Below, piece after piece: positions 1-64,000 of a stretch of DNA of 64,000 nucleotides. This stretch comes from Aureimonas mangrovi. GTDB taxonomy: Bacteria; Pseudomonadota; Alphaproteobacteria; Rhizobiales; Rhizobiaceae. Made by a program: the position numbers and the translations under genes. The DNA is taken from positions 1,245,001 to 1,309,000 of the forward strand of contig NZ_CP059692.1 in assembly GCF_014058705.1 (NCBI RefSeq), written 5' to 3'. The notes beneath the pieces were generated by a model. It was not told where the DNA came from. It was given only the letters and a program-made list of their open reading frames with translations, and did not search any database. The first letter of the stretch is position 1; every line of letters begins with the position of its first letter.

Positions 1-391
1 GAGCGGGGCCTATTGCGACGGGCCGGGCGGGCGGCGCCCGATGACGACGCGCGACACGCAAGATCTCGACGAGGCCATCCTCTTCACCACCGCGCCGGAA
101 CTCATGGGCGGCGATCTGGCCGACCGCTTTTCGGCACTCTCTTCCGCCGTCCGTCTGACGCGCTACGGCGCGGACTGCTACGCCTTTGCCCTGCTGGCCG
201 CCGGGCAGGTCGATTTGTGCGTCGAGACCGGACTGCAGCCCTACGACATCGTGGCCCTGATCCCGATGATTGAGAAAGCCGGCGGCGTGATCACGACCTG
301 GGACGGTGGGCGCGCGGAAGAGGGCGGCAGCGTTCTCGCCGCCGCAACTCCCGAGCTGCACGAGCGTGCGTTACGGGTGTTCAACGGCTGA
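1..391 (+). CDS. hisN: Histidinol-phosphatase, inositol-monophosphatase family (C-terminal part)
   Basis: Only the last 129 codons are in the window (frame from base 2, stop at 389-391). The segment YDIVALIPMIEKAGGV followed by TTWDG matches the second metal-binding and substrate region of the HisN branch of the inositol-monophosphatase superfamily, where an Asp after W or Y binds Mg2+. HisN removes phosphate from L-histidinol phosphate in histidine biosynthesis in the cytoplasm. Its 3' end overlaps the convergent hydrolase gene by 11 bp. The family is clear; the choice of HisN over another IMPase relies on this C-terminal motif alone, because the N-terminal catalytic motifs lie outside the window. 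Confidence 0.75.
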   Translation, partial: SGAYCDGPGGRRPMTTRDTQDLDEAILFTTAPELMGGDLADRFSALSSAVRLTRYGADCYAFALLAAGQVDLCVETGLQPYDIVALIPMIEKAGGVITTWDGGRAEEGGSVLAAATPELHERALRVFNG

Positions 392-1469
392 TCGAGGTGG
401 CCATCGGCGCTTCGGAGGGCTCGCTCTGCCGGGCCGGCACAGCCGCCTCCAGTGCTTCCGCAAGCGCCTCCGGCGGTGGGCCGAGTACCTCCGCGGGCTC
501 GGGCATCAGCGAGCCGACGAAGGCCTCGAAGGCGGCGAGGAAGAGTTCGCGATGCTCGTCGGCCTCCTGCAGGAGTTCGTGGCGCGCGCCGGGCAGATCG
601 ATCGCATGGCCCGAGCGCATCCGCCAGGCAAGACGCGAAGCCGCGCGCGAATCCACCACGCGGTCCTCGCCTGCCGTCACGAACAGGGTCGGCGTATGCA
701 GCTTGGCGATCGCATCCGAATCGTCCAGCCGCCGCGCGGCCTTCATGCAGGCGGCGAGCCAGCCCGCCGTCAGGCTAGTGACGAAGAGTTCGGGTGCGGA
801 TTCGACGATCGCCCGATTGCGTTCGAAACGTGCTCGGTCGCTTGTCAGAGGATTGCGGGCGAGCGAGGCCCTTGCGCCGCTGCGCTCGACGCGCCGCAGC
901 GGCACGCGGCCGAGGCCGATCCAGCGCATGAACTGCGTCAGCGGGTAAAGATGGGACATCGGCGGGCGCAGGGCGACGAGCGGCGCACTGAGCACCATGC
1001 GCTCGTACTGTCCGGCCAGGCGCGGGGTGGCGCGCAGCGCGACGAGGCCGCCCAGCGAATGGGCGAGGATCACGCGCGGCGCGGGGCAGCGTGGAAGGAC
1101 GACGTCCTTCGTGAAGGCCTCCAGATCACGGACATAGGTCCGCACGCTGTCGATATGGCCTTTGGAGCGGTTGCGCACCATGCGGTCCGAGCCGCCTTGG
1201 CCGCGCCAGTCGAAGATGGCGACCGTGAAGCCGCGCGCCGTCAGATCCGAGATCGTCTCGAAATATTTCTCGATCGCCTCGTTGCGCCCCTGGAGGAGAA
1301 GCACGGTGCCGCGCGAGGCGCGTTCGGGCTCGACGATGGCATAGCGCAAGCGCTTGCCGCCACGCAGGCCGAACCAGCCGCCTTCGAGGCGCTCGGGCCT
1401 GGGGTTGCCCGCCACGTCCGCGAATTCGGGAGCGTCCTGCGGCGAAGGGGAGCTGTCGGCGGTCAACAT
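381..1469 (-). CDS. Alpha/beta hydrolase, monoacylglycerol lipase / lysophospholipase type
   Basis: A 362-residue serine hydrolase of the PldB/monoglyceride-lipase group. The nucleophile elbow AHSLGG places Ser at about residue 138. The acid is probably the Asp in TAGEDRVVD, and the His lies in PGARHELL near the C-terminus. The oxyanion-side block FDWRGQGGSDR is typical of this group. No signal peptide is visible, so it is probably cytoplasmic or peripheral. An ATG at 1535 would add 22 unconserved residues; the ATG at 1469 fits the family better. It stands alone between a convergent hisN and the terminator of the upstream small secreted gene. The lipid substrate cannot be told from sequence. 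Confidence 0.8.
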   Translation of the reverse strand: MLTADSSPSPQDAPEFADVAGNPRPERLEGGWFGLRGGKRLRYAIVEPERASRGTVLLLQGRNEAIEKYFETISDLTARGFTVAIFDWRGQGGSDRMVRNRSKGHIDSVRTYVRDLEAFTKDVVLPRCPAPRVILAHSLGGLVALRATPRLAGQYERMVLSAPLVALRPPMSHLYPLTQFMRWIGLGRVPLRRVERSGARASLARNPLTSDRARFERNRAIVESAPELFVTSLTAGWLAACMKAARRLDDSDAIAKLHTPTLFVTAGEDRVVDSRAASRLAWRMRSGHAIDLPGARHELLQEADEHRELFLAAFEAFVGSLMPEPAEVLGPPPEALAEALEAAVPARQSEPSEAPMATSISR

Positions 1470-1540
1470 CGTCGTCCGTGTTAGCGCCAAAGCCGAGGCC
1501 TCGCCAGATGCCGATGGTCTCGGGCCGCTCGGCATGGGAC

Positions 1541-1588
1541 AAAAAAAGAGCCTGGCGACGAACGCTCCCGCGCATCGTGCCAGGCTCT
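1541..1588 (-). terminator. Rho-independent terminator of the small secreted-protein gene
   Basis: A perfect 10-bp stem (AGAGCCTGGC at 1547-1556 with GCCAGGCTCT at 1579-1588) is followed on the minus strand by a run of seven T. It lies about 90 bp past the stop of the gene at 1680-2084 and before the start of the hydrolase gene, so it should separate the two transcripts. Confidence 0.85.
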
Positions 1589-1679
1589 GGAAGGAGAAGC
1601 CGAGGACCCCCTTCGAGATCCCCGGCCTCCGACGGCCACAGCGGAAGGGACGGGACGCTGCGACCGCGTTCGGTGCGCC

Positions 1680-2084
1680 TCAACTCAGGTCGAGGCGAAA
1701 CTCCACGCCGTGTGGCCGAGGGCGGCCGTAGTCCCGGCGATCGTTGCTGCGGGCCCAGCCCATGCGCTCACGCGAGACCTCGCGGCCGCTGCGCGCATCG
1801 TAGGCCAGACGGAAGACGGCTCCGTTCGGGCGGACCGCCTCGACGACGTAGCGTCCCCGACGCAAGTGTATGTCGTCGATCTGCGCGAATCCGTCCTTCA
1901 GGACGCGGCGCACGATTTCACGTTCCGCGATTGTGCCTCCAAGACGCTGTGCGCCCCCCAGGAAACTGGGGCCGGTGCCGTCGCGCACGACGTCGACCTT
2001 GCCAGCGGCAGGAGCGTCCGCGAGGGCAGCGCCGGGCGCGGCCACGGAGAGCGTCAGTGCCAGTGCGGTGATCAGCGCCCTCAT
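1680..2084 (-). CDS. Small secreted protein, PepSY-like
   Basis: A 134-residue protein with a clear Sec signal peptide (MRALITALALTLSVAAPGAALA). The start at 2084 is supported by GGAGGTG just upstream; the ATG at 2099 lies within that ribosome binding site. The mature part contains a segment REIVRRVLKDGFAQIDDIHLRRGRY followed by a beta-strand-rich piece (FRLAYDARSGREV), resembling single PepSY-type repeats of alphaproteobacterial periplasmic proteins. The exact function is unknown. It is monocistronic, ended by the strong terminator at 1541-1588, and diverges from the Hsp20 gene. Confidence 0.75.
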   Translation of the reverse strand: MRALITALALTLSVAAPGAALADAPAAGKVDVVRDGTGPSFLGGAQRLGGTIAEREIVRRVLKDGFAQIDDIHLRRGRYVVEAVRPNGAVFRLAYDARSGREVSRERMGWARSNDRRDYGRPRPHGVEFRLDLS

Positions 2085-2200
2085 CGTTTTCACCTCCATC
2101 CTCAGCTCGGGTGAAGGTTTGACACCGGGCGGCTGAACGCAGCCGGAAGGAGGCGTTCATACGGGGTTCACGTACGCGTCGCGAGTGAAGCGGAGAGGCT

Positions 2201-2229
2201 CTTGAACGGTTTCACGGCCGAACCCATCT
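2201..2229 (+). promoter_or_regulatory. Candidate RpoH (sigma-32) heat-shock promoter of the Hsp20 gene
   Basis: CTTGAA at 2201-2206, a 15-nt spacer, then ACCCATCT at 2222-2229. This matches the classical sigma-32 pattern CTTGAA-N13-17-CCCCATNT with one mismatch. Transcription would begin near 2235-2237, giving a leader of about 98 nt before the Hsp20 start codon. Confidence 0.65.
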
Positions 2230-2236
2230 CCCTTTC

Positions 2237-2333
2237 GCGGCCGCCGAAAGGGTCCGCCGACGACCACGGAAGCTGCCGTTTCGGGGCTTTCATCGTCGCA
2301 AATCGCAAACGTTGCTCAACCGAGGACAGTCAC
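2237..2333 (+). promoter_or_regulatory. ROSE-like RNA thermometer in the Hsp20 leader (candidate)
   Basis: The last hairpin would pair TTGCT (2312-2316) with the Shine-Dalgarno AGGA (2323-2326), closed by G2311-C2327, with a 6-nt loop. TTGCT is the conserved U(U/C)GCU of ROSE elements, in which the central G weakens the stem so it melts on heating. Upstream, CGACGA (2258-2263) can pair with TCGTCG (2293-2298) around an inner ACGG/CCGT hairpin (2266-2279). AGGA lies 7 nt before ATG. ROSE elements are known in rhizobial small heat-shock genes; assignment here rests on motif and position only. Confidence 0.6.
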
Positions 2334-2798
2334 ATGCGCCATATCGATTTTGCCCCCCTCTACCGTTCCACCGTCGGCTTCGACCGGCTCTTCTCGATGC
2401 TCGACAATGTCGGGAACGTGGACAACTCGCAGACCTATCCGCCCTACAACATCGAGCGCACCGGCGAGAACGCCTATCGCATCACCATGGCGGTTGCCGG
2501 CTTCGATGAGAGCGAGCTCTCGATCGAATCGCGCGAGAACACGCTCAGCGTGAAGGGTGAGAAGGCCGAGACCGAAGGCGAGGACCGTGAATTCCTCCAT
2601 CGCGGCATCGCCAAGCGTGCCTTTGAGCGCCGCTTCCAGCTGGCCGAGCATGTCGAGGTCAAGGGCGCGAGCCTGAAGCACGGCCTCCTGCACGTCGATC
2701 TCGTGCGGATCATTCCCGAGGCGATGAAACCGCGCCGGATCGACATTGCGGTCGCCGGCAACAACAACGCCAAGGCGATCGAGACCAACGCTGCCTGA
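2334..2798 (+). CDS. ibpA: Small heat-shock protein Hsp20/IbpA
   Basis: A 154-residue alpha-crystallin-domain chaperone. The N-terminus (FDRLFSMLD) and YPPYNIERTGENAYRI are characteristic of IbpA/HspA proteins. The crystallin domain spans about residues 35-130, including LSVKGEK and the FLHRGIAKRAFERRFQL loop, and the C-terminal tail has PRRIDI, the IxI-type anchor. It binds unfolding proteins in the cytoplasm as large oligomers and passes them to DnaK/ClpB. The start at 2334 is set by AGGA at 2323-2326; the reading frame stays open upstream to 2202, but that part is the leader. A heat-shock promoter and ROSE-like element precede it, and a strong terminator follows 23 bp after the stop. Confidence 0.93.
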   Translation: MRHIDFAPLYRSTVGFDRLFSMLDNVGNVDNSQTYPPYNIERTGENAYRITMAVAGFDESELSIESRENTLSVKGEKAETEGEDREFLHRGIAKRAFERRFQLAEHVEVKGASLKHGLLHVDLVRIIPEAMKPRRIDIAVAGNNNAKAIETNAA

Positions 2799-2821
2799 TC
2801 TGAGGCAAAGCGAGAAATGAG

Positions 2822-2850
2822 AAGGCCGGCCCGAGGGGGCCGGCCTTTTT
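2822..2850 (+). terminator. Rho-independent terminator after the Hsp20 gene
   Basis: An 11-bp stem (AAGGCCGGCCC at 2822-2832 with GGGCCGGCCTT at 2837-2847), a 4-nt loop, then a T run. It lies between the convergent Hsp20 and lipoprotein genes and may serve both strands, though the tract on the minus strand is weaker. Confidence 0.9.
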
Positions 2851-2876
2851 CCGTATCCGGATGTCTCGTGACCAGA

Positions 2877-3266
2877 TCAACAGTTGGCGGCGATGCCCTC
2901 TGTGTCGTCGGCCGCGCGCGCCGTCTGACAGGCTGCACTCCGGGTCAGATTGTTAAGGCCTTCGCGGGCCGAATCGAGCGCCTGCGCGCCCTCCTCGCGT
3001 GCCCGCTCCATCGCCGGGCCGGCACGCTCCTGAAGGTCTCTTACGGCAGCACTAGCTGCCTCGCCGGTGGCTCTACCCGCGTCTCCCAGAGCGTCGAGCG
3101 CCTCGCGGCCTTCGCGCTGGACCTCGTTCTCGTTCGCAGTCGGCGCCGTCGCAGCGGGCGGCGTCTCCGGGGTCGACCGCGCTTCGTTGGCGGTATCGTC
3201 ACCGCAGGCCGCGAGCAGAAGCAGCGAAGCGAGGGCGAGGGGCGTCACAGCTTTCAAGGGCGTCAT
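2877..3266 (-). CDS. Small lipoprotein with an alanine-rich helical region
   Basis: A 129-residue protein. The N-terminus MTPLKAVTPLALASLLLLAAC is a lipoprotein signal with lipobox LAAC (Cys21). An acidic, Pro/Thr-rich linker follows, then an Ala/Glu/Arg-rich helical segment from about residue 47 to 105. Three more Cys lie in the rest of the protein: two near the C-terminus (AACQTA, and the final residue) could form a disulfide. No enzyme motif is visible. It is probably a periplasmic or outer-membrane-anchored structural or stress lipoprotein, function unknown. It converges on the Hsp20 gene and shares its terminator region. Confidence 0.75.
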   Translation of the reverse strand: MTPLKAVTPLALASLLLLAACGDDTANEARSTPETPPAATAPTANENEVQREGREALDALGDAGRATGEAASAAVRDLQERAGPAMERAREEGAQALDSAREGLNNLTRSAACQTARAADDTEGIAANC

Positions 3267-3356
3267 CCTGTATCCGTGAGAAAGAGACGTCAGAACCCGC
3301 GCCGCCGCCAGAAGGCAGCGCCGCGGGCCACGTGTTCGGGCATACGGTGCGGGCTG

Positions 3357-3539
3357 TCAGGCGCGCTGGGCCTGCGGCTCGCTTGTCTGACCCGCACGGT
3401 TCGGCTTGGCATTGCTAGCCTCGGTCCAGCCGGCCATCCATTCGGCGCGCAGGCTGGAGCCGACGGGATACTCGCACGAGGACATCGGATGATTGTGCTC
3501 GAAGGCGAGTTTGCCCTGTGCGAACGCATCTTTCGTCAT
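3357..3539 (-). CDS. rmf: Ribosome modulation factor-like small protein
   Basis: A 60-residue protein whose core FAQGKLAFEH, CEYP and EWMAGWTEA matches the ribosome modulation factor family (E. coli Rmf is 55 residues: a short basic N-terminus, then G-x-A-G, C-P-Y, and W-x-x-G-W). Rmf-type proteins bind the 30S subunit and promote dimerised, hibernating 100S ribosomes in stationary phase. The start ATG at 3539 follows an ideal GAGGAGG. The C-terminal 15 residues are polar and unstructured. It lies 59 bp downstream of the aldolase gene on the same strand, with a hairpin directly before its ribosome binding site. The family is likely, but the protein is divergent from the enterobacterial form. 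Confidence 0.75.
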   Translation of the reverse strand: MTKDAFAQGKLAFEHNHPMSSCEYPVGSSLRAEWMAGWTEASNAKPNRAGQTSEPQAQRA

Positions 3540-3551
3540 GGAAGCCTCCTC

Positions 3552-3576
3552 AAGGTTTCTCCTGCGGGAGAACCTT
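3552..3576 (-). promoter_or_regulatory. Hairpin abutting the rmf ribosome binding site
   Basis: AAGGTTTCTCC (3552-3562) and GGGAGAACCTT (3566-3576) form a stem of about 10 bp with one bulge and a 3-nt loop. On the minus strand it sits between the aldolase stop and the rmf Shine-Dalgarno at 3545-3551, which it touches. No T run follows, so it could be an mRNA 5'/3' boundary or a translational control element rather than a terminator. Confidence 0.45.
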
Positions 3577-3598
3577 CGTGGAGCGGTCCCGGTTCCCG

Positions 3599-4648
3599 TC
3601 AGGCGATGGCCTTGGCGAAATCGTCGACATCCTTCTCGCTCGTCGACCAGCTCGTTACGAGGCGCACGAGCTGCTCGTCGGCCTCCACCATCGAATGCGA
3701 AGAGTGCGGCGGGTTCCAGTCGTAGAAGACGGCGCCCTGTGAACGCAGGCGCTCTGCGACGGGCTTCTCGAGGATCGCGAAGACCTCGTTCGTGCGCGTC
3801 GCCCAGGCTTCGCGGGCATGGGTGGACGACCGGATGCCGTCGCGAAGCCGGTCGGCCATCGTGTTGGCGTTTGCAGCGAGGTTCAGCCACAGGCCGTCTT
3901 CCAGATAGGCCATGAACTGGGCGGCCACGAAGCGCGTCTTGGAGAAGAGCTGGGCGCCCCGCTTGCGGATGTAGGGGAACTGGCGCGCCTTCTCCGGATC
4001 GAAGAAGACCACGGCCTCGGCGCACCAGCAGCCGTTCTTGGTGGCACCGAAAGACAGGATGTCGACGCCGAGCTTCCACGTCATCTCGGCCGGCGTCGCA
4101 TTGGACGCGGCCAGCGCATTGGCGAACCGCGCGCCATCCATGTGGAGCGAGAGGTCGTTCTCGTGCGCGATGCGGCCGATCGTCTCGATCTCGGACAGGG
4201 CATAGAGCGTACCCGCCTCGCTCGGCTGCGATATCGAGATCGCCATCGGCTGTCCGGCATGGATGAAGTCCGGCCGGAAGCGGGCGAGCTCGCGCTTGAG
4301 GTGGTAAGGGTCGATCAGCCCGTTGGCGCCGTCCACCGGCGCCATGCGCGCGCCGTGGGTGAAGAATTCCGGCGCGCCGCACTCGTCCTCGATCACATGC
4401 GCCTCGCGGTGGCACAGGACGACGCCGCCGGGACGGTTCACCGCGGCGAAGGAGAGCGAGTTCGCCGCCGTGCCGGTGCCGACGAAGAACACCGCGACCT
4501 CGCGCTCGAAGATCTCGTTGAAGCGTGCTTCCACCGCCTTGTCGAGGCGGCTTGCGCCATAGGCGTCCGCCATGCCTTCGGCATTTGCTGCAAGGGACGC
4601 GGAAATGGCGGGGTGGGCGCCGGACCAGTTGTCGGATGCAAAGATCAT
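3599..4648 (-). CDS. ltaE: Low-specificity L-threonine aldolase
   Basis: A 349-residue PLP enzyme (fold type I, beta-eliminating lyase family) that cleaves L-threonine or allo-threonine to glycine and acetaldehyde. The PLP lysine is Lys204 in SFGATKNG. HMDGAR (about 169-174) is the cofactor-ring motif, and GTGTAAN (57-63) binds the phosphate. Length is normal for the family. The start at 4648 (MIFASDN) is chosen because threonine aldolases begin just before the FASDN block; an ATG 18 nt upstream is possible, and neither has a strong ribosome binding site. It diverges from gltB. Glycine formed here meets the glycine made by the choline island, though the genes are far apart. Confidence 0.88.
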   Translation of the reverse strand: MIFASDNWSGAHPAISASLAANAEGMADAYGASRLDKAVEARFNEIFEREVAVFFVGTGTAANSLSFAAVNRPGGVVLCHREAHVIEDECGAPEFFTHGARMAPVDGANGLIDPYHLKRELARFRPDFIHAGQPMAISISQPSEAGTLYALSEIETIGRIAHENDLSLHMDGARFANALAASNATPAEMTWKLGVDILSFGATKNGCWCAEAVVFFDPEKARQFPYIRKRGAQLFSKTRFVAAQFMAYLEDGLWLNLAANANTMADRLRDGIRSSTHAREAWATRTNEVFAILEKPVAERLRSQGAVFYDWNPPHSSHSMVEADEQLVRLVTSWSTSEKDVDDFAKAIA

Positions 4649-4944
4649 GCGCGGGCCACTATACACTCTTGACGACGGGGTAAAGCAGCAGCGCGCCGAG
4701 GCCGCTTGTGAAAGCGGCGAAACTCTGGCATAGAACGCCCGATAGGTCAGTATTGCTGCCGTAATTTTTCCTTGCCTGGAGGTTCGATGGCGGGGAGAAC
4801 AGGCCGCGCGCGCTGCCGAGGGGACGGCAGCGATACGGGAGAGGCTGCGCGAAAATGCGCAGCCCGATCAGCGAGAATTGTGGTCGACGGCGGCCCTTCC
4901 GGTTCGGGAGGCAGCCGACGACGCCTGAATGGAGACGCGACGCG

Positions 4945-9654
<4,710 letters not shown>

Positions 9655-9846
9655 TCGCGCCGCAGAGACTGATGGCGGCGCCATAGCCGGTGCCGCCCGG
9701 CCCGACGAGGCTGCTGTTCAAGCTTTGGCGTTGCGCACGCCGGGCCGATCTGAAACGAAGTCGATGGCAAGGCCGCGACGAGCGGCGCCGGCCGCGCGCC
9801 TGAGTGAGGCGGCGCCACCGGCGACCGGGAGAATGACGGAGCGAAG

Positions 9847-11301
9847 ATGGGCAAGGTCACAGGGTTTCTCGAGATCGATCGGCAGACGGCGAAGTATCAG
9901 CCGGCCTCCGACCGGATCCGCCATTTCCGCGAGTTCACCTTGCCGATGTCCGACGAAGAGGTCGGCAAGCAGGCGGCGCGCTGCATGGATTGCGGCATCC
10001 CGTACTGCCACGGGCCGACGGGCTGTCCCGTTCACAACCAGATCCCGGACTGGAACGACCTCGTCTATGGCGGCGACTGGGAAGGTGCGATCCGCAACCT
10101 CCACTCGACCAACAACTTCCCCGAATTCACCGGACGTATCTGCCCCGCGCCTTGCGAGGAAGCCTGCACGCTGAACCTTGAGGACATGCCCGTCGCCATC
10201 AAGACGGTCGAGCAGGCGATCGCCGACAAGGCCTACAAGCTCGGGCTCGTGAAGCCGCAGCCGGCCAGCATTCAGACCGGCAAGCGCGTGGCCGTCATCG
10301 GCTCGGGCCCGGCCGGGATGGCCGCGGCGCAGCAACTCGGTCGCGCTGGCCATTCGGTCGAGGTGTTCGAGCGCGAGTCGAAGCCCGGTGGCCTCCTGCG
10401 CTATGGAATCCCCGACTTCAAGATGGAGAAGCACTGGATTGACCGGCGCGTCGAGCAGATGCAAGGGGAGGGCGTTACCTTCCGTTGCGGAGTGAATGTC
10501 GGCGTCGACAAGCCCCTGGCCGAGTTGATCCAGGAATACGACGCCGTTCTTTACTGCGGCGGCGCGGAGCGCCCACGTGAGGCCGGCATCCCGCGCGACG
10601 GCCTGTCCGGCATCCATGATGCCATGCCCTATCTCGTCCAGCAGAACCGGCGAATCGGGCGTGAGAACATCGAGAGCGTTGCCTGGGCGGCGCCGGAGAT
10701 CTTCGCCGCCGGCAAGCATGTCGTGGTCGTCGGCGGCGGCGACACCGCGTCCGACTGCGTCGGCACGGCCTTCCGCCAGGGGGCGGTAAAGGTGACGCAA
10801 CTCGACATCCGCCCGCAGCCGCCGAAGGTTGAGAACAAGCTCGAGGTCTGGCCCTATTGGGCGACCAAGATGCGCACGTCCTCCAGCCAGGCGGAAGGTG
10901 CCGTGCGCGAGTTCCAGATCGCGACGCTCGCCTTCGTCGGCGAGGACGGGCAGCTGACGGGTGTGAAATGCGCCGAGGTGGACGAGAAGCGCCAGCCGAT
11001 CGCCGGTACGGAGTTCATCATCCGCGCCGACCTCGCCTTCATCGCGATCGGCTTTTCGGGCCCGATAGAGGACGGCTTGCTGGCTGACGCCGGCGAGGCG
11101 CTGGAGACGACGCGCGACCGGCGCGGGAATGTCTCGGTGAAGGCCGACGACAAGGGCTACCGCACTTCGATCGACAGGCTCTTCGCGGCCGGGGACGTGC
11201 GGCGTGGCCAGTCTCTCGTCGTCTGGGCGATCCGCGAGGGGCGTCAGGCCGCGCGCGCCATCGATCTTGATCTGATGGGCGCGACGACATTGCCGCGCTG
11301 A
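9847..11301 (+). CDS. gltD: Glutamate synthase small subunit
   Basis: A 484-residue protein. The N-terminal Cys clusters CMDCGIPYC, GCPVHN and CPAPCEEAC bind two 4Fe-4S centres. GSGPAGMAAA near residue 150 is the FAD-binding motif, and GGGDTASDC near 295 is the NADPH-binding motif. GltD takes electrons from NADPH and passes them through FAD and Fe-S to the FMN of GltB. The 192-bp gap after gltB holds no ORF that looks real; cotranscription is likely. The gene ends 7 bp from the convergent DUF459 gene with no obvious terminator between them. Confidence 0.96.
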   Translation: MGKVTGFLEIDRQTAKYQPASDRIRHFREFTLPMSDEEVGKQAARCMDCGIPYCHGPTGCPVHNQIPDWNDLVYGGDWEGAIRNLHSTNNFPEFTGRICPAPCEEACTLNLEDMPVAIKTVEQAIADKAYKLGLVKPQPASIQTGKRVAVIGSGPAGMAAAQQLGRAGHSVEVFERESKPGGLLRYGIPDFKMEKHWIDRRVEQMQGEGVTFRCGVNVGVDKPLAELIQEYDAVLYCGGAERPREAGIPRDGLSGIHDAMPYLVQQNRRIGRENIESVAWAAPEIFAAGKHVVVVGGGDTASDCVGTAFRQGAVKVTQLDIRPQPPKVENKLEVWPYWATKMRTSSSQAEGAVREFQIATLAFVGEDGQLTGVKCAEVDEKRQPIAGTEFIIRADLAFIAIGFSGPIEDGLLADAGEALETTRDRRGNVSVKADDKGYRTSIDRLFAAGDVRRGQSLVVWAIREGRQAARAIDLDLMGATTLPR

Positions 11302-11308
11302 CCTAGCC

Positions 11309-12661
11309 TCAGGGGGCGGCCGCCTCGGACGCCCCGTTCTCCTCGGGCGCCGGCTGCCGGGGCATAACGCCAGAGCGTAGTTCCTCGAGACTGAGCGACC
11401 CGCGCGAGACGATCGCGTTTTCCTGCGTGACCGGTGAGACAGCTCCGCTGCGTCCGCTCCAGTTGAAGCTGTCGGCTCGGCCCGGCCGGCTCTCCGGCGG
11501 ATTTCCTGCAACGACGAGGTTTTCTCGGGCGGACCGCTCGGCGTTGTCGGCGGCCGCCGTCGGCGCGCCGCCCAGAAGTGCGTCGCCCCCGTCGATCGCC
11601 GGGTCGTTGAAGGCGACGGGCGGCGCACTCGTGCGGTTGGCCGGCGGTACGGCGGCAACGGCCGGCAGGTCGCCCTCGGGAAGCTGCTGCGGGGCCAGGC
11701 TGACGAGTAGATCGTCTACGCTCAGACCCAGTGCGCGCATGATCGGCTTTTCAGCATAGTAGGCGAGCTTGGCGGTGCCGGCCGGCGTCAGGGTGATGCC
11801 GTCGGAATTGCGCAGCCGCGCCGGCTGGCCTTCGGTATCCGGGCCGGATGTCGTGAAGGCGCCGTTCGCGTCCACGAAGCCGCCCCAGATGTCCACGAAC
11901 TCCCCATCGACTGAGGACGCGGCCCGTTTGTAAAGGTCGTTCAGGAAGACCATGTCGGCGGTCATCCGGCTCGACTGGAAGGCCGGCATGCCGATCCAGA
12001 CGAGCGGAAGGTCGCGATCCCCCACGATGTCGGCGAGGGCGCGCGTACGGCGCGTGTACTCTTCGGTCCACGCGTCGGAGCGCACGGTCTCGGAAGAGCC
12101 GTCGACGCGCAGGGCCTGACGATCGTTGGAGCCCAGCATTACGACGACGAGTTCGGCATCCGTCTCGTCAATCAGCTTCGGTAGGTTGTCGATCCAGTCG
12201 TAGTAGTCGTCGCGCACCAGGCCCGACGAGCCGTTGGCCTTGCCGACGATGCGGACGTCGCGGTTCGCGGCGGTGGCCTCGGTCAGCCCGCGTGCCAGCG
12301 AGGCGGCCATGAAGTCGCCGACGACGAGGACGTCGCGCGCGTTGTCCGCCTTCTCGACAGGTTCGACCGCAGGGGTGGCCGGGGCGGCGCTTGCCGCGCG
12401 GGAGGAGGAGCGTTGCTGGCGGCGCGGCTGCGCCTGCCGTTGCCGACGCGGCTGCTGTGCGCGCTGGCGCCTCTGTTGCACCTGCGGTTGGGGCGGCGGC
12501 GCGGCCCGCTGGATGGGCGGGCCGAAGATCATCTCGATGACGTTGCGCGGGCGCTCCTGCGCTTCGGCCGGCATGGCGGCCGAGAGGGTCGCCACCGCCG
12601 CGAGCGGAAGGGAAAGGATCAGGATGCGCGCAGGGCGCCTCGTCGTCTTTCGTTCCGCCAT
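11309..12661 (-). CDS. Periplasmic DUF459 SGNH-hydrolase-fold protein lacking catalytic Ser and His
   Basis: A 450-residue protein with a signal peptide (cleavage near AEA-QE, residue 35), an Arg/Gln/Pro-rich linker (about 50-90) and a DUF459/SGNH domain (about 108-310). Block I reads VVGDFMAASL: the GDS serine position (about 117) is Phe. Block III keeps GSND (177-180). Block V reads SDGITLTP, so the usual DxxH histidine (about 290) is Thr. Two of the catalytic residues expected of an active SGNH esterase are therefore absent. The C-terminal 140 residues are low complexity. It starts 11 bp after the lytic transglycosylase stop, so the two are likely one operon. It may be a non-catalytic peptidoglycan or polysaccharide binding partner. 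Confidence 0.8.
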   Translation of the reverse strand: MAERKTTRRPARILILSLPLAAVATLSAAMPAEAQERPRNVIEMIFGPPIQRAAPPPQPQVQQRRQRAQQPRRQRQAQPRRQQRSSSRAASAAPATPAVEPVEKADNARDVLVVGDFMAASLARGLTEATAANRDVRIVGKANGSSGLVRDDYYDWIDNLPKLIDETDAELVVVMLGSNDRQALRVDGSSETVRSDAWTEEYTRRTRALADIVGDRDLPLVWIGMPAFQSSRMTADMVFLNDLYKRAASSVDGEFVDIWGGFVDANGAFTTSGPDTEGQPARLRNSDGITLTPAGTAKLAYYAEKPIMRALGLSVDDLLVSLAPQQLPEGDLPAVAAVPPANRTSAPPVAFNDPAIDGGDALLGGAPTAAADNAERSARENLVVAGNPPESRPGRADSFNWSGRSGAVSPVTQENAIVSRGSLSLEELRSGVMPRQPAPEENGASEAAAP

Positions 12662-12672
12662 TGCATCCTCGG

Positions 12673-13902
12673 TCAGTGGCGCCGCAGCAGCTCGAGAAGC
12701 GCCTTGGACGCGTTGCCGTCGGCCTCGACGCCCGCGCTGCGCTGATAGGCTGTGATCGCACCGCGCGAGCCGGAGCCGATCTTGCCGTCGATCTTCCCGT
12801 CGTACAAGCCGCGCTGCGTGAGGCGCTGCTGCAGCTCGTAGCGCTCCTGCATAGATAGCGGCGTGTAGCCGCGAGGCCAGGACTGGACGAACTCGCCGCC
12901 GCCGGCGATCCGGTCGGCGAGGTGGCCGACGGCGAGCGCGTAGGTGTCGGCGTTGTTGTAGTTCTTGATGACGAAGAAGTTCCGCGTCATCAGGAAGAGC
13001 GGCCCGTTAGGCCCACCGAGCATCACCAGATTGGCATTCTCGTTGCGGTCCGAGAAGGAACGGCCGGCCACGCGCCGGAAGCCGAGACGCTCCCACTCGC
13101 CGATCGTCTTGTTGGCACGGTCGAGGCTGGCAAGATTCACGCCGCGCGGCGCCTGCACTTCGTAACCCCAGGTGCGGCCAGGCCGCCAGCCATTGTCCTT
13201 CAGGAGATTGGCCGCGGTTCCGAGCGCATCGGGGATCGAGTTCCAGATGTCGGCGCGCCCGTTGCCGTCCATGTCCACCTTCCAGGCCTGATAGCTGGTC
13301 GGAATGAACTGCGTGTGCCCCATCGCGCCCGCCCAGGAGCCGGTGAGCCCCTGCGGCGAGACATGGCCATCCTGCACGATCTTCAGCGCGGCGATGAGCT
13401 GCTGGCGCGCGAAGCGGGCGCGGCGCTGGTCGAGATAGGCGAGGGTGGCCAGTGCCTGCGGCACGTTCTTCAGCCGCTCGGTGTTCTCGAGCGCCCGGCC
13501 GTAATTGGATTCCATCGACCAGATGGCGAGTAGGATGTGGCGGTCGACGCCGAAGCGCTGCTCGATGCGCTGGAGCCAGGGGCCCCACTCGCGCAGCATC
13601 CGCCGCCCCTCGGCGACACTCTCGTCGTTCACGCGGTTGTCGAGATAGTCCCAGACATTGTCACGGAATTCGGGCTGGAAGCGCGCCCGCTCGATGACGT
13701 CGTGGTCGGGTTCGGTGACACCCTGGAAGACGGCCCGGTATGTCTCGCGCCGCACGCCGTTCTGCGCGGCCGTCGATTCAAAATTGGCGATCCACTGGCG
13801 GAAGCCCGCGTCCGCGGCCGCCGGGGCGGCTCCAGCGGTCGTCAGGGCCGCGGCGACCAGCGCGGTCTTGAGGAAGAGCGAGACGGACTTCGGTCCAGGC
13901 AT
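12673..13902 (-). CDS. Lytic murein transglycosylase, MltB family, with peptidoglycan-binding domain
   Basis: A 409-residue secreted protein. The signal peptide ends near AAADA (residue 31). The MltB catalytic domain (about 32-330) has the catalytic Glu131 in WSMESNYG, with GAMGHTQFIPTSY and DMDGNGRADIWNS as family hallmarks. A C-terminal PG_binding_1 domain (about 345-409) has LQQRLTQRGLYDGKIDG. It cuts the MurNAc-GlcNAc bond of peptidoglycan to leave 1,6-anhydro-MurNAc ends. It is the first gene of a probable two-gene unit with the DUF459 protein. The products link logically to murQ, which handles MurNAc-6-phosphate, although that gene is 20 kb away. Confidence 0.92.
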   Translation of the reverse strand: MPGPKSVSLFLKTALVAAALTTAGAAPAAADAGFRQWIANFESTAAQNGVRRETYRAVFQGVTEPDHDVIERARFQPEFRDNVWDYLDNRVNDESVAEGRRMLREWGPWLQRIEQRFGVDRHILLAIWSMESNYGRALENTERLKNVPQALATLAYLDQRRARFARQQLIAALKIVQDGHVSPQGLTGSWAGAMGHTQFIPTSYQAWKVDMDGNGRADIWNSIPDALGTAANLLKDNGWRPGRTWGYEVQAPRGVNLASLDRANKTIGEWERLGFRRVAGRSFSDRNENANLVMLGGPNGPLFLMTRNFFVIKNYNNADTYALAVGHLADRIAGGGEFVQSWPRGYTPLSMQERYELQQRLTQRGLYDGKIDGKIGSGSRGAITAYQRSAGVEADGNASKALLELLRRH

Positions 13903-14389
13903 GGTCTACTCCGTATCGGATCAGGACATCTGCGAGGATTGCGACGATATGACGAGGTCGTAAACGCTTCGTTTACCACGTCGGACCGTGCAGCGCGGGG
14001 AGCCGTTCGATCGCTCGCAGTCTTCGCCAAGCTTTCCGGCAAAATGACGGCGCCGCAGGACTTTGCGATCGGTTCGGGTACACGGCGCAACTTCCGATCA
14101 ACATAACGTCAACCCTCCGCGAGCCGCTTCTCACCTCAAAGACACAGCGTGACGTCGCCTCTGCAAAAGACGCTTCAACCCGGCCCGGCGCGGTGCTAGC
14201 GTTCACCCTGCGGCATCAGGGCAGGGAGGAACGCCCGCCGCGAAGTGCGCGACACATGACGGTTCATGGGCCGCGAGTGGGGAGGAAAGCTGCATGCCGC
14301 GGTGCCGGCCGGCCGGCTCTTTCCGCGCATGCCTGCCGCGTCGCGCGCCGCGTGATGCCCTTCCCGTGATGTTCAACGGGAGGAAGCGC
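13903..14389 (+). other. Divergent intergenic region between the transglycosylase and Liv operons
   Basis: A 487-bp stretch without a convincing gene. It should carry promoters for both flanking units, but no strong -35/-10 pair stands out. The clearest element is the inverted repeat GTAAACG-CTT-CGTTTAC at 13960-13976, 57 bp upstream of the transglycosylase start. The part next to livK ends in GGGAGGA (ribosome binding site). Short frames across the region show no recognisable protein. Confidence 0.6.
13960..13976. repeat. Perfect 7-bp inverted repeat, candidate operator
   Basis: GTAAACG (13960-13966), 3-nt spacer, CGTTTAC (13970-13976). It lies 57 bp upstream of the lytic transglycosylase start. 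As an AT-rich palindrome in a GC-rich region it looks like a regulator binding site or a small hairpin; the binding protein is unknown. Confidence 0.4.
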
Positions 14390-15595
14390 ATGAAGTCTCG
14401 CCTCATCATCACCGCCGCCCTTCTGGCCGCGACGGCCCTGCCGGCCGCCGCGCAGGTCTCCGGCGACGTCGTCAAGATCGGCATCCTGAACGACCAGTCG
14501 GGCGTCTATGCCGATTTCGGCGGGCGCTGGTCCTACGAGGCCGCGCGCATGGCCGTCGAGGATTTCGGTGGCGAGGCCGCCGGAGCGCCTGTCGAGGTGA
14601 TCACGGCCGATCACCAGAACAAGCCGGACGTCGCCTCCAACATCGCGCTCCAATGGTACGACACCGAGCAGGTGGACACGATCATGGAGCTCACGACCTC
14701 CTCGGTGGGGCTCGCGGTGCAGGGGCTTTCCCGCGAACGCAGGAAGATCACCATCAACACCGGCGCGGCGACCACAGACCTGACCGGCCCGCAATGCAGC
14801 CCCTACGGCTTCCACTGGGCCTACGATACGCACATGCTGGCCACGGGCACCGGCGGCGCGCTCGTCTCGCAGGGCGGAGACACCTGGTTCTTCCTGACGG
14901 CGGACTACGCCTTCGGCTATTCGCTGGAGGCGCAGACGACGAGATTCGTGACAGATCACGGCGGGCAGGTGCTCGGTTCGGTGCGCCACCCCTTGTCGAC
15001 GACCGACTACTCGTCTTTCCTCCTTCAGGCGCAAGCCTCCGGCGCCAAGGTCATCGGCCTCGCCAACGCGGGCCTCGATACCTCCAATTCGGTGAAGCAA
15101 GCGGCCGAGTTCGGCATCGTCGCGGGCGGCCAGCGCCTCGCCGCTCTCCTCTTCACACTGGCGGAAGTCCACGGCCTCGGCCTCGACGCCGCGCAAGGGC
15201 TCAGCCTGACGGAGAGCTTCTACTGGGATCGCGACGACGAGAGCCGCGAGTTCTCGCAGCGCTTCTTCGAGCGCACGCAGCGCATGCCGAACATGGTCCA
15301 GGCCGGCACCTACTCTGCCGTTCTCCAGTATCTGAAGGCCGTGGACGCGGCCGGCACCGACGACAGCGACGCCGTGGCGGCCAAGCTCCACGAAATGCCG
15401 GTCGACGACGTCTTCGCACGCGGCGCGAGCGTGCAGGCGAACGGCCGTCTCGTCTCCGATGTCTACCTGATGGAGGTGAAGACGCCCGCGGAGAGCACGC
15501 AGCCCTGGGACTATTACAAGGTGCAGGCGACAATCCCCGGCAGCGAAGCCTATCTCTCCGTCGAGGACAGCGGCTGCGACATGTCGGGCTGGTGA
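14390..15595 (+). CDS. livK: ABC transporter substrate-binding protein, Liv/HAAT family
   Basis: A 401-residue periplasmic binding protein of the Peripla_BP_6 (leucine/isoleucine/valine) type. The signal peptide is MKSRLIITAALLAATALPAAA; the mature protein starts with the typical VKIGILNDQSG strand. The start at 14390 follows GGGAGGA; upstream codons of the same frame are not conserved. It heads the operon livK-livG-livF-livH-livM. The binding-protein group is broad (branched amino acids, amides, urea, aromatic acids), and because the operon continues into an alcohol dehydrogenase, the ligand may not be an amino acid. Confidence 0.9.
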   Translation: MKSRLIITAALLAATALPAAAQVSGDVVKIGILNDQSGVYADFGGRWSYEAARMAVEDFGGEAAGAPVEVITADHQNKPDVASNIALQWYDTEQVDTIMELTTSSVGLAVQGLSRERRKITINTGAATTDLTGPQCSPYGFHWAYDTHMLATGTGGALVSQGGDTWFFLTADYAFGYSLEAQTTRFVTDHGGQVLGSVRHPLSTTDYSSFLLQAQASGAKVIGLANAGLDTSNSVKQAAEFGIVAGGQRLAALLFTLAEVHGLGLDAAQGLSLTESFYWDRDDESREFSQRFFERTQRMPNMVQAGTYSAVLQYLKAVDAAGTDDSDAVAAKLHEMPVDDVFARGASVQANGRLVSDVYLMEVKTPAESTQPWDYYKVQATIPGSEAYLSVEDSGCDMSGW

Positions 15596-15600
15596 GCCCG

Positions 15601-16419
15601 ATGTCGGTGATCGAGGAAACACAGACGGAGCGGCGCGATGCGTCGCTTCCGCCCACATCGGCGGCCGGCAAGCCGGTCGTTCTGTCCTGCCGGCGGCTGC
15701 GCAAGGATTTCGGCGGCTTCACGGCCGTGAAGGACGTCGATCTCGACGTGCGGCAGGCCGAGGTCCACGCGCTGATCGGGCCGAATGGGGCCGGCAAGAC
15801 GACGGTCTTCAACCTCCTGACCAAGTTCATTCAGCCGACGGCCGGAGAGATCACGCTTCTTGGGGAGGACATCACGCGCCTCTCGCCGGGCGCCGTGGCG
15901 CGCAAGGGGCTGGTTCGCTCCTTTCAGATCTCGGCGACCTTCCCGAACCTCACGGTGCTGGAGAACGTGCGCGTGGCGCTGCAGCGACCGAACGGACTGG
16001 CACGCCAGTTCTGGCGTCCTCTCTCGGCGCTCGCCCGGCTGGACGAGGGGGCGATGACCCTGATCGAGCGCGTGGGTCTTGCCGACGACCGGGACCGGCC
16101 CGCGGCGGACCTTTCCTACGGGCGCAAGCGCGTGCTGGAGATCGCAACGACGCTCGCGCTCGACCCGAAGGTGCTGCTCCTCGACGAGCCGATGGCTGGA
16201 ATGGGCGGCGAGGACGTCGGCAAGGTCGCCGGCATCATCCGCGACGTCGCGCGCGAGCGCGCCGTCCTGATGGTCGAGCACAATCTGAAGGTCGTCGCCG
16301 ACATCTGCGACCGCGTGACCGTGCTCCAGCGCGGCGAGATTCTGGCGGCCGGTGACTACCATGCCGTGTCCACCGACGAGCGCGTTCGCACCGCATATAT
16401 GGGGACGGATCATGTCTGA
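15601..16419 (+). CDS. livG: Liv-type ABC transporter ATP-binding protein LivG
   Basis: A 272-residue ABC ATPase. Walker A is GPNGAGKTT, the signature region is LSYGRKRVLEIA (a variant of LSGG-Q common in LivG), and Walker B is LLLDEPMAGM. The branched-chain LivG C-terminus (VLQRGEILAAGD) is present. It starts 6 bp after the livK stop and overlaps livF by 8 bp, showing tight coupling. The first 25 residues are a poorly conserved extension; a GTG just upstream of the chosen ATG is also possible. It powers import together with LivF at the inner membrane. Confidence 0.92.
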   Translation: MSVIEETQTERRDASLPPTSAAGKPVVLSCRRLRKDFGGFTAVKDVDLDVRQAEVHALIGPNGAGKTTVFNLLTKFIQPTAGEITLLGEDITRLSPGAVARKGLVRSFQISATFPNLTVLENVRVALQRPNGLARQFWRPLSALARLDEGAMTLIERVGLADDRDRPAADLSYGRKRVLEIATTLALDPKVLLLDEPMAGMGGEDVGKVAGIIRDVARERAVLMVEHNLKVVADICDRVTVLQRGEILAAGDYHAVSTDERVRTAYMGTDHV

Positions 16420-17161
16420 GGCACCGATCCTGGAACGCGCGCGCGACGAGGCCTATGCAGGCGAGCCCTTGCTTCACGTCCGCGGCTTGAACGCCTGGTA
16501 CGGCGAGAGCCACGCGCTGCATGGTGTCGATCTCGACATCGGCCGCGGCGAGACGGTGACGCTTGTCGGCCGCAACGGCGTCGGCAAGACGACGACGCTG
16601 CGCGCCATCATGGGCATTCTGCCCAAGCGCACGGGAACGGTCCGCTTCGACGGGCGCGACATGCTGCGGGTGCCGCTGCACAAGACCGCTAGACACGGGA
16701 TCGGTTTTGTGCCGGAGGAGCGCGGCATCTTCGGGACGCTCTCGGTCGAGGAGAACCTCTTTCTGCCGCCGGTCGTCGCCAAGGGCGGGATGAGCGTGGA
16801 CGAGATCTACGAACTCTTCCCCAACCTGAAAGAGCGCCGGAATTCGGGCGGCATGCAGCTTTCCGGCGGCGAGCAGCAGATGCTGGCCATCGCCCGCATC
16901 CTGCGCTCGGGCGTGCGGCTGATGCTTCTGGACGAGCCGACGGAGGGGCTGGCCCCCGTCATCGTGCAGCGGATCGGCGAGGTTCTCCAGGCGCTGAAGG
17001 CGCGCGGCATGACCGTCCTCCTCGTCGAGCAGAACTTCCGCTTCGCCGCCAAGGTCGCCGACCGCTTCTACCTGATGGACCACGGCGCCGTGGTCGAGAG
17101 CTTCGCCACCGCCGAACTGCCGACCCGGCAGGAACGTCTCGCGCAAGTCCTGGGAGTCTGA
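16412..17161 (+). CDS. livF: Liv-type ABC transporter ATP-binding protein LivF
   Basis: A 249-residue ABC ATPase with Walker A GRNGVGKTT, signature LSGGEQQMLAIAR and Walker B LMLLDEPTEGLAP, the last being a LivF hallmark. The VPEERGIFGTLSVEENL segment after the Q-loop is also typical. The start at 16412 overlaps the livG end by 8 bp. It pairs with LivG under the permeases LivH and LivM. Confidence 0.93.
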   Translation: MSEAPILERARDEAYAGEPLLHVRGLNAWYGESHALHGVDLDIGRGETVTLVGRNGVGKTTTLRAIMGILPKRTGTVRFDGRDMLRVPLHKTARHGIGFVPEERGIFGTLSVEENLFLPPVVAKGGMSVDEIYELFPNLKERRNSGGMQLSGGEQQMLAIARILRSGVRLMLLDEPTEGLAPVIVQRIGEVLQALKARGMTVLLVEQNFRFAAKVADRFYLMDHGAVVESFATAELPTRQERLAQVLGV

Positions 17162-17168
17162 GCCTCAC

Positions 17169-18056
17169 ATGACCATGGTTTTCGGCATTCCGATTCAGGC
17201 TTTTCTCGGCCAGCTCCTCGTCGGCCTGATCAACGGCTCGTTCTACGCGATGCTCTCGCTCGGCCTCGCGATCATCTTCGGGCTTTTGCGCATCATCAAC
17301 TTCGCCCACGGCGCGCAGTACATGCTGGGCGCCTTCGTCGGCTACCTGCTTCTCGCCTATTCCGGGCTCGGCTTCTGGCCGGCGTTGATCCTAGCACCGC
17401 TGATCGTCGGCCTCTTCGGTGCCCTCATCGAGCGTGTGGCGCTGTCGCGGCTCTACGATCTCGACCACCTCTACGGGCTGCTCTTCACCTTCGGCATGGC
17501 GCTCGTGATCGAGGGCATGTTCCGCTACTGGTTCGGCGCCTCCGGCCAGCCCTACGCGCCGCCGGCGCTTCTGCAGGGCGGCACCAATCTCGGCTTCATG
17601 TTCCTGCCGAACTATCGCGGCTTCATCGTCGTCGCCTCGCTGGTGGTCTGCCTTTCCACCTGGCTCCTGATCGAGAAGACCAGGCTCGGCTCGTATCTGC
17701 GCGCGGCGACCGAGAACCCGACGCTGGTGCGCGCCTTCGGCATCAACGTGCCGCTGCTCCTCACCTTCACCTACGGGCTTGGCGCGGCGCTGGCGGGGCT
17801 CGCCGGTATCCTGGCCGCGCCGGTCTACCAGGTGTCGCCGCTGATGGGCTCCAACATCATCATCATCGTGTTCGCGGTCGTCGTCGTCGGCGGGATGGGC
17901 TCGATCGGCGGCGCGATCGTGACAGGCTATCTCCTCGGCCTCTTCGAGGGGCTGACGAAGGTCTTCTACCCGGAGGCCTCCAACACGGTGATTTTCGTCA
18001 TCATGGCGATCGTGCTTCTGGTGCGCCCCGCCGGCCTTTTCGGGAGGGCCGCCTGA
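17169..18056 (+). CDS. livH: Liv-type ABC transporter permease LivH
   Basis: A 295-residue inner-membrane protein with about eight membrane segments. The N-terminal LLVGLINGSFYAMLSLGLAIIFGLLRIINFAHG is the LivH signature, and VVVVGGMGSIGGAIVTGYLLG near the C-terminus is the coupling/EAA-like region. It forms the translocation pore with LivM. It lies 7 bp after livF and overlaps livM by one base. Confidence 0.94.
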   Translation: MTMVFGIPIQAFLGQLLVGLINGSFYAMLSLGLAIIFGLLRIINFAHGAQYMLGAFVGYLLLAYSGLGFWPALILAPLIVGLFGALIERVALSRLYDLDHLYGLLFTFGMALVIEGMFRYWFGASGQPYAPPALLQGGTNLGFMFLPNYRGFIVVASLVVCLSTWLLIEKTRLGSYLRAATENPTLVRAFGINVPLLLTFTYGLGAALAGLAGILAAPVYQVSPLMGSNIIIIVFAVVVVGGMGSIGGAIVTGYLLGLFEGLTKVFYPEASNTVIFVIMAIVLLVRPAGLFGRAA

Positions 18057-19045
18057 TGGCCGACACCACGCTCGCCCTTTCGGGATCGCGGCGCCGCGCG
18101 CAATCTCCGGTGCGATTGATCCTTCTCGCGCTGGCGCTCGCGGGGCTGCTCGCAGCTCCGTATTTCCTGTACCCGATCTTCGTCATGAAGGTCCTGTGCT
18201 TCGCGCTGTTCGCAGCCGCCTTCAATCTTCTCCTCGGCTACACCGGCCTCCTGTCCTTCGGCCACGCGGCCTTCTTCGGAGGAGCCGCCTACTTCACCGC
18301 CCACGCGGTGAAGGTCTGGGGCTGGAACCCGGAATTCGGCATCCTCGTCGGCGTTGCCGGTGCCGCGCTCCTCGGCCTCGTGATCGGCTTCCTCGCCATC
18401 CGCCGGCAGGGCATCTACTTCGCCATGGTGACGCTGGCGCTTTCCCAGATGTTCTTCTTCTTCTGCCTGCAGGCTCCGTTCACCCACGGAGAGGACGGGC
18501 TGCAGGGCGTGCCGCGCGGCAGCCTCTTCGGCGTCATCAATCTCTCCGACGCCTACGCGATGTACTACTTCGTGCTCGCGGTCTTTCTGATCGGGCTCTT
18601 CGCGATCTACCGTATCGTCCACTCGCCCTTCGGCATGATCATGAAGTCGATCCGCGAGAACGAGAACCGGGCGATCTCGCTCGGCTATTCGGTGCGCTCC
18701 TACAAACTCGCCGCCTTCGTCATGTCGGCGGCGCTCGCGGGCCTTGCCGGCGGCACCAAGGCGCTCGTCTTCCAGTTCGCCACCCTCACCGACGTGACGT
18801 GGCAGATGTCGGGCGAGGTGATCCTGATGACGCTGCTCGGCGGCATCGGCACGCTGCTCGGCCCGCTGGTGGGCGCGACGCTCGTCGTCACGCTCCAGAA
18901 CTACCTCGCCACCTCGGCCTTCCCCGTCACGGTGATCACGGGCGTGATCTTCATGGTCTGCGTCCTGACCTTCCGGCGCGGCATCGTCGGCGAGATCTAC
19001 CACTCCGGCATCGGCCGCAGGATCGCCGCGCGGTTCGGCCGCTGA
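18056..19045 (+). CDS. livM: Liv-type ABC transporter permease LivM
   Basis: A 329-residue inner-membrane protein. FNLLLGYTGLLSFGHAAFFGGAAY is the LivM hallmark, with the C-terminal VILMTLLGGIGTLLGPLVGA coupling region. There is a hydrophilic N-terminal extension of about 20 residues. The start overlaps the livH stop by one base, and its own stop overlaps the next gene, the GMC dehydrogenase, by one base. The last overlap places the dehydrogenase firmly in the transporter operon. Confidence 0.94.
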   Translation: MADTTLALSGSRRRAQSPVRLILLALALAGLLAAPYFLYPIFVMKVLCFALFAAAFNLLLGYTGLLSFGHAAFFGGAAYFTAHAVKVWGWNPEFGILVGVAGAALLGLVIGFLAIRRQGIYFAMVTLALSQMFFFFCLQAPFTHGEDGLQGVPRGSLFGVINLSDAYAMYYFVLAVFLIGLFAIYRIVHSPFGMIMKSIRENENRAISLGYSVRSYKLAAFVMSAALAGLAGGTKALVFQFATLTDVTWQMSGEVILMTLLGGIGTLLGPLVGATLVVTLQNYLATSAFPVTVITGVIFMVCVLTFRRGIVGEIYHSGIGRRIAARFGR

Positions 19046-20640
19046 TGTCTCTGGAGTACGATCACGTCGTCATCGGCGGAGGAACGGCGGGCTGCGTCCT
19101 CGCCAACCGTCTCTCCGCCGACAAGGGACGCTCGGTCCTGCTTCTCGAGGCCGGGGGGCAGGACAACTATGCCTGGGTCCACATCCCGGTCGGCTACCTC
19201 TACTGCATAGGCAACCCGCGCACCGACTGGTGCTTCACCACGCAGGCCGAGGCGGGGCTCAACGGGCGCGTTCTCGGCTATCCGCGCGGCAAGATCCTGG
19301 GCGGCTGCTCCTCCATCAACGGCATGATCTACATGCGCGGGCAGGCGCGGGATTACGATCTGTGGCGCCAGATGGGCTGCGAGGGCTGGAGTTGGGACGA
19401 CGTCCTGCCGCTGTTCAGGAAGAGCGAGGACTGGCACGGCGGCGCGGACGAAATGCACGGGGAGGGCGGCGAATGGCGCGTGGAGCCGGCCCGGCTGCAC
19501 TGGGACATCCTCGACGCCTTTCGCGACGCGGCCGAACAGTACGGCATCCCGCGCATCGACGACTTCAACCGCGGCGACAACGAGGGCTCGTCCTACTTCA
19601 AGGTGAACCAGCGGCGCGGCGTGCGCTGGAACACGGTGAAGGCCTTCCTGAAGCCGGCGCGTGACCGGCCGAACCTCGCCGTCCGCACCGGCTCACACGT
19701 GCGTCGCCTCCTGATCGAGGAGGGCCGCGTCGTCGGCGTGGAATTCGACCTCGACGGGCGCGCGACGACGGTGCGCTGCCGGCGTGAGGTCGTCCTGTGC
19801 GCGGGCGCCGTCGGCTCGCCGCAGATCCTCGAGCTCTCCGGCATCGGCAACGGCGACATCCTCCAGGCGGCCGGGATTGAGGTGAAGCTTGCGCGCGATG
19901 CGGTGGGCGAGAATTTGCAGGACCACCTCCAGCTTCGCTGCGCCTACAAGGTCTCGGGCATCCGCACGCTCAACGAGCGCGCCAACTCCTGGCTGGGCAA
20001 GGCGATGATCGGGCTGGAATACGCGCTGACGCGCTCCGGGCCGATGTCGATGGCGCCCAGCCAGCTCGGCGTCTTCACCCGCTCCGACCCGTCCTTCGAG
20101 ACGGCGAACCTGCAATATCACGTCCAGCCGCTGAGCCTCGAGAAGTTCGGCGAGAACGTCCATCCGTTCCCGGCCTTCACCGCCAGCGTCTGCAATCTGC
20201 GGCCGGAAAGCCGCGGCACGATCCACGTTTCGAGCGCCGATCACCGTACGCAGCCGACGATCAAGCCCAACTATCTCTCGGCCGAGGCGGACAAGCGTGT
20301 GGCGGCCGATGCCATCCGCATCACGCGCAAGATCGTCGAACAGCCGGCGCTCGCGCGGTATCGTCCGCAGGAGTTCAAGCCCGGTCCCTCCTTCCAGACC
20401 CAGGCGGAACTCGAGAAGGCGGCGGGAGACATCGGCACGACGATCTTCCACCCGGTCGGCACGTGCCGCATGGGGGCGGATCCCGCGTCGGTGGTGGATC
20501 CGCAGCTGCGTCTGCGCGGCCTTTCGGGCTTGCGCGTCGCGGATGCCTCCGTCATGCCGACGATCACGTCGGGCAATACCAACTCGCCGACGATCATGAT
20601 TGCGGAAAAGGCTGCCGCCATGATGCTGGCGGCGCGCTGA
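19045..20640 (+). CDS. GMC-family FAD-dependent alcohol/choline dehydrogenase
   Basis: A 531-residue glucose-methanol-choline oxidoreductase. The N-terminal Rossmann motif [15 protein letters not shown] binds [23 protein letters not shown] is GMC signature 1, and [15 protein letters not shown] is signature 2. The probable catalytic His is His469 in [10 protein letters not shown]. It oxidises an unknown alcohol. Although annotated homologues are often called choline dehydrogenase, this is not the betA of the choline island (a distinct paralogue lies at 43947-45608). Its start codon overlaps the livM stop, so it probably acts on the substrate that the Liv system imports. Confidence 0.9.
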
Positions 20641-20656
20641 GGGGAGGAGAGCGGCG

Positions 20657-21430
20657 ATGAGCTATGAGACGATCGAGACCGAGCGGGACGGACGCGTCGC
20701 CCTTATCCGGCTGAACCGGCCGCAGGCGCTGAACGCGCTGAACATGCAGCTTGCGGGCGAGCTGATCGAGGCGACCGGCGGCTTCGACCGTGATCCCGGC
20801 GTCGGCTGCATCGTCGTCACGGGCTCGGAAAAGGCGTTTGCCGCCGGCGCTGACATCAAGGAGATGCAGGAGCGGACCTACGCGCAGATGTACGCGGACG
20901 ACTGGTTCGGCCTGTGGGAGCGTTTCGCCGCCACTCGCACGCCCACGATCGCAGCGGTGAATGGCTTCGCGCTCGGTGGTGGTTGCGAGGTCGCGATGAT
21001 GTGCGACATCGTGCTGGCCGGCGAGGGGGCGAAGTTCGGCCAGCCGGAGATCAATCTCGGCGTCATGCCCGGCATGGGCGGTTCGCAGCGCCTCGCGCGT
21101 CTCGTCGGCCGCTCCAAGGCGATGGAACTGTGCCTGACGGGCCGCATGATGGGCGCCGAAGAGGCCGAGCGCGCCGGGCTCGCGGCACGGGTCTTCCCGA
21201 AGGGCGAACTCGTCGAGGAGGCGATGAAGATGGCCGCGCTCATCGCCGAAAAGTCCAAGACCGCCGCCATGATGACCAAGGAGGCGGTGAACCGCGCCGA
21301 GGAAATCCCGCTCGCGGAAGGGCTGCGTTTCGAGCGTCGCCTGTTCCACTCCATGTTCGCGCTGCCCGACCAGTCCGAGGGCATGGCGGCCTTCGTCGAA
21401 AAGCGCAAACCCGACTTCAAGCGCGGTTAA
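20657..21430 (+). CDS. Enoyl-CoA hydratase (crotonase family)
   Basis: A 257-residue crotonase close to short-chain enoyl-CoA hydratase. Both catalytic glutamates are present: Glu111 in GGGCEVAMM and Glu131 in GQPEINLG. The oxyanion-hole segments AAGADIKEM and PGMGGSQRL are intact. It hydrates trans-2-enoyl-CoA to 3-hydroxyacyl-CoA in beta-oxidation-type pathways. It starts 16 bp after the GMC dehydrogenase with GGGGAGGAG as ribosome binding site, so it probably ends the Liv operon. It converges on the leucine-degradation operon and could also serve there. Confidence 0.92.
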
Positions 21431-21436
21431 CGGAGC

Positions 21437-23335
21437 TCATTTCGAGCGCCACGCGCTCTCGATCTCGTCGAGGACCGCCGGGTCCTCGATCGTCGCCGGC
21501 ATCGGATAGGGCTCGCTCTCGGCGATCTTCTTCATCGTGGCGCGCAGGATCTTGCCCGAGCGCGTCTTGGGCAGGCGGTCGACGACGACGACACGACTGA
21601 GGCTGGCGACGGCGCCGATGTGCTCACGCACTAGCGAGGAGACGCCGGAGGTCAAATCCGGGCCCTGGACGTTCGCTCCGCTCTTCAGCACCACGAAGGT
21701 GCACGGCGTCTCGCCCTTGATGTCGTCCCGCACCCCGATCACCGCGCATTCGGCGACGTCGGGATGGGTGGCGACGACCTCCTCGATCCCGCCGGTCGAA
21801 AGCCGATGCCCGGCGACGTTGATGACGTCGTCGGTCCGGCCCATGATCCACACATAACCGTCCTCGTCCACCATCCCGGCGTCGGCCGTCGAGTACCAGC
21901 CGGGATAGGCGTCGAGATAGGCGCTGCGCATCCTGTCCTCATCGTTCCACAAGGTTGGAAAGGCGCCGGGCGGCAGCGGCAGGCGGATCGCGACGGCACC
22001 GAGCTCGCCGCGCGGCTGGGGTTTGCCTGCCTCGTCGAGCGCCTCGACCTCCCATCCCGGCATCGGCACGCTCGCCGAGCCGTGCTTGATGGCCAGGCGC
22101 CCCAAGCCGACCGGATTGGCGGCGATGGGCCAGCCGCTCTCGGTCTGCCACCAGTGGTCGACGACGGGGCGCTTCAGCACGCGCTCCGCCCAGCGCACGG
22201 TCTCGGGGTCGGCGCGCTCGCCCGCAAGGAAGAGCGTCCGAAGCTTAGAGAGGTCGTGGCCTTCGATCAGCGTGCCCCCAGGGTCTTCCTTGCGGACGGC
22301 GCGGATGGCGGTCGGCGCGGTGAACAGCGCCTTCACGCTATATTCGGCGCAGACGCGCCAGAAGGCCCCTGCGTCCGGCGTGCCGACCGGCTTGCCTTCG
22401 TAGAGGACGCTCGTCGCCCCGCAGATCAGCGGCGCGTAGACGATGTAGGTGTGGCCGACGACCCAGCCGACATCTGATGCCGTCCAAATCACCTCGCCGG
22501 GGCCGATGTCGTAGATCGCGGGGAGCGACCATGCGCAGGAGACGAGATGCCCGCCATTATCGCGCACGACGCCTTTCGGGCGGCCCGTCGTGCCGGAGGT
22601 GTAGAGGATGTAGAGCGGATCGGTCGCCCTGACCGGCGTGCAGGGCCCCTCGCGGCCGGCGTCGATTTCGGCGATCGCGCGTGCGCGGCACTTCCCCCAG
22701 TCGTGGTCACGGCCCGCCGTCAGGTCGCACGGCTGTTGCGGGCGCTGGAGGATGATGCAGACGTCGGGCTTGTGGGCTGCCTCCTCAATCGCCTTGTCGA
22801 GCAGCGGCTTGTAGGCGACGACGCGCTTCGGCTCGATGCCGCAGGAAGCCGACACGACGACCTTCGGCTTTGCGTCGTCGATGCGCACGGCAAGCTCGCG
22901 CGCGGCGAAGCCGCCGAAGACGACGGAATGCACGGCGCCGAGGCGGGCGCAGGCGAGCATCGCGACCACCGCCTCTGGCACCATGGGCATGTAGAGGATG
23001 ACGCGGTCGCCCTTCGTCACGCCGAGATCGGCCAGCGTCAGCGAGAAGGCCTGCACCTCGCGCAGCAGTTCGCCGTAGGTCAGGCGACGCTTCGTGCCGG
23101 TTACGGGTGAATCGTATAGGAGCGCCTCGCGCTGGCCGTGCCCGGCCGCGACATGGCGGTCGAGCGCGTTGTGGCAGGTGTTGCAAACGGCATCCGGGAA
23201 CCAGCGGCCATAGACGCCGTCTTCGCTTGAAAAGGCGCGGGCGGGCGCCTCGATCCAGTCCACGGCCTTGGCGGCACGCAGCCAAAAGCGGTCAGGGTCG
23301 GCGCGCCAGTTCGCGTATGCGGTGCGATAGTCCAT
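21437..23335 (-). CDS. prpE: Propionyl-CoA synthetase-like acyl-CoA ligase
   Basis: A 632-residue AMP-forming ligase of the acetyl-/propionyl-CoA synthetase family. The P-loop motif YTSGTTGRPKG, the WWQTESG motif, and the C-terminal LPKTRSGKILRATMKKI with the acetylatable Lys are intact. The tail YPMPATIEDPAVLDEI is typical of PrpE rather than Acs. It activates propionate or a similar short acid to acyl-CoA with ATP. The start at 23335 follows GGGAGGAG. It is the last gene of the ivd-mccB-mccA unit, 40 bp after mccA, so isovalerate or another branched acid is a possible substrate. Confidence 0.85.
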   Translation of the reverse strand: MDYRTAYANWRADPDRFWLRAAKAVDWIEAPARAFSSEDGVYGRWFPDAVCNTCHNALDRHVAAGHGQREALLYDSPVTGTKRRLTYGELLREVQAFSLTLADLGVTKGDRVILYMPMVPEAVVAMLACARLGAVHSVVFGGFAARELAVRIDDAKPKVVVSASCGIEPKRVVAYKPLLDKAIEEAAHKPDVCIILQRPQQPCDLTAGRDHDWGKCRARAIAEIDAGREGPCTPVRATDPLYILYTSGTTGRPKGVVRDNGGHLVSCAWSLPAIYDIGPGEVIWTASDVGWVVGHTYIVYAPLICGATSVLYEGKPVGTPDAGAFWRVCAEYSVKALFTAPTAIRAVRKEDPGGTLIEGHDLSKLRTLFLAGERADPETVRWAERVLKRPVVDHWWQTESGWPIAANPVGLGRLAIKHGSASVPMPGWEVEALDEAGKPQPRGELGAVAIRLPLPPGAFPTLWNDEDRMRSAYLDAYPGWYSTADAGMVDEDGYVWIMGRTDDVINVAGHRLSTGGIEEVVATHPDVAECAVIGVRDDIKGETPCTFVVLKSGANVQGPDLTSGVSSLVREHIGAVASLSRVVVVDRLPKTRSGKILRATMKKIAESEPYPMPATIEDPAVLDEIESAWRSK

Positions 23336-23375
23336 CGTGCGTGGCTCCTCCCAAAGCCGCATGCAGTAGACGAGC

Positions 23376-25343
23376 TCAGCCGTCCTCCTCGAGCCGCAGC
23401 AGCATCGTACCATCCTCGACCGCTTGGCCGGCCGCGACGAGAAGCTCGGCCACGATCCCGTCGCGCGGGGCCTTGATGGCGTGCTCCATCTTCATCGCAT
23501 CCACGACGACGAGCGTCTGTCCCGCCGAGACCTCGTCGCCCGGCGATACGGCAACGAGCCGGACCGTGCCGGGCATGGGCGAGACGAGACTGCCGGCGCC
23601 TTGCGCTTCGCCCGCCGCGCCGGGCGCGTGCAGGCGGAAGTCGTGGGTGTCGCCGTCGAGGAAGAGGGTCAGGTGACCGGGCCGGCGTGCGATCGCCGGT
23701 TCGACGCGGCGGCCGTCGATGCGCAGGCGAGGGCGCTCGCCGGCCCGTTCCACGATGAGTTCCACGCGGCCAGCCGGTGTCTCGCAGGCCATGCGCCCAT
23801 CCCGCTCCTCGACCGTGACGGTGAGGGCGGCGCCCTCGTCGTCGAAGAGGATTGCGGTTCGCCCGTTGCCGTAGGCTCGGAAGCCGCGCAGCGCGTCCCA
23901 GGGATCGACCGAGACCGCCGGCTTGAATGCTCCCGCCTCGAATGCCGCCACGAGCGCCCAGGCCACAGCCGGCTTTTCCTTCGGCGGCAGGAGGGAGGCG
24001 AGATCGCGTTCGATCAGGCCGGTATCCACTTCGCCGCGCGCGAAGCCCTCATGAGCAGCGAGGCGCGCGAGGAAGGCGGCGTTGGTGACGAGCCCGGCGA
24101 CCTCAACCCGCTTGAGAGCGTCGTGCAGCTTGCGAAGCGCCGAGGCGCGGTCGGGGCCGTGGGTGATGATCTTGGCGATCATCGGATCGTAGAAGGGTGA
24201 CACGGCATCGCCCTCCTCGACGCCCGTGTCGATGCGCGCATCGTCGGGGAGGCAAAGATGCGTCAGCCTGCCGGTCGCGGGCAGGAAGCCTTTCGCCGGA
24301 TCCTCGGCATAGAGGCGCGCCTCGAAGGCGTGGCCGTCGATCGCCAAGCTCTCCTGCGTGAAGGGCAGGGGCTCGCCAGCCGCGACTTGCAACTGGAGTG
24401 CCACGAGATCGAGGCCGGTGATCGCCTCCGTCACCGGATGCTCCACCTGAAGCCGCGTGTTCATCTCCATGAACCAGAAGCCGTCCGGCGAAAGGCCGCC
24501 GGACCCATCGACGATGAATTCGATCGTGCCGGCCCCGGCGTAGCCGATGGCCTTGGCGGCGCGCACGGCGGCCTCACCCATCGCCGCGCGCATCTCCTGC
24601 GTCATGCCGGGGGCGGGGGCCTCCTCGATGACCTTCTGATGGCGGCGCTGGAGCGAGCAGTCGCGCTCGAAGAGATGGACCGCGTTGCCGTGCCGGTCTC
24701 CGAAGATCTGGATCTCGATATGGCGCGGGGCGGCGACGTATTTCTCGACGAGGCAGGCAGCATCGCCGAAAGCGGCCTCCGCCTCGCGCCGCGCGCTTTC
24801 GAGCGCGTCCGCGAAGTCTCGCGGGGCATCGACGCGGCGCATGCCCTTGCCCCCGCCGCCGGCGCGCGCCTTGATGAGAACGGGGTAGCCGATGCGTTCG
24901 GCCTCGGCGCCGAGAATGGCCGGGTCCTGCTCCGTGCCATGATAGCCCGGCACGACCGGCACGCCGGCTTCCTCCATCAGGCGCTTGGCGGCGTCCTTCA
25001 GGCCCATCGCGCGGATGGCGGCGGCTGAGGGGCCGATGAAGACGAGGCCCGCGGCCTCAACCGCCGCGACAAAGGCGGCGTTCTCGGAGAGGAAGCCGTA
25101 GCCGGGATGGATCGCCTGCGCGCCGGCCTGAAGTGCCGCCGCAACGATGGCATCCGCTCGCAGATAGCTTTCGGCGGCCGGCGCGGGGCCGATGCGCACT
25201 GCCTCGTCGGCCATGCGCACGTGAAGTGCTTTCGCATCCGCATCGGAGTAGACGGCGACCGTAGCGATGCCCAGCCGGCGCGCGGTGCGGATGACGCGGC
25301 AGGCGATCTCCCCACGATTGGCGATGAGGATCTTGTCGAACAT
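23376..25343 (-). CDS. liuD: Methylcrotonyl-CoA carboxylase biotin-carrying alpha subunit
   Basis: A 655-residue protein. The biotin carboxylase domain (about 1-445) begins with MFDKILIANRGEIACRVI and includes GGGGKGMR (ATP grasp) and the EMNTRLQVEHPVTE catalytic segment. A linker follows, and the C-terminal biotinyl domain has Lys in VDAMKMEHAI. With the carboxyltransferase subunit encoded upstream it carboxylates 3-methylcrotonyl-CoA in leucine breakdown. A GTG at 25355 overlaps the stop of the preceding gene (GTGA) and may be the real start, adding four residues. The substrate is inferred from the operon, because acyl-CoA carboxylase alpha subunits look alike. Confidence 0.88.
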   Translation of the reverse strand: MFDKILIANRGEIACRVIRTARRLGIATVAVYSDADAKALHVRMADEAVRIGPAPAAESYLRADAIVAAALQAGAQAIHPGYGFLSENAAFVAAVEAAGLVFIGPSAAAIRAMGLKDAAKRLMEEAGVPVVPGYHGTEQDPAILGAEAERIGYPVLIKARAGGGGKGMRRVDAPRDFADALESARREAEAAFGDAACLVEKYVAAPRHIEIQIFGDRHGNAVHLFERDCSLQRRHQKVIEEAPAPGMTQEMRAAMGEAAVRAAKAIGYAGAGTIEFIVDGSGGLSPDGFWFMEMNTRLQVEHPVTEAITGLDLVALQLQVAAGEPLPFTQESLAIDGHAFEARLYAEDPAKGFLPATGRLTHLCLPDDARIDTGVEEGDAVSPFYDPMIAKIITHGPDRASALRKLHDALKRVEVAGLVTNAAFLARLAAHEGFARGEVDTGLIERDLASLLPPKEKPAVAWALVAAFEAGAFKPAVSVDPWDALRGFRAYGNGRTAILFDDEGAALTVTVEERDGRMACETPAGRVELIVERAGERPRLRIDGRRVEPAIARRPGHLTLFLDGDTHDFRLHAPGAAGEAQGAGSLVSPMPGTVRLVAVSPGDEVSAGQTLVVVDAMKMEHAIKAPRDGIVAELLVAAGQAVEDGTMLLRLEEDG

Positions 25344-25351
25344 CGTGCCGC

Positions 25352-26959
25352 TCACATCCGGAACAGGCCGAAGCGCGTGTCCGCGATCGGCGCGTTGAGC
25401 GCCGCCGAAAGCGACAAGCCGAGCACGTCCCTGCTCCTACGTGGATCGACGATGCCGTCGTCCCACAGCCGAGAGGAGGCATAGAGCGGGTGGCTCTGGC
25501 GCTCGAAGAGCTCGATCGTCGGGCGCTTGAACTCGGCCTCCTCGTCCGCGCTCCAATGCCCTCCGCGCCGCTCTATGCCGTCGCGGCGCACCGTCGCGAG
25601 AACGCCGGCGGCCTGCTCGCCGCCCATCACCGCGATGCGCGAGTTCGGCCAGGTCCACAGGAAGCGCGGCGAGTAGGCGCGCCCGCACATGCCGTAATTG
25701 CCGGCGCCATAGGACCCGCCGACGATCATCGTGAGCTTGGGCACCGAGGTCGTCGCCACGGCCGTGACGAGCTTGGCGCCGTGCTTGGCGATGCCGCCCG
25801 CCTCGTAGGCACGCCCGACCATGAAGCCCGTGATGTTCTGCAGGAAGAGCAGCGGCACCTTTCGCTGCGAGCACAGCTCGACGAAATGCGCTCCCTTCAT
25901 CGCGCTCTCGGAGAACAGGACGCCGTTGTTGGCGAGGATGCCGACCGGCAGGCCGTGAAGATGGGCAAAGCCGCAGACGAGTGTCGGCCCGAACAGCGCC
26001 TTGAATTCGTCGAAGCGCGAGCCGTCCACGAGCCGCGCGATCACCTCGCGGATGTCGTAGGGGGTCCTGGGGTCGGCCGGCACGATGCCGGCGAGTTCGG
26101 CCGGGTCATAGGCCGGGGGCTCGGGCGCCTGCCGCTCCACCAGCCAGACCTTCGCCCGGTTGAGATGGGCGACGGCGCGGCGGGCAAGGGCGAGGGCGTG
26201 ATCGTCGTCCTCGGCCAGATGATCCACGACGCCCGAGAGCCGGGCGTGCGTCAGCCCGCCGCCGAGGTCTTCCGCCGAGACGATCTCGCCTGTCGCGGCC
26301 TTCACCAAGGGCGGGCCGGCGAGGAAGATCGTGCCTTGGTCCTTCACGATGATCGTCTCGTCGCTCATCGCCGGCACGTAGGCGCCACCCGCCGTGCACG
26401 AGCCCATGACGACGGCGATCTGGGCAAGACCCCGCGCGGACATGTTCGCCTGGTTGAAGAAGATGCGGCCGAAATGGTCCCGGTCCGGGAAGACCTCGTC
26501 CTGATTGGGAAGGTTGGCGCCGCCGGAATCGACGAGATAGACGCAGGGCAGTTCGTTCTCGCTCGCGATCTCCTGCGCGCGCAGGTGCTTCTTCACGGTC
26601 AGGGGGTAGTAGGTGCCGCCCTTCACCGTGGCGTCGTTGGCGAGCACCATGACCTCGCGGCCCGACACGCGGCCGACGCCCGCGATGAGCCCCGCGCCGG
26701 GCACGGCGCCCTCGTACTGGCCGTGGGCCGCGAAGAGCCCGATTTCGAGGAAGGGCGAGCCGGGGTCGAGCAGCCGGTCGACGCGCTCACGCGGCAGGAG
26801 CTTGCCGCGTGCGACATGGCGCTTGCGCGCCTCCTCGCCGCCGCCTGCAAGGCTCGTCTCGGCGGCGGCCTCGACAGTGCGAAGTTGCGCCAGCATCGCG
26901 TCGCGATTGGCCGCGAAGTCCTGAGAAGCCGTCGAGACCATCGAGGCGATCACCGCCAT
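25352..26959 (-). CDS. liuB: Methylcrotonyl-CoA carboxylase beta (carboxyltransferase) subunit
   Basis: A 535-residue carboxyltransferase. The acyl-CoA-binding N-half contains [23 protein letters not shown], a hallmark of methylcrotonyl-CoA rather than propionyl-CoA carboxylase. The C-half contains [15 protein letters not shown] and the [21 protein letters not shown] biotin-interacting region. It transfers CO2 from carboxybiotin to 3-methylcrotonyl-CoA. Its start overlaps the ivd stop by one base and its end meets liuD, so the three are coupled. Confidence 0.93.
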
Positions 26960-28125
26960 CAGGCGGTTTCCTTGAAGAGCTCGCGGCCGATCAGCATGCG
27001 CCGGATCTCCGAGGTGCCCGCGCCGATCTCGTACAGCTTGGCATCGCGCAGGAGGCGGCCGGTAGCGTAATCGTTGATGTAGCCGTTGCCGCCGAGCGCC
27101 TGGATCGCCTGCAGCGCCGTCTGCGTCGCGGCCTCGGCGGCGTAGAGTATGCAGCCGGCGGCGTCCTTGCGGCTCGTCTCGCCGCGATCGGCGGCCGCCG
27201 CGACGGCGTAGACGTAGGCGCGGGCGGCGTTGGCGTTCACGTACATGTCGGCGAGCTTGCCCTGCATGAGCTGGAACTCACCGATGGGCTGGCCGAACTG
27301 CCGGCGCTCATGGACATAGGGCACGACCACGTCGAGACAGGCGGCCATGATGCCGAGCGGCCCGGCGGCGAGGACAATGCGCTCGTAGTCGAGGCCGCTC
27401 ATCAGGACCTTCACACCGCCCCCGACTTCGCCAAGCACGTTGTCCACCGGCACCTCGCAACCGTCGAAGACCAGTTCGCAAGTGTTGGAGCCGCGCATGC
27501 CGAGCTTGTCGAGCTTCTGCGCGGTGGAAAAGCCTGCCATACCCTTCTCGACGAGGAAGGCGGTGATGCCGCGCGGGCCGGCGTCCGGGTCGGTGCGGGC
27601 ATAGACGACGAGGGTGGAAGCGTCCGGCCCGTTGGTGATCCACATCTTGGTGCCGTTGAGGACGAAGTGGTCGTTGCCCTTGCGCTCGGCGCGCAGCTTC
27701 AAGGACACGACGTCCGAGCCCGAACCCGTCTCCGACATGGCGAGGGAGCCGACATCCTCGCCCGAAACGAGCCTCGGCAGGTATTTCGCCTTCTGTTCGG
27801 CGGTGCCGTTGCGGCGGATCTGGTTGACGCACAGATTGGAGTGCGCGCCGTAGGAGAGGCCGACCGAGGCCGAGGCGCGGCTGATCTCTTCCAGCGCGAC
27901 GCAATGGGCGAGATAGCCGAGGCCGGCGCCGCCATAGTCCTCCTCGACCGTCAGCCCGAGAAGGCCGAGCTCCCCCATCTCGCGCCAGAGGTGGTTGGGG
28001 AATTCGTTCGAGCGATCGATCTCGGCCGCGTTCGGCGCGATCTGCTCGGCCGCAAAGCGCCGCACCATGTCGCGCAGCGCTTCCACCTCCGCGGGCAGGC
28101 CGAATCGCATTGTGGCGTCGAACAT
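26959..28125 (-). CDS. liuA: Isovaleryl-CoA dehydrogenase
   Basis: A 388-residue acyl-CoA dehydrogenase. The catalytic base is Glu248 in [13 protein letters not shown], the position used by isovaleryl-CoA and long-chain dehydrogenases rather than the C-terminal site of short-chain enzymes. [13 protein letters not shown] and WITNG are the FAD-binding segments, and [21 protein letters not shown] is the family C-terminal signature. It oxidises isovaleryl-CoA to 3-methylcrotonyl-CoA, feeding the carboxylase. The start at 28125 follows GGGAGGAG; the frame continues upstream to 28188 without conservation. It is the first gene of the operon and diverges from the Lrp regulator, 132 bp apart. Confidence 0.93.
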
Positions 28126-28257
28126 GGGCTCCTCCCTCGCATGTTCCGCTGGGGCGCCGGCCTCCCCGCCGTCGCCCTTCCGCGCCACGAGGTTTCGTCG
28201 GCGCGCGTGATGGTGTCAAGCTGCGCTCAGGGAGAGGCTACGGGGAGGCTTGTGAGG

Positions 28258-28710
28258 ATGGATGCGACGGATCTGCGGATCTTGAGGGCGCTGCAGGAGG
28301 ACCCGGAAGGCTCGGTGGAGGCGATCGGACGGGCCGCCGGCATCAGCCACACGCCGTGCTGGCGGCGCATCCGCCAGATGCAGGAGGCCGGCGTCCTGAA
28401 GGGGCGCCGCTACGTCATCGACGAGAAGGCCGTCGGCCTCACCGTCACGGTCATCACGATGGTGAAGCTCTCGAAGCACGACCAGAAGTCGCTCGACGCC
28501 TTCGAGAGCGAGGCGGCCCGGCTGCACGAGATCGTCGAATGCTACCTCGTGACGGGGCAGTACGACTTCGCGCTGACGATCGTGACGCGTGACATGGAGA
28601 GCTTCGAGATGATGCTGAAGACCAAACTCTCGAACCTGCCGCATGTGGCCGACATGAATTCCACCGTCGTCCTCCGTAAGGCGAAGACAGGTGGGCGTTT
28701 GCCGATCTAA
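28258..28710 (+). CDS. Lrp/AsnC-family transcriptional regulator
   Basis: A 150-residue regulator. Helix-turn-helix lies at about residues 20-50 (AIGRAAGISHTPCWRRIRQMQ), and the C-terminal RAM domain (about 65-145) binds an amino-acid effector and mediates octamer formation. The start at 28258 follows GGGGAGG; the frame is open far upstream only by chance. It diverges from the leucine-catabolic operon and precedes the indolepyruvate oxidoreductase gene by 172 bp, so either or both may be targets. A leucine or aromatic amino acid would be a sensible effector, but this is inference. Confidence 0.9.
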   Translation: MDATDLRILRALQEDPEGSVEAIGRAAGISHTPCWRRIRQMQEAGVLKGRRYVIDEKAVGLTVTVITMVKLSKHDQKSLDAFESEAARLHEIVECYLVTGQYDFALTIVTRDMESFEMMLKTKLSNLPHVADMNSTVVLRKAKTGGRLPI

Positions 28711-28882
28711 GCGCCGAACGAGGATGGATTGGGCTCGTCGTTGCGAAAATAAGGATGTCCATCCTCACGCTCGCCGGCTTGTGACCGCAGATCGCAATGG
28801 CGCTCCTTTGAAACTGTTCTAACATTCTCCCTCGGGTGCCGCCCTGCGCGGTGCCCCGCGCAGGAACAGACGGGAGGCTGTG

Positions 28883-31800
28883 ATGGCGGGCGAACTCGAT
28901 CGCAAGTATTCGGCCGACGAAGGCCGGGTCTTCATGAGCGGCACGCAGGCTCTAGTTCGCCTGCCGATGGTGCAGATGCGGCGGGACCGCGCGGCTGGGC
29001 TGAACACCGGCACCTTCATCTCCGGCTATCGCGGCTCGCCGCTCGGCGGCTACGACCAGCAGCTCTTCAAGTCGCGCGCTGAACTCGGAAAGGAAGGCAT
29101 CGTCTTCCAGCCGGGCATCAACGAGGACCTTGCGGCCACCGCCGTCTGGGGCTCGCAGCAGCTCGGCCTCTCCCCCGGCGCGCAGAAGGACGGCGTCGTC
29201 GGCATCTGGTACGGCAAGGGTCCGGGCGTCGACCGCTCGGGAGACGTCTTCAAGCACGCCAACGCCGCCGGCTCTTCCGCGCATGGCGGCGTCCTCGTCA
29301 TCGCGGGCGACGACCACGGCGCCAAGTCCTCGACCGTGCCGCATCAGTCCGACCACGCCTTCATGGCGGCGGTCATTCCGATGCTCTATCCGTCCTCGAT
29401 CCACGAATTCGTCGAGTTCGGCCTCCTCGGCATCGCCATGAGCCGGTATTCGGGCTGCTGGGTGGGGATGAAGGTCATTGCCGACACGGTCGAGACCACG
29501 GCCTCCGTGGACCTGTCCGGCGAGCACCGCGAGTTCGTGATCCCGACCGACTTCGAACTGCCGGCGGGCGGGCTCAACCTTCGCATTCCCGACGACCGCT
29601 GGAGCCAGGACAACCGACTCCAGACCTACAAGGCCTATGCCGCGATCGCCTTCGCGCGGGCCAACAAGGTGGACCGCGTCACGCTGGATTCGGTGGACGC
29701 GAAGCTCGGCATCATCGCCTCGGGCAAGGCCTACGAGGACGTGCGCCAGGCGCTGCGCGAGCTCGGCGTCGACGAGGACACGGCGCATCGCGCGGGCCTG
29801 CGGCTCTACAAGGTGGGCATGCCATGGCCGCTTGAGCCGGAGGGCGTTCGAGAATTCTCCGTCGGGTTGGAGGAGATCCTCGTCGTCGAGGAGCGGCGTG
29901 AGATCATCGAGAACCAGATCAAGCAGCAACTCTTCAACTGGCGTGCCGACGTGCGCCCGCGCATCATCGGCAAGTTCGATCACCACGACCGGCCGGTGCT
30001 TTCGCTCGCTGAGGAACTGACGGTCGGCACCGCTGCCATCGTCCTGGGAGAGCGCATCCTGGCGATGAGCCATCTCGACGAGGAGCATCGCGTCTTCATT
30101 GAGGAGCGCATCTCCCATTTCAGGGCGCTGCGCGATCGCACGAAGGCGCTTGAGCCGCCGGTCGCGCGCACGCCCTTCTACTGCTCGGGCTGCCCGCACA
30201 ACTCCTCCACCAAGGTGCCGGAGGGCTCGCGCGGGCTCGCGGGCATCGGCTGCCATTACATGGTGACGTGGATGGGTCGCTCGACCGACACGTTCAGCCA
30301 GATGGGCGGGGAGGGCGTCGCCTGGAGCGGCATCGCGCCCTTCACCAAGGAGACGCACGTCTTCGCCAATCTGGGTGACGGCACCTACTTCCATTCAGGT
30401 CAGCTCGCGATCCGCCAGTCCGTCGCGGCCGGCGTCAACATCACCTACAAGGTGCTCTACAACGACGCCGTCGCGATGACCGGCGGTCAACATGTCGACG
30501 GCAATCTCGATCCCGCCAAGATCACCCACCAGCTCTATCAGGAAGGCGTGAGGCCGATCGTGCTTCTCTCGGAGAAGCCAGAACTCTATCAGGCGGCGAT
30601 GCTCGCGCCGGGCGTCACCATTCGCCACCGCGACGACGTGGAGGCGGTGATGGCCGAGCTTCGCGGGACGCACGGCACCTCGGCCATGATCTACGACCAG
30701 ACCTGCGCGGCCGAAAAGCGACGCCGCCGCAAGCGCGGGCTGATGGAGGACCCGGACAAGCGCGTCGTCATCAATCCGGCGGTCTGCGAGGGCTGCGGAG
30801 ACTGCTCGGTGCAGTCCAACTGCATCTCGGTCGAGCCGCTGGAGACAGAGTTCGGCCGCAAGCGCCAGATCAACCAGTCCTCCTGCAACAAGGATTTCTC
30901 CTGCGTGAAGGGCTTCTGCCCGTCCTTCGTCACCATCGAAGGCGCGAAGCTGAAGAAGCGCGCGCCGGTCGGCGGGCCGGACGCGGCGCACATCCCGCCG
31001 CCGCTGGTGCCCGAACTCGTCCAGCCGGTGAATATCGCCATCACCGGCGTCGGCGGAACGGGAGTCCTGACGATCGGGGCGATCCTCGGGATGGCGGCCC
31101 ATCTCGACGGCAAGGCGCCGATGCTGCTCGACATGGCGGGCCTTGCCCAGAAGGGCGGGGCGGTGCTCAGCCACGTTCGCATCGGCCGCACGGCGGATGA
31201 GGTGAGTTGCCCGCGCATCGTCGCCGGCAGCGCCGACGTCCTGATCGCCGCCGATGATGTCGTCGCGGCATCCAAAGATGCCGCGACGCTGCTCTCGCCC
31301 GAACGCACGCGCGGCGTCGTCAACACGCATCTGACGCCGGTCGCCCAGTTCGTGCGCGATCCGGACTTCGACTTTCGGCGTACGCTCGTTGGCAGCACGA
31401 TCCGGCGATCCATCGGCGAGGGCTCCGATTTCGTGAACTTCACCGAGATCGCGGAAATCGTCGCGGGTGACGCCATCGCCACCAACATCATGATGCTCGG
31501 CTATGCCTGGCAGCGCGGGCTGATCCCGCTGACGCTCGCGTCGGTCACGCAGGCGATCGAGCTGAACGGCGTCGCGGTGAAGGCCAATCTCGACGCCTTC
31601 GCTTGGGGGCGGCTCGCGGCGGCCGATCCGCAGAAGGTCGCCGGCATCGTCGCGCCGCACACGGGGACGGCGAAGACCCTCGTGGACATGACGACGGACG
31701 AACTCGTCGACCAGCGCACCGCCTTCCTGACGAAGTATCAGGACGCGGCGCTGGCCGCGCGCTACCGCGCGATGGTCGGCGAGGCGAAGGCGTTGGACGA

Positions 31801-32359
31801 GCGTGCCGGTGCGAACGGGCGCATCTACCGGGCCGTCGCGCACAACTACGCCAAGCTTCTCGCCTACAAGGATGAGTACGAGGTGGCGCGTCTTCACACC
31901 GACGAAGCCTTTGCGCGGATGCTGGCGGAGGAGTTCGAGCCTGGCGGCCGTCTCGTCTTCCATCTCGCGCCGCCGATCCTGTCCGGCGAGGATTCCAACG
32001 GCCGGCCGAAGAAGCGCAGCTTCGGGCCGTGGATGATGACGGCGTTCCGCGTCCTCGCCAAGGGAAAGCGCCTGCGCGGCACCGTGCTCGACCCGTTCGG
32101 CTATTTCGCCGAGCGAAAGCGCGAACGCGCTCTGATCGAGGCCTACGAGGCCGATTTCGCGGCCATGCGCGCAGCGGATGCAGGCCGGGCCGATCTCGCG
32201 GCCGAAATCCTGTCGCTGCCCGAGGCGATCCGCGGCTACGGGCCGGTGAAGGCGGCTTCGATCGACAAGGCCGGGAAGCGGCGCGCGGAACTGATGGCGC
32301 TCTTTGCCGAGCGCGGGCGGGTGGAGGCGAAGGCCGAGCCTCTGGTGCCGGCTCAATAG
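28883..32359 (+). CDS. Indolepyruvate:ferredoxin oxidoreductase, fused alpha-beta form
   Basis: A 1158-residue single-chain 2-oxoacid:ferredoxin oxidoreductase. The N-terminal pyrimidine-binding part (about 1-400) contains GTFISGYRGSPLGGYDQ. The TPP-binding part (about 420-620) has CPHNSSTKVPEGSRGLAGIGCH. A ferredoxin-like Cys cluster near 634 (CEGCGDCSVQSNC) follows, then the gamma-type domain starting at GVGGTGVLTIG (about 722) and a C-terminal DUF6537-type region. It oxidatively decarboxylates aryl or branched 2-oxoacids to acyl-CoA with reduced ferredoxin. The start at 28883 follows GGGAGG; GTG at 28880 is an alternative. The neighbouring Lrp gene and leucine operon fit amino-acid catabolism. 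Confidence 0.9.
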   Translation: MAGELDRKYSADEGRVFMSGTQALVRLPMVQMRRDRAAGLNTGTFISGYRGSPLGGYDQQLFKSRAELGKEGIVFQPGINEDLAATAVWGSQQLGLSPGAQKDGVVGIWYGKGPGVDRSGDVFKHANAAGSSAHGGVLVIAGDDHGAKSSTVPHQSDHAFMAAVIPMLYPSSIHEFVEFGLLGIAMSRYSGCWVGMKVIADTVETTASVDLSGEHREFVIPTDFELPAGGLNLRIPDDRWSQDNRLQTYKAYAAIAFARANKVDRVTLDSVDAKLGIIASGKAYEDVRQALRELGVDEDTAHRAGLRLYKVGMPWPLEPEGVREFSVGLEEILVVEERREIIENQIKQQLFNWRADVRPRIIGKFDHHDRPVLSLAEELTVGTAAIVLGERILAMSHLDEEHRVFIEERISHFRALRDRTKALEPPVARTPFYCSGCPHNSSTKVPEGSRGLAGIGCHYMVTWMGRSTDTFSQMGGEGVAWSGIAPFTKETHVFANLGDGTYFHSGQLAIRQSVAAGVNITYKVLYNDAVAMTGGQHVDGNLDPAKITHQLYQEGVRPIVLLSEKPELYQAAMLAPGVTIRHRDDVEAVMAELRGTHGTSAMIYDQTCAAEKRRRRKRGLMEDPDKRVVINPAVCEGCGDCSVQSNCISVEPLETEFGRKRQINQSSCNKDFSCVKGFCPSFVTIEGAKLKKRAPVGGPDAAHIPPPLVPELVQPVNIAITGVGGTGVLTIGAILGMAAHLDGKAPMLLDMAGLAQKGGAVLSHVRIGRTADEVSCPRIVAGSADVLIAADDVVAASKDAATLLSPERTRGVVNTHLTPVAQFVRDPDFDFRRTLVGSTIRRSIGEGSDFVNFTEIAEIVAGDAIATNIMMLGYAWQRGLIPLTLASVTQAIELNGVAVKANLDAFAWGRLAAADPQKVAGIVAPHTGTAKTLVDMTTDELVDQRTAFLTKYQDAALAARYRAMVGEAKALDERAGANGRIYRAVAHNYAKLLAYKDEYEVARLHTDEAFARMLAEEFEPGGRLVFHLAPPILSGEDSNGRPKKRSFGPWMMTAFRVLAKGKRLRGTVLDPFGYFAERKRERALIEAYEADFAAMRAADAGRADLAAEILSLPEAIRGYGPVKAASIDKAGKRRAELMALFAERGRVEAKAEPLVPAQ

Positions 32360-32465
32360 CGGATCGGTTGACGGTGCGTCCCGGCGCTGAGGCGCGTGTG
32401 GGCCGAGACATTTTCACTGCCTCCATCCATATGCCCGTCATCGAGGAACGAGACGGGAGCGAGGA

Positions 32466-33080
32466 ATGGACGGGCAGGAAGCGGATTTCATCCACGTCTT
32501 CGAGCCGGGGCGCGCGGACAAGCCGCCGCTGCTTCTCTTGCACGGCACGGGCGGCGACGAGCGCGATCTTCTGCCGCTCGGCCGCATGGTGGCGCCCAGC
32601 TTCGCGCTGCTGTCGCCGCGCGGCAAGGTGCTCGAGCAAGGAATGCCGCGCTTCTTTCGCCGGCTGGCGGAAGGCGTGTTCGACGAGGCCGACCTTATCC
32701 GGCGCACCGACGACCTCGCGGACTTCGTCGAGGCGGCGTGTGCCGAGCACGGGCTTTCGGCGCCAGTCGCGCTCGGCTTTTCCAACGGGGCCAACATCGC
32801 AGCGGCCATGCTCTACCGCCGGCCTGAAACGCTCGCGGGGGCCGCGCTGATCCGCGCGATGACGCCGTTTGCGCAGGCGCCCGCTGCGCCGCTTGCCGGC
32901 AAGCCGGTGCTGATCCTTTCCGGCGATGCGGACCCGATCCTGCCGGCCGAGAACGCCGCCCGTCTCGCCGCCGCCCTCGAAGGGGCCGGGGCCGCGGTTT
33001 CCCACCACATCCTGCCGGCCGGCCACGGGCTGACGCAGGCCGATCTGAAGCTCACGACGGAGTGGATGACGCGCTGGTGA
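32466..33080 (+). CDS. Carboxylesterase, phospholipase/carboxylesterase family, MhqD-like
   Basis: A 204-residue alpha/beta hydrolase of the small cytoplasmic esterase family. Catalytic residues are visible: Ser106 in GFSNGAN, Asp at about 154-156 in SGDADPI, and His187 in [21 protein letters not shown] forms the oxyanion hole. The start at 32466 follows GAGCGAGGA. It is followed 46 bp later by a VOC dioxygenase. The same pairing occurs in the Bacillus mhqED and mhqNOP quinone-detoxification operons, which suggests a role in electrophile handling. Confidence 0.82.
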
Positions 33081-33126
33081 AGCACCGCATCCCTTCGCTC
33101 GAACTTTTACGAAAGGACCCGACGCC

Positions 33127-34065
33127 ATGCAACTCACCGGAATCCATCATCTGACCGCCATCACCGCCGACGCGCGGGGCAATCACGACTTCTACACCCG
33201 TGTCCTCGGTCTTCGCATGGTCAAGAAGACGGTCAACCAGGACGACACATCGGCCTATCACCTGTTCTACGCGGACGGCGAAGGCCGGCCCGGCTCCGAC
33301 ATCACCTTCTTCGACTGGCCGGCAGCGCCGGAAAGGCGCGGCACGCACTCCATCGTGCGCACGGCCCTTCGCATCAGCAGAAAGGCAAGCTTCGACTACT
33401 GGGTGGCGCGCCTCAACGAGCACGGCGCTAAGGCGCAGGATGTCGTCACGCGCGATGGGCGCATGACGCTCGACTTCGAGGATTCCGAGGGCCAGCGGCT
33501 TTCGCTCGTCGACGACGGCGGGCAGGGGAGCTTCGCCGTATGGGAGAAGAGCGAGGTTCCGACCGAACACCAGATCCGTGGCCTCGGCCCGATCACCATG
33601 AGCGTACCGGACCTGACCCGCACCAAGGCCGTCCTGACGGATGCGCTCGGCATGCGCGAGGAGCGCACCTATGAGGGTGTGGACGGCGCGCGGACGCACG
33701 TCTTCGCGATGGGCGAGGGTGGTGCCTCGGCGGAGCTGCACGTCGCGGTGGAGCCAGGTCTCGCGCCCTCGCGGCAGGGGGCCGGTGCGGTGCATCACGT
33801 CGCCTTCCGCATTCCGGACGAGGCTTACGACCATTGGGCAGAGCGGCTGGGCCAGTTTCGCCTGCCGTCCAGCGGCCCGGTCGACCGCTTCTACTTCCGC
33901 TCGCTCTACTTCCGCGAGCCGAACGGCATCCTCTTCGAGATCGCGACGGACGGCCCCGGCTTCCACGCCGACGAGCCGATGGAGACGATGGGCGAGGGGC
34001 TCTCGCTGCCGCCTTTCCTGGAACCGCGCCGCGCGGAGATCGAGGCGGGGCTGAAGCCGCTCTGA
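33127..34065 (+). CDS. Ring-cleaving dioxygenase, glyoxalase/VOC family, MhqO-like
   Basis: A 312-residue protein with two VOC modules. The first starts [27 protein letters not shown], and the second has [13 protein letters not shown] followed by [24 protein letters not shown]. The His and Glu ligands expected for a divalent metal are present (IHH, VHH, LFEIA). The family includes MhqE/MhqO, hydroquinone-specific extradiol dioxygenases. Substrate here is unknown. It lies 46 bp after the esterase gene and is probably cotranscribed. The ribosome binding site is the GAAAGGA before 33127. Confidence 0.85.
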
Positions 34066-34126
34066 AGGCCCTCGCTGCTGCCCGGCGCGCGCCCATATAG
34101 GTTCGCACGGACCACCGGAGGCGAGC

Positions 34127-34981
34127 ATGAAGGGCGACGTCGAGCGCGGTAAGCCGATCGGCGAACTGGAAACGGAGAGCGCGTCGCCGCGCTTTGCCGG
34201 CCTGGAAACCTGGCCCACCGGAGAGGTGCTGGCCGCTCTCCTCGGCGGGCAGGCGCAGGCGATGAGCGCCGTGGCCGCCGCACTCCCGCAGATCGAGGCG
34301 GCCGTCGAGGCGGCGGCACCTCGTCTCGTGACCGGCGGGCGGCTCGTCTATGTCGGCTCCGGCACCTCCGGCCGGCTCGGTCTTCTCGACGCGGTCGAAC
34401 TGACGCCGACCTTCGGCTGGCCGCGCGAGCGAGCCGTGGCGATCCTCGCGGGCGGCTCGGCCGGGCTTTCCGCCGCCCTGGAGGGCGCCGAGGATGACGA
34501 TGCGGCCGGCGCAACGGCGATCGACGAGGCCGGCATCGGTCAGAACGACGTTCTGATCGCGATCGCGGCGAGCGGACGCACGCCCTTCACCGCCGCCGCC
34601 GCCCGCCGCGCGAGGGAGCGCGGCGCCCTCGTCGTCGCGCTCGCCAACAATCCCGGCGCACCGCTTTTCTCGGAGGCCGGGTTTCCGGTTCTGCTGCGCA
34701 CGGGGGCGGAGGTCGTCGCCGGCTCGACGCGTCTCGGTGCGGGCACCGCGCAGAAGATCGCGCTCAACCTCTTCTCGACGGCCCTGATGGTCACGCTCGG
34801 CCGGGTCTCTGGAGGGCGCATGGTTTCGATGAGGGCGACGAACGAAAAGCTGCGCCAGCGCGCCGGTGCGATGCTCGTGGCGATGACGGGTTGCGCGCCG
34901 CAGGACGCGGAGAACGCACTGGCCGAATGTGGCTACGACATCGCGACCGCGCTTCACGTCGTGCGGAGCGATACACCTTAA
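34127..34981 (+). CDS. murQ: N-acetylmuramic acid 6-phosphate etherase
   Basis: A 284-residue SIS-domain enzyme. GSGTSGRLGLLDAVELTPTFG contains the sugar-phosphate loop and the first catalytic Glu, and ALEGAEDD contains the second. SSRFAGLETWP-like opening text (SPRFAGLETWPTGEVL) is the MurQ N-terminus. It removes lactate from MurNAc-6-phosphate to give GlcNAc-6-phosphate in recycling of cell wall sugars. No anmK, nagZ or phosphotransferase gene is near it. The protein is slightly short at the C-terminus compared with the usual 298-300 residues. Confidence 0.92.
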   Translation: MKGDVERGKPIGELETESASPRFAGLETWPTGEVLAALLGGQAQAMSAVAAALPQIEAAVEAAAPRLVTGGRLVYVGSGTSGRLGLLDAVELTPTFGWPRERAVAILAGGSAGLSAALEGAEDDDAAGATAIDEAGIGQNDVLIAIAASGRTPFTAAAARRARERGALVVALANNPGAPLFSEAGFPVLLRTGAEVVAGSTRLGAGTAQKIALNLFSTALMVTLGRVSGGRMVSMRATNEKLRQRAGAMLVAMTGCAPQDAENALAECGYDIATALHVVRSDTP

Positions 34982-35193
34982 CTGCGTGGCGCTGTGGCAA
35001 CACCTGGCCTGCGCCTGTCTCTCTCCACCGAGCACGATCCCGAGAAAAGCCGTGCTCTCACTATGCTTTAGCCGGGCGGCCCCTATGCTTTCCCGATGTG
35101 CGCCTCAAGGGCAACGGCAGATTCGAGCCATGATGGCCGTCGGCCGTTGGCCGCGGGGAAGTCTGCCCATCGTCGCTCTCAAGAGGAACAGCC

Positions 35194-35949
35194 ATGGACC
35201 AGGTCGTTCTGCCCTTCTGCGGCGCCGCCCCCCTGCCGTCCGAACTGTGGACACGCTGGACGCTCGATCCCGTGCTGCTGGGGCTGCTGGCGTTCCTGCC
35301 GGCGGGCTACCATCTGGCGCTTCGCCAGGCGCCGGCCTCCGGAAGGACCGGGCGCGAGAGGCTGTTTTTCTGGCTCGGCTGGGCGACGCTCGTCGTCGCC
35401 TTTGTCTCACCGCTCTGCGCGCTTTCGGCTGCGCTCTTCTCCGCGCGTGTCGCGCATCACGTCCTGCTCGTCGCGGTCGCGGCACCTTTCTTCGCGCTTG
35501 CCAATCCGTGGCGCGAGACGCGCCCGCTGCCCTGGCCGGGCCTCTGGCTCCTCGTCCATGCGGTCGCGCTCTGGTTCTGGCACGCACCCGTCCCCTACGA
35601 TGCGGCGTTGCGCTCGGACACGCTCTACTGGCTGATGCAGGGAAGCCTCCTCCTCACCGCGCTGGGCTTCTGGTCGTCCATCCTCTCCACGCGCGAGGCC
35701 GCCGTCACGGCGCCCTTGATGCTCCTTGCGGCGATGATGCAGATGGGGCTCCTGGGCGCGCTCATCACTTTCGCGCCGCGCCCGCTTTATGTGGCGCACT
35801 TCCTCTCACCTGAGCCGTTCGGCCTGACCGCGCTCTCCGACCAGCAGCTCGCTGGCCTCATCATGTGGGCGCCGGGTGCGCTGCCCTATCTCGTCGCCGC
35901 ACTCGCGGTGGCTGCGGCCGCGCTGCGCAAGCCGCTGACCGCGAACTGA
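35194..35949 (+). CDS. ctaG: Cytochrome c oxidase assembly factor CtaG (Caa3-type)
   Basis: A 251-residue membrane protein with about seven membrane segments, of the CtaG_Cox family found with caa3 and other alternative oxidases (not the Cox11 family of the same symbol). Conserved features are RVAHHVLLVAVAAPFFALA, WFWHAPVPYDAAL and the C-terminal DQQLAGLIMWAPGALPYL. It is thought to help insert copper into the CuA or CuB centre. The start follows AAGAGGA. It opens the oxidase cluster and is 13 bp from the CopD-like gene. Confidence 0.85.
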   Translation: MDQVVLPFCGAAPLPSELWTRWTLDPVLLGLLAFLPAGYHLALRQAPASGRTGRERLFFWLGWATLVVAFVSPLCALSAALFSARVAHHVLLVAVAAPFFALANPWRETRPLPWPGLWLLVHAVALWFWHAPVPYDAALRSDTLYWLMQGSLLLTALGFWSSILSTREAAVTAPLMLLAAMMQMGLLGALITFAPRPLYVAHFLSPEPFGLTALSDQQLAGLIMWAPGALPYLVAALAVAAAALRKPLTAN

Positions 35950-35962
35950 ACGGGCGCCCGGC

Positions 35963-36484
35963 GTGATCATCTGGCTTAAAAGCGCTCACATCCTGGCCCT
36001 GTGCGTGTGGTGCGCGGGGCTCATCACACTGCCCCTGATGCTGGCTCGCCGCGAGGTGGGGCTCGTGGGCCGGCCGCTCTATCACCTGCAACTGACGACG
36101 CGCTTCGTCTTCGTCACGCTCGTCTCGCCTGCCGCCTTCATCGCCATCGGCACCGGTACGGCGCTGATTTTTGCGCGCGAAACCTTCACCTTCTGGTTCG
36201 CGATCAAGCTCCTGCTCGTCGGGATTCTAGCCAAGCTACACATCCGCACCGGAGCGCATGTCGTTGAGGTTTTCAAGGAAGACGGCCACTACGCCCTGTG
36301 GCGCGCCGCCCTGAGCGTTTCGCTCGCCGCCCTTGTGACGACCCTGATCCTCATCTTCGTCCTCGCCAAGCCGACCATGGCCGAACTCGGCATTCCCGCC
36401 GACCTCGTCGAGCCCGGCGGGCTTGGCCGCTGGCTCGGCTTCGACGTTCAACCGTCCTCCGAAATGACGATTCCCACGCCATGA
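35963..36484 (+). CDS. CopD-family membrane protein
   Basis: A 173-residue protein with four predicted membrane helices and a GTG start. The N-terminus IIWLKSAHILALCVWCAGLITLPLML has the conserved His and Cys/Trp pattern of CopD/DUF2269-like proteins near oxidase clusters. It may bind heme or copper and assist the oxidase. The context (between ctaG and subunit II genes) supports a biogenesis role. The last 37 bp overlap the 3' end of the oppositely oriented DUF2231 gene. Confidence 0.72.
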   Translation: MIIWLKSAHILALCVWCAGLITLPLMLARREVGLVGRPLYHLQLTTRFVFVTLVSPAAFIAIGTGTALIFARETFTFWFAIKLLLVGILAKLHIRTGAHVVEVFKEDGHYALWRAALSVSLAALVTTLILIFVLAKPTMAELGIPADLVEPGGLGRWLGFDVQPSSEMTIPTP

Positions 36485-36951
36485 TCGAAGACGAGCTTGC
36501 CGCCGTACCAGCCCGCAAGGCCCGTGACGCCCGCCGCGACGACCGACAGGAACAGCCCGAGCGGCAGAACCTGCGCCGGATCGATCAGGCGCACGCCCCA
36601 GTTGGCGCCGGCGATCGAGATCAGCGTCATGGCGGCTACGGCATGCGTCCAGCTCGCGGCGCGCACGCGGATGCCCTTCACGAGGATGAGCTCCGCGGTG
36701 CCGACCGCGCCCGCCGCAACGCCGGAGATGAAGGCGAGGCCCGCCGTCCACACGCCGGCGCGCAGGAAGAACGCATCGCCGCCGAACCAGTAGGCGAGGT
36801 CGCAGCCGAGCGTGGCGATCACGAGAACGATGGGGAAATGGACGCTCATGGCATGCAGCGGATGACCGGCGACCGCCACGGCCGACTGGACGTCGTGCTG
36901 CGCGATGTCGGCGATCACCGGGTTGGGATTGTCGGTCTTGATGTCGGACAT
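36448..36951 (-). CDS. DUF2231-family membrane protein
   Basis: A 167-residue protein with four predicted helices. AVAGHPLHAMSVHFPIVLVIATLGCDLAYW is the DUF2231 signature, with His residues on the first helix that could bind heme. The gene is on the opposite strand to the oxidase genes, tucked between the CopD-like gene and subunit II. Its 5' end is 15 bp from the chosen subunit II start, so promoters on both strands must overlap genes. The function of the family is not established; association with respiratory clusters is frequent. Confidence 0.82.
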   Translation of the reverse strand: MSDIKTDNPNPVIADIAQHDVQSAVAVAGHPLHAMSVHFPIVLVIATLGCDLAYWFGGDAFFLRAGVWTAGLAFISGVAAGAVGTAELILVKGIRVRAASWTHAVAAMTLISIAGANWGVRLIDPAQVLPLGLFLSVVAAGVTGLAGWYGGKLVFDHGVGIVISEDG

Positions 36952-36966
36952 GGCGCGCGATCCCTC

Positions 36967-37689
36967 GTGGTTCAGCGCAACCTATCGCGGCCGCTCCTCT
37001 TTGGAAGCCTCGGCCTCGCGGCCGTGAATCTTGCCGGTTGTGCCGGTCCTCTTTCGACGCTCGATCCGGCGGGCCCGGCAGCGGCCTCGATCGCCGAGAT
37101 CTGGTGGGTGATGCTGGCCGGCGCCGCCGTCCTCTTCGCTTTCGTGATGGGGCTCTTCGCGCTCGCCTTCCTCAAGCCCGGCTGGCGCTGGCGCGAGAGC
37201 GCAGGGCGCAACTGGATGCTCTATGGCGGGCTCGTCATGCCGGTGATGGTCCTGGCGGCGCTCCTCGTCTTTGCGCTGACGCGTGGCGAGGGTCTGCTCG
37301 CCCATCCGCGCAGCGAGGGGCTGGTGCGCGTTTCGGCGGAGGGCCAGCGCTGGCAGTGGGTGTTCCGCTACCCCGGGACCGCCTTCGAGGGGGAGACGCG
37401 TGACGTCCTCCACGTCCCGGCCGGGCGGCCGGTGGACGTCGAGATCGTCTCCGCGGACGTCATCCATTCCTTCTGGGTGCCGCGTCTCGGCGGCAAGATG
37501 GACGCCATTCCCGGGCACACCAACACGCTGCGCATCGAGGCCGACGAAGAGGGCACATATGGCGGCATCTGCTCGGAATATTGCGGTTTCGGGCACGCCG
37601 TCATGAACTTCTCGGTGATCGCACACGCGCCCGAGGCATACGAAGCGTTGCTGGCCACCGGCTTCGAGACGGCGGAGGGCGGACAGTGA
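36967..37689 (+). CDS. coxB: Cytochrome c oxidase subunit II (lipoprotein type)
   Basis: A 240-residue protein starting at GTG 36967 with a lipoprotein signal whose lipobox is NLAGC (Cys25). Two membrane helices follow (WWVMLAGAAVLFAFVMGLFAL and LYGGLVMPVMVLAALLVFAL). The CuA site is complete: His in IHSFWVP and the CSEYCGFGHAVM cluster with two Cys, Glu, His and Met. No cytochrome c domain is attached, so it is not a caa3 subunit II. It accepts electrons from cytochrome c. The start codon is inferred, since no ATG is available in this frame before the lipobox. Confidence 0.88.
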   Translation: MVQRNLSRPLLFGSLGLAAVNLAGCAGPLSTLDPAGPAAASIAEIWWVMLAGAAVLFAFVMGLFALAFLKPGWRWRESAGRNWMLYGGLVMPVMVLAALLVFALTRGEGLLAHPRSEGLVRVSAEGQRWQWVFRYPGTAFEGETRDVLHVPAGRPVDVEIVSADVIHSFWVPRLGGKMDAIPGHTNTLRIEADEEGTYGGICSEYCGFGHAVMNFSVIAHAPEAYEALLATGFETAEGGQ

Positions 37690-40244
37690 GCGAGATGGAC
37701 CTTCCCGGCCGGATCCCGACCACCGCGCCGCCGCCGCGCCCGGATCCGATCGCCCTGCACCGCGAGCTGCACGAGATCTGGAAGACCGACAAGGGTTTCG
37801 GGCGGCTCGCCGCCGTCAACCACACGATCATCGGCCGCCGCTTCATCGTCGCCGCCTTCGTGTTCTTCGCGATCGGCGGCATTCTCTCGATGCTGATCCG
37901 CGCGCAGCTCGCGACGCCCGGAAGCGCGTTCCTCGGGCCGGACGTCTACAACCAGATCTTCACCATGCACGGCACGGTGATGATGTTCCTCTTCGCGATT
38001 CCGATGTTCGAGGGCATCGCGATCTATCTCCTGCCCAAGCTCCTTGGCGCACGCGATCTCGCCTTCCCGCGGCTCACGGCCTACGGCTTCTGGTGCTATG
38101 TCTTCGGCGGCTCGATCCTGATCGTCGCGCTTCTGGCGGGCGTCGCGCCGGACAGCGGCTGGTTCATGTACACCCCGCTGTCCTCGCGGGTGTTCTCGCC
38201 CGGCATCAATTCGGACGTCTGGCTCCTCGGAATCACCTTCGTGGAGATTTCGGCGGTGGCCGCGGCGGTGGAAATTGTCGTCACCATCCTGACGGTTCGC
38301 GCGCCCGGCATGTCACTCGACAAGATGCCGCTCCTGGCGTGGTACATCCTTGTCACTGCCGGGATGATGGTCGTCGGCTTCCCGCCTCTGATCCTCGGCT
38401 CGATCCTGCTCGAGGTCGAGCGCGCCTTCGACCTGCCGTTCTTCGATCCGTTGCGCGGCGGGGATTCGCTGCTGTGGCAGCATCTTTTCTGGCTGTTCGG
38501 CCACCCGGAGGTCTACATCATCTTCCTGCCCGCGGCGGGGCTGCTCTCGACCATGATCCCGGCGCTCGCGAGGCGCGAGATCGTGGGCTACACATGGATC
38601 GTCGTCGCGGTCATCGCGGTCGGGTTCCTCTCCTTCGGACTGTGGGTCCACCACATGTTCACGGTGGGCATCCCGCATCTGGCACTCGCCTTCTTCTCCG
38701 CAGCCAGCGCGATGGTCGCGATCCCGACGGCGGTGCAGATCTTCGCCTGGCTCGCGACGCTCCTCGACGGGCGGCCGCGTCTGTCGCTGCCGATGCTCTA
38801 CATCTTCGGCTTCTTCTTCATCTTCGTCCTCGGCGGGCTGACCGGCGTCATGGTCGCGGTGGTGCCGTTCGACTGGCAGGTCCACGACACGCATTTCGTG
38901 GTGGCTCATCTGCACTACGTCCTTGTCGGCGGCTTCGTCTTCCCGATGCTGGCTGCGGCCTATTACTGGATGCCGCACATGACCGGGCGCGCGTCCTCGT
39001 TCGGGCTCGGTCACACGGCCTTTTGGCTGATCTTCGTCGGCTTCAACCTGACGTTCTTCATGATGCACCTGACGGGGCTGCGCGGCATGCCCCGGCGCAT
39101 CGACACCTACCCGGCGGAGGCCGGCTGGACTATGCTGAACCTCCTGTCGTCCGTCGGCGGCTTTCTGATGACGATGGGCTTCGTCCTTTTCGTTGTCGAC
39201 ATGGTGGTGCAGATCCGTTTCGCGCGCCGCGCGCCGCGCAATCCGTGGGAGGCGAAGACGCTGGAATGGGCGATGCCGACGCCGCCGCCCTCCTACGCCT
39301 TCGCCTCGCTGCCGCATGTGCAATCGCGCGAACCGCTGCGCGAAGCGCATGATCTCGGCCGCCGGCTCGCGGCCGGGGAGGGCTATCTGGCGACACCGCG
39401 CAACGGCTGGCAGGAGACGCTGGGCGTCCACCCGGTCACCGGAGAGATCGAGCGCATTCTCGTGCTGCCGCGGCGCACCTTCCTGCCGCTCTGGACGGCG
39501 CTCGCCACTTCGACGATCTTCCTGACGCTGCTCTTCGGCCTTTACGCGCTGACGCCGATCGGCTTCCTCGTCACGCTCGGCTTCCTCCTCTCGTGGACGC
39601 GCAGCGAGGGGCAGCGCGTCGACTACGGCTTTCTGCCGATCGGACGCGGGCGCAGCGCCAAGGTCGCGGCCGAGACGAACGGCTCTCCGCCTGTCTGGGC
39701 GATGGGAGTGACGCTGATCGCCAATGCCGCTCTCTTCGCCTCGCTGATCTTCGGGGTCCTGTTCCTTTGGCTGGTCGCGCCCGCCTGGCCGCCGCCGGAG
39801 ATGATGACGAGCGGGCGCCTGCTGCTCGTCGGCCTGGGTCTCGCCGCACTCTTTTCGGCGAGCGCGGGACGTCACGCGGAGGCCCTGAACCGGGCCGGCT
39901 CGCCGCGCCGGACCGTTTCGCTGATAGGAGCGATCGTCGGGCAGTGTGTCGCGCTGGCGGTGCTCGCGATCGTCATCGCCTATCATTTGCCGGACCCGAC
40001 GGCGCACGCCTATGGCGCATCCACTCTGGCGCTTCTCGCCTACGCTGCGATGCAGGCCTTCGTCGGCCTCCTCCTCGCCGGGCTTTCGCTCCAGCGCTGC
40101 CGGTCCGGCAAGGTCGCCGACACGCGCGGGGCGATGATGACGATCGGGCGCTTCTGGTACGACTACACGGCCCTCACAACGCTGATCGTCGTCGCTCTGG
40201 TCATCGTCCTGCCGATGCTGGTGCGCATGGGGCCCGGCGCATGA
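37686..40244 (+). CDS. Cytochrome c oxidase subunit I fused to subunit III
   Basis: An 852-residue protein. Residues 1 to about 545 are heme-copper oxidase subunit I: MHGTVMMF heme ligand, GHPEVYIIFLPAAG with the CuB His, the cross-linked Tyr and the A1-type Glu, WVHHMFTVG, and HDTHFVVAHLHYVL. Residues about 600-852 have five hydrophobic helices resembling subunit III (TLIANAALFASLIFG, RHAEALNRAG, FWYDYTALTT). The usual Ser-Glu of subunit III helix III and the YWHFVD end motif are changed. GTG 37686 overlaps the coxB stop (GTGA); ATG 37695 is an alternative. It reduces oxygen to water and pumps protons in the inner membrane. Confidence 0.9.
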   Translation: MSEMDLPGRIPTTAPPPRPDPIALHRELHEIWKTDKGFGRLAAVNHTIIGRRFIVAAFVFFAIGGILSMLIRAQLATPGSAFLGPDVYNQIFTMHGTVMMFLFAIPMFEGIAIYLLPKLLGARDLAFPRLTAYGFWCYVFGGSILIVALLAGVAPDSGWFMYTPLSSRVFSPGINSDVWLLGITFVEISAVAAAVEIVVTILTVRAPGMSLDKMPLLAWYILVTAGMMVVGFPPLILGSILLEVERAFDLPFFDPLRGGDSLLWQHLFWLFGHPEVYIIFLPAAGLLSTMIPALARREIVGYTWIVVAVIAVGFLSFGLWVHHMFTVGIPHLALAFFSAASAMVAIPTAVQIFAWLATLLDGRPRLSLPMLYIFGFFFIFVLGGLTGVMVAVVPFDWQVHDTHFVVAHLHYVLVGGFVFPMLAAAYYWMPHMTGRASSFGLGHTAFWLIFVGFNLTFFMMHLTGLRGMPRRIDTYPAEAGWTMLNLLSSVGGFLMTMGFVLFVVDMVVQIRFARRAPRNPWEAKTLEWAMPTPPPSYAFASLPHVQSREPLREAHDLGRRLAAGEGYLATPRNGWQETLGVHPVTGEIERILVLPRRTFLPLWTALATSTIFLTLLFGLYALTPIGFLVTLGFLLSWTRSEGQRVDYGFLPIGRGRSAKVAAETNGSPPVWAMGVTLIANAALFASLIFGVLFLWLVAPAWPPPEMMTSGRLLLVGLGLAALFSASAGRHAEALNRAGSPRRTVSLIGAIVGQCVALAVLAIVIAYHLPDPTAHAYGASTLALLAYAAMQAFVGLLLAGLSLQRCRSGKVADTRGAMMTIGRFWYDYTALTTLIVVALVIVLPMLVRMGPGA

Positions 40245-40594
40245 GTCGGGTTTCGACGCGCGGCCGGCTCGCTGCTCTGCTGCTTCTCGGGGGCTTCACG
40301 GCGTGGAGCATCGCCTTCGTCGTTCTCTACGCCGTGCTGTCCGTCGGCTGCGCCTATGGTTGGGACGCGATGCAAGCAGGGCCGGTCAGTCTCAACCGTC
40401 TGGTCCTGACGCTCGTCTGGATCGGCTCCCTCGTCGCGCTCGCCATCATGCTGGCGGGGGTGGTGAGGGGTGCGGCCGGCCCCGGCCGGGTCTCTCGCTT
40501 CCTCCGCCATGCCGGCATCGCGCTGACCGCGCTCGCGCTCGCGGCGACGGCCGCGAACTTCTTCATGGTGACGACGATGTCGACCTGCCTCTGA
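40241..40594 (+). CDS. Small oxidase-associated membrane protein
   Basis: A 117-residue protein with three predicted membrane helices (LLLLGGFTAWSIAFVVLYAVLS, LVLTLVWIGSLVALAIMLAGVV, HAGIALTALALAATAANFFMV). It overlaps the oxidase fusion gene stop as ATGA and is therefore translationally coupled to it. By position it corresponds to the small fourth gene of rhizobial cox operons, but no sequence motif proves that. It ends before the hairpin terminator. Confidence 0.75.
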   Translation: MSRVSTRGRLAALLLLGGFTAWSIAFVVLYAVLSVGCAYGWDAMQAGPVSLNRLVLTLVWIGSLVALAIMLAGVVRGAAGPGRVSRFLRHAGIALTALALAATAANFFMVTTMSTCL

Positions 40595-40599
40595 GTGAG

Positions 40600-40626
40600 A
40601 AGGGCACCCAAGGGCGCCCTTTCTTC
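40600..40626 (+). terminator. Terminator between the oxidase cluster and choX
   Basis: AAGGGC (40600-40605) pairs with GCCCTT (40616-40621), a 10-nt loop lies between, and TCTTCC follows. It lies 5 bp after the stop of the small membrane protein and 7 bp before the end of the convergent choX. Confidence 0.6.
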
Positions 40627-40633
40627 CTCGATC

Positions 40634-41587
40634 TCAGAGCCCGAGTTCGGCGCGCGCGGCCTCGAGCCCCGGCTCGCCGTCGGCGGTTGTGACGCCCTGC
40701 AGCCAGGCGTCGAGCGTTTCGGGATTGGCGGTCAGCCACTCGCGCGCGGCAGTCTCAGGTTCGGCGCCATCGTTGAGGATCGCACCCATGATCTCGTTCT
40801 CCGCCTGAAGCGTGAATTCGAGATTGGCAAGGAAGGCTCCGACATTCGGGCAGTCCTGCGAGAAGCCGGCGCGGGTAACGGTGTCGACACGCGCGCCGCC
40901 GAGGTCGGGGCCGAACACATCGTCGCCGCCTGGCAGATACTCGATGTCGAAGTTCGAATTCATCGGATGGGGCTCCCAGCCGAGGAATACGATCGGCTGC
41001 TCCGCGCGCTCGGCGCGCGAAACCTGCGCGAGCATGCCCTGCTCGGAGGATTCCACCACCTCGAAGCCGGCAAGCCCGAACTGGTCCGCCTCGATCATGT
41101 CGAGGATCAGCCGGTTGCCGTCGTTGCCCGGCTCGATCCCGTAGATGCGACCGCCCAGTTCTTCCCGGAAATCGTTGATCTTGGAGAAGTCGTTCAGGCC
41201 TGCCTCGAACAGGTAGCGCGGCACGGCCAGCGTGTATTTCGCGCCTTCGAGATTGGTGCGGATCACCTCGATCCGGCCATCGTCGCGATAGGCCGCGATG
41301 TCGTTCTCCATCGTCGGCATCCAGTTGCCGAGGAAGACGTCCATGTCGTCGTTGGCGAGCGACTGGAAGGTGACGGGCAGCGCGAGGATGCTCGTCTGCG
41401 GCGTGTAGCCGAGCGCCTCGAGAACGACGGAGGCCGTCGCGGTCGTCGCGGTGATGTCGGTCCAGCCGACGTCGGCGAACCGCACCGTGCCGCAGCTGTC
41501 TGCCTCCTGTGAGAGTGCGGGCGAGGCGAGAAGCGTCGTCGCAAGGAGTGCCGTGGCGGCGAGGGGGGCGGTGCGGAAGTTCGGCAA
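40634..41587 (-). CDS. choX: Choline/betaine ABC transporter substrate-binding protein
   Basis: A 317-residue periplasmic binding protein of the OpuAC/ProX type, closest in look to ChoX. The signal peptide is cleaved near SPALSQ. The mature N-terminus CGTVRFADVGWTDITATTA is a ChoX hallmark, and the aromatic residues expected to cage the trimethylammonium group are seen in VGWTD, GNWMPT and WEPHP. The start is TTG at 41587: an in-frame stop lies two codons upstream, and GGAG is placed correctly. The gene stands alone, with no ChoW or ChoV next to it. It diverges from the betIB fusion across a region with two palindromic operators. Confidence 0.9.
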   Translation of the reverse strand: MPNFRTAPLAATALLATTLLASPALSQEADSCGTVRFADVGWTDITATTATASVVLEALGYTPQTSILALPVTFQSLANDDMDVFLGNWMPTMENDIAAYRDDGRIEVIRTNLEGAKYTLAVPRYLFEAGLNDFSKINDFREELGGRIYGIEPGNDGNRLILDMIEADQFGLAGFEVVESSEQGMLAQVSRAERAEQPIVFLGWEPHPMNSNFDIEYLPGGDDVFGPDLGGARVDTVTRAGFSQDCPNVGAFLANLEFTLQAENEIMGAILNDGAEPETAAREWLTANPETLDAWLQGVTTADGEPGLEAARAELGL

Positions 41588-41689
41588 GGTTCATCGTCTC
41601 CGAGCGTTGGTTGGGTCGAGGCCAGCCGTTCTGACGGCGTCTCATCTCGCATCAGTCTTGCCATCTTGTCGTCAAAGTCAAATCGGTCG

Positions 41690-41705
41690 TTGAACGATCA
41701 TTCAC
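41690..41705. promoter_or_regulatory. Candidate BetI operator, choX-proximal copy
   Basis: TTGAACGATCATTCAC matches the perfect palindrome at 41777-41792 in 14 of 16 positions. It is 103 bp upstream of choX and 87 bp (centre to centre) from the second copy. Confidence 0.6.
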
Positions 41706-41776
41706 CATCAGTCATGAAGGAGAAGGTTCGTCCGAGAGGCGGGAGCTTCACTCTACCGGTTTAACGTGATCGAAGG

Positions 41777-41792
41777 TTGAATGATCATTCAA
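41777..41792. promoter_or_regulatory. Candidate BetI operator, perfect 16-bp palindrome
   Basis: TTGAATGATCATTCAA is a perfect palindrome 19 bp before the fusion start codon. Palindromic TTGAA...TTCAA-type sites are what the BetI repressors of the bet regulon are reported to bind. Its place near the transcription start and the second copy near choX fit autoregulation together with control of choline uptake. Confidence 0.7.
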
Positions 41793-41811
41793 TCATGGTT
41801 ATCCTCCGGTC

Positions 41812-43935
41812 ATGAACACGATTGATGCCAAGCTCGTCCGCCAGAACTCCGTCTCTGCCAGCGAGGAGCAGCGACGCAGGCAGCTCATCGAGGCCACCAT
41901 TGCTGCGTTGGGCGAAATCGGCTTCGCCGCCTCCAGCCTGTCCGAGATCGCGGGCAGGGCCGGCGTCGCGCCCAGCCTTGTCTCGCATTACTTCGGCGAC
42001 AAGGACGGGCTTCTGGAAGCAACCATGCGCTACCTCGCAAAGCGGGTGGGCGACGCGGCGCGCACGCGCCTGCGGGATGCGGACGGTCCGCGCGAGCGGA
42101 TCCAGGCGATCATTGACGCCAATCTCGCGCCGGAGGAGTTCGACGCGCACACGGGCGGCGTCTGGCTCGCCTTCTGGGGGCAGGCGCTGCATTCCGCGCG
42201 CCTGCGCCGCGTGCAGGACGTTTATCAGGGCCGCACGACCTCCAATCTGCGGCAAGCGCTACGCCAGCTCGTCGGCGACGACGATGCGCGGCGCATCGCG
42301 ATCGGGATCGCGTCGCTGATCGACGGGCTCTGGCTGCGGGCCTCTCTCTCGCAGGACTTTTCCGGCTCGCGGGCCGCCGAAGCACGCCGCATCGCAACGA
42401 GCTTCGCCGAACTCGAGATCGGCGCCGCCAAGCCGCGCCCGGTCGAGGCGAAGCCTGCGCGCCCGGCCGTTCGTTCCGGCGCGCCGCGCCTGACGAGCCA
42501 TGTCGGCGGACGCTTCGTCGAGGCCGCGGGTGCCGAAACCTTCGAGACGATCGACCCGGCAACCGGCGAGGTGCTGGCCGAGGTTGCCATCGCAAAGGAG
42601 GCGGAGATCGACGCCGCCGTCGCCGCCGCGAAAAAGGGCCAGGCCGTCTGGGGCGCGATGACGGGCGCCAAACGCGGGCGCATTCTCCACCGCGTCGTGG
42701 CGATCATGCGTGAGCGGAACGAGGAGCTGTCGCTTCTGGAGACGCGCGACACCGGCAAGCCGATTCAGGAGACGCTGGTCGCGGACGCCGCTTCGGGCGC
42801 GGACTGCCTGGAATATTTCGCCGGTCTCGCTGCCGGACTTTCCGGCGAGCAGGTCGACCTCGGCCCCTCTGCCTTCGGCTACACGCGCCGCGAGCCGCTC
42901 GGCGTGGTCGCGGGCATCGGCGCCTGGAACTACCCGATCCAGATCGCCTGCTGGAAGGCGGCGCCAGCGCTCGCCGCCGGCAATGCGATGATCTTCAAGC
43001 CCGCCGAACTCACGCCGCTGACCGCCGCGAAGCTCGCCGAGATCATGACGGAAGCCGGCGTGCCGGACGGCGTCTTCAACGTCGTGCAGGGGCCGGCCTC
43101 GACCGGGCGCCTTCTCTCGCGGCACCCGGAGATTTCCAAGATTTCTCTGACCGGCGAGGTCGGCACGGGCAAGCGTGTGATGGCGGACGCAGCCTCCACG
43201 CTGAAGCAGGTGACGCTGGAGCTCGGCGGCAAGTCGCCGCTCGTCGTGTTCGACGACGCCAGCCTCGACGATGCGGTGGGCGCGGCGATGCTCGCCAACT
43301 TCTATTCGGCCGGCGAGATCTGCTCGAACGGCACCCGCGTCTTCGTCCACGAGGCGGTGAAGGCAGTCTTCCTCGAAAAGCTCAGCGAGCGCACGCGCGC
43401 TCTGATCGTCGGTGATCCACAGGACGCGAGGACCCAGATCGGCGCGCTGATTTCCGAGGATCACATGCGCAAGGTGCTCTCCTATCTCGACATCGCGAAG
43501 CGCGACGGTGCGCGCGCGATCGTGCAGGGCGGGCGGGTCACCGAAGGGGCGCTCGGCAAGGGCTTTTTCGTCTCGCCGACGATCTACGAGGCGGGCGACG
43601 AAATGCGCATCGCGCGCGAGGAGATCTTCGGGCCGGTGATGAGCGTCCTGTCCTTCCGCGACGAGGACGAGGTGATCGAGCGCGCCAACGCCACCGAGTT
43701 CGGCCTCGCGGCCGGCGTCTTCACCCGCGACATGGCGCGCGCACACCGCGTCATCGCCAGGCTCCACGCGGGCACGACGTGGATCAACGCCTACAATCTG
43801 ACGCCGATTGAGCTGCCCTTCGGCGGCGTGAAGCGCTCCGGCATCGGGCGTGAGAACGGCCGCGCGGCACTGGAAGCGCATACGCGCGTGAAGAGCGTCT
43901 ACGTCAATCTCGGTGCCGTCGACGCCCCCTACTGA
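41812..43935 (+). CDS. BetI-BetB fusion: choline-responsive repressor joined to betaine aldehyde dehydrogenase
   Basis: One 707-residue ORF. Residues 1 to about 203 are a full BetI TetR-type repressor: helix-turn-helix [20 protein letters not shown] (43-61) and the BetI ligand domain with [11 protein letters not shown] and [12 protein letters not shown] Pro/Ala/Arg linker (about 204-222) leads to a full aldehyde dehydrogenase (about 225-707) of BetB type: Asn373 in AWNYP, Lys396 in IFKPAE, catalytic Glu470 in LELGGKSP and Cys504 in GEICSNG. No in-frame ATG, GTG or TTG occurs from codon 135 to 253, so BetB has no start of its own. BetB makes glycine betaine from betaine aldehyde with NAD+. No Shine-Dalgarno is evident before ATG 41812. 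betA follows 11 bp later. Confidence 0.93.
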
Positions 43936-43946
43936 GGAGACCAGCG

Positions 43947-45608
43947 ATGAGCGAACGTGAATTCGACTACGTCATCGTCGGCGCCGGCTCGGCCGGCTGC
44001 GTCCTCGCCAACCGCCTGAGCGAAGACGGCAAGAGCACGGTGCTGGTGCTCGAATACGGCGGTTCGGACCGCTCGGTGCTGATCCAGATGCCGAGCGCGC
44101 TGTCGATCCCGATGAACATGAAGAAGTACAACTGGGGCTACACGTCTGAGCCCGAGCCGTATCTGGGCGGCCGGCGCATGAACCTGCCGCGCGGCAAGGT
44201 TCTGGGTGGTTCGTCCTCCATCAACGGCATGGTCTATGTGCGTGGCGCGCCGCAGGACTTCGACCGCTGGGAGCGCGAGGGAGCGGCCGGCTGGTCCTAC
44301 GCCGACGTACTTCCCTACTTCAAGAAGGCTGAGAACCGGGCGACGGGCGGCGACGATTATCGCGGCCACGAAGGCGCGCTGCACACGAGCTACGGCACGA
44401 TGCAGAACCCGCTCTATCAGGCCTTCGTCGACGCGGCGAAGGAGGCCGGCTACCCGGAGAACCCGGACTACAACGGCGCCACTCAGGAGGGCTTCGGCCG
44501 CATGGACATGACCGTCCATCGCGGGCGCCGCTGGTCCACGGCGAACGCCTATCTCAAGCCGGCGATGGATCGGCCGAACCTCGAGGTCGCCACCCAGGCC
44601 TTCGTCGAGCGCGTCGTCTTTGAGGGCAGGCGCGCTGTCGGCGTCGCCTATCGCCATGGCGGGCAGGAGGTGATCGTCAAGGCGCGGCGCGAGGTGATCC
44701 TTTCGGCCGGATCGATCAACACGCCCAAGCTCTTAAAACTGTCCGGCATCGGCCCGGCGGGCGAACTCGCCAGCCACGGCATCGAGATCGTGGCGGACCG
44801 GCCGGGCGTCGGCGAGAACCTGCAGGACCATCTGGAATTCTACTTCCAGGCCGCCTGCAAGGAGCCGATCACGCTGTTCTCGGCCCAGTCCCTCGTGCAG
44901 AAGGGGCGTATCGGCGCGCAATGGCTCCTGATGAAGAGCGGGCTCGGCGCGACCAACCATTTCGAGAGCTGCGGCTTCATCAAGTCGCGACCCGATGTCG
45001 AGCATGCCGACATCCAGTACCATTTCCTGCCGCTCGCCGTGACCTATGACGGCAAGTCGCTGGCGAGCGAGCACGGCTTCCAGGCGCATGTCGGGCCGAT
45101 GCGCTCCAAGTCGCGCGGCCATGTGCGCCTCGCCTCGCCCGATCCGGCCGAGGCGCCGACGGTGCGCTTCAACTACATGAGCCACGAGGACGATTGGCGG
45201 GAGATGCGCGCCTGCGTGCGGCTGACGCGTGAAATCTTCGCGCAGCCCTCGTTCCAGCGCTGGCGTGGCCGCGAGATCGCGCCGGGCGAGGGCGTGCAGA
45301 GCGATGAGGAGATTGACGCCTTCGTGCGCGAGCACGCCGAGAGCGCCTACCACCCCTCCTGCACGGCGAAGATGGGGGCCGAGGACGATCCGATGAGTGT
45401 CGTGGACGCAAAAGCCCGCGTGTTCGGTGTCGAGGGGCTTCGCGTCGTCGATTCCTCCATCATGCCGTCGATCACCACGGGCAATCTGAACGCCCCGACG
45501 ATCATGCTGGCCGAGAAGGCCGCCGACATCATCCGTGGCCGTCCAGCGCTGCGGGCGGATCTTTCCGGGCAAAAGCGCGCTCGGCAGCTGGAGGTCGCCG
45601 CCATCTGA
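43947..45608 (+). CDS. betA: Choline dehydrogenase
   Basis: A 553-residue GMC flavoenzyme that oxidises choline to betaine aldehyde at the membrane. [14 protein letters not shown] binds [24 protein letters not shown] is GMC signature 1, and [16 protein letters not shown] is signature 2. The catalytic His is His469 in [10 protein letters not shown], the BetA form of this motif. The start follows GAGGAG, 11 bp after the betIB fusion, so the two enzymes of betaine synthesis are cotranscribed. The order regulator-betB-betA is the classical bet order, with the first two genes joined. Confidence 0.95.
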
Positions 45609-45692
45609 AGCCTGTCGGTCGCGTCGCCAATCCATAATGTCGCAACAAGACTGTTTCAGGAGGTCGGCGAGTTCGTAAGCTTTAGCCGCAAC

Positions 45693-48272
45693 ATGGATCG
45701 GAGTGCAGTTTTGGCCGGCTTCCCAACCCAAGCGAAGGTCGTCATCGTCGGTGTCGGGGGGATCGTGGGCGCGTCGGTGGCGCACCATCTCGTCGAGCGC
45801 GGCTGGGACGATATCGTCGGCATCGACGCCTCCGGCATCCCGACAGACGTCGGCTCCACCGCCCACGCGTCCGACTTCTGCTACACGACCAGCCACGACT
45901 TCCTTTCCTGCTGGACGACGCTCTACTCCATCGATTTCTTCGAGAAGATGGGCCATTACGCGCGCGTCGGCGGCCTCGAGGTCGCGCGCGTCGGCGACGA
46001 TGCCCGCATGGACGAGATCCGCCGCAAGGTCGCTTCGGCCAAGGCCTTCGGCACGCGCGCGCGCCTGATCGAGCCGGCGGAGATCAAGGAGAAGTTCCCG
46101 CTCATCGAGGAGGAGATGGTGCAGGGCGGCCTGTGGGACCCCGACGCGGGGCTCGTGATCCCGCGCTCACAGACCGTCGCGGGCAAACTCGTGGACGAGG
46201 CGGAGAAGTCCGGCAAGCTGCGCGCCTTCGCCAACACCGCCGCCACTTCGCTCGTCATCGAGGACGGCCGGATCAAGGGGGTCGTTACCCCGCGCGGTAC
46301 GATCATGGCGGATCGAGTGGTCGTCTGTGCAGGCATCTGGGGCAGGCTGATCGCGGAGATGGCGGGCGAGGACCTTCCGGTTATGCCGGTGGACCACCCG
46401 CTGACCTTCTTCGGCCCCTATGACGAATTCGCCGGCACCGGCAAGGAGATCGGCTTCCCGCTGATGCGCGACCAGGGCAACTCGGCCTACATGCGCGACA
46501 CGGGCGATCCGAAGACCGCCGAGGGCGGGCAGATCGAGTGGGGCTATTACGAGGAGGAGAACCCGCGCCTCTGCCACCCGCGCGACATCCTGTCGAAGCA
46601 GGAGGCGCGGCTTTCGCCCTCGCAGCGCGACCTCGACATAGAGGAAATTCTTGCGCCGCTCGAGCGCGCCATCGAGCTGACGCCGATCCTCGGCGAGCTC
46701 GGCTACAACGAAAGCCATTCCTTCAACGGCCTGTTGCAGGTGACGAGTGATGGCGGCCCCTCCTGCGGCGAAAGCCGCAAGGTGAAGGGCCTGTGGTACT
46801 GCGTCGCCATCTGGGTGAAGGACGGCCCGGCTTACGGCAAGCTCATCGCCGACTGGATGACGGACGGGCGCACCGAAGTCGATCATCACGCCATCGACGT
46901 CGCACGTTTCTATCCGCATCAGACCACCGAGGAGATGATCCACGAGCGCTGCACGGAAACGGCCAAGAAGATCTATAATCCGGCCGTGCATCCGCGCGAG
47001 CCGTTCTCGCTCGGCCGCAACGTGCGGCGTTCGCCGTTCCATGCGCGCGAGAAGGAGCTCGGCGGCTACTTCATGGAGCTCGGCGGTTGGGAGCGTGCCC
47101 ATGGCTACGCCTCCAACGAGCATCTTCTGGAGAAGTACGGCGACCGGGTGCCCGTTCGCGAGAACGAATGGGACGCGCGGCATTTCTGGCGCGTCTCCAA
47201 CGCCGAGCAACTGGCCATGAGTGAAGACGCCGGCATCATCAACCTCTCGCACTTCGCCATGCTGGAGGTCTCCGGTCCAGACCATGTCGAGCTGATGGAA
47301 TGGCTGTGTGCGGCCAGGATCGGCGGCGACGCCAACATCAACAAAGGCATTTACACCCACTTCCTCGACGACGAGGGCATGGTTCGTGCGGATCTGACGG
47401 TGTTGCGTTTTGCGGATCGTGTGCGCGTCGTCGACGGCGCGGACGCGGCCCCGCGTGACTTCCACTACATCGCTCGCGTCGCGGAGGAGAAGGGCTTCGA
47501 CGTCACTCTTGCGGACCGCACCGAGGAGATCGTCACCGTCGGCATCTGGGGGCCTAACGCGCGCGAAAAGCTCAAGACGATCGTCGAGGAGCCCGACGCG
47601 CTGGACGCCGCCAACTTCGCCTTCACCGCGCTCAAGCCCGTTCGCATCGCCGGCAAGGACGTGACGGCCTTCCGCATCTCCTATGTCGGCGAGCAGGGGT
47701 TCGAGCTGCATGTCGCCTACGACGACGCGCCTGCGGTCTGGGCGGCGCTGGAATCGACGGGCGCGACACCCGTCGGCGTCGAGACCTATGCGAACTCGCG
47801 CCGGCTCGAGAAGAGCCTGCGCCTGCAGAACGCCGACCTTCTGACAGAGTATAATCTCCACGAGGCGAGCCTCGCCCGACCGAAGGTCAAGGAGGCGGAT
47901 TTCCGCGGCAAGGCCAAGCATGTGGAGTATCGCGCGCGGCCGCACCAGCCGGCGATGCTCTGTACGCTGGCGATGACGCAGAACGTCGATTCGAAGGGTG
48001 TAGCACGCTATCCGGTCGGCATCCTGCCAGTGATGGACCCGAAGACCGGCGAAACGCTGGTTGACGAGCTCGGCCGCCGGTCCTTCACGACCTCGATCGC
48101 CTATGGCCCGAGCGTCGGCAAGAACATCGCGCTCGCCTACCTGCCGCACGGCCATGCCGAAATCGGCAAGGTTTTCGAGGTCGAGTATTTCGACGAGCGA
48201 TATCCGGTGGAAGTGGCGGCCGTCGGCATGAACGCCCTCTACGACCCGGAGAATCTTAAGCCACGGAGCTGA
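45693..48272 (+). CDS. FAD-dependent oxidoreductase with GcvT domain, dimethylglycine dehydrogenase-like
   Basis: An 859-residue protein. An N-terminal DAO-type FAD domain starts VVIVGVGGIVGASVAHHL. A linker follows, and the C-terminal half (about 440-859) is an aminomethyltransferase (GcvT) domain with a folate-binding region (GIWGPNAREKL, ISYVGEQGFELHV). This is the layout of dimethylglycine and sarcosine dehydrogenases, which pass the methyl group to tetrahydrofolate. The flavin-linking His motif normally HAAG is HASD here (His58). It lies 84 bp after betA, and GbcAB produce dimethylglycine, so dimethylglycine is the best substrate guess. A good AGGAGG lies 29 nt before the ATG, too far to serve it. 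Confidence 0.8.
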   Translation: MDRSAVLAGFPTQAKVVIVGVGGIVGASVAHHLVERGWDDIVGIDASGIPTDVGSTAHASDFCYTTSHDFLSCWTTLYSIDFFEKMGHYARVGGLEVARVGDDARMDEIRRKVASAKAFGTRARLIEPAEIKEKFPLIEEEMVQGGLWDPDAGLVIPRSQTVAGKLVDEAEKSGKLRAFANTAATSLVIEDGRIKGVVTPRGTIMADRVVVCAGIWGRLIAEMAGEDLPVMPVDHPLTFFGPYDEFAGTGKEIGFPLMRDQGNSAYMRDTGDPKTAEGGQIEWGYYEEENPRLCHPRDILSKQEARLSPSQRDLDIEEILAPLERAIELTPILGELGYNESHSFNGLLQVTSDGGPSCGESRKVKGLWYCVAIWVKDGPAYGKLIADWMTDGRTEVDHHAIDVARFYPHQTTEEMIHERCTETAKKIYNPAVHPREPFSLGRNVRRSPFHAREKELGGYFMELGGWERAHGYASNEHLLEKYGDRVPVRENEWDARHFWRVSNAEQLAMSEDAGIINLSHFAMLEVSGPDHVELMEWLCAARIGGDANINKGIYTHFLDDEGMVRADLTVLRFADRVRVVDGADAAPRDFHYIARVAEEKGFDVTLADRTEEIVTVGIWGPNAREKLKTIVEEPDALDAANFAFTALKPVRIAGKDVTAFRISYVGEQGFELHVAYDDAPAVWAALESTGATPVGVETYANSRRLEKSLRLQNADLLTEYNLHEASLARPKVKEADFRGKAKHVEYRARPHQPAMLCTLAMTQNVDSKGVARYPVGILPVMDPKTGETLVDELGRRSFTTSIAYGPSVGKNIALAYLPHGHAEIGKVFEVEYFDERYPVEVAAVGMNALYDPENLKPRS

Positions 48273-48510
48273 GGCGAGGGAGCGGGCACGCGTCGCGGTC
48301 ATGCGGCGCTTCCGTTATGCCGTCACCATCGAGAGGGGACCTCGGGGTGAAGTCAGGGAAAGGGGAGTTCAGAGCTCACATTCGTGAGGCACATCGACGA
48401 TTTCTTTAGATCGGCATGGCTTGCTTCCGTGCGCTGAGCATCGTGACGGCATCGGCCGGGCGCCGATACCCTCCGGAATGCTTCGCGAAAATCCTGTGCG
48501 AGGATCTCGG

Positions 48511-49080
48511 ATGGACGCTTACGGCCACCTCAGGGTGCTAATAAGCCTAATCATCGGATTGGCGATCACCCGCCTGCTTTCGGGTCTGTCGCGTAGGCTG
48601 CAGGAGCCAGTGCAGACCGATTGGATGCATGCGCAGGTCGTATGGTCGGTCGTCGTCCTGCTCAACGCCGTTCACTTCTGGTGGTGGGAATTCTCTCTGC
48701 GTTTCATCACGGATTGGAATTTCTGGCTCTACGTTTTCATCCTATCCTACGCGTCGCTGTTCTTCCTGATGTCCACCTTGCTGTTCCCGGACAATGTTCA
48801 GGAACGAGCGGAATCGGAAGCGTTTTTCATCCGCCGCAGACAGGTTTTCTTCTCGATCTTCGCCGCCTCGTTTGCCTTTGATCTCGTGGATACTTTGATC
48901 AAGGGCGTGCAGCATTTTCAATCTCTGGGCGTCTGGTATGTTGCTCGGCTCGCGGGCGGTGCGACGATCGCCCTGATCGCGATGCGCGTGAGAAGCAGCC
49001 GGAAACTGACTTGGCTCGGCGTGCTGTGGCTGTGCGTCAACATTGTCTGGATCACCGCGCTCTACAGCGAGCTTTTGTAG
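48511..49080 (+). CDS. Conserved membrane protein of unknown function
   Basis: A 189-residue protein with about five hydrophobic segments (including VLISLIIGLAITRLL, WLYVFILSYASLFFLMSTLLF, WLGVLWLCVNIVWITALY). No known domain is recognised, though MDAYGHLRVLISLIIGLAITRLLSG resembles uncharacterised proteobacterial membrane proteins. The start at 48511 follows AGGA. Codon choice differs from neighbours, with ATA, CTA and TTT used more freely and lower GC, which suggests transfer or weak expression. It separates the DMGDH-like gene from the SDR/TetR pair, within the choline island. Confidence 0.7.
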   Translation: MDAYGHLRVLISLIIGLAITRLLSGLSRRLQEPVQTDWMHAQVVWSVVVLLNAVHFWWWEFSLRFITDWNFWLYVFILSYASLFFLMSTLLFPDNVQERAESEAFFIRRRQVFFSIFAASFAFDLVDTLIKGVQHFQSLGVWYVARLAGGATIALIAMRVRSSRKLTWLGVLWLCVNIVWITALYSELL

Positions 49081-49283
49081 AAGATCGCATCAGCGCCGGC
49101 CGACGAGCTTACTGCCTCGGCTTTGCACAAGGCCAGCGAATGGCATTGCGAACGACGTCCCCGGCGATGCCATCCATACCTCTTTCGCCATATCCCTTCG
49201 GGACGCGGCGGATTTCGATCCAGAGTGTCGCGAAGCCCTGAAACCAGGCACGCGCCTCGTCTCAGCCTGAATGTCGATCGGCC
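49081..49283 (+). other. Intergenic stretch with a possible gene remnant
   Basis: A 203-bp stretch. The frame ending at 49270 reads IANDVPGDAIHTSF and DFDPECREAL with protein-like composition, but no start signal precedes it. It may be the decayed end of a lost gene. Nothing else is seen. Confidence 0.3.
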
Positions 49284-50024
49284 CTAGGTCAGCTGACCAC
49301 CGTCGACCGTGAGAATGGTGCCGGTAATATGGCGAGCCGCCGGGCTCGCCAGGAACGCGACCGCAGCCGCGACGTCTTCGGGCATGCCGTATCGGCCGAG
49401 CGGGATGAGACTGCGCTGGAAGTCGGAGAACTCGCCATCGGCCGGGTTCATGTCCGTATCCGTCGATCCCGGCTGCACGAGGTTGACGGTGATGTCGCGG
49501 GGGCCGAGTTCACGGGCAAGGCCGCGCGTGAACGAATGCAGCGCGGACTTCGTCATGTAGTAGATCGCGCCCGTGTCGCCGACGATGCGCTCGGCTCCGC
49601 CCGAGCCGATCGTCACGACGCGTCCGCCTGCGGCCAAATGCGGAATCGCAGCCTTGGCCGCCAGAATCGGCCCGCGCACGTTCACCGCGAACATGGCGTC
49701 GATCACATCAACCTCCGCATCGGCGAAGGTCGTATAGATCGCGATCGCGGCGTTGTTGACGAGGATATCGAGACCACCCAACGACTGTACCGTCTCGTCG
49801 ACGGAGCGCTTGATCGCGTCCGGATCGGCGCTGTCAGCCTGGATTGCGACGGCCCTAGGGCCCTTCGCCTCTACGGCTCGCACCACCTCGGCCGCTCGAT
49901 CGGCCGAGCGCTCATAGGTGATCGCGACGTCTGCGCCCTTGTCCGCGAGAGCGAGAGCGATCGCCGCTCCGATGCCGCGCGAGCCGCCGGTGACGAGAGC
50001 GCGCTTGCCTGCCAGTTCAGTCAT
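49284..50024 (-). CDS. SDR-family NAD(P)-dependent oxidoreductase
   Basis: A 246-residue classical short-chain dehydrogenase. TGGSRGIG (12-19) binds the cofactor; NNAA starts at Asn90; the catalytic triad is Ser141, Tyr155 and Lys159 (YYMTK); the end TGTILTVDGGQ is typical of FabG-like enzymes. Substrate unknown. It diverges from a TetR regulator with a palindrome between, so it is probably repressed by it. It has no evident link to choline metabolism. Confidence 0.92.
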   Translation of the reverse strand: MTELAGKRALVTGGSRGIGAAIALALADKGADVAITYERSADRAAEVVRAVEAKGPRAVAIQADSADPDAIKRSVDETVQSLGGLDILVNNAAIAIYTTFADAEVDVIDAMFAVNVRGPILAAKAAIPHLAAGGRVVTIGSGGAERIVGDTGAIYYMTKSALHSFTRGLARELGPRDITVNLVQPGSTDTDMNPADGEFSDFQRSLIPLGRYGMPEDVAAAVAFLASPAARHITGTILTVDGGQLT

Positions 50025-50030
50025 CTGTCT

Positions 50031-50054
50031 GTACCAATATCTAGTGATTGATAC
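50031..50054. promoter_or_regulatory. Candidate TetR operator between the SDR and regulator genes
   Basis: GTACCAAT (50031-50038) and ATTGATAC (50047-50054) form an inverted repeat with 7 of 8 matches around an 8-bp centre. It starts 7 bp upstream of the SDR gene, in the 83-bp divergent region, a usual place for an autoregulated TetR site. Confidence 0.55.
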
Positions 50055-50107
50055 AAATTCAACTATGGTCGTTGTCCTGGAGTGTCAATGCCGATATATA
50101 TCGATCA

Positions 50108-50758
50108 ATGCAAAATAAGTTGCCGACAGCAGATGCGCAGGAAGCGCGCCCACGCGCGCGCGGGCGTCCGCGCGCGTTCGATCGCGACGCCGCCTTGGAC
50201 AGGGCGACCCTCCTGTTCTGGAAGAAGGGCTTCGAGGCGACGTCGATCGTTGATCTGACGCACGCCATGGGCATCGGTGCGCCGAGCCTCTATGCCGCCT
50301 TCGGATCGAAGGAAGAGCTCTATGCCGAGGCGCTGCGCCATTATGCGGAGAGCAATCAGAGCTACGTCTGGGCCGGCTTCGACGCCGCCCTCACCGCGCG
50401 GGAAGCGGTTCGCTCGTTCCTGATGGAGTCAGCCATGGCGCTGACCGGCTGCGTGGCCGATATTCCGCGAGGGTGCATGGTCGTGCTGTCGTCGGTGGGC
50501 AGCGAGGATCATGCGCGGTTGAACGAGCTCTCCCGGTCGACACGAGCCGTGACCTTCGAGCGCCTTCGAAAGCGCCTCGCCCGTGCGAAGAGCGAGGGCG
50601 AGATTCCAACCGGCACCAATGTCGAAGGGCTCGCACGCTTCGTCCAGACCGTACAGAGCGGCATGTCGATCCTGGCGCGCGACGGGGCGAGCGGAGCCGA
50701 CCTCGAATCCGTCGCCGATGTGGCCATGGCCGGCTATGATGCCCGCACGACGGGTTGA
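50108..50758 (+). CDS. TetR/AcrR-family transcriptional regulator
   Basis: A 216-residue regulator. The N-terminal DNA-binding domain begins after an Arg-rich arm (GRPRAFDRDAALDRATLLFWKKGFEATSIVDLT) with recognition helix APSLYAAFGSKEEL. The C-terminal ligand domain is of the TetR_C group with IPRGCMVV and LVQTVQSGMSIL-like text (FVQTVQSGMSILARDG). Start at 50108; the codons upstream are in the operator region. It controls the divergent SDR gene most likely. It ends 13 bp from the convergent gbcB. Confidence 0.88.
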   Translation: MQNKLPTADAQEARPRARGRPRAFDRDAALDRATLLFWKKGFEATSIVDLTHAMGIGAPSLYAAFGSKEELYAEALRHYAESNQSYVWAGFDAALTAREAVRSFLMESAMALTGCVADIPRGCMVVLSSVGSEDHARLNELSRSTRAVTFERLRKRLARAKSEGEIPTGTNVEGLARFVQTVQSGMSILARDGASGADLESVADVAMAGYDARTTG

Positions 50759-50771
50759 CGACCACGCCGTC

Positions 50772-51878
50772 CTAGCGCTCGACGACCACGTCCGAGCGCG
50801 GCTTCGAACAGCAGATCAGCATCATACCGGCATCCACCTCGCGCTGGCGGATGCCGCCCTGGTGGTGCATCTCGACGGTGCCGGACACCTTCTTCGACTT
50901 GCAGGTGCCGCACATGCCCTTCGAGCAGGAGGAGGGCAGGCGCATGCCGGCGCGGCGCGCGGCCTCGAGGATCGTCATCGTCTCCGGGCACTCGACGACG
51001 CGCTTGGTCTTGGCGAACTCGATCTTCCAGCTCCTGACCTCGCTTTCCAGCGCGGCGGCCGCTTCCTCGACTGCGGCCTGCTCCTGAGGGGCAAGCTCCT
51101 CGAAGTTGAAGCTCTCCTCGTGATGCCGGCTCATATCGAAGCCGGCCTCCTTCAGGATGGCGCGAACGGCCGCCATGAAGGGGGAGGGGCCGCAGACGAA
51201 GATCTCGCGCTCGCGGAAGTCGGGCGCGACGGCCTCGATCGCGGCGCGCGAGATGCGCCCCCGAAAGCCGGGCCAGGCCTGGAGCGGGCTGTCGCCTTCA
51301 ACGATGTGCGCCGCGCGGATCGAGCGGTTGCGCCGCGACATGACCGCGATCTCGTCGTCGAAGACGATGTCGTCCGGTGAGCGCGCGGCGTGCAGGAAGA
51401 TCGTGTCGCGAATCTCGGCCAGATCGTATGCCGTCCGCGTCATCGACATCATCGGCGTGATGCCCGAGCCGCCGGAAATCAGCAGGTACTTGCCGGTGCG
51501 CGAGGGGTGATGGGTCCACGAGAAATCGCCCATCGGCCCCGCGGCCTTGAGCATCTGGCCCGGACGGAAATGGTCATGCAGCCAGTTCGAGACGGGTCCG
51601 CCGGGCACGCGCTTGACCGTGATCGAGACCGTGTCGGGCCGCGAGGGCGCTGACGAGATCGTGTAGCAACGGTGGATCGCCTCACCCTCGATCTCGAACT
51701 CGAAGGTCAGGAACTGGCCGGGTGTAAAGGCGAACCGGCGCTGGGAGCGCGGCGCGAAGATGAAGGACTTGACGTCGTGCGTCTCCTCGCGGACCGCGCG
51801 ACAGATGAGGACGTCGTCCTCTTCCGGGTTCCATTCGTAGAACCCGGTCGAGGTCGGGGCAGGCGATGCGGCATCCAT
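50772..51878 (-). CDS. gbcB: Glycine betaine demethylase reductase subunit
   Basis: A 368-residue flavoprotein reductase. The N-terminal FAD domain has RCYTISSAP, the NAD domain has ISGGSGITPMMSM and FVCGPSPFM, and the C-terminal plant-type 2Fe-2S domain has CSKGMCGTC with a later Cys. It carries electrons from NAD(P)H to the Rieske oxygenase GbcA. The start at 51878 lies 22 bp after the gbcA stop; the frame upstream to 51944 overlaps gbcA and is not conserved. Together GbcA and GbcB remove one methyl of glycine betaine as formaldehyde. Confidence 0.88.
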   Translation of the reverse strand: MDAASPAPTSTGFYEWNPEEDDVLICRAVREETHDVKSFIFAPRSQRRFAFTPGQFLTFEFEIEGEAIHRCYTISSAPSRPDTVSITVKRVPGGPVSNWLHDHFRPGQMLKAAGPMGDFSWTHHPSRTGKYLLISGGSGITPMMSMTRTAYDLAEIRDTIFLHAARSPDDIVFDDEIAVMSRRNRSIRAAHIVEGDSPLQAWPGFRGRISRAAIEAVAPDFREREIFVCGPSPFMAAVRAILKEAGFDMSRHHEESFNFEELAPQEQAAVEEAAAALESEVRSWKIEFAKTKRVVECPETMTILEAARRAGMRLPSSCSKGMCGTCKSKKVSGTVEMHHQGGIRQREVDAGMMLICCSKPRSDVVVER

Positions 51879-51900
51879 CAGAGCGTCGGGCTTTCTGGCT

Positions 51901-53184
51901 TCAGGCCGCGACCGCCGCGACCGGCGCGGGATCGAAGCGAGCACGCATGCGCTGGACGTACCAGTTGCAGAACTTGTCGACGAGCATCTCGGTGTAGGGC
52001 GAATAGGGACCCGGCTCGTAGCCGGCCGTGCGCGCGCCGTCCTGGCAGAAGCCGACGAGCTCGGAATCCTGCACGTTGGTCGTCATCCACACGTCGATGA
52101 GGTTCTGCAGATCGTAGTCCACCCCCTCGACTGCATCCTTGTGGACGAGCCAGGTGGTGCGCACGAGCGTGCGCTCGGCATCGAGCGGGATCGCCGAGAA
52201 GGTCACGGCATGGTCGCCCATGAAGTGATGCCAGGAGTTCGGCTGCGTCCAGAAGTGCAGGCCGCCCATCTTGGCGGACGGGAAGGCGCCGAGCGGGATG
52301 CGGCAGGCGGCCTTGGTGTCCATCGTGTGGCTCTCGCCCTCGCCATCGAGCGGCAGGCGTTCGGTGCGGTAGCCCGTCACCATGTCGTCGAGATGCTCGC
52401 GCATCCGGCTCGGAATGCCCGCGCGCTCCCAGTCGTCGTGGCTGTCGGTCACCAGACAGCCGTAGCGCTCGGCCTGCGCGCGCTCGGTCTCGTCGAGGTC
52501 TTCAGGCGCGAATCCGAAACCGTAGGCGAAGAGCGGGACGGTCAGCTCGGGATGGTTGGCACCGCAATGATAGCACTCGCGGTTGTTCTCCATCGTGAGC
52601 TTCCAATTGCCCGGCTCGATCAGGTCGTGCTGGTGAGCAATCTTCGCATTCTTGATGTTGTGCGGGGCGATGTAGGGCCCCATGACGGCGGCCATCTCGT
52701 CGAAGTCGGCCGGCGGCTCGTCTGCGAGGCAGATGAAGATCAGCCCCTCGAGCGAGCGGATGTGGACGGGCTTCAGTCCGTGGCACGAGGCATCGAAGCC
52801 TTCGCCCATGTGCTCGGCGTGGATCAGCGAGCCTTCGAGGTTGTAGGTCCAGGTGTGGTAGCGGCAGACGAGGTTGCCGACCGTGCCCTTCTCCTCGTGG
52901 ACGAGGCGCGCGCCGCGATGGCGGCAGACATTGTGGAAGGCGCGAACCTGCATGTCGTCGTCGCGGACGATGAGGACGGCGTTGCGGCCGATGTCCACAG
53001 TCATCACGTCGCCCGGCTCGGGCACGTCCGGCTCTACAGCGACGAAGAGCCAATGCCGCTCGAAGATCGCGTCCATGTCGGCCGCGAAGATCTCCGGGCT
53101 CGTGTAGAAGGGAGCCTCGAGCGAGTAGCCCGGCCGCCGACGGCGCAACAGGCTGGTCAGCGAGGTGTCGGTGCGGTCGAGCAT
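51901..53184 (-). CDS. gbcA: Glycine betaine demethylase Rieske oxygenase subunit
   Basis: A 427-residue Rieske non-heme iron oxygenase. The Rieske centre is Cys87/His89 and Cys107/His110 (CRHRGA, CRYHTW). The iron site is in NNRECYHCGANHPEL (His206, His211). It oxidises glycine betaine to dimethylglycine and formaldehyde. The start at 53184 is chosen for its AGGAG at good spacing, 17 codons after the first possible ATG. It sits 120 bp after soxG in the same orientation; the run soxBDAG-gbcA-gbcB likely forms one catabolic unit. Confidence 0.92.
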   Translation of the reverse strand: MLDRTDTSLTSLLRRRRPGYSLEAPFYTSPEIFAADMDAIFERHWLFVAVEPDVPEPGDVMTVDIGRNAVLIVRDDDMQVRAFHNVCRHRGARLVHEEKGTVGNLVCRYHTWTYNLEGSLIHAEHMGEGFDASCHGLKPVHIRSLEGLIFICLADEPPADFDEMAAVMGPYIAPHNIKNAKIAHQHDLIEPGNWKLTMENNRECYHCGANHPELTVPLFAYGFGFAPEDLDETERAQAERYGCLVTDSHDDWERAGIPSRMREHLDDMVTGYRTERLPLDGEGESHTMDTKAACRIPLGAFPSAKMGGLHFWTQPNSWHHFMGDHAVTFSAIPLDAERTLVRTTWLVHKDAVEGVDYDLQNLIDVWMTTNVQDSELVGFCQDGARTAGYEPGPYSPYTEMLVDKFCNWYVQRMRARFDPAPVAAVAA

Positions 53185-53304
53185 GACGTCCACTCCTGTG
53201 GCGGCGCCTTCAATTGGGAAAGTCTGGAGCGCCAAGGCCCTCCATTTCCTTCTTCCAAGCGACAGATTTCGTCGATTTTACGCCATCGGACGGCGCGCAA
53301 ACGA

Positions 53305-53874
53305 TCATGCCGAAAGTTCGCGCGCCGCCTCGGCCAGATAGCTTGAAACATAAGGCGCGAAGGAGCACCAGACGTCGAGCTCGAAACGCACCGCTTCCGT
53401 GCGCGAAAGCACGATTTCGCTCTTGGCGAAGACCGTGCGGGAGACGAAGCCGACCGGCGTCGCCGCAGGCGAAAGGTCGAGCGGGCAGCCGGCGGCGAGC
53501 AGCGTTTCCGCCTGCGGGCCGGACACTGCCAGCGAAACCGATCGCTCCGACACGTCCACCAGTGAATGCGGCGTGCCGTGAAGGCTGTCAGCCAGGCTCT
53601 CGCCGAGAGCGCCGGCTTCCTCGCCGGGCGCGACGAGCGTCCACTCGTCGGGCCCGAGCCAGAGCGCCCGGCGGGTGCCGTTTTCGGTGAACCGGCAGGC
53701 CTCGCGGGGCAGGGACGTCCCGAAGGCTTCCCCGACGCGCGCGATCGCGGCCTCGTCGCGGCAGCGTAGCGAGAGGCGCGAGGCGGGGCCGAGGGGTTCG
53801 ATCGTGACAGCGTCGGTGCGGCGGGTCCTGAACGTGTCGAGCGGAAAGCGGCGGCGGATCGCGGTCTCAGACAT
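53305..53874 (-). CDS. soxG: Sarcosine oxidase gamma subunit
   Basis: A 189-residue protein with the SoxG pattern: LWLGPDEWTLVAP, HSLVDVSERSVSLAVSGPQAETLLAAGCPLDL and SRTEAVRFELDVWCSFAPYV. It is the small structural subunit of the heterotetrameric enzyme. The start overlaps the soxA stop by 8 bp. Length is normal. Confidence 0.92.
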   Translation of the reverse strand: MSETAIRRRFPLDTFRTRRTDAVTIEPLGPASRLSLRCRDEAAIARVGEAFGTSLPREACRFTENGTRRALWLGPDEWTLVAPGEEAGALGESLADSLHGTPHSLVDVSERSVSLAVSGPQAETLLAAGCPLDLSPAATPVGFVSRTVFAKSEIVLSRTEAVRFELDVWCSFAPYVSSYLAEAARELSA

Positions 53875-56854
53875 TCAGTCGCTCGTTCTCTTTGTCGTGG
53901 AAGACCGGATCGACGATGGTGACGGCCACGCGACCGCCCGGCATCGGCACGTCGATCGTCTCGCCGTGTCGGGAGCGGCCGCCTTTCACGAGGGCCAGTG
54001 CAATGGAGCGACCGAGCGTCGACGAACGGTAGGAGGAGGTGACGTGGCCGAGCGCCGCGCCGGACGCCGGTGCGTTGGCCTCGGCCGTGTGCTCGACGAG
54101 CTGCGCGCCTTCTTCCAGGACGATTGTCGGGTCCTCCGTGAGAAGCCCGACCATCTGCTTGCGGCCCGCCGCGCGGAAGGCGTCGCGGTCTAGTGACCGC
54201 ATGCCGACGAAGTCCCGCTTCTTTTTCGACACCGCCCAGGAGAGGCCCACATCGTCCGGGATCGCGGTTCCGTCCGTCTCCTGCCCGACGATGATGTAGC
54301 CCTTCTCGGCGCGCAGGACATGCATCGTCTCGGTGCCATAGGGCGTAATGCCGACATCCTCGCCCTCGTCCATCAGCGCCTCCCAGACGTGACGGGCGGC
54401 CGACGGCGCGACGTTGATCTCGAAGCCGAGCTCGCCAGTGAAGGAAACGCGCCAGATCCGGGCCGGAACCCCCGCGACCGTGCCGTCGCGCCAGCTCATG
54501 TGCGGCATGGCTTCCTTCGAGAGGTCGATGCCCTCGGTCAACGGCTCCAGCACTTCACGGGCCTTCGGACCCTGCAGGGCGATGACGGCCCACTGCTCGG
54601 TGGTGGAGGTCAGCCAGACGTCGAGATCGCTCCATTCGGTCTGGAGATAGTCCTCCATATGGTTGAGGACGCGCGGCGCGCCGCCGGTGGTCGTCGTCAC
54701 GTGGAAGCGGTCGTCGGCGAGGCGCGCGATGACGCCGTCATCCATCACGAAACCGTCCTCGCGCAGCATGATGCCGTAGCGAAGGCCGCCCGGCTTCAAT
54801 GCCAAGAACGGGTTCGTGTAGATGCGATTGACGAATTCGGCCGCGTCCGGCCCTGCCACCTCGATCTTGCCGAGAGTGGAGGCATCGAAGATACCGACAG
54901 CGCTGCGCACCGCGAGGCACTCGCGCGCCACCGCCGCGTGCATGTCCTCGCCGGCCTTCGGGAAGTAGTGCGCGCGCTTCCACAGGCCGACATTCTCGAA
55001 GGCCGCTCCCCGCTCGGCCGCCCACTCGTGTAGCGGCGCGCGGCGCACCGGGTCGAAGAGCTCTCCGCGCGAGGGGCCGGCGAAGGAGCCGAAGCTCGTC
55101 GGGGTGTAGGGCGGGCGGAAGGTCGTCAGGCCGATCTCGGGCACCGCCTTGCCGAGCGCCTTCGAGACGATCTCGAGCGCGTTGATGTTGGAGATGCGGC
55201 CCTGATCGGTCGCCATGCCGGTCGTGGTGTAGCGCTTCACATGCTCGATCGAGCGGAAGCCCTCCTGCGTGGCGAGGCGCACGTCCTTGGTCGTCACGTC
55301 GTTCTGGAAATCGACGAAGGCCTTCACGTTGTAGGACTTGCGCTCGTGCGGCGTGGCGCCGCGGAAGCCCTCGTTTCCGACCGGCGTCGCCGCGACCGTG
55401 AAACCGCGCGTCGCAGAGCCCCCGGCGGCCTCGGCTCCCCTGGCGAAGCCGTCCTCCAGCACCTCGGCGAGGTCATGAAGGCCCCGGCAGGCGCCGGCGG
55501 AGCGCTCGCGCTCGGCCGAGGTGCCCGGCAGATAGGCGCCGAGACCTTCGTCCCAAGCCAGCTTGCCGCGAGACTGCGAGAAGAGCGAGACGTTCGGCGT
55601 GAAGCCGCCGGACATAAGGAGTAGATCGCAGATCACCGTCTCGCCGCTCGTCCAGCCGAGGCGGCCAAGGATGGCGGATGCGATCCGCAGGCGCCCGCGC
55701 GTACCGATCACGGCTGTTTCGTCGTAGACGGGTATGCCGGCCGCCCGCGCCCGCTCGACATAGGGGCCGGTGGGCTTGGAGCGAAGGTCCGCGATGGCCG
55801 CGATCTGCGTGCCCGTCGCCATCACGTCGAGTGCGGCACGGTAGGCTGAGTCGTTCGTGGCGAAGACGACCGCGCGTTCGCCCGGCTTCACGCCGTAACG
55901 GTTGGCGTAGATGCGCGCGGCTTCCGCCATCATCACGCCGGGCCGGTCGTTCTCCGGGAAGACAAGCGGCCGCTCGATCGCGCCCGTCGCGATCACCACT
56001 TCGCCCGTACGCACCATCCACTGGCGCTCGCGCGGCAGGTCGGGCGAAGGGGAGGCGAGGTGGTCGGTAACGCGCTCGGCGAGGCCGATCAGATTGTGCG
56101 GATAGTAGCCGAAGGCGGTGGTCCGCGGCAGGAGAACGACGTTCCCGCGGGCGGCCAGCGTCGCCAGCGCCTCCGCCAGCCAGACGTCCGCCGGCTGGCC
56201 GTCGATCGTCACAGCATTCTCGTGGAGAAGCGAGCCGCCGAGTTCGGCCTGCTCGTCGCAGAGGATGACGCGCTTGCCGCTTTCGGCGGCCGCCAGAGCC
56301 GCCGCAATGCCGGCGGGGCCCGCGCCGATCACAAGCACCTCGCAATGGGCGAAGCGTTGCGCGTAGCGCTCCGCGTCCGGCTTCAGCGGAGCGCGGCCGA
56401 GACCAGCCGCGCGGCGGATGAAGGGCTCGTAGAGCTTGTCCCACGCGCCCTTCGGCCACATGAAAGTCTTGTAGTAGAAGCCGGCCGAGAGGAAGCGGCC
56501 GAGCCCGTCGTTGATCTCGCCGATGTCGTGGCGCAGCGAGGGCCAGCGGTTCTGGCTTTCGGCCTTGAGGCCGGCGTGCAGTTCCACCTGCGTCGCGCGA
56601 AGGTTCGGCGTGTAGTGCCCCTCGTCGCGGCCGACGCCGACCAGTGCGTTCGGCTCCTCGGAGCCCGCCGTCACGATGCCGCGCGCGCGGTGATACTTGA
56701 AGGAGCGCCCGACAAGGTGAACGCCGTTCGCCAGTAGCGCAGAGGCGAGTGTGTCGCCCTCGCAGCCGGTGAAGTCCTTGCCGTCGAAGGTGAAGGAAAC
56801 CGGGCGCGCGCGGTCGATGCGGCCGCCGGTCGGCGTGCGGAACGCGCCGGTCAT
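53867..56854 (-). CDS. soxA: Sarcosine oxidase alpha subunit
   Basis: A 995-residue protein. The N-terminal ferredoxin-like fold (FTFDGKDFTGCEGDTLASALLANG) leads to an NAD-binding dinucleotide motif VIGAGPAGIAAALAAAE, and the C-terminal part (about 600-995) is the folate-binding GcvT-like domain. It binds NAD+ and tetrahydrofolate and converts the methyl group of sarcosine to methylene-THF. It overlaps soxD by four bases (ATGA) and soxG by 8. Full length. Confidence 0.95.
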   Translation of the reverse strand: MTGAFRTPTGGRIDRARPVSFTFDGKDFTGCEGDTLASALLANGVHLVGRSFKYHRARGIVTAGSEEPNALVGVGRDEGHYTPNLRATQVELHAGLKAESQNRWPSLRHDIGEINDGLGRFLSAGFYYKTFMWPKGAWDKLYEPFIRRAAGLGRAPLKPDAERYAQRFAHCEVLVIGAGPAGIAAALAAAESGKRVILCDEQAELGGSLLHENAVTIDGQPADVWLAEALATLAARGNVVLLPRTTAFGYYPHNLIGLAERVTDHLASPSPDLPRERQWMVRTGEVVIATGAIERPLVFPENDRPGVMMAEAARIYANRYGVKPGERAVVFATNDSAYRAALDVMATGTQIAAIADLRSKPTGPYVERARAAGIPVYDETAVIGTRGRLRIASAILGRLGWTSGETVICDLLLMSGGFTPNVSLFSQSRGKLAWDEGLGAYLPGTSAERERSAGACRGLHDLAEVLEDGFARGAEAAGGSATRGFTVAATPVGNEGFRGATPHERKSYNVKAFVDFQNDVTTKDVRLATQEGFRSIEHVKRYTTTGMATDQGRISNINALEIVSKALGKAVPEIGLTTFRPPYTPTSFGSFAGPSRGELFDPVRRAPLHEWAAERGAAFENVGLWKRAHYFPKAGEDMHAAVARECLAVRSAVGIFDASTLGKIEVAGPDAAEFVNRIYTNPFLALKPGGLRYGIMLREDGFVMDDGVIARLADDRFHVTTTTGGAPRVLNHMEDYLQTEWSDLDVWLTSTTEQWAVIALQGPKAREVLEPLTEGIDLSKEAMPHMSWRDGTVAGVPARIWRVSFTGELGFEINVAPSAARHVWEALMDEGEDVGITPYGTETMHVLRAEKGYIIVGQETDGTAIPDDVGLSWAVSKKKRDFVGMRSLDRDAFRAAGRKQMVGLLTEDPTIVLEEGAQLVEHTAEANAPASGAALGHVTSSYRSSTLGRSIALALVKGGRSRHGETIDVPMPGGRVAVTIVDPVFHDKENERLNV

Positions 56855-57204
56855 CGCTCGCCCTCCGTCGACCAGGTTCCGAGATTATCGCCGGACAGGG
56901 CGGGAGCCTGCGCCTCGACAGCAGCCCCCTCCAGTTGTGGCCGTGCCTCGCCGACCTTGTAGGTCGCCTTGAAGCTGTCGTCGCGCGTGTCTCGCACGGC
57001 GTTGAAGAAGCGCGCGCAGCCATGGATGTGCCGCCAGCGCTCGGCGTGCAGGCCGCGTGGATTGGAGCGATGGTAGAGGAAGTCCGTCCAGTCGTCCGTG
57101 CCGACCTCGGAGGGCGTCTCGGCGCGCACGACATGGGCCTCGCCGGCATAGCGGAACTCCAGCTCGGAGCGCGGGCCGCAATAGGGGCAGTGGATCAGCA
57201 GCAT
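56851..57204 (-). CDS. soxD: Sarcosine oxidase delta subunit
   Basis: A 117-residue protein with MLLIHCPYCGPRSELEF and the later HIHGCARFFN, which together supply the Cys/His ligands of the structural zinc. It starts 10 bp after soxB and ends overlapping soxA. The ATG at 57204 fits the family start. Confidence 0.93.
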   Translation of the reverse strand: MLLIHCPYCGPRSELEFRYAGEAHVVRAETPSEVGTDDWTDFLYHRSNPRGLHAERWRHIHGCARFFNAVRDTRDDSFKATYKVGEARPQLEGAAVEAQAPALSGDNLGTWSTEGER

Positions 57205-57214
57205 GTCGGTGGCC

Positions 57215-58471
57215 TCAGTGCGCGACGGCGGCCGCGGCCGCCTCGTCGATGAGCACGCCGTCACGGAAGCGCTCGATGGTGAAGGGCGCATTGATCGGAT
57301 GTGGCTCGTCCCGCGCGATCGTGTGGGCGAGAAGGTTGCCCGCGCCCGGCGTCGCCTTGAAGCCTCCGGTGCCCCATCCGCAATTGACGTAAAGCCCTTT
57401 GACCGGCGTCTTGGCGATGATCGGCGAGCGGTCGGGCGTCACGTCGACGATGCCGCCCCAGTTGCGCAGCATGCGCATGCGCCGGAACTGCGGGAAGAGC
57501 TCGCAGATGGCGTCGAGCGTATGGTTTGCGATGTGGAGCCCGCCGCGCTGGGTGTAGGACGTGTAGGCGTCCGTGCCCGCGCCGATGACGAGTTCGCCCT
57601 TGTCGGACTGCGAGATGTAGGCGTGGATTGTGTTGGACATCACCACGCAGGGGAAGATCGGCTTGATCGGCTCGGAGACGAGCGCCTGCAGCGGGTAGCT
57701 CTCAAGCGGCATGCGCACGCCCGCCATCGACATGACGACGGAGGAGTTGCCCGCGGCGGAGACGCCGATCTTCCTCGTGCGGATCGGCCCGCGCGATGTC
57801 TGGACGCCCGTTACCGCGCCGGACGCATCGCGCTCGATGGCCGTCACCTCGCAGTTCTGGATGATGTCGACTCCGCGATCGGAGGCCGCGCGCGCATAGC
57901 CCCATGCGACCGCGTCGTGCCGCGCCGTGCCGCCGCGCCTCTGGAGTGCGCCGCCCAGCACCGGGTAGCGCATCGTCGATGCGTCGATGTTCAGCGGCGG
58001 GCAGAATTCCTGGCACTCCTGCGCGCTCAGCCACTCGTTGTCGACGCCGGCCAGCCGGTTGGCGTGGACGTGGCGCTTGAACACCTGCACGTCGTGGATG
58101 TTGTGGGCCAGCATCAGCACGCCGCGCGCCGAATACATGACGTTGTAGTTAAGGTCCTGCGACAGGCCCTCCCACAGCTTCACCGCGTGGTCGTAGAGCG
58201 CGGCGGACTCCTCGAACAGGTAGTTCGAGCGGATGATGGTGGTGTTGCGGCCCGTGTTGCCGCCGCCAATCCAGCCCTTCTCCAGCACCGCAACGTTGGT
58301 GATGCCGTGTTCCTTGGCGAGATAGTAGGCGGCCGCCAGCCCATGGCCGCCGCCGCCGATGATCACGGCGTCGTACTCTGCCTTGGGCGCAGCGTCCCGC
58401 CATTGCGAGCGCCACTCGCGATTGCTCTTGAGCGCCTTGGCGACGAGCTGGAAACCGGAAAATCGCTGCAT
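57215..58471 (-). CDS. soxB: Sarcosine oxidase beta subunit
   Basis: A 418-residue flavoprotein of the DAO family. VIIGGGGHGLAAAYYLA binds FAD. His185 in GTARHD aligns by position with the His that carries covalent FMN in this enzyme group. The C-terminus has NCGWGTGGFKATPG. It oxidises sarcosine to glycine with release of hydrogen peroxide in the tetrameric complex. The start at 58471 follows AGGA; the frame upstream to 58885 is not coding. It is the first gene of the minus-strand unit and diverges from the CoA-transferase operon, 196 bp away. Confidence 0.95.
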   Translation of the reverse strand: MQRFSGFQLVAKALKSNREWRSQWRDAAPKAEYDAVIIGGGGHGLAAAYYLAKEHGITNVAVLEKGWIGGGNTGRNTTIIRSNYLFEESAALYDHAVKLWEGLSQDLNYNVMYSARGVLMLAHNIHDVQVFKRHVHANRLAGVDNEWLSAQECQEFCPPLNIDASTMRYPVLGGALQRRGGTARHDAVAWGYARAASDRGVDIIQNCEVTAIERDASGAVTGVQTSRGPIRTRKIGVSAAGNSSVVMSMAGVRMPLESYPLQALVSEPIKPIFPCVVMSNTIHAYISQSDKGELVIGAGTDAYTSYTQRGGLHIANHTLDAICELFPQFRRMRMLRNWGGIVDVTPDRSPIIAKTPVKGLYVNCGWGTGGFKATPGAGNLLAHTIARDEPHPINAPFTIERFRDGVLIDEAAAAAVAH

Positions 58472-58667
58472 CGTGATCCTGTCGCAAACCTGCGGCTGCG
58501 AGCTTTGCATTCCCGGTGCGGCGGCACGATGATCATCGCGTGCCGATTGAGTATGAATGCGACATGACGCTCGCGCAGCCACTACAATGCTGCGGGCGCG
58601 AGGGTGCCGCTTGCAAGAGGCTGCTCGTCTTAGTAGGTCGAGCGCGACAGGTTGGAGGACCCCGCTG

Positions 58668-59407
58668 ATGAAGAAGCTGTATTCCGACGCCACTGAGGCC
58701 CTGGCGGGCCTTCTGCACGACGACATGACGATCATGGCCGGCGGCTTCGGCCTTTGCGGCATGCCGGGCGTCCTTATCGAGGCTGTTCGCGAATCGGGCG
58801 TGAAGGGCCTGACGGTCATCTCCAACAATGCCGGCATCGACGGCGCGGGTCTCGGCCTGCTCCTCGAGACACGCCAGATCCGCAAGATGATCTCGTCCTA
58901 TGTCGGCGAGAACAAGCTCTTTGCCCAGCAGTATCTGGCGGGCGAGCTGGAGATCGAGTTCAACCCGCAGGGCACGATGTCGGAGCGCATCCGTGCCGGC
59001 GGCGCAGGTATTCCCGCCTTCTTCACGCGTACCGGCGCCGGCACGATGATCGCCGAGGGCAAGGAAACGCGCGAGTTCGACGGTGAGAGCTACATCATGG
59101 AGACCTGGCTGCAGGCCGATCTCGCGCTCGTCCATGCCTGGAAGGCGGACCCTGAAGGCAACCTTGTCTACCGGAAGACGGCGCGCAACTTCAATCCGAT
59201 GATGGCCACGGCGGCCAAGGTGACGGTGGCGCAGGTCGAGCATTATGTCGGAGCCGGCGAGATCGACGGCGACGCGGTCCACACGCCTGGCATTTACGTG
59301 AAGCGGATGATCGATCTCGGCGAGGGCTTCGAGAAGCGCATCGAGCGCGTGACGACGCGCCCGCGCGAGACGGCCGGTGCCGCTGCCGGCGCAGGGGAGG
59401 AAATCTG

Positions 59408-59408
<1 letters not shown>
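58668..59408 (+). CDS. scoA: 3-oxoacid CoA-transferase subunit A
   Basis: A 246-residue class I CoA-transferase alpha subunit. [16 protein letters not shown] and [15 protein letters not shown] are the SCOT-A hallmarks. With subunit B it moves CoA from succinyl-CoA to acetoacetate. The start at 58668 follows GGAGGA; the frame upstream to 58557 is intergenic. The stop overlaps scoB by one base. Acetoacetate is an end product of leucine breakdown, the pathway of the operon at 21-28 kb. Confidence 0.92.
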
Positions 59409-60070
<662 letters not shown>

Positions 60071-60074
60071 GGCC

Positions 60075-60099
60075 GGGCGGCCGGCGTTCCCGGCCGCCC
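60075..60099 (+). terminator. Hairpin after scoB
   Basis: A perfect 10-bp stem, GGGCGGCCGG (60075-60084) with CCGGCCGCCC (60090-60099), loop CGTTC. The T run comes 7 nt later (GAGGTTTTTG) and also forms part of the next gene's translation start region, so termination may be partial. Confidence 0.55.
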
Positions 60100-60112
60100 A
60101 TCGAGGTTTTTG

Positions 60113-61333
60113 ATGGCTGAGAGCGCGCGGGGCGCAAATCCCGGACGTCTGCTGGCGGGCGGGGGCGGCCTTCTGGTCCTGACGTATCTCGGCTTCGTCA
60201 GCCTCGGGCTGCCCGATGCCTCCTACGGGGTCGCGTGGCCCTCGTTGCGCGACAGTTTCATGCTGCGCGAAGGTGCTTTCGGCCTTGGCCTTGCGGCCGT
60301 CGGCATCGGTTTCCTGTGCTCCAGCCTTTCGGCGGGGTCGCTTTTACGCCGCTTCGGCGTCGGGCGGCTTCTGGGCGGCTCGACCCTTATCGCGGGCCTC
60401 GGACTGGCCGGTTTCGCCTTCGCGCCATCCTGGCCGATCTTCCTCGCCTTCGGCCTTGCGGTCGGTCTTGGTGGCGGCGCGATCGATTCCGGCCTGAACG
60501 CCTATGCGGCGGGACATTACTCGGCCCGGCAGATGAACTGGCTGCATGCGGCCTTCGGGCTCGGTGCCGCGCTCGGGCCGCTGGCGATGACGGCGGCTGT
60601 CGCGGCCGACCAATGGCGCATCGGCTACGGTGCGCTCTCCGCGACGATGATCGCGCTGTCGGTCCTTTTCATCGCGACGCGGCGGCTGTGGGCGGCGGCA
60701 GGCGGCGTCTCGGCCGCTCATGACAGCGCGACGGCGCCGGCTCCCGTGCGAGAGGCGATCCGCCACAAGGGGGTGCAACTCCAGACCCTCGCCTTCTTCG
60801 TCTATGCGGGCCTGGAGATCGGCCTCGGTCAATGGGCGTTCGCCGTCCTGTCGCAGACGCGGGGCCTTTCGGTGGAGGCTGCGGGTTTCTGGACGGGCGT
60901 CTTCTGGTTCATGCTTTTCGCCGGGCGCGTTCTCCTCGGCTTCGGGGCGGACCGCATCGGACCTGCGCGCCTTGTCGGCGGCGGCGCCGCCGTGTCGCTC
61001 GCCTCGGTCCTCTGGTTCGTGATCGATCCGGGAGGCAGCGGCGTTCTCGGTCTCGCACTGGCGGGCTTCGCGCTGGCGCCGATCTTCCCGATGCTGATGC
61101 ACATGACGCCCGAGCGCGTCGGCCGAGAACTCGCCGGCCACGCTGTCGGCTTTCAGGTTTCGGCCGCGATGACGGGCGGGGTGGTCATTCCGTCACTGGC
61201 GGGCTTCGTCGCAGGCTGGTGGGGCCTCGGCGCGGTGCCCACCTTCTTCCTGATCGTGGCGGTAATCTATTTCGCGCTCTCGTTGCGACTTTCGGCCATC
61301 TCAGTCAAAGATTATGCAATCAAAGATAGATGA
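60113..61333 (+). CDS. MFS transporter
   Basis: A 406-residue membrane protein with about twelve helices. LPDASYGVAWPSLRDSF is a conserved opening of a sugar/organic acid or FucP-like MFS group, and RFGVGRLLGGSTL is the loop 2-3 signature in modified form. Substrate unknown. The ATG at 60113 follows GAGG; TTG 60110 is possible. It follows the CoA-transferase operon across a hairpin and precedes a GntR regulator, so it may be controlled by it. Confidence 0.85.
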   Translation: MAESARGANPGRLLAGGGGLLVLTYLGFVSLGLPDASYGVAWPSLRDSFMLREGAFGLGLAAVGIGFLCSSLSAGSLLRRFGVGRLLGGSTLIAGLGLAGFAFAPSWPIFLAFGLAVGLGGGAIDSGLNAYAAGHYSARQMNWLHAAFGLGAALGPLAMTAAVAADQWRIGYGALSATMIALSVLFIATRRLWAAAGGVSAAHDSATAPAPVREAIRHKGVQLQTLAFFVYAGLEIGLGQWAFAVLSQTRGLSVEAAGFWTGVFWFMLFAGRVLLGFGADRIGPARLVGGGAAVSLASVLWFVIDPGGSGVLGLALAGFALAPIFPMLMHMTPERVGRELAGHAVGFQVSAAMTGGVVIPSLAGFVAGWWGLGAVPTFFLIVAVIYFALSLRLSAISVKDYAIKDR

Positions 61334-61454
61334 TGTCGTTCGTGTTAATACAGAAAGGCGTTGGATAGCGGGTTAAATCAGTCGGAAGGCGGAGCCTGAC
61401 ATTCTTAAGATCGCTTGAATGCGCCTTAAAGTTGTGCCACTCAAGGTTGTGACG

Positions 61455-62195
61455 ATGTCCACGCCTGGGAGTGCGCCGATGTCCTTGAGCAAGCCATTCA
61501 ACACCCGCCCGCTTTATCAACAGGTGGCCGACGAGTTCATCTCGCGCATCGTCTCCAGGCAATGGGCGCCGGGGCAGGCGATCGAGAACGAGACGGAGAT
61601 CGCCCGCTCTCTGGGCATCAGCCTCGGAACCGTTCGAAAGGCGTTCGACATCCTGACCGAGCACAAGCTCCTGGAGCGGCACCAGGGCAAGGGCACGGTG
61701 GTCTGCGATCCGGAAGCGGGGGCGATGCGCAGCCGCTTCTCCAACATCTTCGACCGGGCGGGCCGCCGCGTTGCCGGCGAGGTGACCATCCACGACGTCT
61801 CGCTCGATCTCGCCGAACCCGCCGTCGCGGAACGGATGGGGCTCACCCCCCGCACGCCGGTGATCCGCTTCGGACGGCGCCGCACCCATCTCGGCCGGTG
61901 TTTCATGCACGAAACGGTCAGCCTGCGTGTGGGCGCGGCCTCGCAGTCGATGACCCAGGCCGAACTCGACATGGCCGCGGCGAGCCGCTGGATCGGCCAC
62001 GACCTCGCGACGCACAAGGTGGAGGAGGTGGGCTGCGAGCCTGCCGACGAGGCCGATGCGGCGCTGTTCGGCATCGCTCCCGGCGCGAGCGTGATGACGT
62101 TGAAGCGGCTCGTCATGTCCTACCAGCGGCGGCCGCTGGAACTGCGCGTCGCGCGCTGCCATCTCGGTCCCGACCTCGCCTATCTTTCGCAGTAG
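61455..62195 (+). CDS. GntR-family regulator with UTRA effector domain
   Basis: A 246-residue HutC-type regulator. The winged helix lies at about residues 15-78 (LYQQVADEFISRIVSRQWAPG, ARSLGISLGTVRKAFDIL, QGKGTVV). The C-terminal UTRA domain (about 90-245) binds a small ligand. Start codons at 61419, 61455 and 61479 are all possible; 61455 has AAGG at fair spacing. Its targets are unknown. The preceding 120 bp are AT-richer than the surroundings and may hold its promoter. Confidence 0.85.
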   Translation: MSTPGSAPMSLSKPFNTRPLYQQVADEFISRIVSRQWAPGQAIENETEIARSLGISLGTVRKAFDILTEHKLLERHQGKGTVVCDPEAGAMRSRFSNIFDRAGRRVAGEVTIHDVSLDLAEPAVAERMGLTPRTPVIRFGRRRTHLGRCFMHETVSLRVGAASQSMTQAELDMAAASRWIGHDLATHKVEEVGCEPADEADAALFGIAPGASVMTLKRLVMSYQRRPLELRVARCHLGPDLAYLSQ

Positions 62196-62219
62196 ATGGC
62201 TATCGCGCGGCGTTCGCGG

Positions 62220-62235
62220 TTAACCACGCGTTAAC
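62220..62235 (+). promoter_or_regulatory. Consensus CtrA binding box
   Basis: TTAACCACGCGTTAAC fits TTAA-N7-TTAAC exactly. It lies 77 bp upstream of the gene at 62312 and 25 bp after the GntR gene. CtrA is the master cell-cycle response regulator of alphaproteobacteria. Confidence 0.6.
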
Positions 62236-62311
62236 GTGATCGCACTGGAGGCGGCACGCCGTGCTACGACCGCGCGTTCAACGCGGTCTTGGCCGCACAG
62301 GGATCCCGCCG

Positions 62312-63646
62312 ATGTCGCAATCGCATTCCTACACGCTTCGCGGTCAGATCGGCCGGCTCGACCTAATGACGCGTATGGTGCTGGCGATCCTGTCCACGGG
62401 GTCGGGTGTCTTCACCTATATCGGCGTGCGCGACCTCATCGACGGATCGCCGACGACGGTCTTTCTCGGCGCGATCATCTATTCGGTGGCGGTTTCCGTC
62501 GCGATCTACGGCTTCTGGACCTATCTCATGCGCATCATGCCGCATGTGCGCCAGCGCGCCGGGCGCGGGATGCTTTATCTCGCGATGGCGGTCGGCGCGG
62601 TGATGATCATGGCGATGTCGGCCTGGCTGAACGCCGCCGCGCTCGCCGGCGGCGCGGCGCTGGAACAACACCTTTCCGTCACCACCGAGGAGTATCAGCA
62701 GCGGCTGAACGAGGCTCACGAGAACGCGCTCGCCGCGCAGAGCCTGATCCCGGACATCGAACTCGCCTCCCAGCGCTTCTCGCGCCTTGCCGACGAGGAA
62801 CGGTCTTCCGGCGCGCTGACCGGTACGTCGGGCCTCGGCACCGTCGTCCAGCTTCTCAGCCAGATGTCGACGCAACTCGACGGGCTCGCCGCCGAAATCC
62901 GCTCCTCGCGCGAGCGGGTGCAGACGCTTTTCGACGAAGGCGGTACGCGGCTGGCCGAGATGCGCCGACTCGTGGCGGGCGAGGGGCCTGTCGCCGATCG
63001 CTCCACCCAGTTCGCCGAGCAGGCGACGGCGCTGTCCGGCATTGTCGCCTCGCTCCAGCAGACCTCGGTTGCGCCGGCCGTTCGCCGCGCCGCCGAGGAC
63101 CTCGGCCGCTCCTTCATCGCGCCGGTCGCCGGCGGGCTGGAGCCCGGCCTGCGAGACCGCCAGAGCGAGGTGCTGGCGCGGGTCGAGCAATCCGTCCGCC
63201 AGCAGAGCGCCGCGCTCGCGGCCGCGGCTGACGATATCCTCGCGCGTCCGCCCGTCGCGGCGATGCGCTTTACGCCGCTCTCCAAGCCGGATGCGGTGAT
63301 CCGTTATGCGGGAGACTTCCTGCCCTCCTGGGCGGGCGCCATCGCCATCGACCTGATGCCGGCCGTGCTGGTGCTCATCCTCGTCATCACGCAGGACCAG
63401 ATTCGCCGGGAGGAGGGCGAGGCCGGTTTCGTCGATATGAGTGCGGCCGACATGATGCGGGCCTTCGAGATACAGCGCCGCCTCGCGGCCGCCCAGGCAC
63501 CCGTTCCAGGCACGGCCGACGGGGTCGCCGCGCCAGCGTCACATTTGTCCGAGTCGCCACCGGGGCCCGCCCCGTCTCCAGACGAGATCGTTCAGCAGAA
63601 TCAGCCGACACCCTTCCACGGGCGCCGCGGCGCCGGCCCGGCCTGA
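62312..63646 (+). CDS. Membrane protein with coiled-coil domain, function unknown
   Basis: A 444-residue protein. Three membrane segments occupy about residues 20-115 (VLAILSTGSGVFTYIGV, VFLGAIIYSVAVSVAIYGFW, GMLYLAMAVGAVMIMAM). A long helical, probably coiled-coil periplasmic part follows (about 120-330), then one more membrane helix (AGAIAIDLMPAVLVLILVI, about 350) and a Pro-rich cytoplasmic tail. No known family is recognised. The start at 62312 has AGGGA before it. A consensus CtrA box sits upstream and a second membrane protein follows 21 bp later, so the pair may be a cell-cycle controlled envelope unit. Confidence 0.8.
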   Translation: MSQSHSYTLRGQIGRLDLMTRMVLAILSTGSGVFTYIGVRDLIDGSPTTVFLGAIIYSVAVSVAIYGFWTYLMRIMPHVRQRAGRGMLYLAMAVGAVMIMAMSAWLNAAALAGGAALEQHLSVTTEEYQQRLNEAHENALAAQSLIPDIELASQRFSRLADEERSSGALTGTSGLGTVVQLLSQMSTQLDGLAAEIRSSRERVQTLFDEGGTRLAEMRRLVAGEGPVADRSTQFAEQATALSGIVASLQQTSVAPAVRRAAEDLGRSFIAPVAGGLEPGLRDRQSEVLARVEQSVRQQSAALAAAADDILARPPVAAMRFTPLSKPDAVIRYAGDFLPSWAGAIAIDLMPAVLVLILVITQDQIRREEGEAGFVDMSAADMMRAFEIQRRLAAAQAPVPGTADGVAAPASHLSESPPGPAPSPDEIVQQNQPTPFHGRRGAGPA

Positions 63647-63667
63647 TCCTTCGAGCACGAGACCCCG

Positions 63668-64000
63668 ATGATCGGTGAGGAGCCTTCCCCCTCTCGCTTC
63701 GAGCGCTTCGTCCTGTCGATCCCGGACGGGGCGATCCTGCGAGGCCTGTTCGTCGGCGTGATCGGCTTGACGGGCTGGGTGCTCTCGCAGGATGTCGTGT
63801 CGATCTACCGTGCGGAGAGTGACCGGGCGCGCACGATGCGCACACAGCCGATGCCGCTTTCGCGGCCCATTCCGGGGGACCAGATCCGCCCCTATCTGCC
63901 GCGCACCATTCCCGTCGGGCCGGATCGCGGCGAGCCGGAGTTGCCGGGCTATGACGGGCCGGCGGGTGGCGAGGCGATGAGCCAGCCGATGCGCTTCGCC
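63668..64000 (+). CDS. Membrane-anchored protein of unknown function (5' part)
   Basis: The first 111 codons of a gene that runs off the window. The N-terminus MIGEEPSPSRFERFVLSIPDG is cytoplasmic, one membrane helix follows (ILRGLFVGVIGLTGWVLS), then a Pro-rich periplasmic stretch (PYLPRTIPVGP). No stop codon occurs before the end. It lies 21 bp after the coiled-coil membrane protein in the same direction and is probably cotranscribed. Confidence 0.7.
   Translation, partial: MIGEEPSPSRFERFVLSIPDGAILRGLFVGVIGLTGWVLSQDVVSIYRAESDRARTMRTQPMPLSRPIPGDQIRPYLPRTIPVGPDRGEPELPGYDGPAGGEAMSQPMRFA

Follow-up and report, generated by a model that had tools for sequence, protein, structure and literature searches.

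The gap between choX and the BetI–BetB fusion gene of Aureimonas mangrovi contains two matching palindromes, which are probably two operators of the fusion, looped for joint repression of choX and the divergent betI-betB-betA genes. The operators are conserved in relatives and restricted to this gap, and the operator-to-operator distance, alone of the distances compared, varies in phase with the DNA helix; from the comparison of loci, looping at the operator pair appears likely.

In the window (the whole stretch of DNA analyzed, 64,000 nucleotides), the fusion gene occupies positions 41812..43935 on the plus strand as a single reading frame of 707 aa. The protein comprises a TetR_N DNA-binding domain (residues 25-70, 41884..42021, +; Pfam PF00440, E=8.5e-11), a BetI-type C-terminal domain (residues 93-199, 42088..42408, +; PF13977, E=1.4e-26), and an aldehyde dehydrogenase (ALDH) domain (residues 235-696, 42514..43899, +; PF00171, E=1.5e-166; NF009725, 772.9 bits with a cut-off of 593). 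Both BetI domains score above cut-off, as does the BetI model NF001978 (193 bits, cut-off 118), while TIGR03384 gives 198.2 bits, slightly below its cut-off of 201.3. The ALDH domain is full and has the catalytic Asn373, Glu470, and Cys504, as expected of BetB; its best structural matches are solved BADHs. The AlphaFold2 monomer model of the fusion has a mean pLDDT of 83, with a low-confidence linker at residues 213-221. The gene context is that of BetI, with choX (choline ABC transporter substrate-binding protein, 40634..41587, –; TIGR03414, 450.7 bits, cut-off 379) divergent from the fusion, betB fused, and betA (choline dehydrogenase, 43947..45608, +; TIGR01810, 841 bits, cut-off 732) immediately downstream; a sequence-only reading of this DNA had already described choX on one side of the palindromes and the fusion on the other. 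Cytochrome oxidase genes on the opposite strand flank choX (window 40244-41587), choW and choV being absent on that side.

Searches with the BetI domain retrieve fusions from Aureimonas and its relatives, Ancylobacter, Kaistia, Azorhizobium, and Bosea, and also from Faunimonas, Methylobrevis, Rhodomicrobium, Caulobacterales, and many gammaproteobacterial MAGs. In the BetI tree the fusions fall into one group (support 0.89), adjoined by a group of unfused BetI. Two kinds of long open frames were rejected as fusions: a 674-aa frame over BetI (G155), since the BetI frame in L246 stops at 207 aa, and frames of 714-984 aa over betB (L008, L009), which are spurious N-terminal extensions without BetI. 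Frameshifted or contig-truncated fusions (L060, L080, L105) were set apart.

The fusion-side operator (41777..41792, no strand assigned) is the perfect 16-bp palindrome TTGAATGATCATTCAA, with a weight-matrix score of 27.9 bits (26.5 in cross-validation). The choX-side operator (41690..41705, no strand assigned), TTGAACGATCATTCAC, is identical to it at 14 of 16 positions and scores 18.5 bits (15.4 in cross-validation). Both palindromes lie where the sequence-only reading had placed them, and their starts are indeed 87 bp apart; its figure of 8.3 helical turns, which assumes 10.5 bp per turn, is corrected to 7.9 at the repeat of about 11 bp seen in loops in vivo (PMC1762422). With up to three mismatches, a wider scan than the two mismatches it had proposed, the palindrome has two matches in the 64-kb window, 0.06 being expected, and the same two are the only matches in the whole genome of 3,485,124 bases, where the reversed control pattern has none. 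The A. mangrovi genome thus holds no further site of a wider regulon at this threshold of up to three mismatches. The cross-validation matrix, trained without any Aureimonas-type sequence, gives the palindromes the two highest scores of the window, 26.5 bits for the fusion-side site and 15.4 for the choX-side one, ahead of a third site with 1.5 bits. Together, the mismatch scans of window and genome and the matrix ranking rule out a chance palindrome. The sites have the TTGA...TCAA form of BetI operators and one of them lies at the promoter predicted for the fusion itself; their assignment as TetR(BetI)-type operators, as originally proposed, is strongly supported by sequence and by their retention in relatives that have the gene pair.

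Absence of the sites from such relatives had been named beforehand as evidence against the proposal; in a non-redundant set of 97 loci where the fusion is divergent from choX, 95 have at least two operator sites in the gap. Among unfused BetI/choX loci, a comparison set drawn chiefly from one order, at least two sites are seen in 13 of 63, nearly all of them belonging to the sister group or adjoining the fusions of genus g142. Because the fused loci share a single origin, the contrast between fused and unfused loci amounts to about one evolutionary event, not many. In fused loci of at least 5 kb, 134 sites of at least 15 bits occur in 30.5 kb of gap versus none in 624 kb of flank. The motif derived from the conserved sites is TTGAAYGNNCRTTCAA.

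If an assembly holds both sites, the length between them should evolve mainly by whole helical turns. Operator spacing in fused loci ranges from 86 to 189 bp, with one outlier at 234 bp; L120, with three sites, was kept apart from the spacing set. Twenty phylogenetically independent pairs differ in spacing by at least 6 bp, the differences being 8, 8, 9, 10, 10, 10, 10, 11, 11, 11, 11, 12, 12, 12, 13, 14, 20, 24, 56, and 65 bp. These differences are best fitted by a period of 11.0 bp (mean cosine 0.64, P<1e-4 against both a jitter null and an empirical indel null), where the P values are not those of a pre-planned test, since the clustering had been seen by eye in the first loci. The phasing is retained with a threshold of 4 bp (P 0.0004-0.002) and with strong sites alone (P<1e-4); some pairs do differ by 4-5 bp. 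The signal does not come from a single genus, as it persists in the 13 pairs left when the Ancylobacter group is removed (P=0.002 and 0.007). Distances from operator to the betI codon and from operator to choX show no periodicity (P=0.55 and 0.64), which excludes a general excess of indels of about 11 bp as its source. For all spacings together, periods of 11.0-11.3 bp fit better than one of exactly 10.5 bp.

In loci outside the gammaproteobacterial MAGs, 63 of 81 spacings deviate from a multiple of 11.0 by no more than 2 bp, compared to 37 expected under an even distribution. The 87 bp of the window compares with 97 bp in its closest relative, A. frigidaquae has 86 bp and A. fodinaquatilis 97, and Ancylobacter repeatedly switches between 176 and 188 bp. 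Gammaproteobacterial MAG loci cluster at about 140, 150, and 161 bp, with a different absolute phase. The period agrees with in vivo fits of LacI loops, 10.95-11.6 bp per turn (PMC1762422, Table 1). Like a loop-forming repressor, the system has two operators at a helically phased distance. The phasing that looping predicts is borne out by this comparison of loci, which makes the loop itself likely.

The positions of the operators suggest how repression might work. The sigma-70-type promoter predicted for the fusion gene (41777..41805, +; read from the sequence) has its –35 box TTGAAT at 41777-41782, a 17-bp spacer, and its –10 box TATCCT at 41800-41805, so that the –35 box is the left half of the fusion-side operator. 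Several Aureimonas-type relatives have a TATCC, TATTC, or TATCG hexamer equally far from the operator. On the other side, the predicted choX –35 box TTGACT (41676..41681, –; likewise a reading of the sequence) is 8 nt away from the choX-side operator, and TTGACA or TTGACT lies 4-9 nt from it in the Aureimonas relatives. At low choline, one BetI-type dimer head would sit on each operator, the fusion-side one masking the –35 box predicted for the fusion gene itself and the choX-side one adjoining that of choX. One oligomer holding both bound heads would then close a small DNA loop and repress both divergent promoters together; choline bound to the BetI part would release the loop, and uptake by way of choX and oxidation by the fusion and betA would start jointly. 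The predicted –10 box stops 6 bp upstream of the ATG of the fusion (window 41800-41814), hence the fusion mRNA may be leaderless; in Aureimonas relatives an AAGGAG-type ribosome site sits between –10 and ATG.

The bridge between the operators would be either the BetB tetramer, a dimer of dimers carrying two BetI dimer heads, or contacts between BetI parts. Tetramers composed of two dimers are common among ALDHs of the BetB type (PMC8160307). Fused to BetI, such a tetramer could carry a pair of BetI dimers, and bridging by the ALDH tetramer, as suggested in the sequence-only reading, is plausible, if tentative. For this bridge speaks the retention, in at least three lineages (Kaistia, g142, and L144), of a fused ALDH lacking catalytic residues. 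The catalytic Cys and/or Glu expected of BetB are lost in ten relatives: Kaistia adipata and K. granuli (L061, L065), one more genome of that Kaistia genus group (L119), L144 from a second family, and six g142 species (L130, L132, L138, L140, L141, L142); one of these, L138, has no detectable operator. The degenerate domains stay in frame, are still detected by Pfam, and are under purifying selection in close pairs, with pN/pS of 0.25-0.36 for ALDH versus 0.01-0.11 for the BetI part; a modelled pseudo-ALDH retains the ALDH fold and matches solved BADHs. In five of the six g142 fusions the same genome has a separate betB about 4 kb away, while no other ALDH above 43% identity to BetB was found in the three Kaistia genomes. 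The degenerate domain thus appears to be retained for a non-catalytic role, and catalytically dead ALDHs in several lineages are compatible with that of a scaffold. We entertain, with some reserve, the broader reading that a TetR-family repressor recruited its own enzyme as a DNA-looping clamp, the ALDH being in some lineages a dead scaffold kept only for regulation.

Against the ALDH as the bridge, two g142 species (L133, L136) have lost the domain, with a short remnant left at the BetI C-terminus, and keep both operators, 140-141 bp apart, that is, 12 bp from the 152-153 bp of their fused congeners. Two operators are also present in the gaps of unfused BetIs of the sister group, at spacings of 175-348 bp; in close pairs of these loci the spacing differs by 10, 10, and 13 bp. 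As the pairs occur in these species and in the unfused sisters, the ALDH is not needed for the operator pair, which, like its phasing, may be older than or independent of the fusion; BetI–BetI contacts may suffice for bridging. The same observations, together with a conserved block between the two sites in Ancylobacter gaps, favor a loop or co-bound complex made without the ALDH, in which the BetI heads of this clade interact, or an architectural protein sets the phase, and the fusion is incidental. Such a complex shares the loop with the preferred explanation and differs from it in the bridge; it is a possible reading that we hold doubtful, as unfused two-operator examples are few and the retention of dead fused ALDHs in several lineages is left unaccounted for.

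A different role for the fused ALDH, as a sensor instead of a scaffold, seems rather improbable. Here, aldehyde, betaine, or NAD(H) would alter DNA binding in the manner of a trigger enzyme, and the degenerate ALDHs would be pure sensor domains, as in MocR, a scheme that can coexist with looping. It has precedents in PutA (PMC5293562) and in MocR regulators with their aminotransferase-like domain (PMC5320631), and it fits the persistence of the ALDH fold where catalytic residues are gone; however, most degenerate domains are also altered at the cofactor site (positions of Asn373 and Lys396), and a sensor alone explains neither the operator pair nor its phasing. Two independent operators without a loop, where each BetI-type dimer represses the adjacent promoter and the fusion couples only the dosage of regulator and enzyme, are unlikely: with each operator at or beside a predicted –35 box, two local operators would be enough for two promoters, and classical BetI gaps, mostly single-operator, indicate that looping is no general need of the family, but this arrangement fails to predict a phased operator-to-operator distance next to freely drifting operator-to-gene distances.

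Taken with a joint loop as the preferred explanation, the system would act like a LacI-type looping repressor with PutA-like self-regulation by an enzyme while belonging to neither family; it is a repressor of the BetI type, newly arranged. With BetI accompanied by a separate betB (Escherichia coli, Sinorhizobium, Acinetobacter, and BetI1/BetI2 of Ruegeria pomeroyi; PMC12442346) it shares the TetR_N and BetI C-terminal domains, the bet/cho divergon or operon, and TTGA...TCAA palindromes at –35 boxes. Classical BetI is a separate polypeptide of about 200 aa, whereas the present repressor and its enzyme form one polypeptide, an arrangement conserved in more than 100 loci. Ruegeria BetI2 likewise has two boxes in one intergenic region, but these overlap (PMC12442346), while here they are 87 bp apart and phased. 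The operator core also differs, being TTGAAYGNNCRTTCAA here, a nested TTGATTGA-type site in classical BetI, and ATTGACGCGTCAAT in Ruegeria. The classical unfused BetI/choX gaps (L010-L015, L209-L268) mostly have a single site of the nested TTGATTGA...TCAA pattern, not the TTGAAYG core.

Repressors of the LacI/GalR type are similar in having two operators about 90-190 bp apart, a spacing period of about 11 bp, and an inferred bivalent oligomer; here, in contrast, the fold is that of TetR, the proposed bridge is an enzyme tetramer, and the evidence is comparative only. PutA, too, is a catabolic protein with a DNA-binding domain at its N-terminus and a domain of the ALDH superfamily, and its repression of its own gene, along with that of the transporter gene putP, resembles the self-regulation proposed here. 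Its DNA-binding part, however, is not homologous: PutA has a ribbon-helix-helix domain, through which it dimerizes, and a proline dehydrogenase domain, and a Pfam scan found neither in the fusion. MocR-family regulators likewise join a DNA-binding domain to an enzyme fold and bind operator repeats on one face of the helix (two to three turns), but with a GntR domain, an aminotransferase fold, and direct repeats at a short distance. Among the papers searched, none mentions a BetI–BetB fusion, and none reports looping by BetI or bridging by an ALDH tetramer.

If looping is true, a TetR-family, enzyme-fused case joins the short list of repressors inferred to loop DNA, and phylogenetic drift of operator spacing offers a way to detect looping by sequence comparison only. 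With operators kept beside ALDHs that are intact, dead, or deleted, the transition from enzyme to regulator would become directly testable. Finally, a third operator is seen in L050, L086, L120, L145, L180, and L181, and also in L037, L046, L165, and L184, at 44-45 bp (four turns of 11 bp) or 68-70 bp from the choX-side operator.
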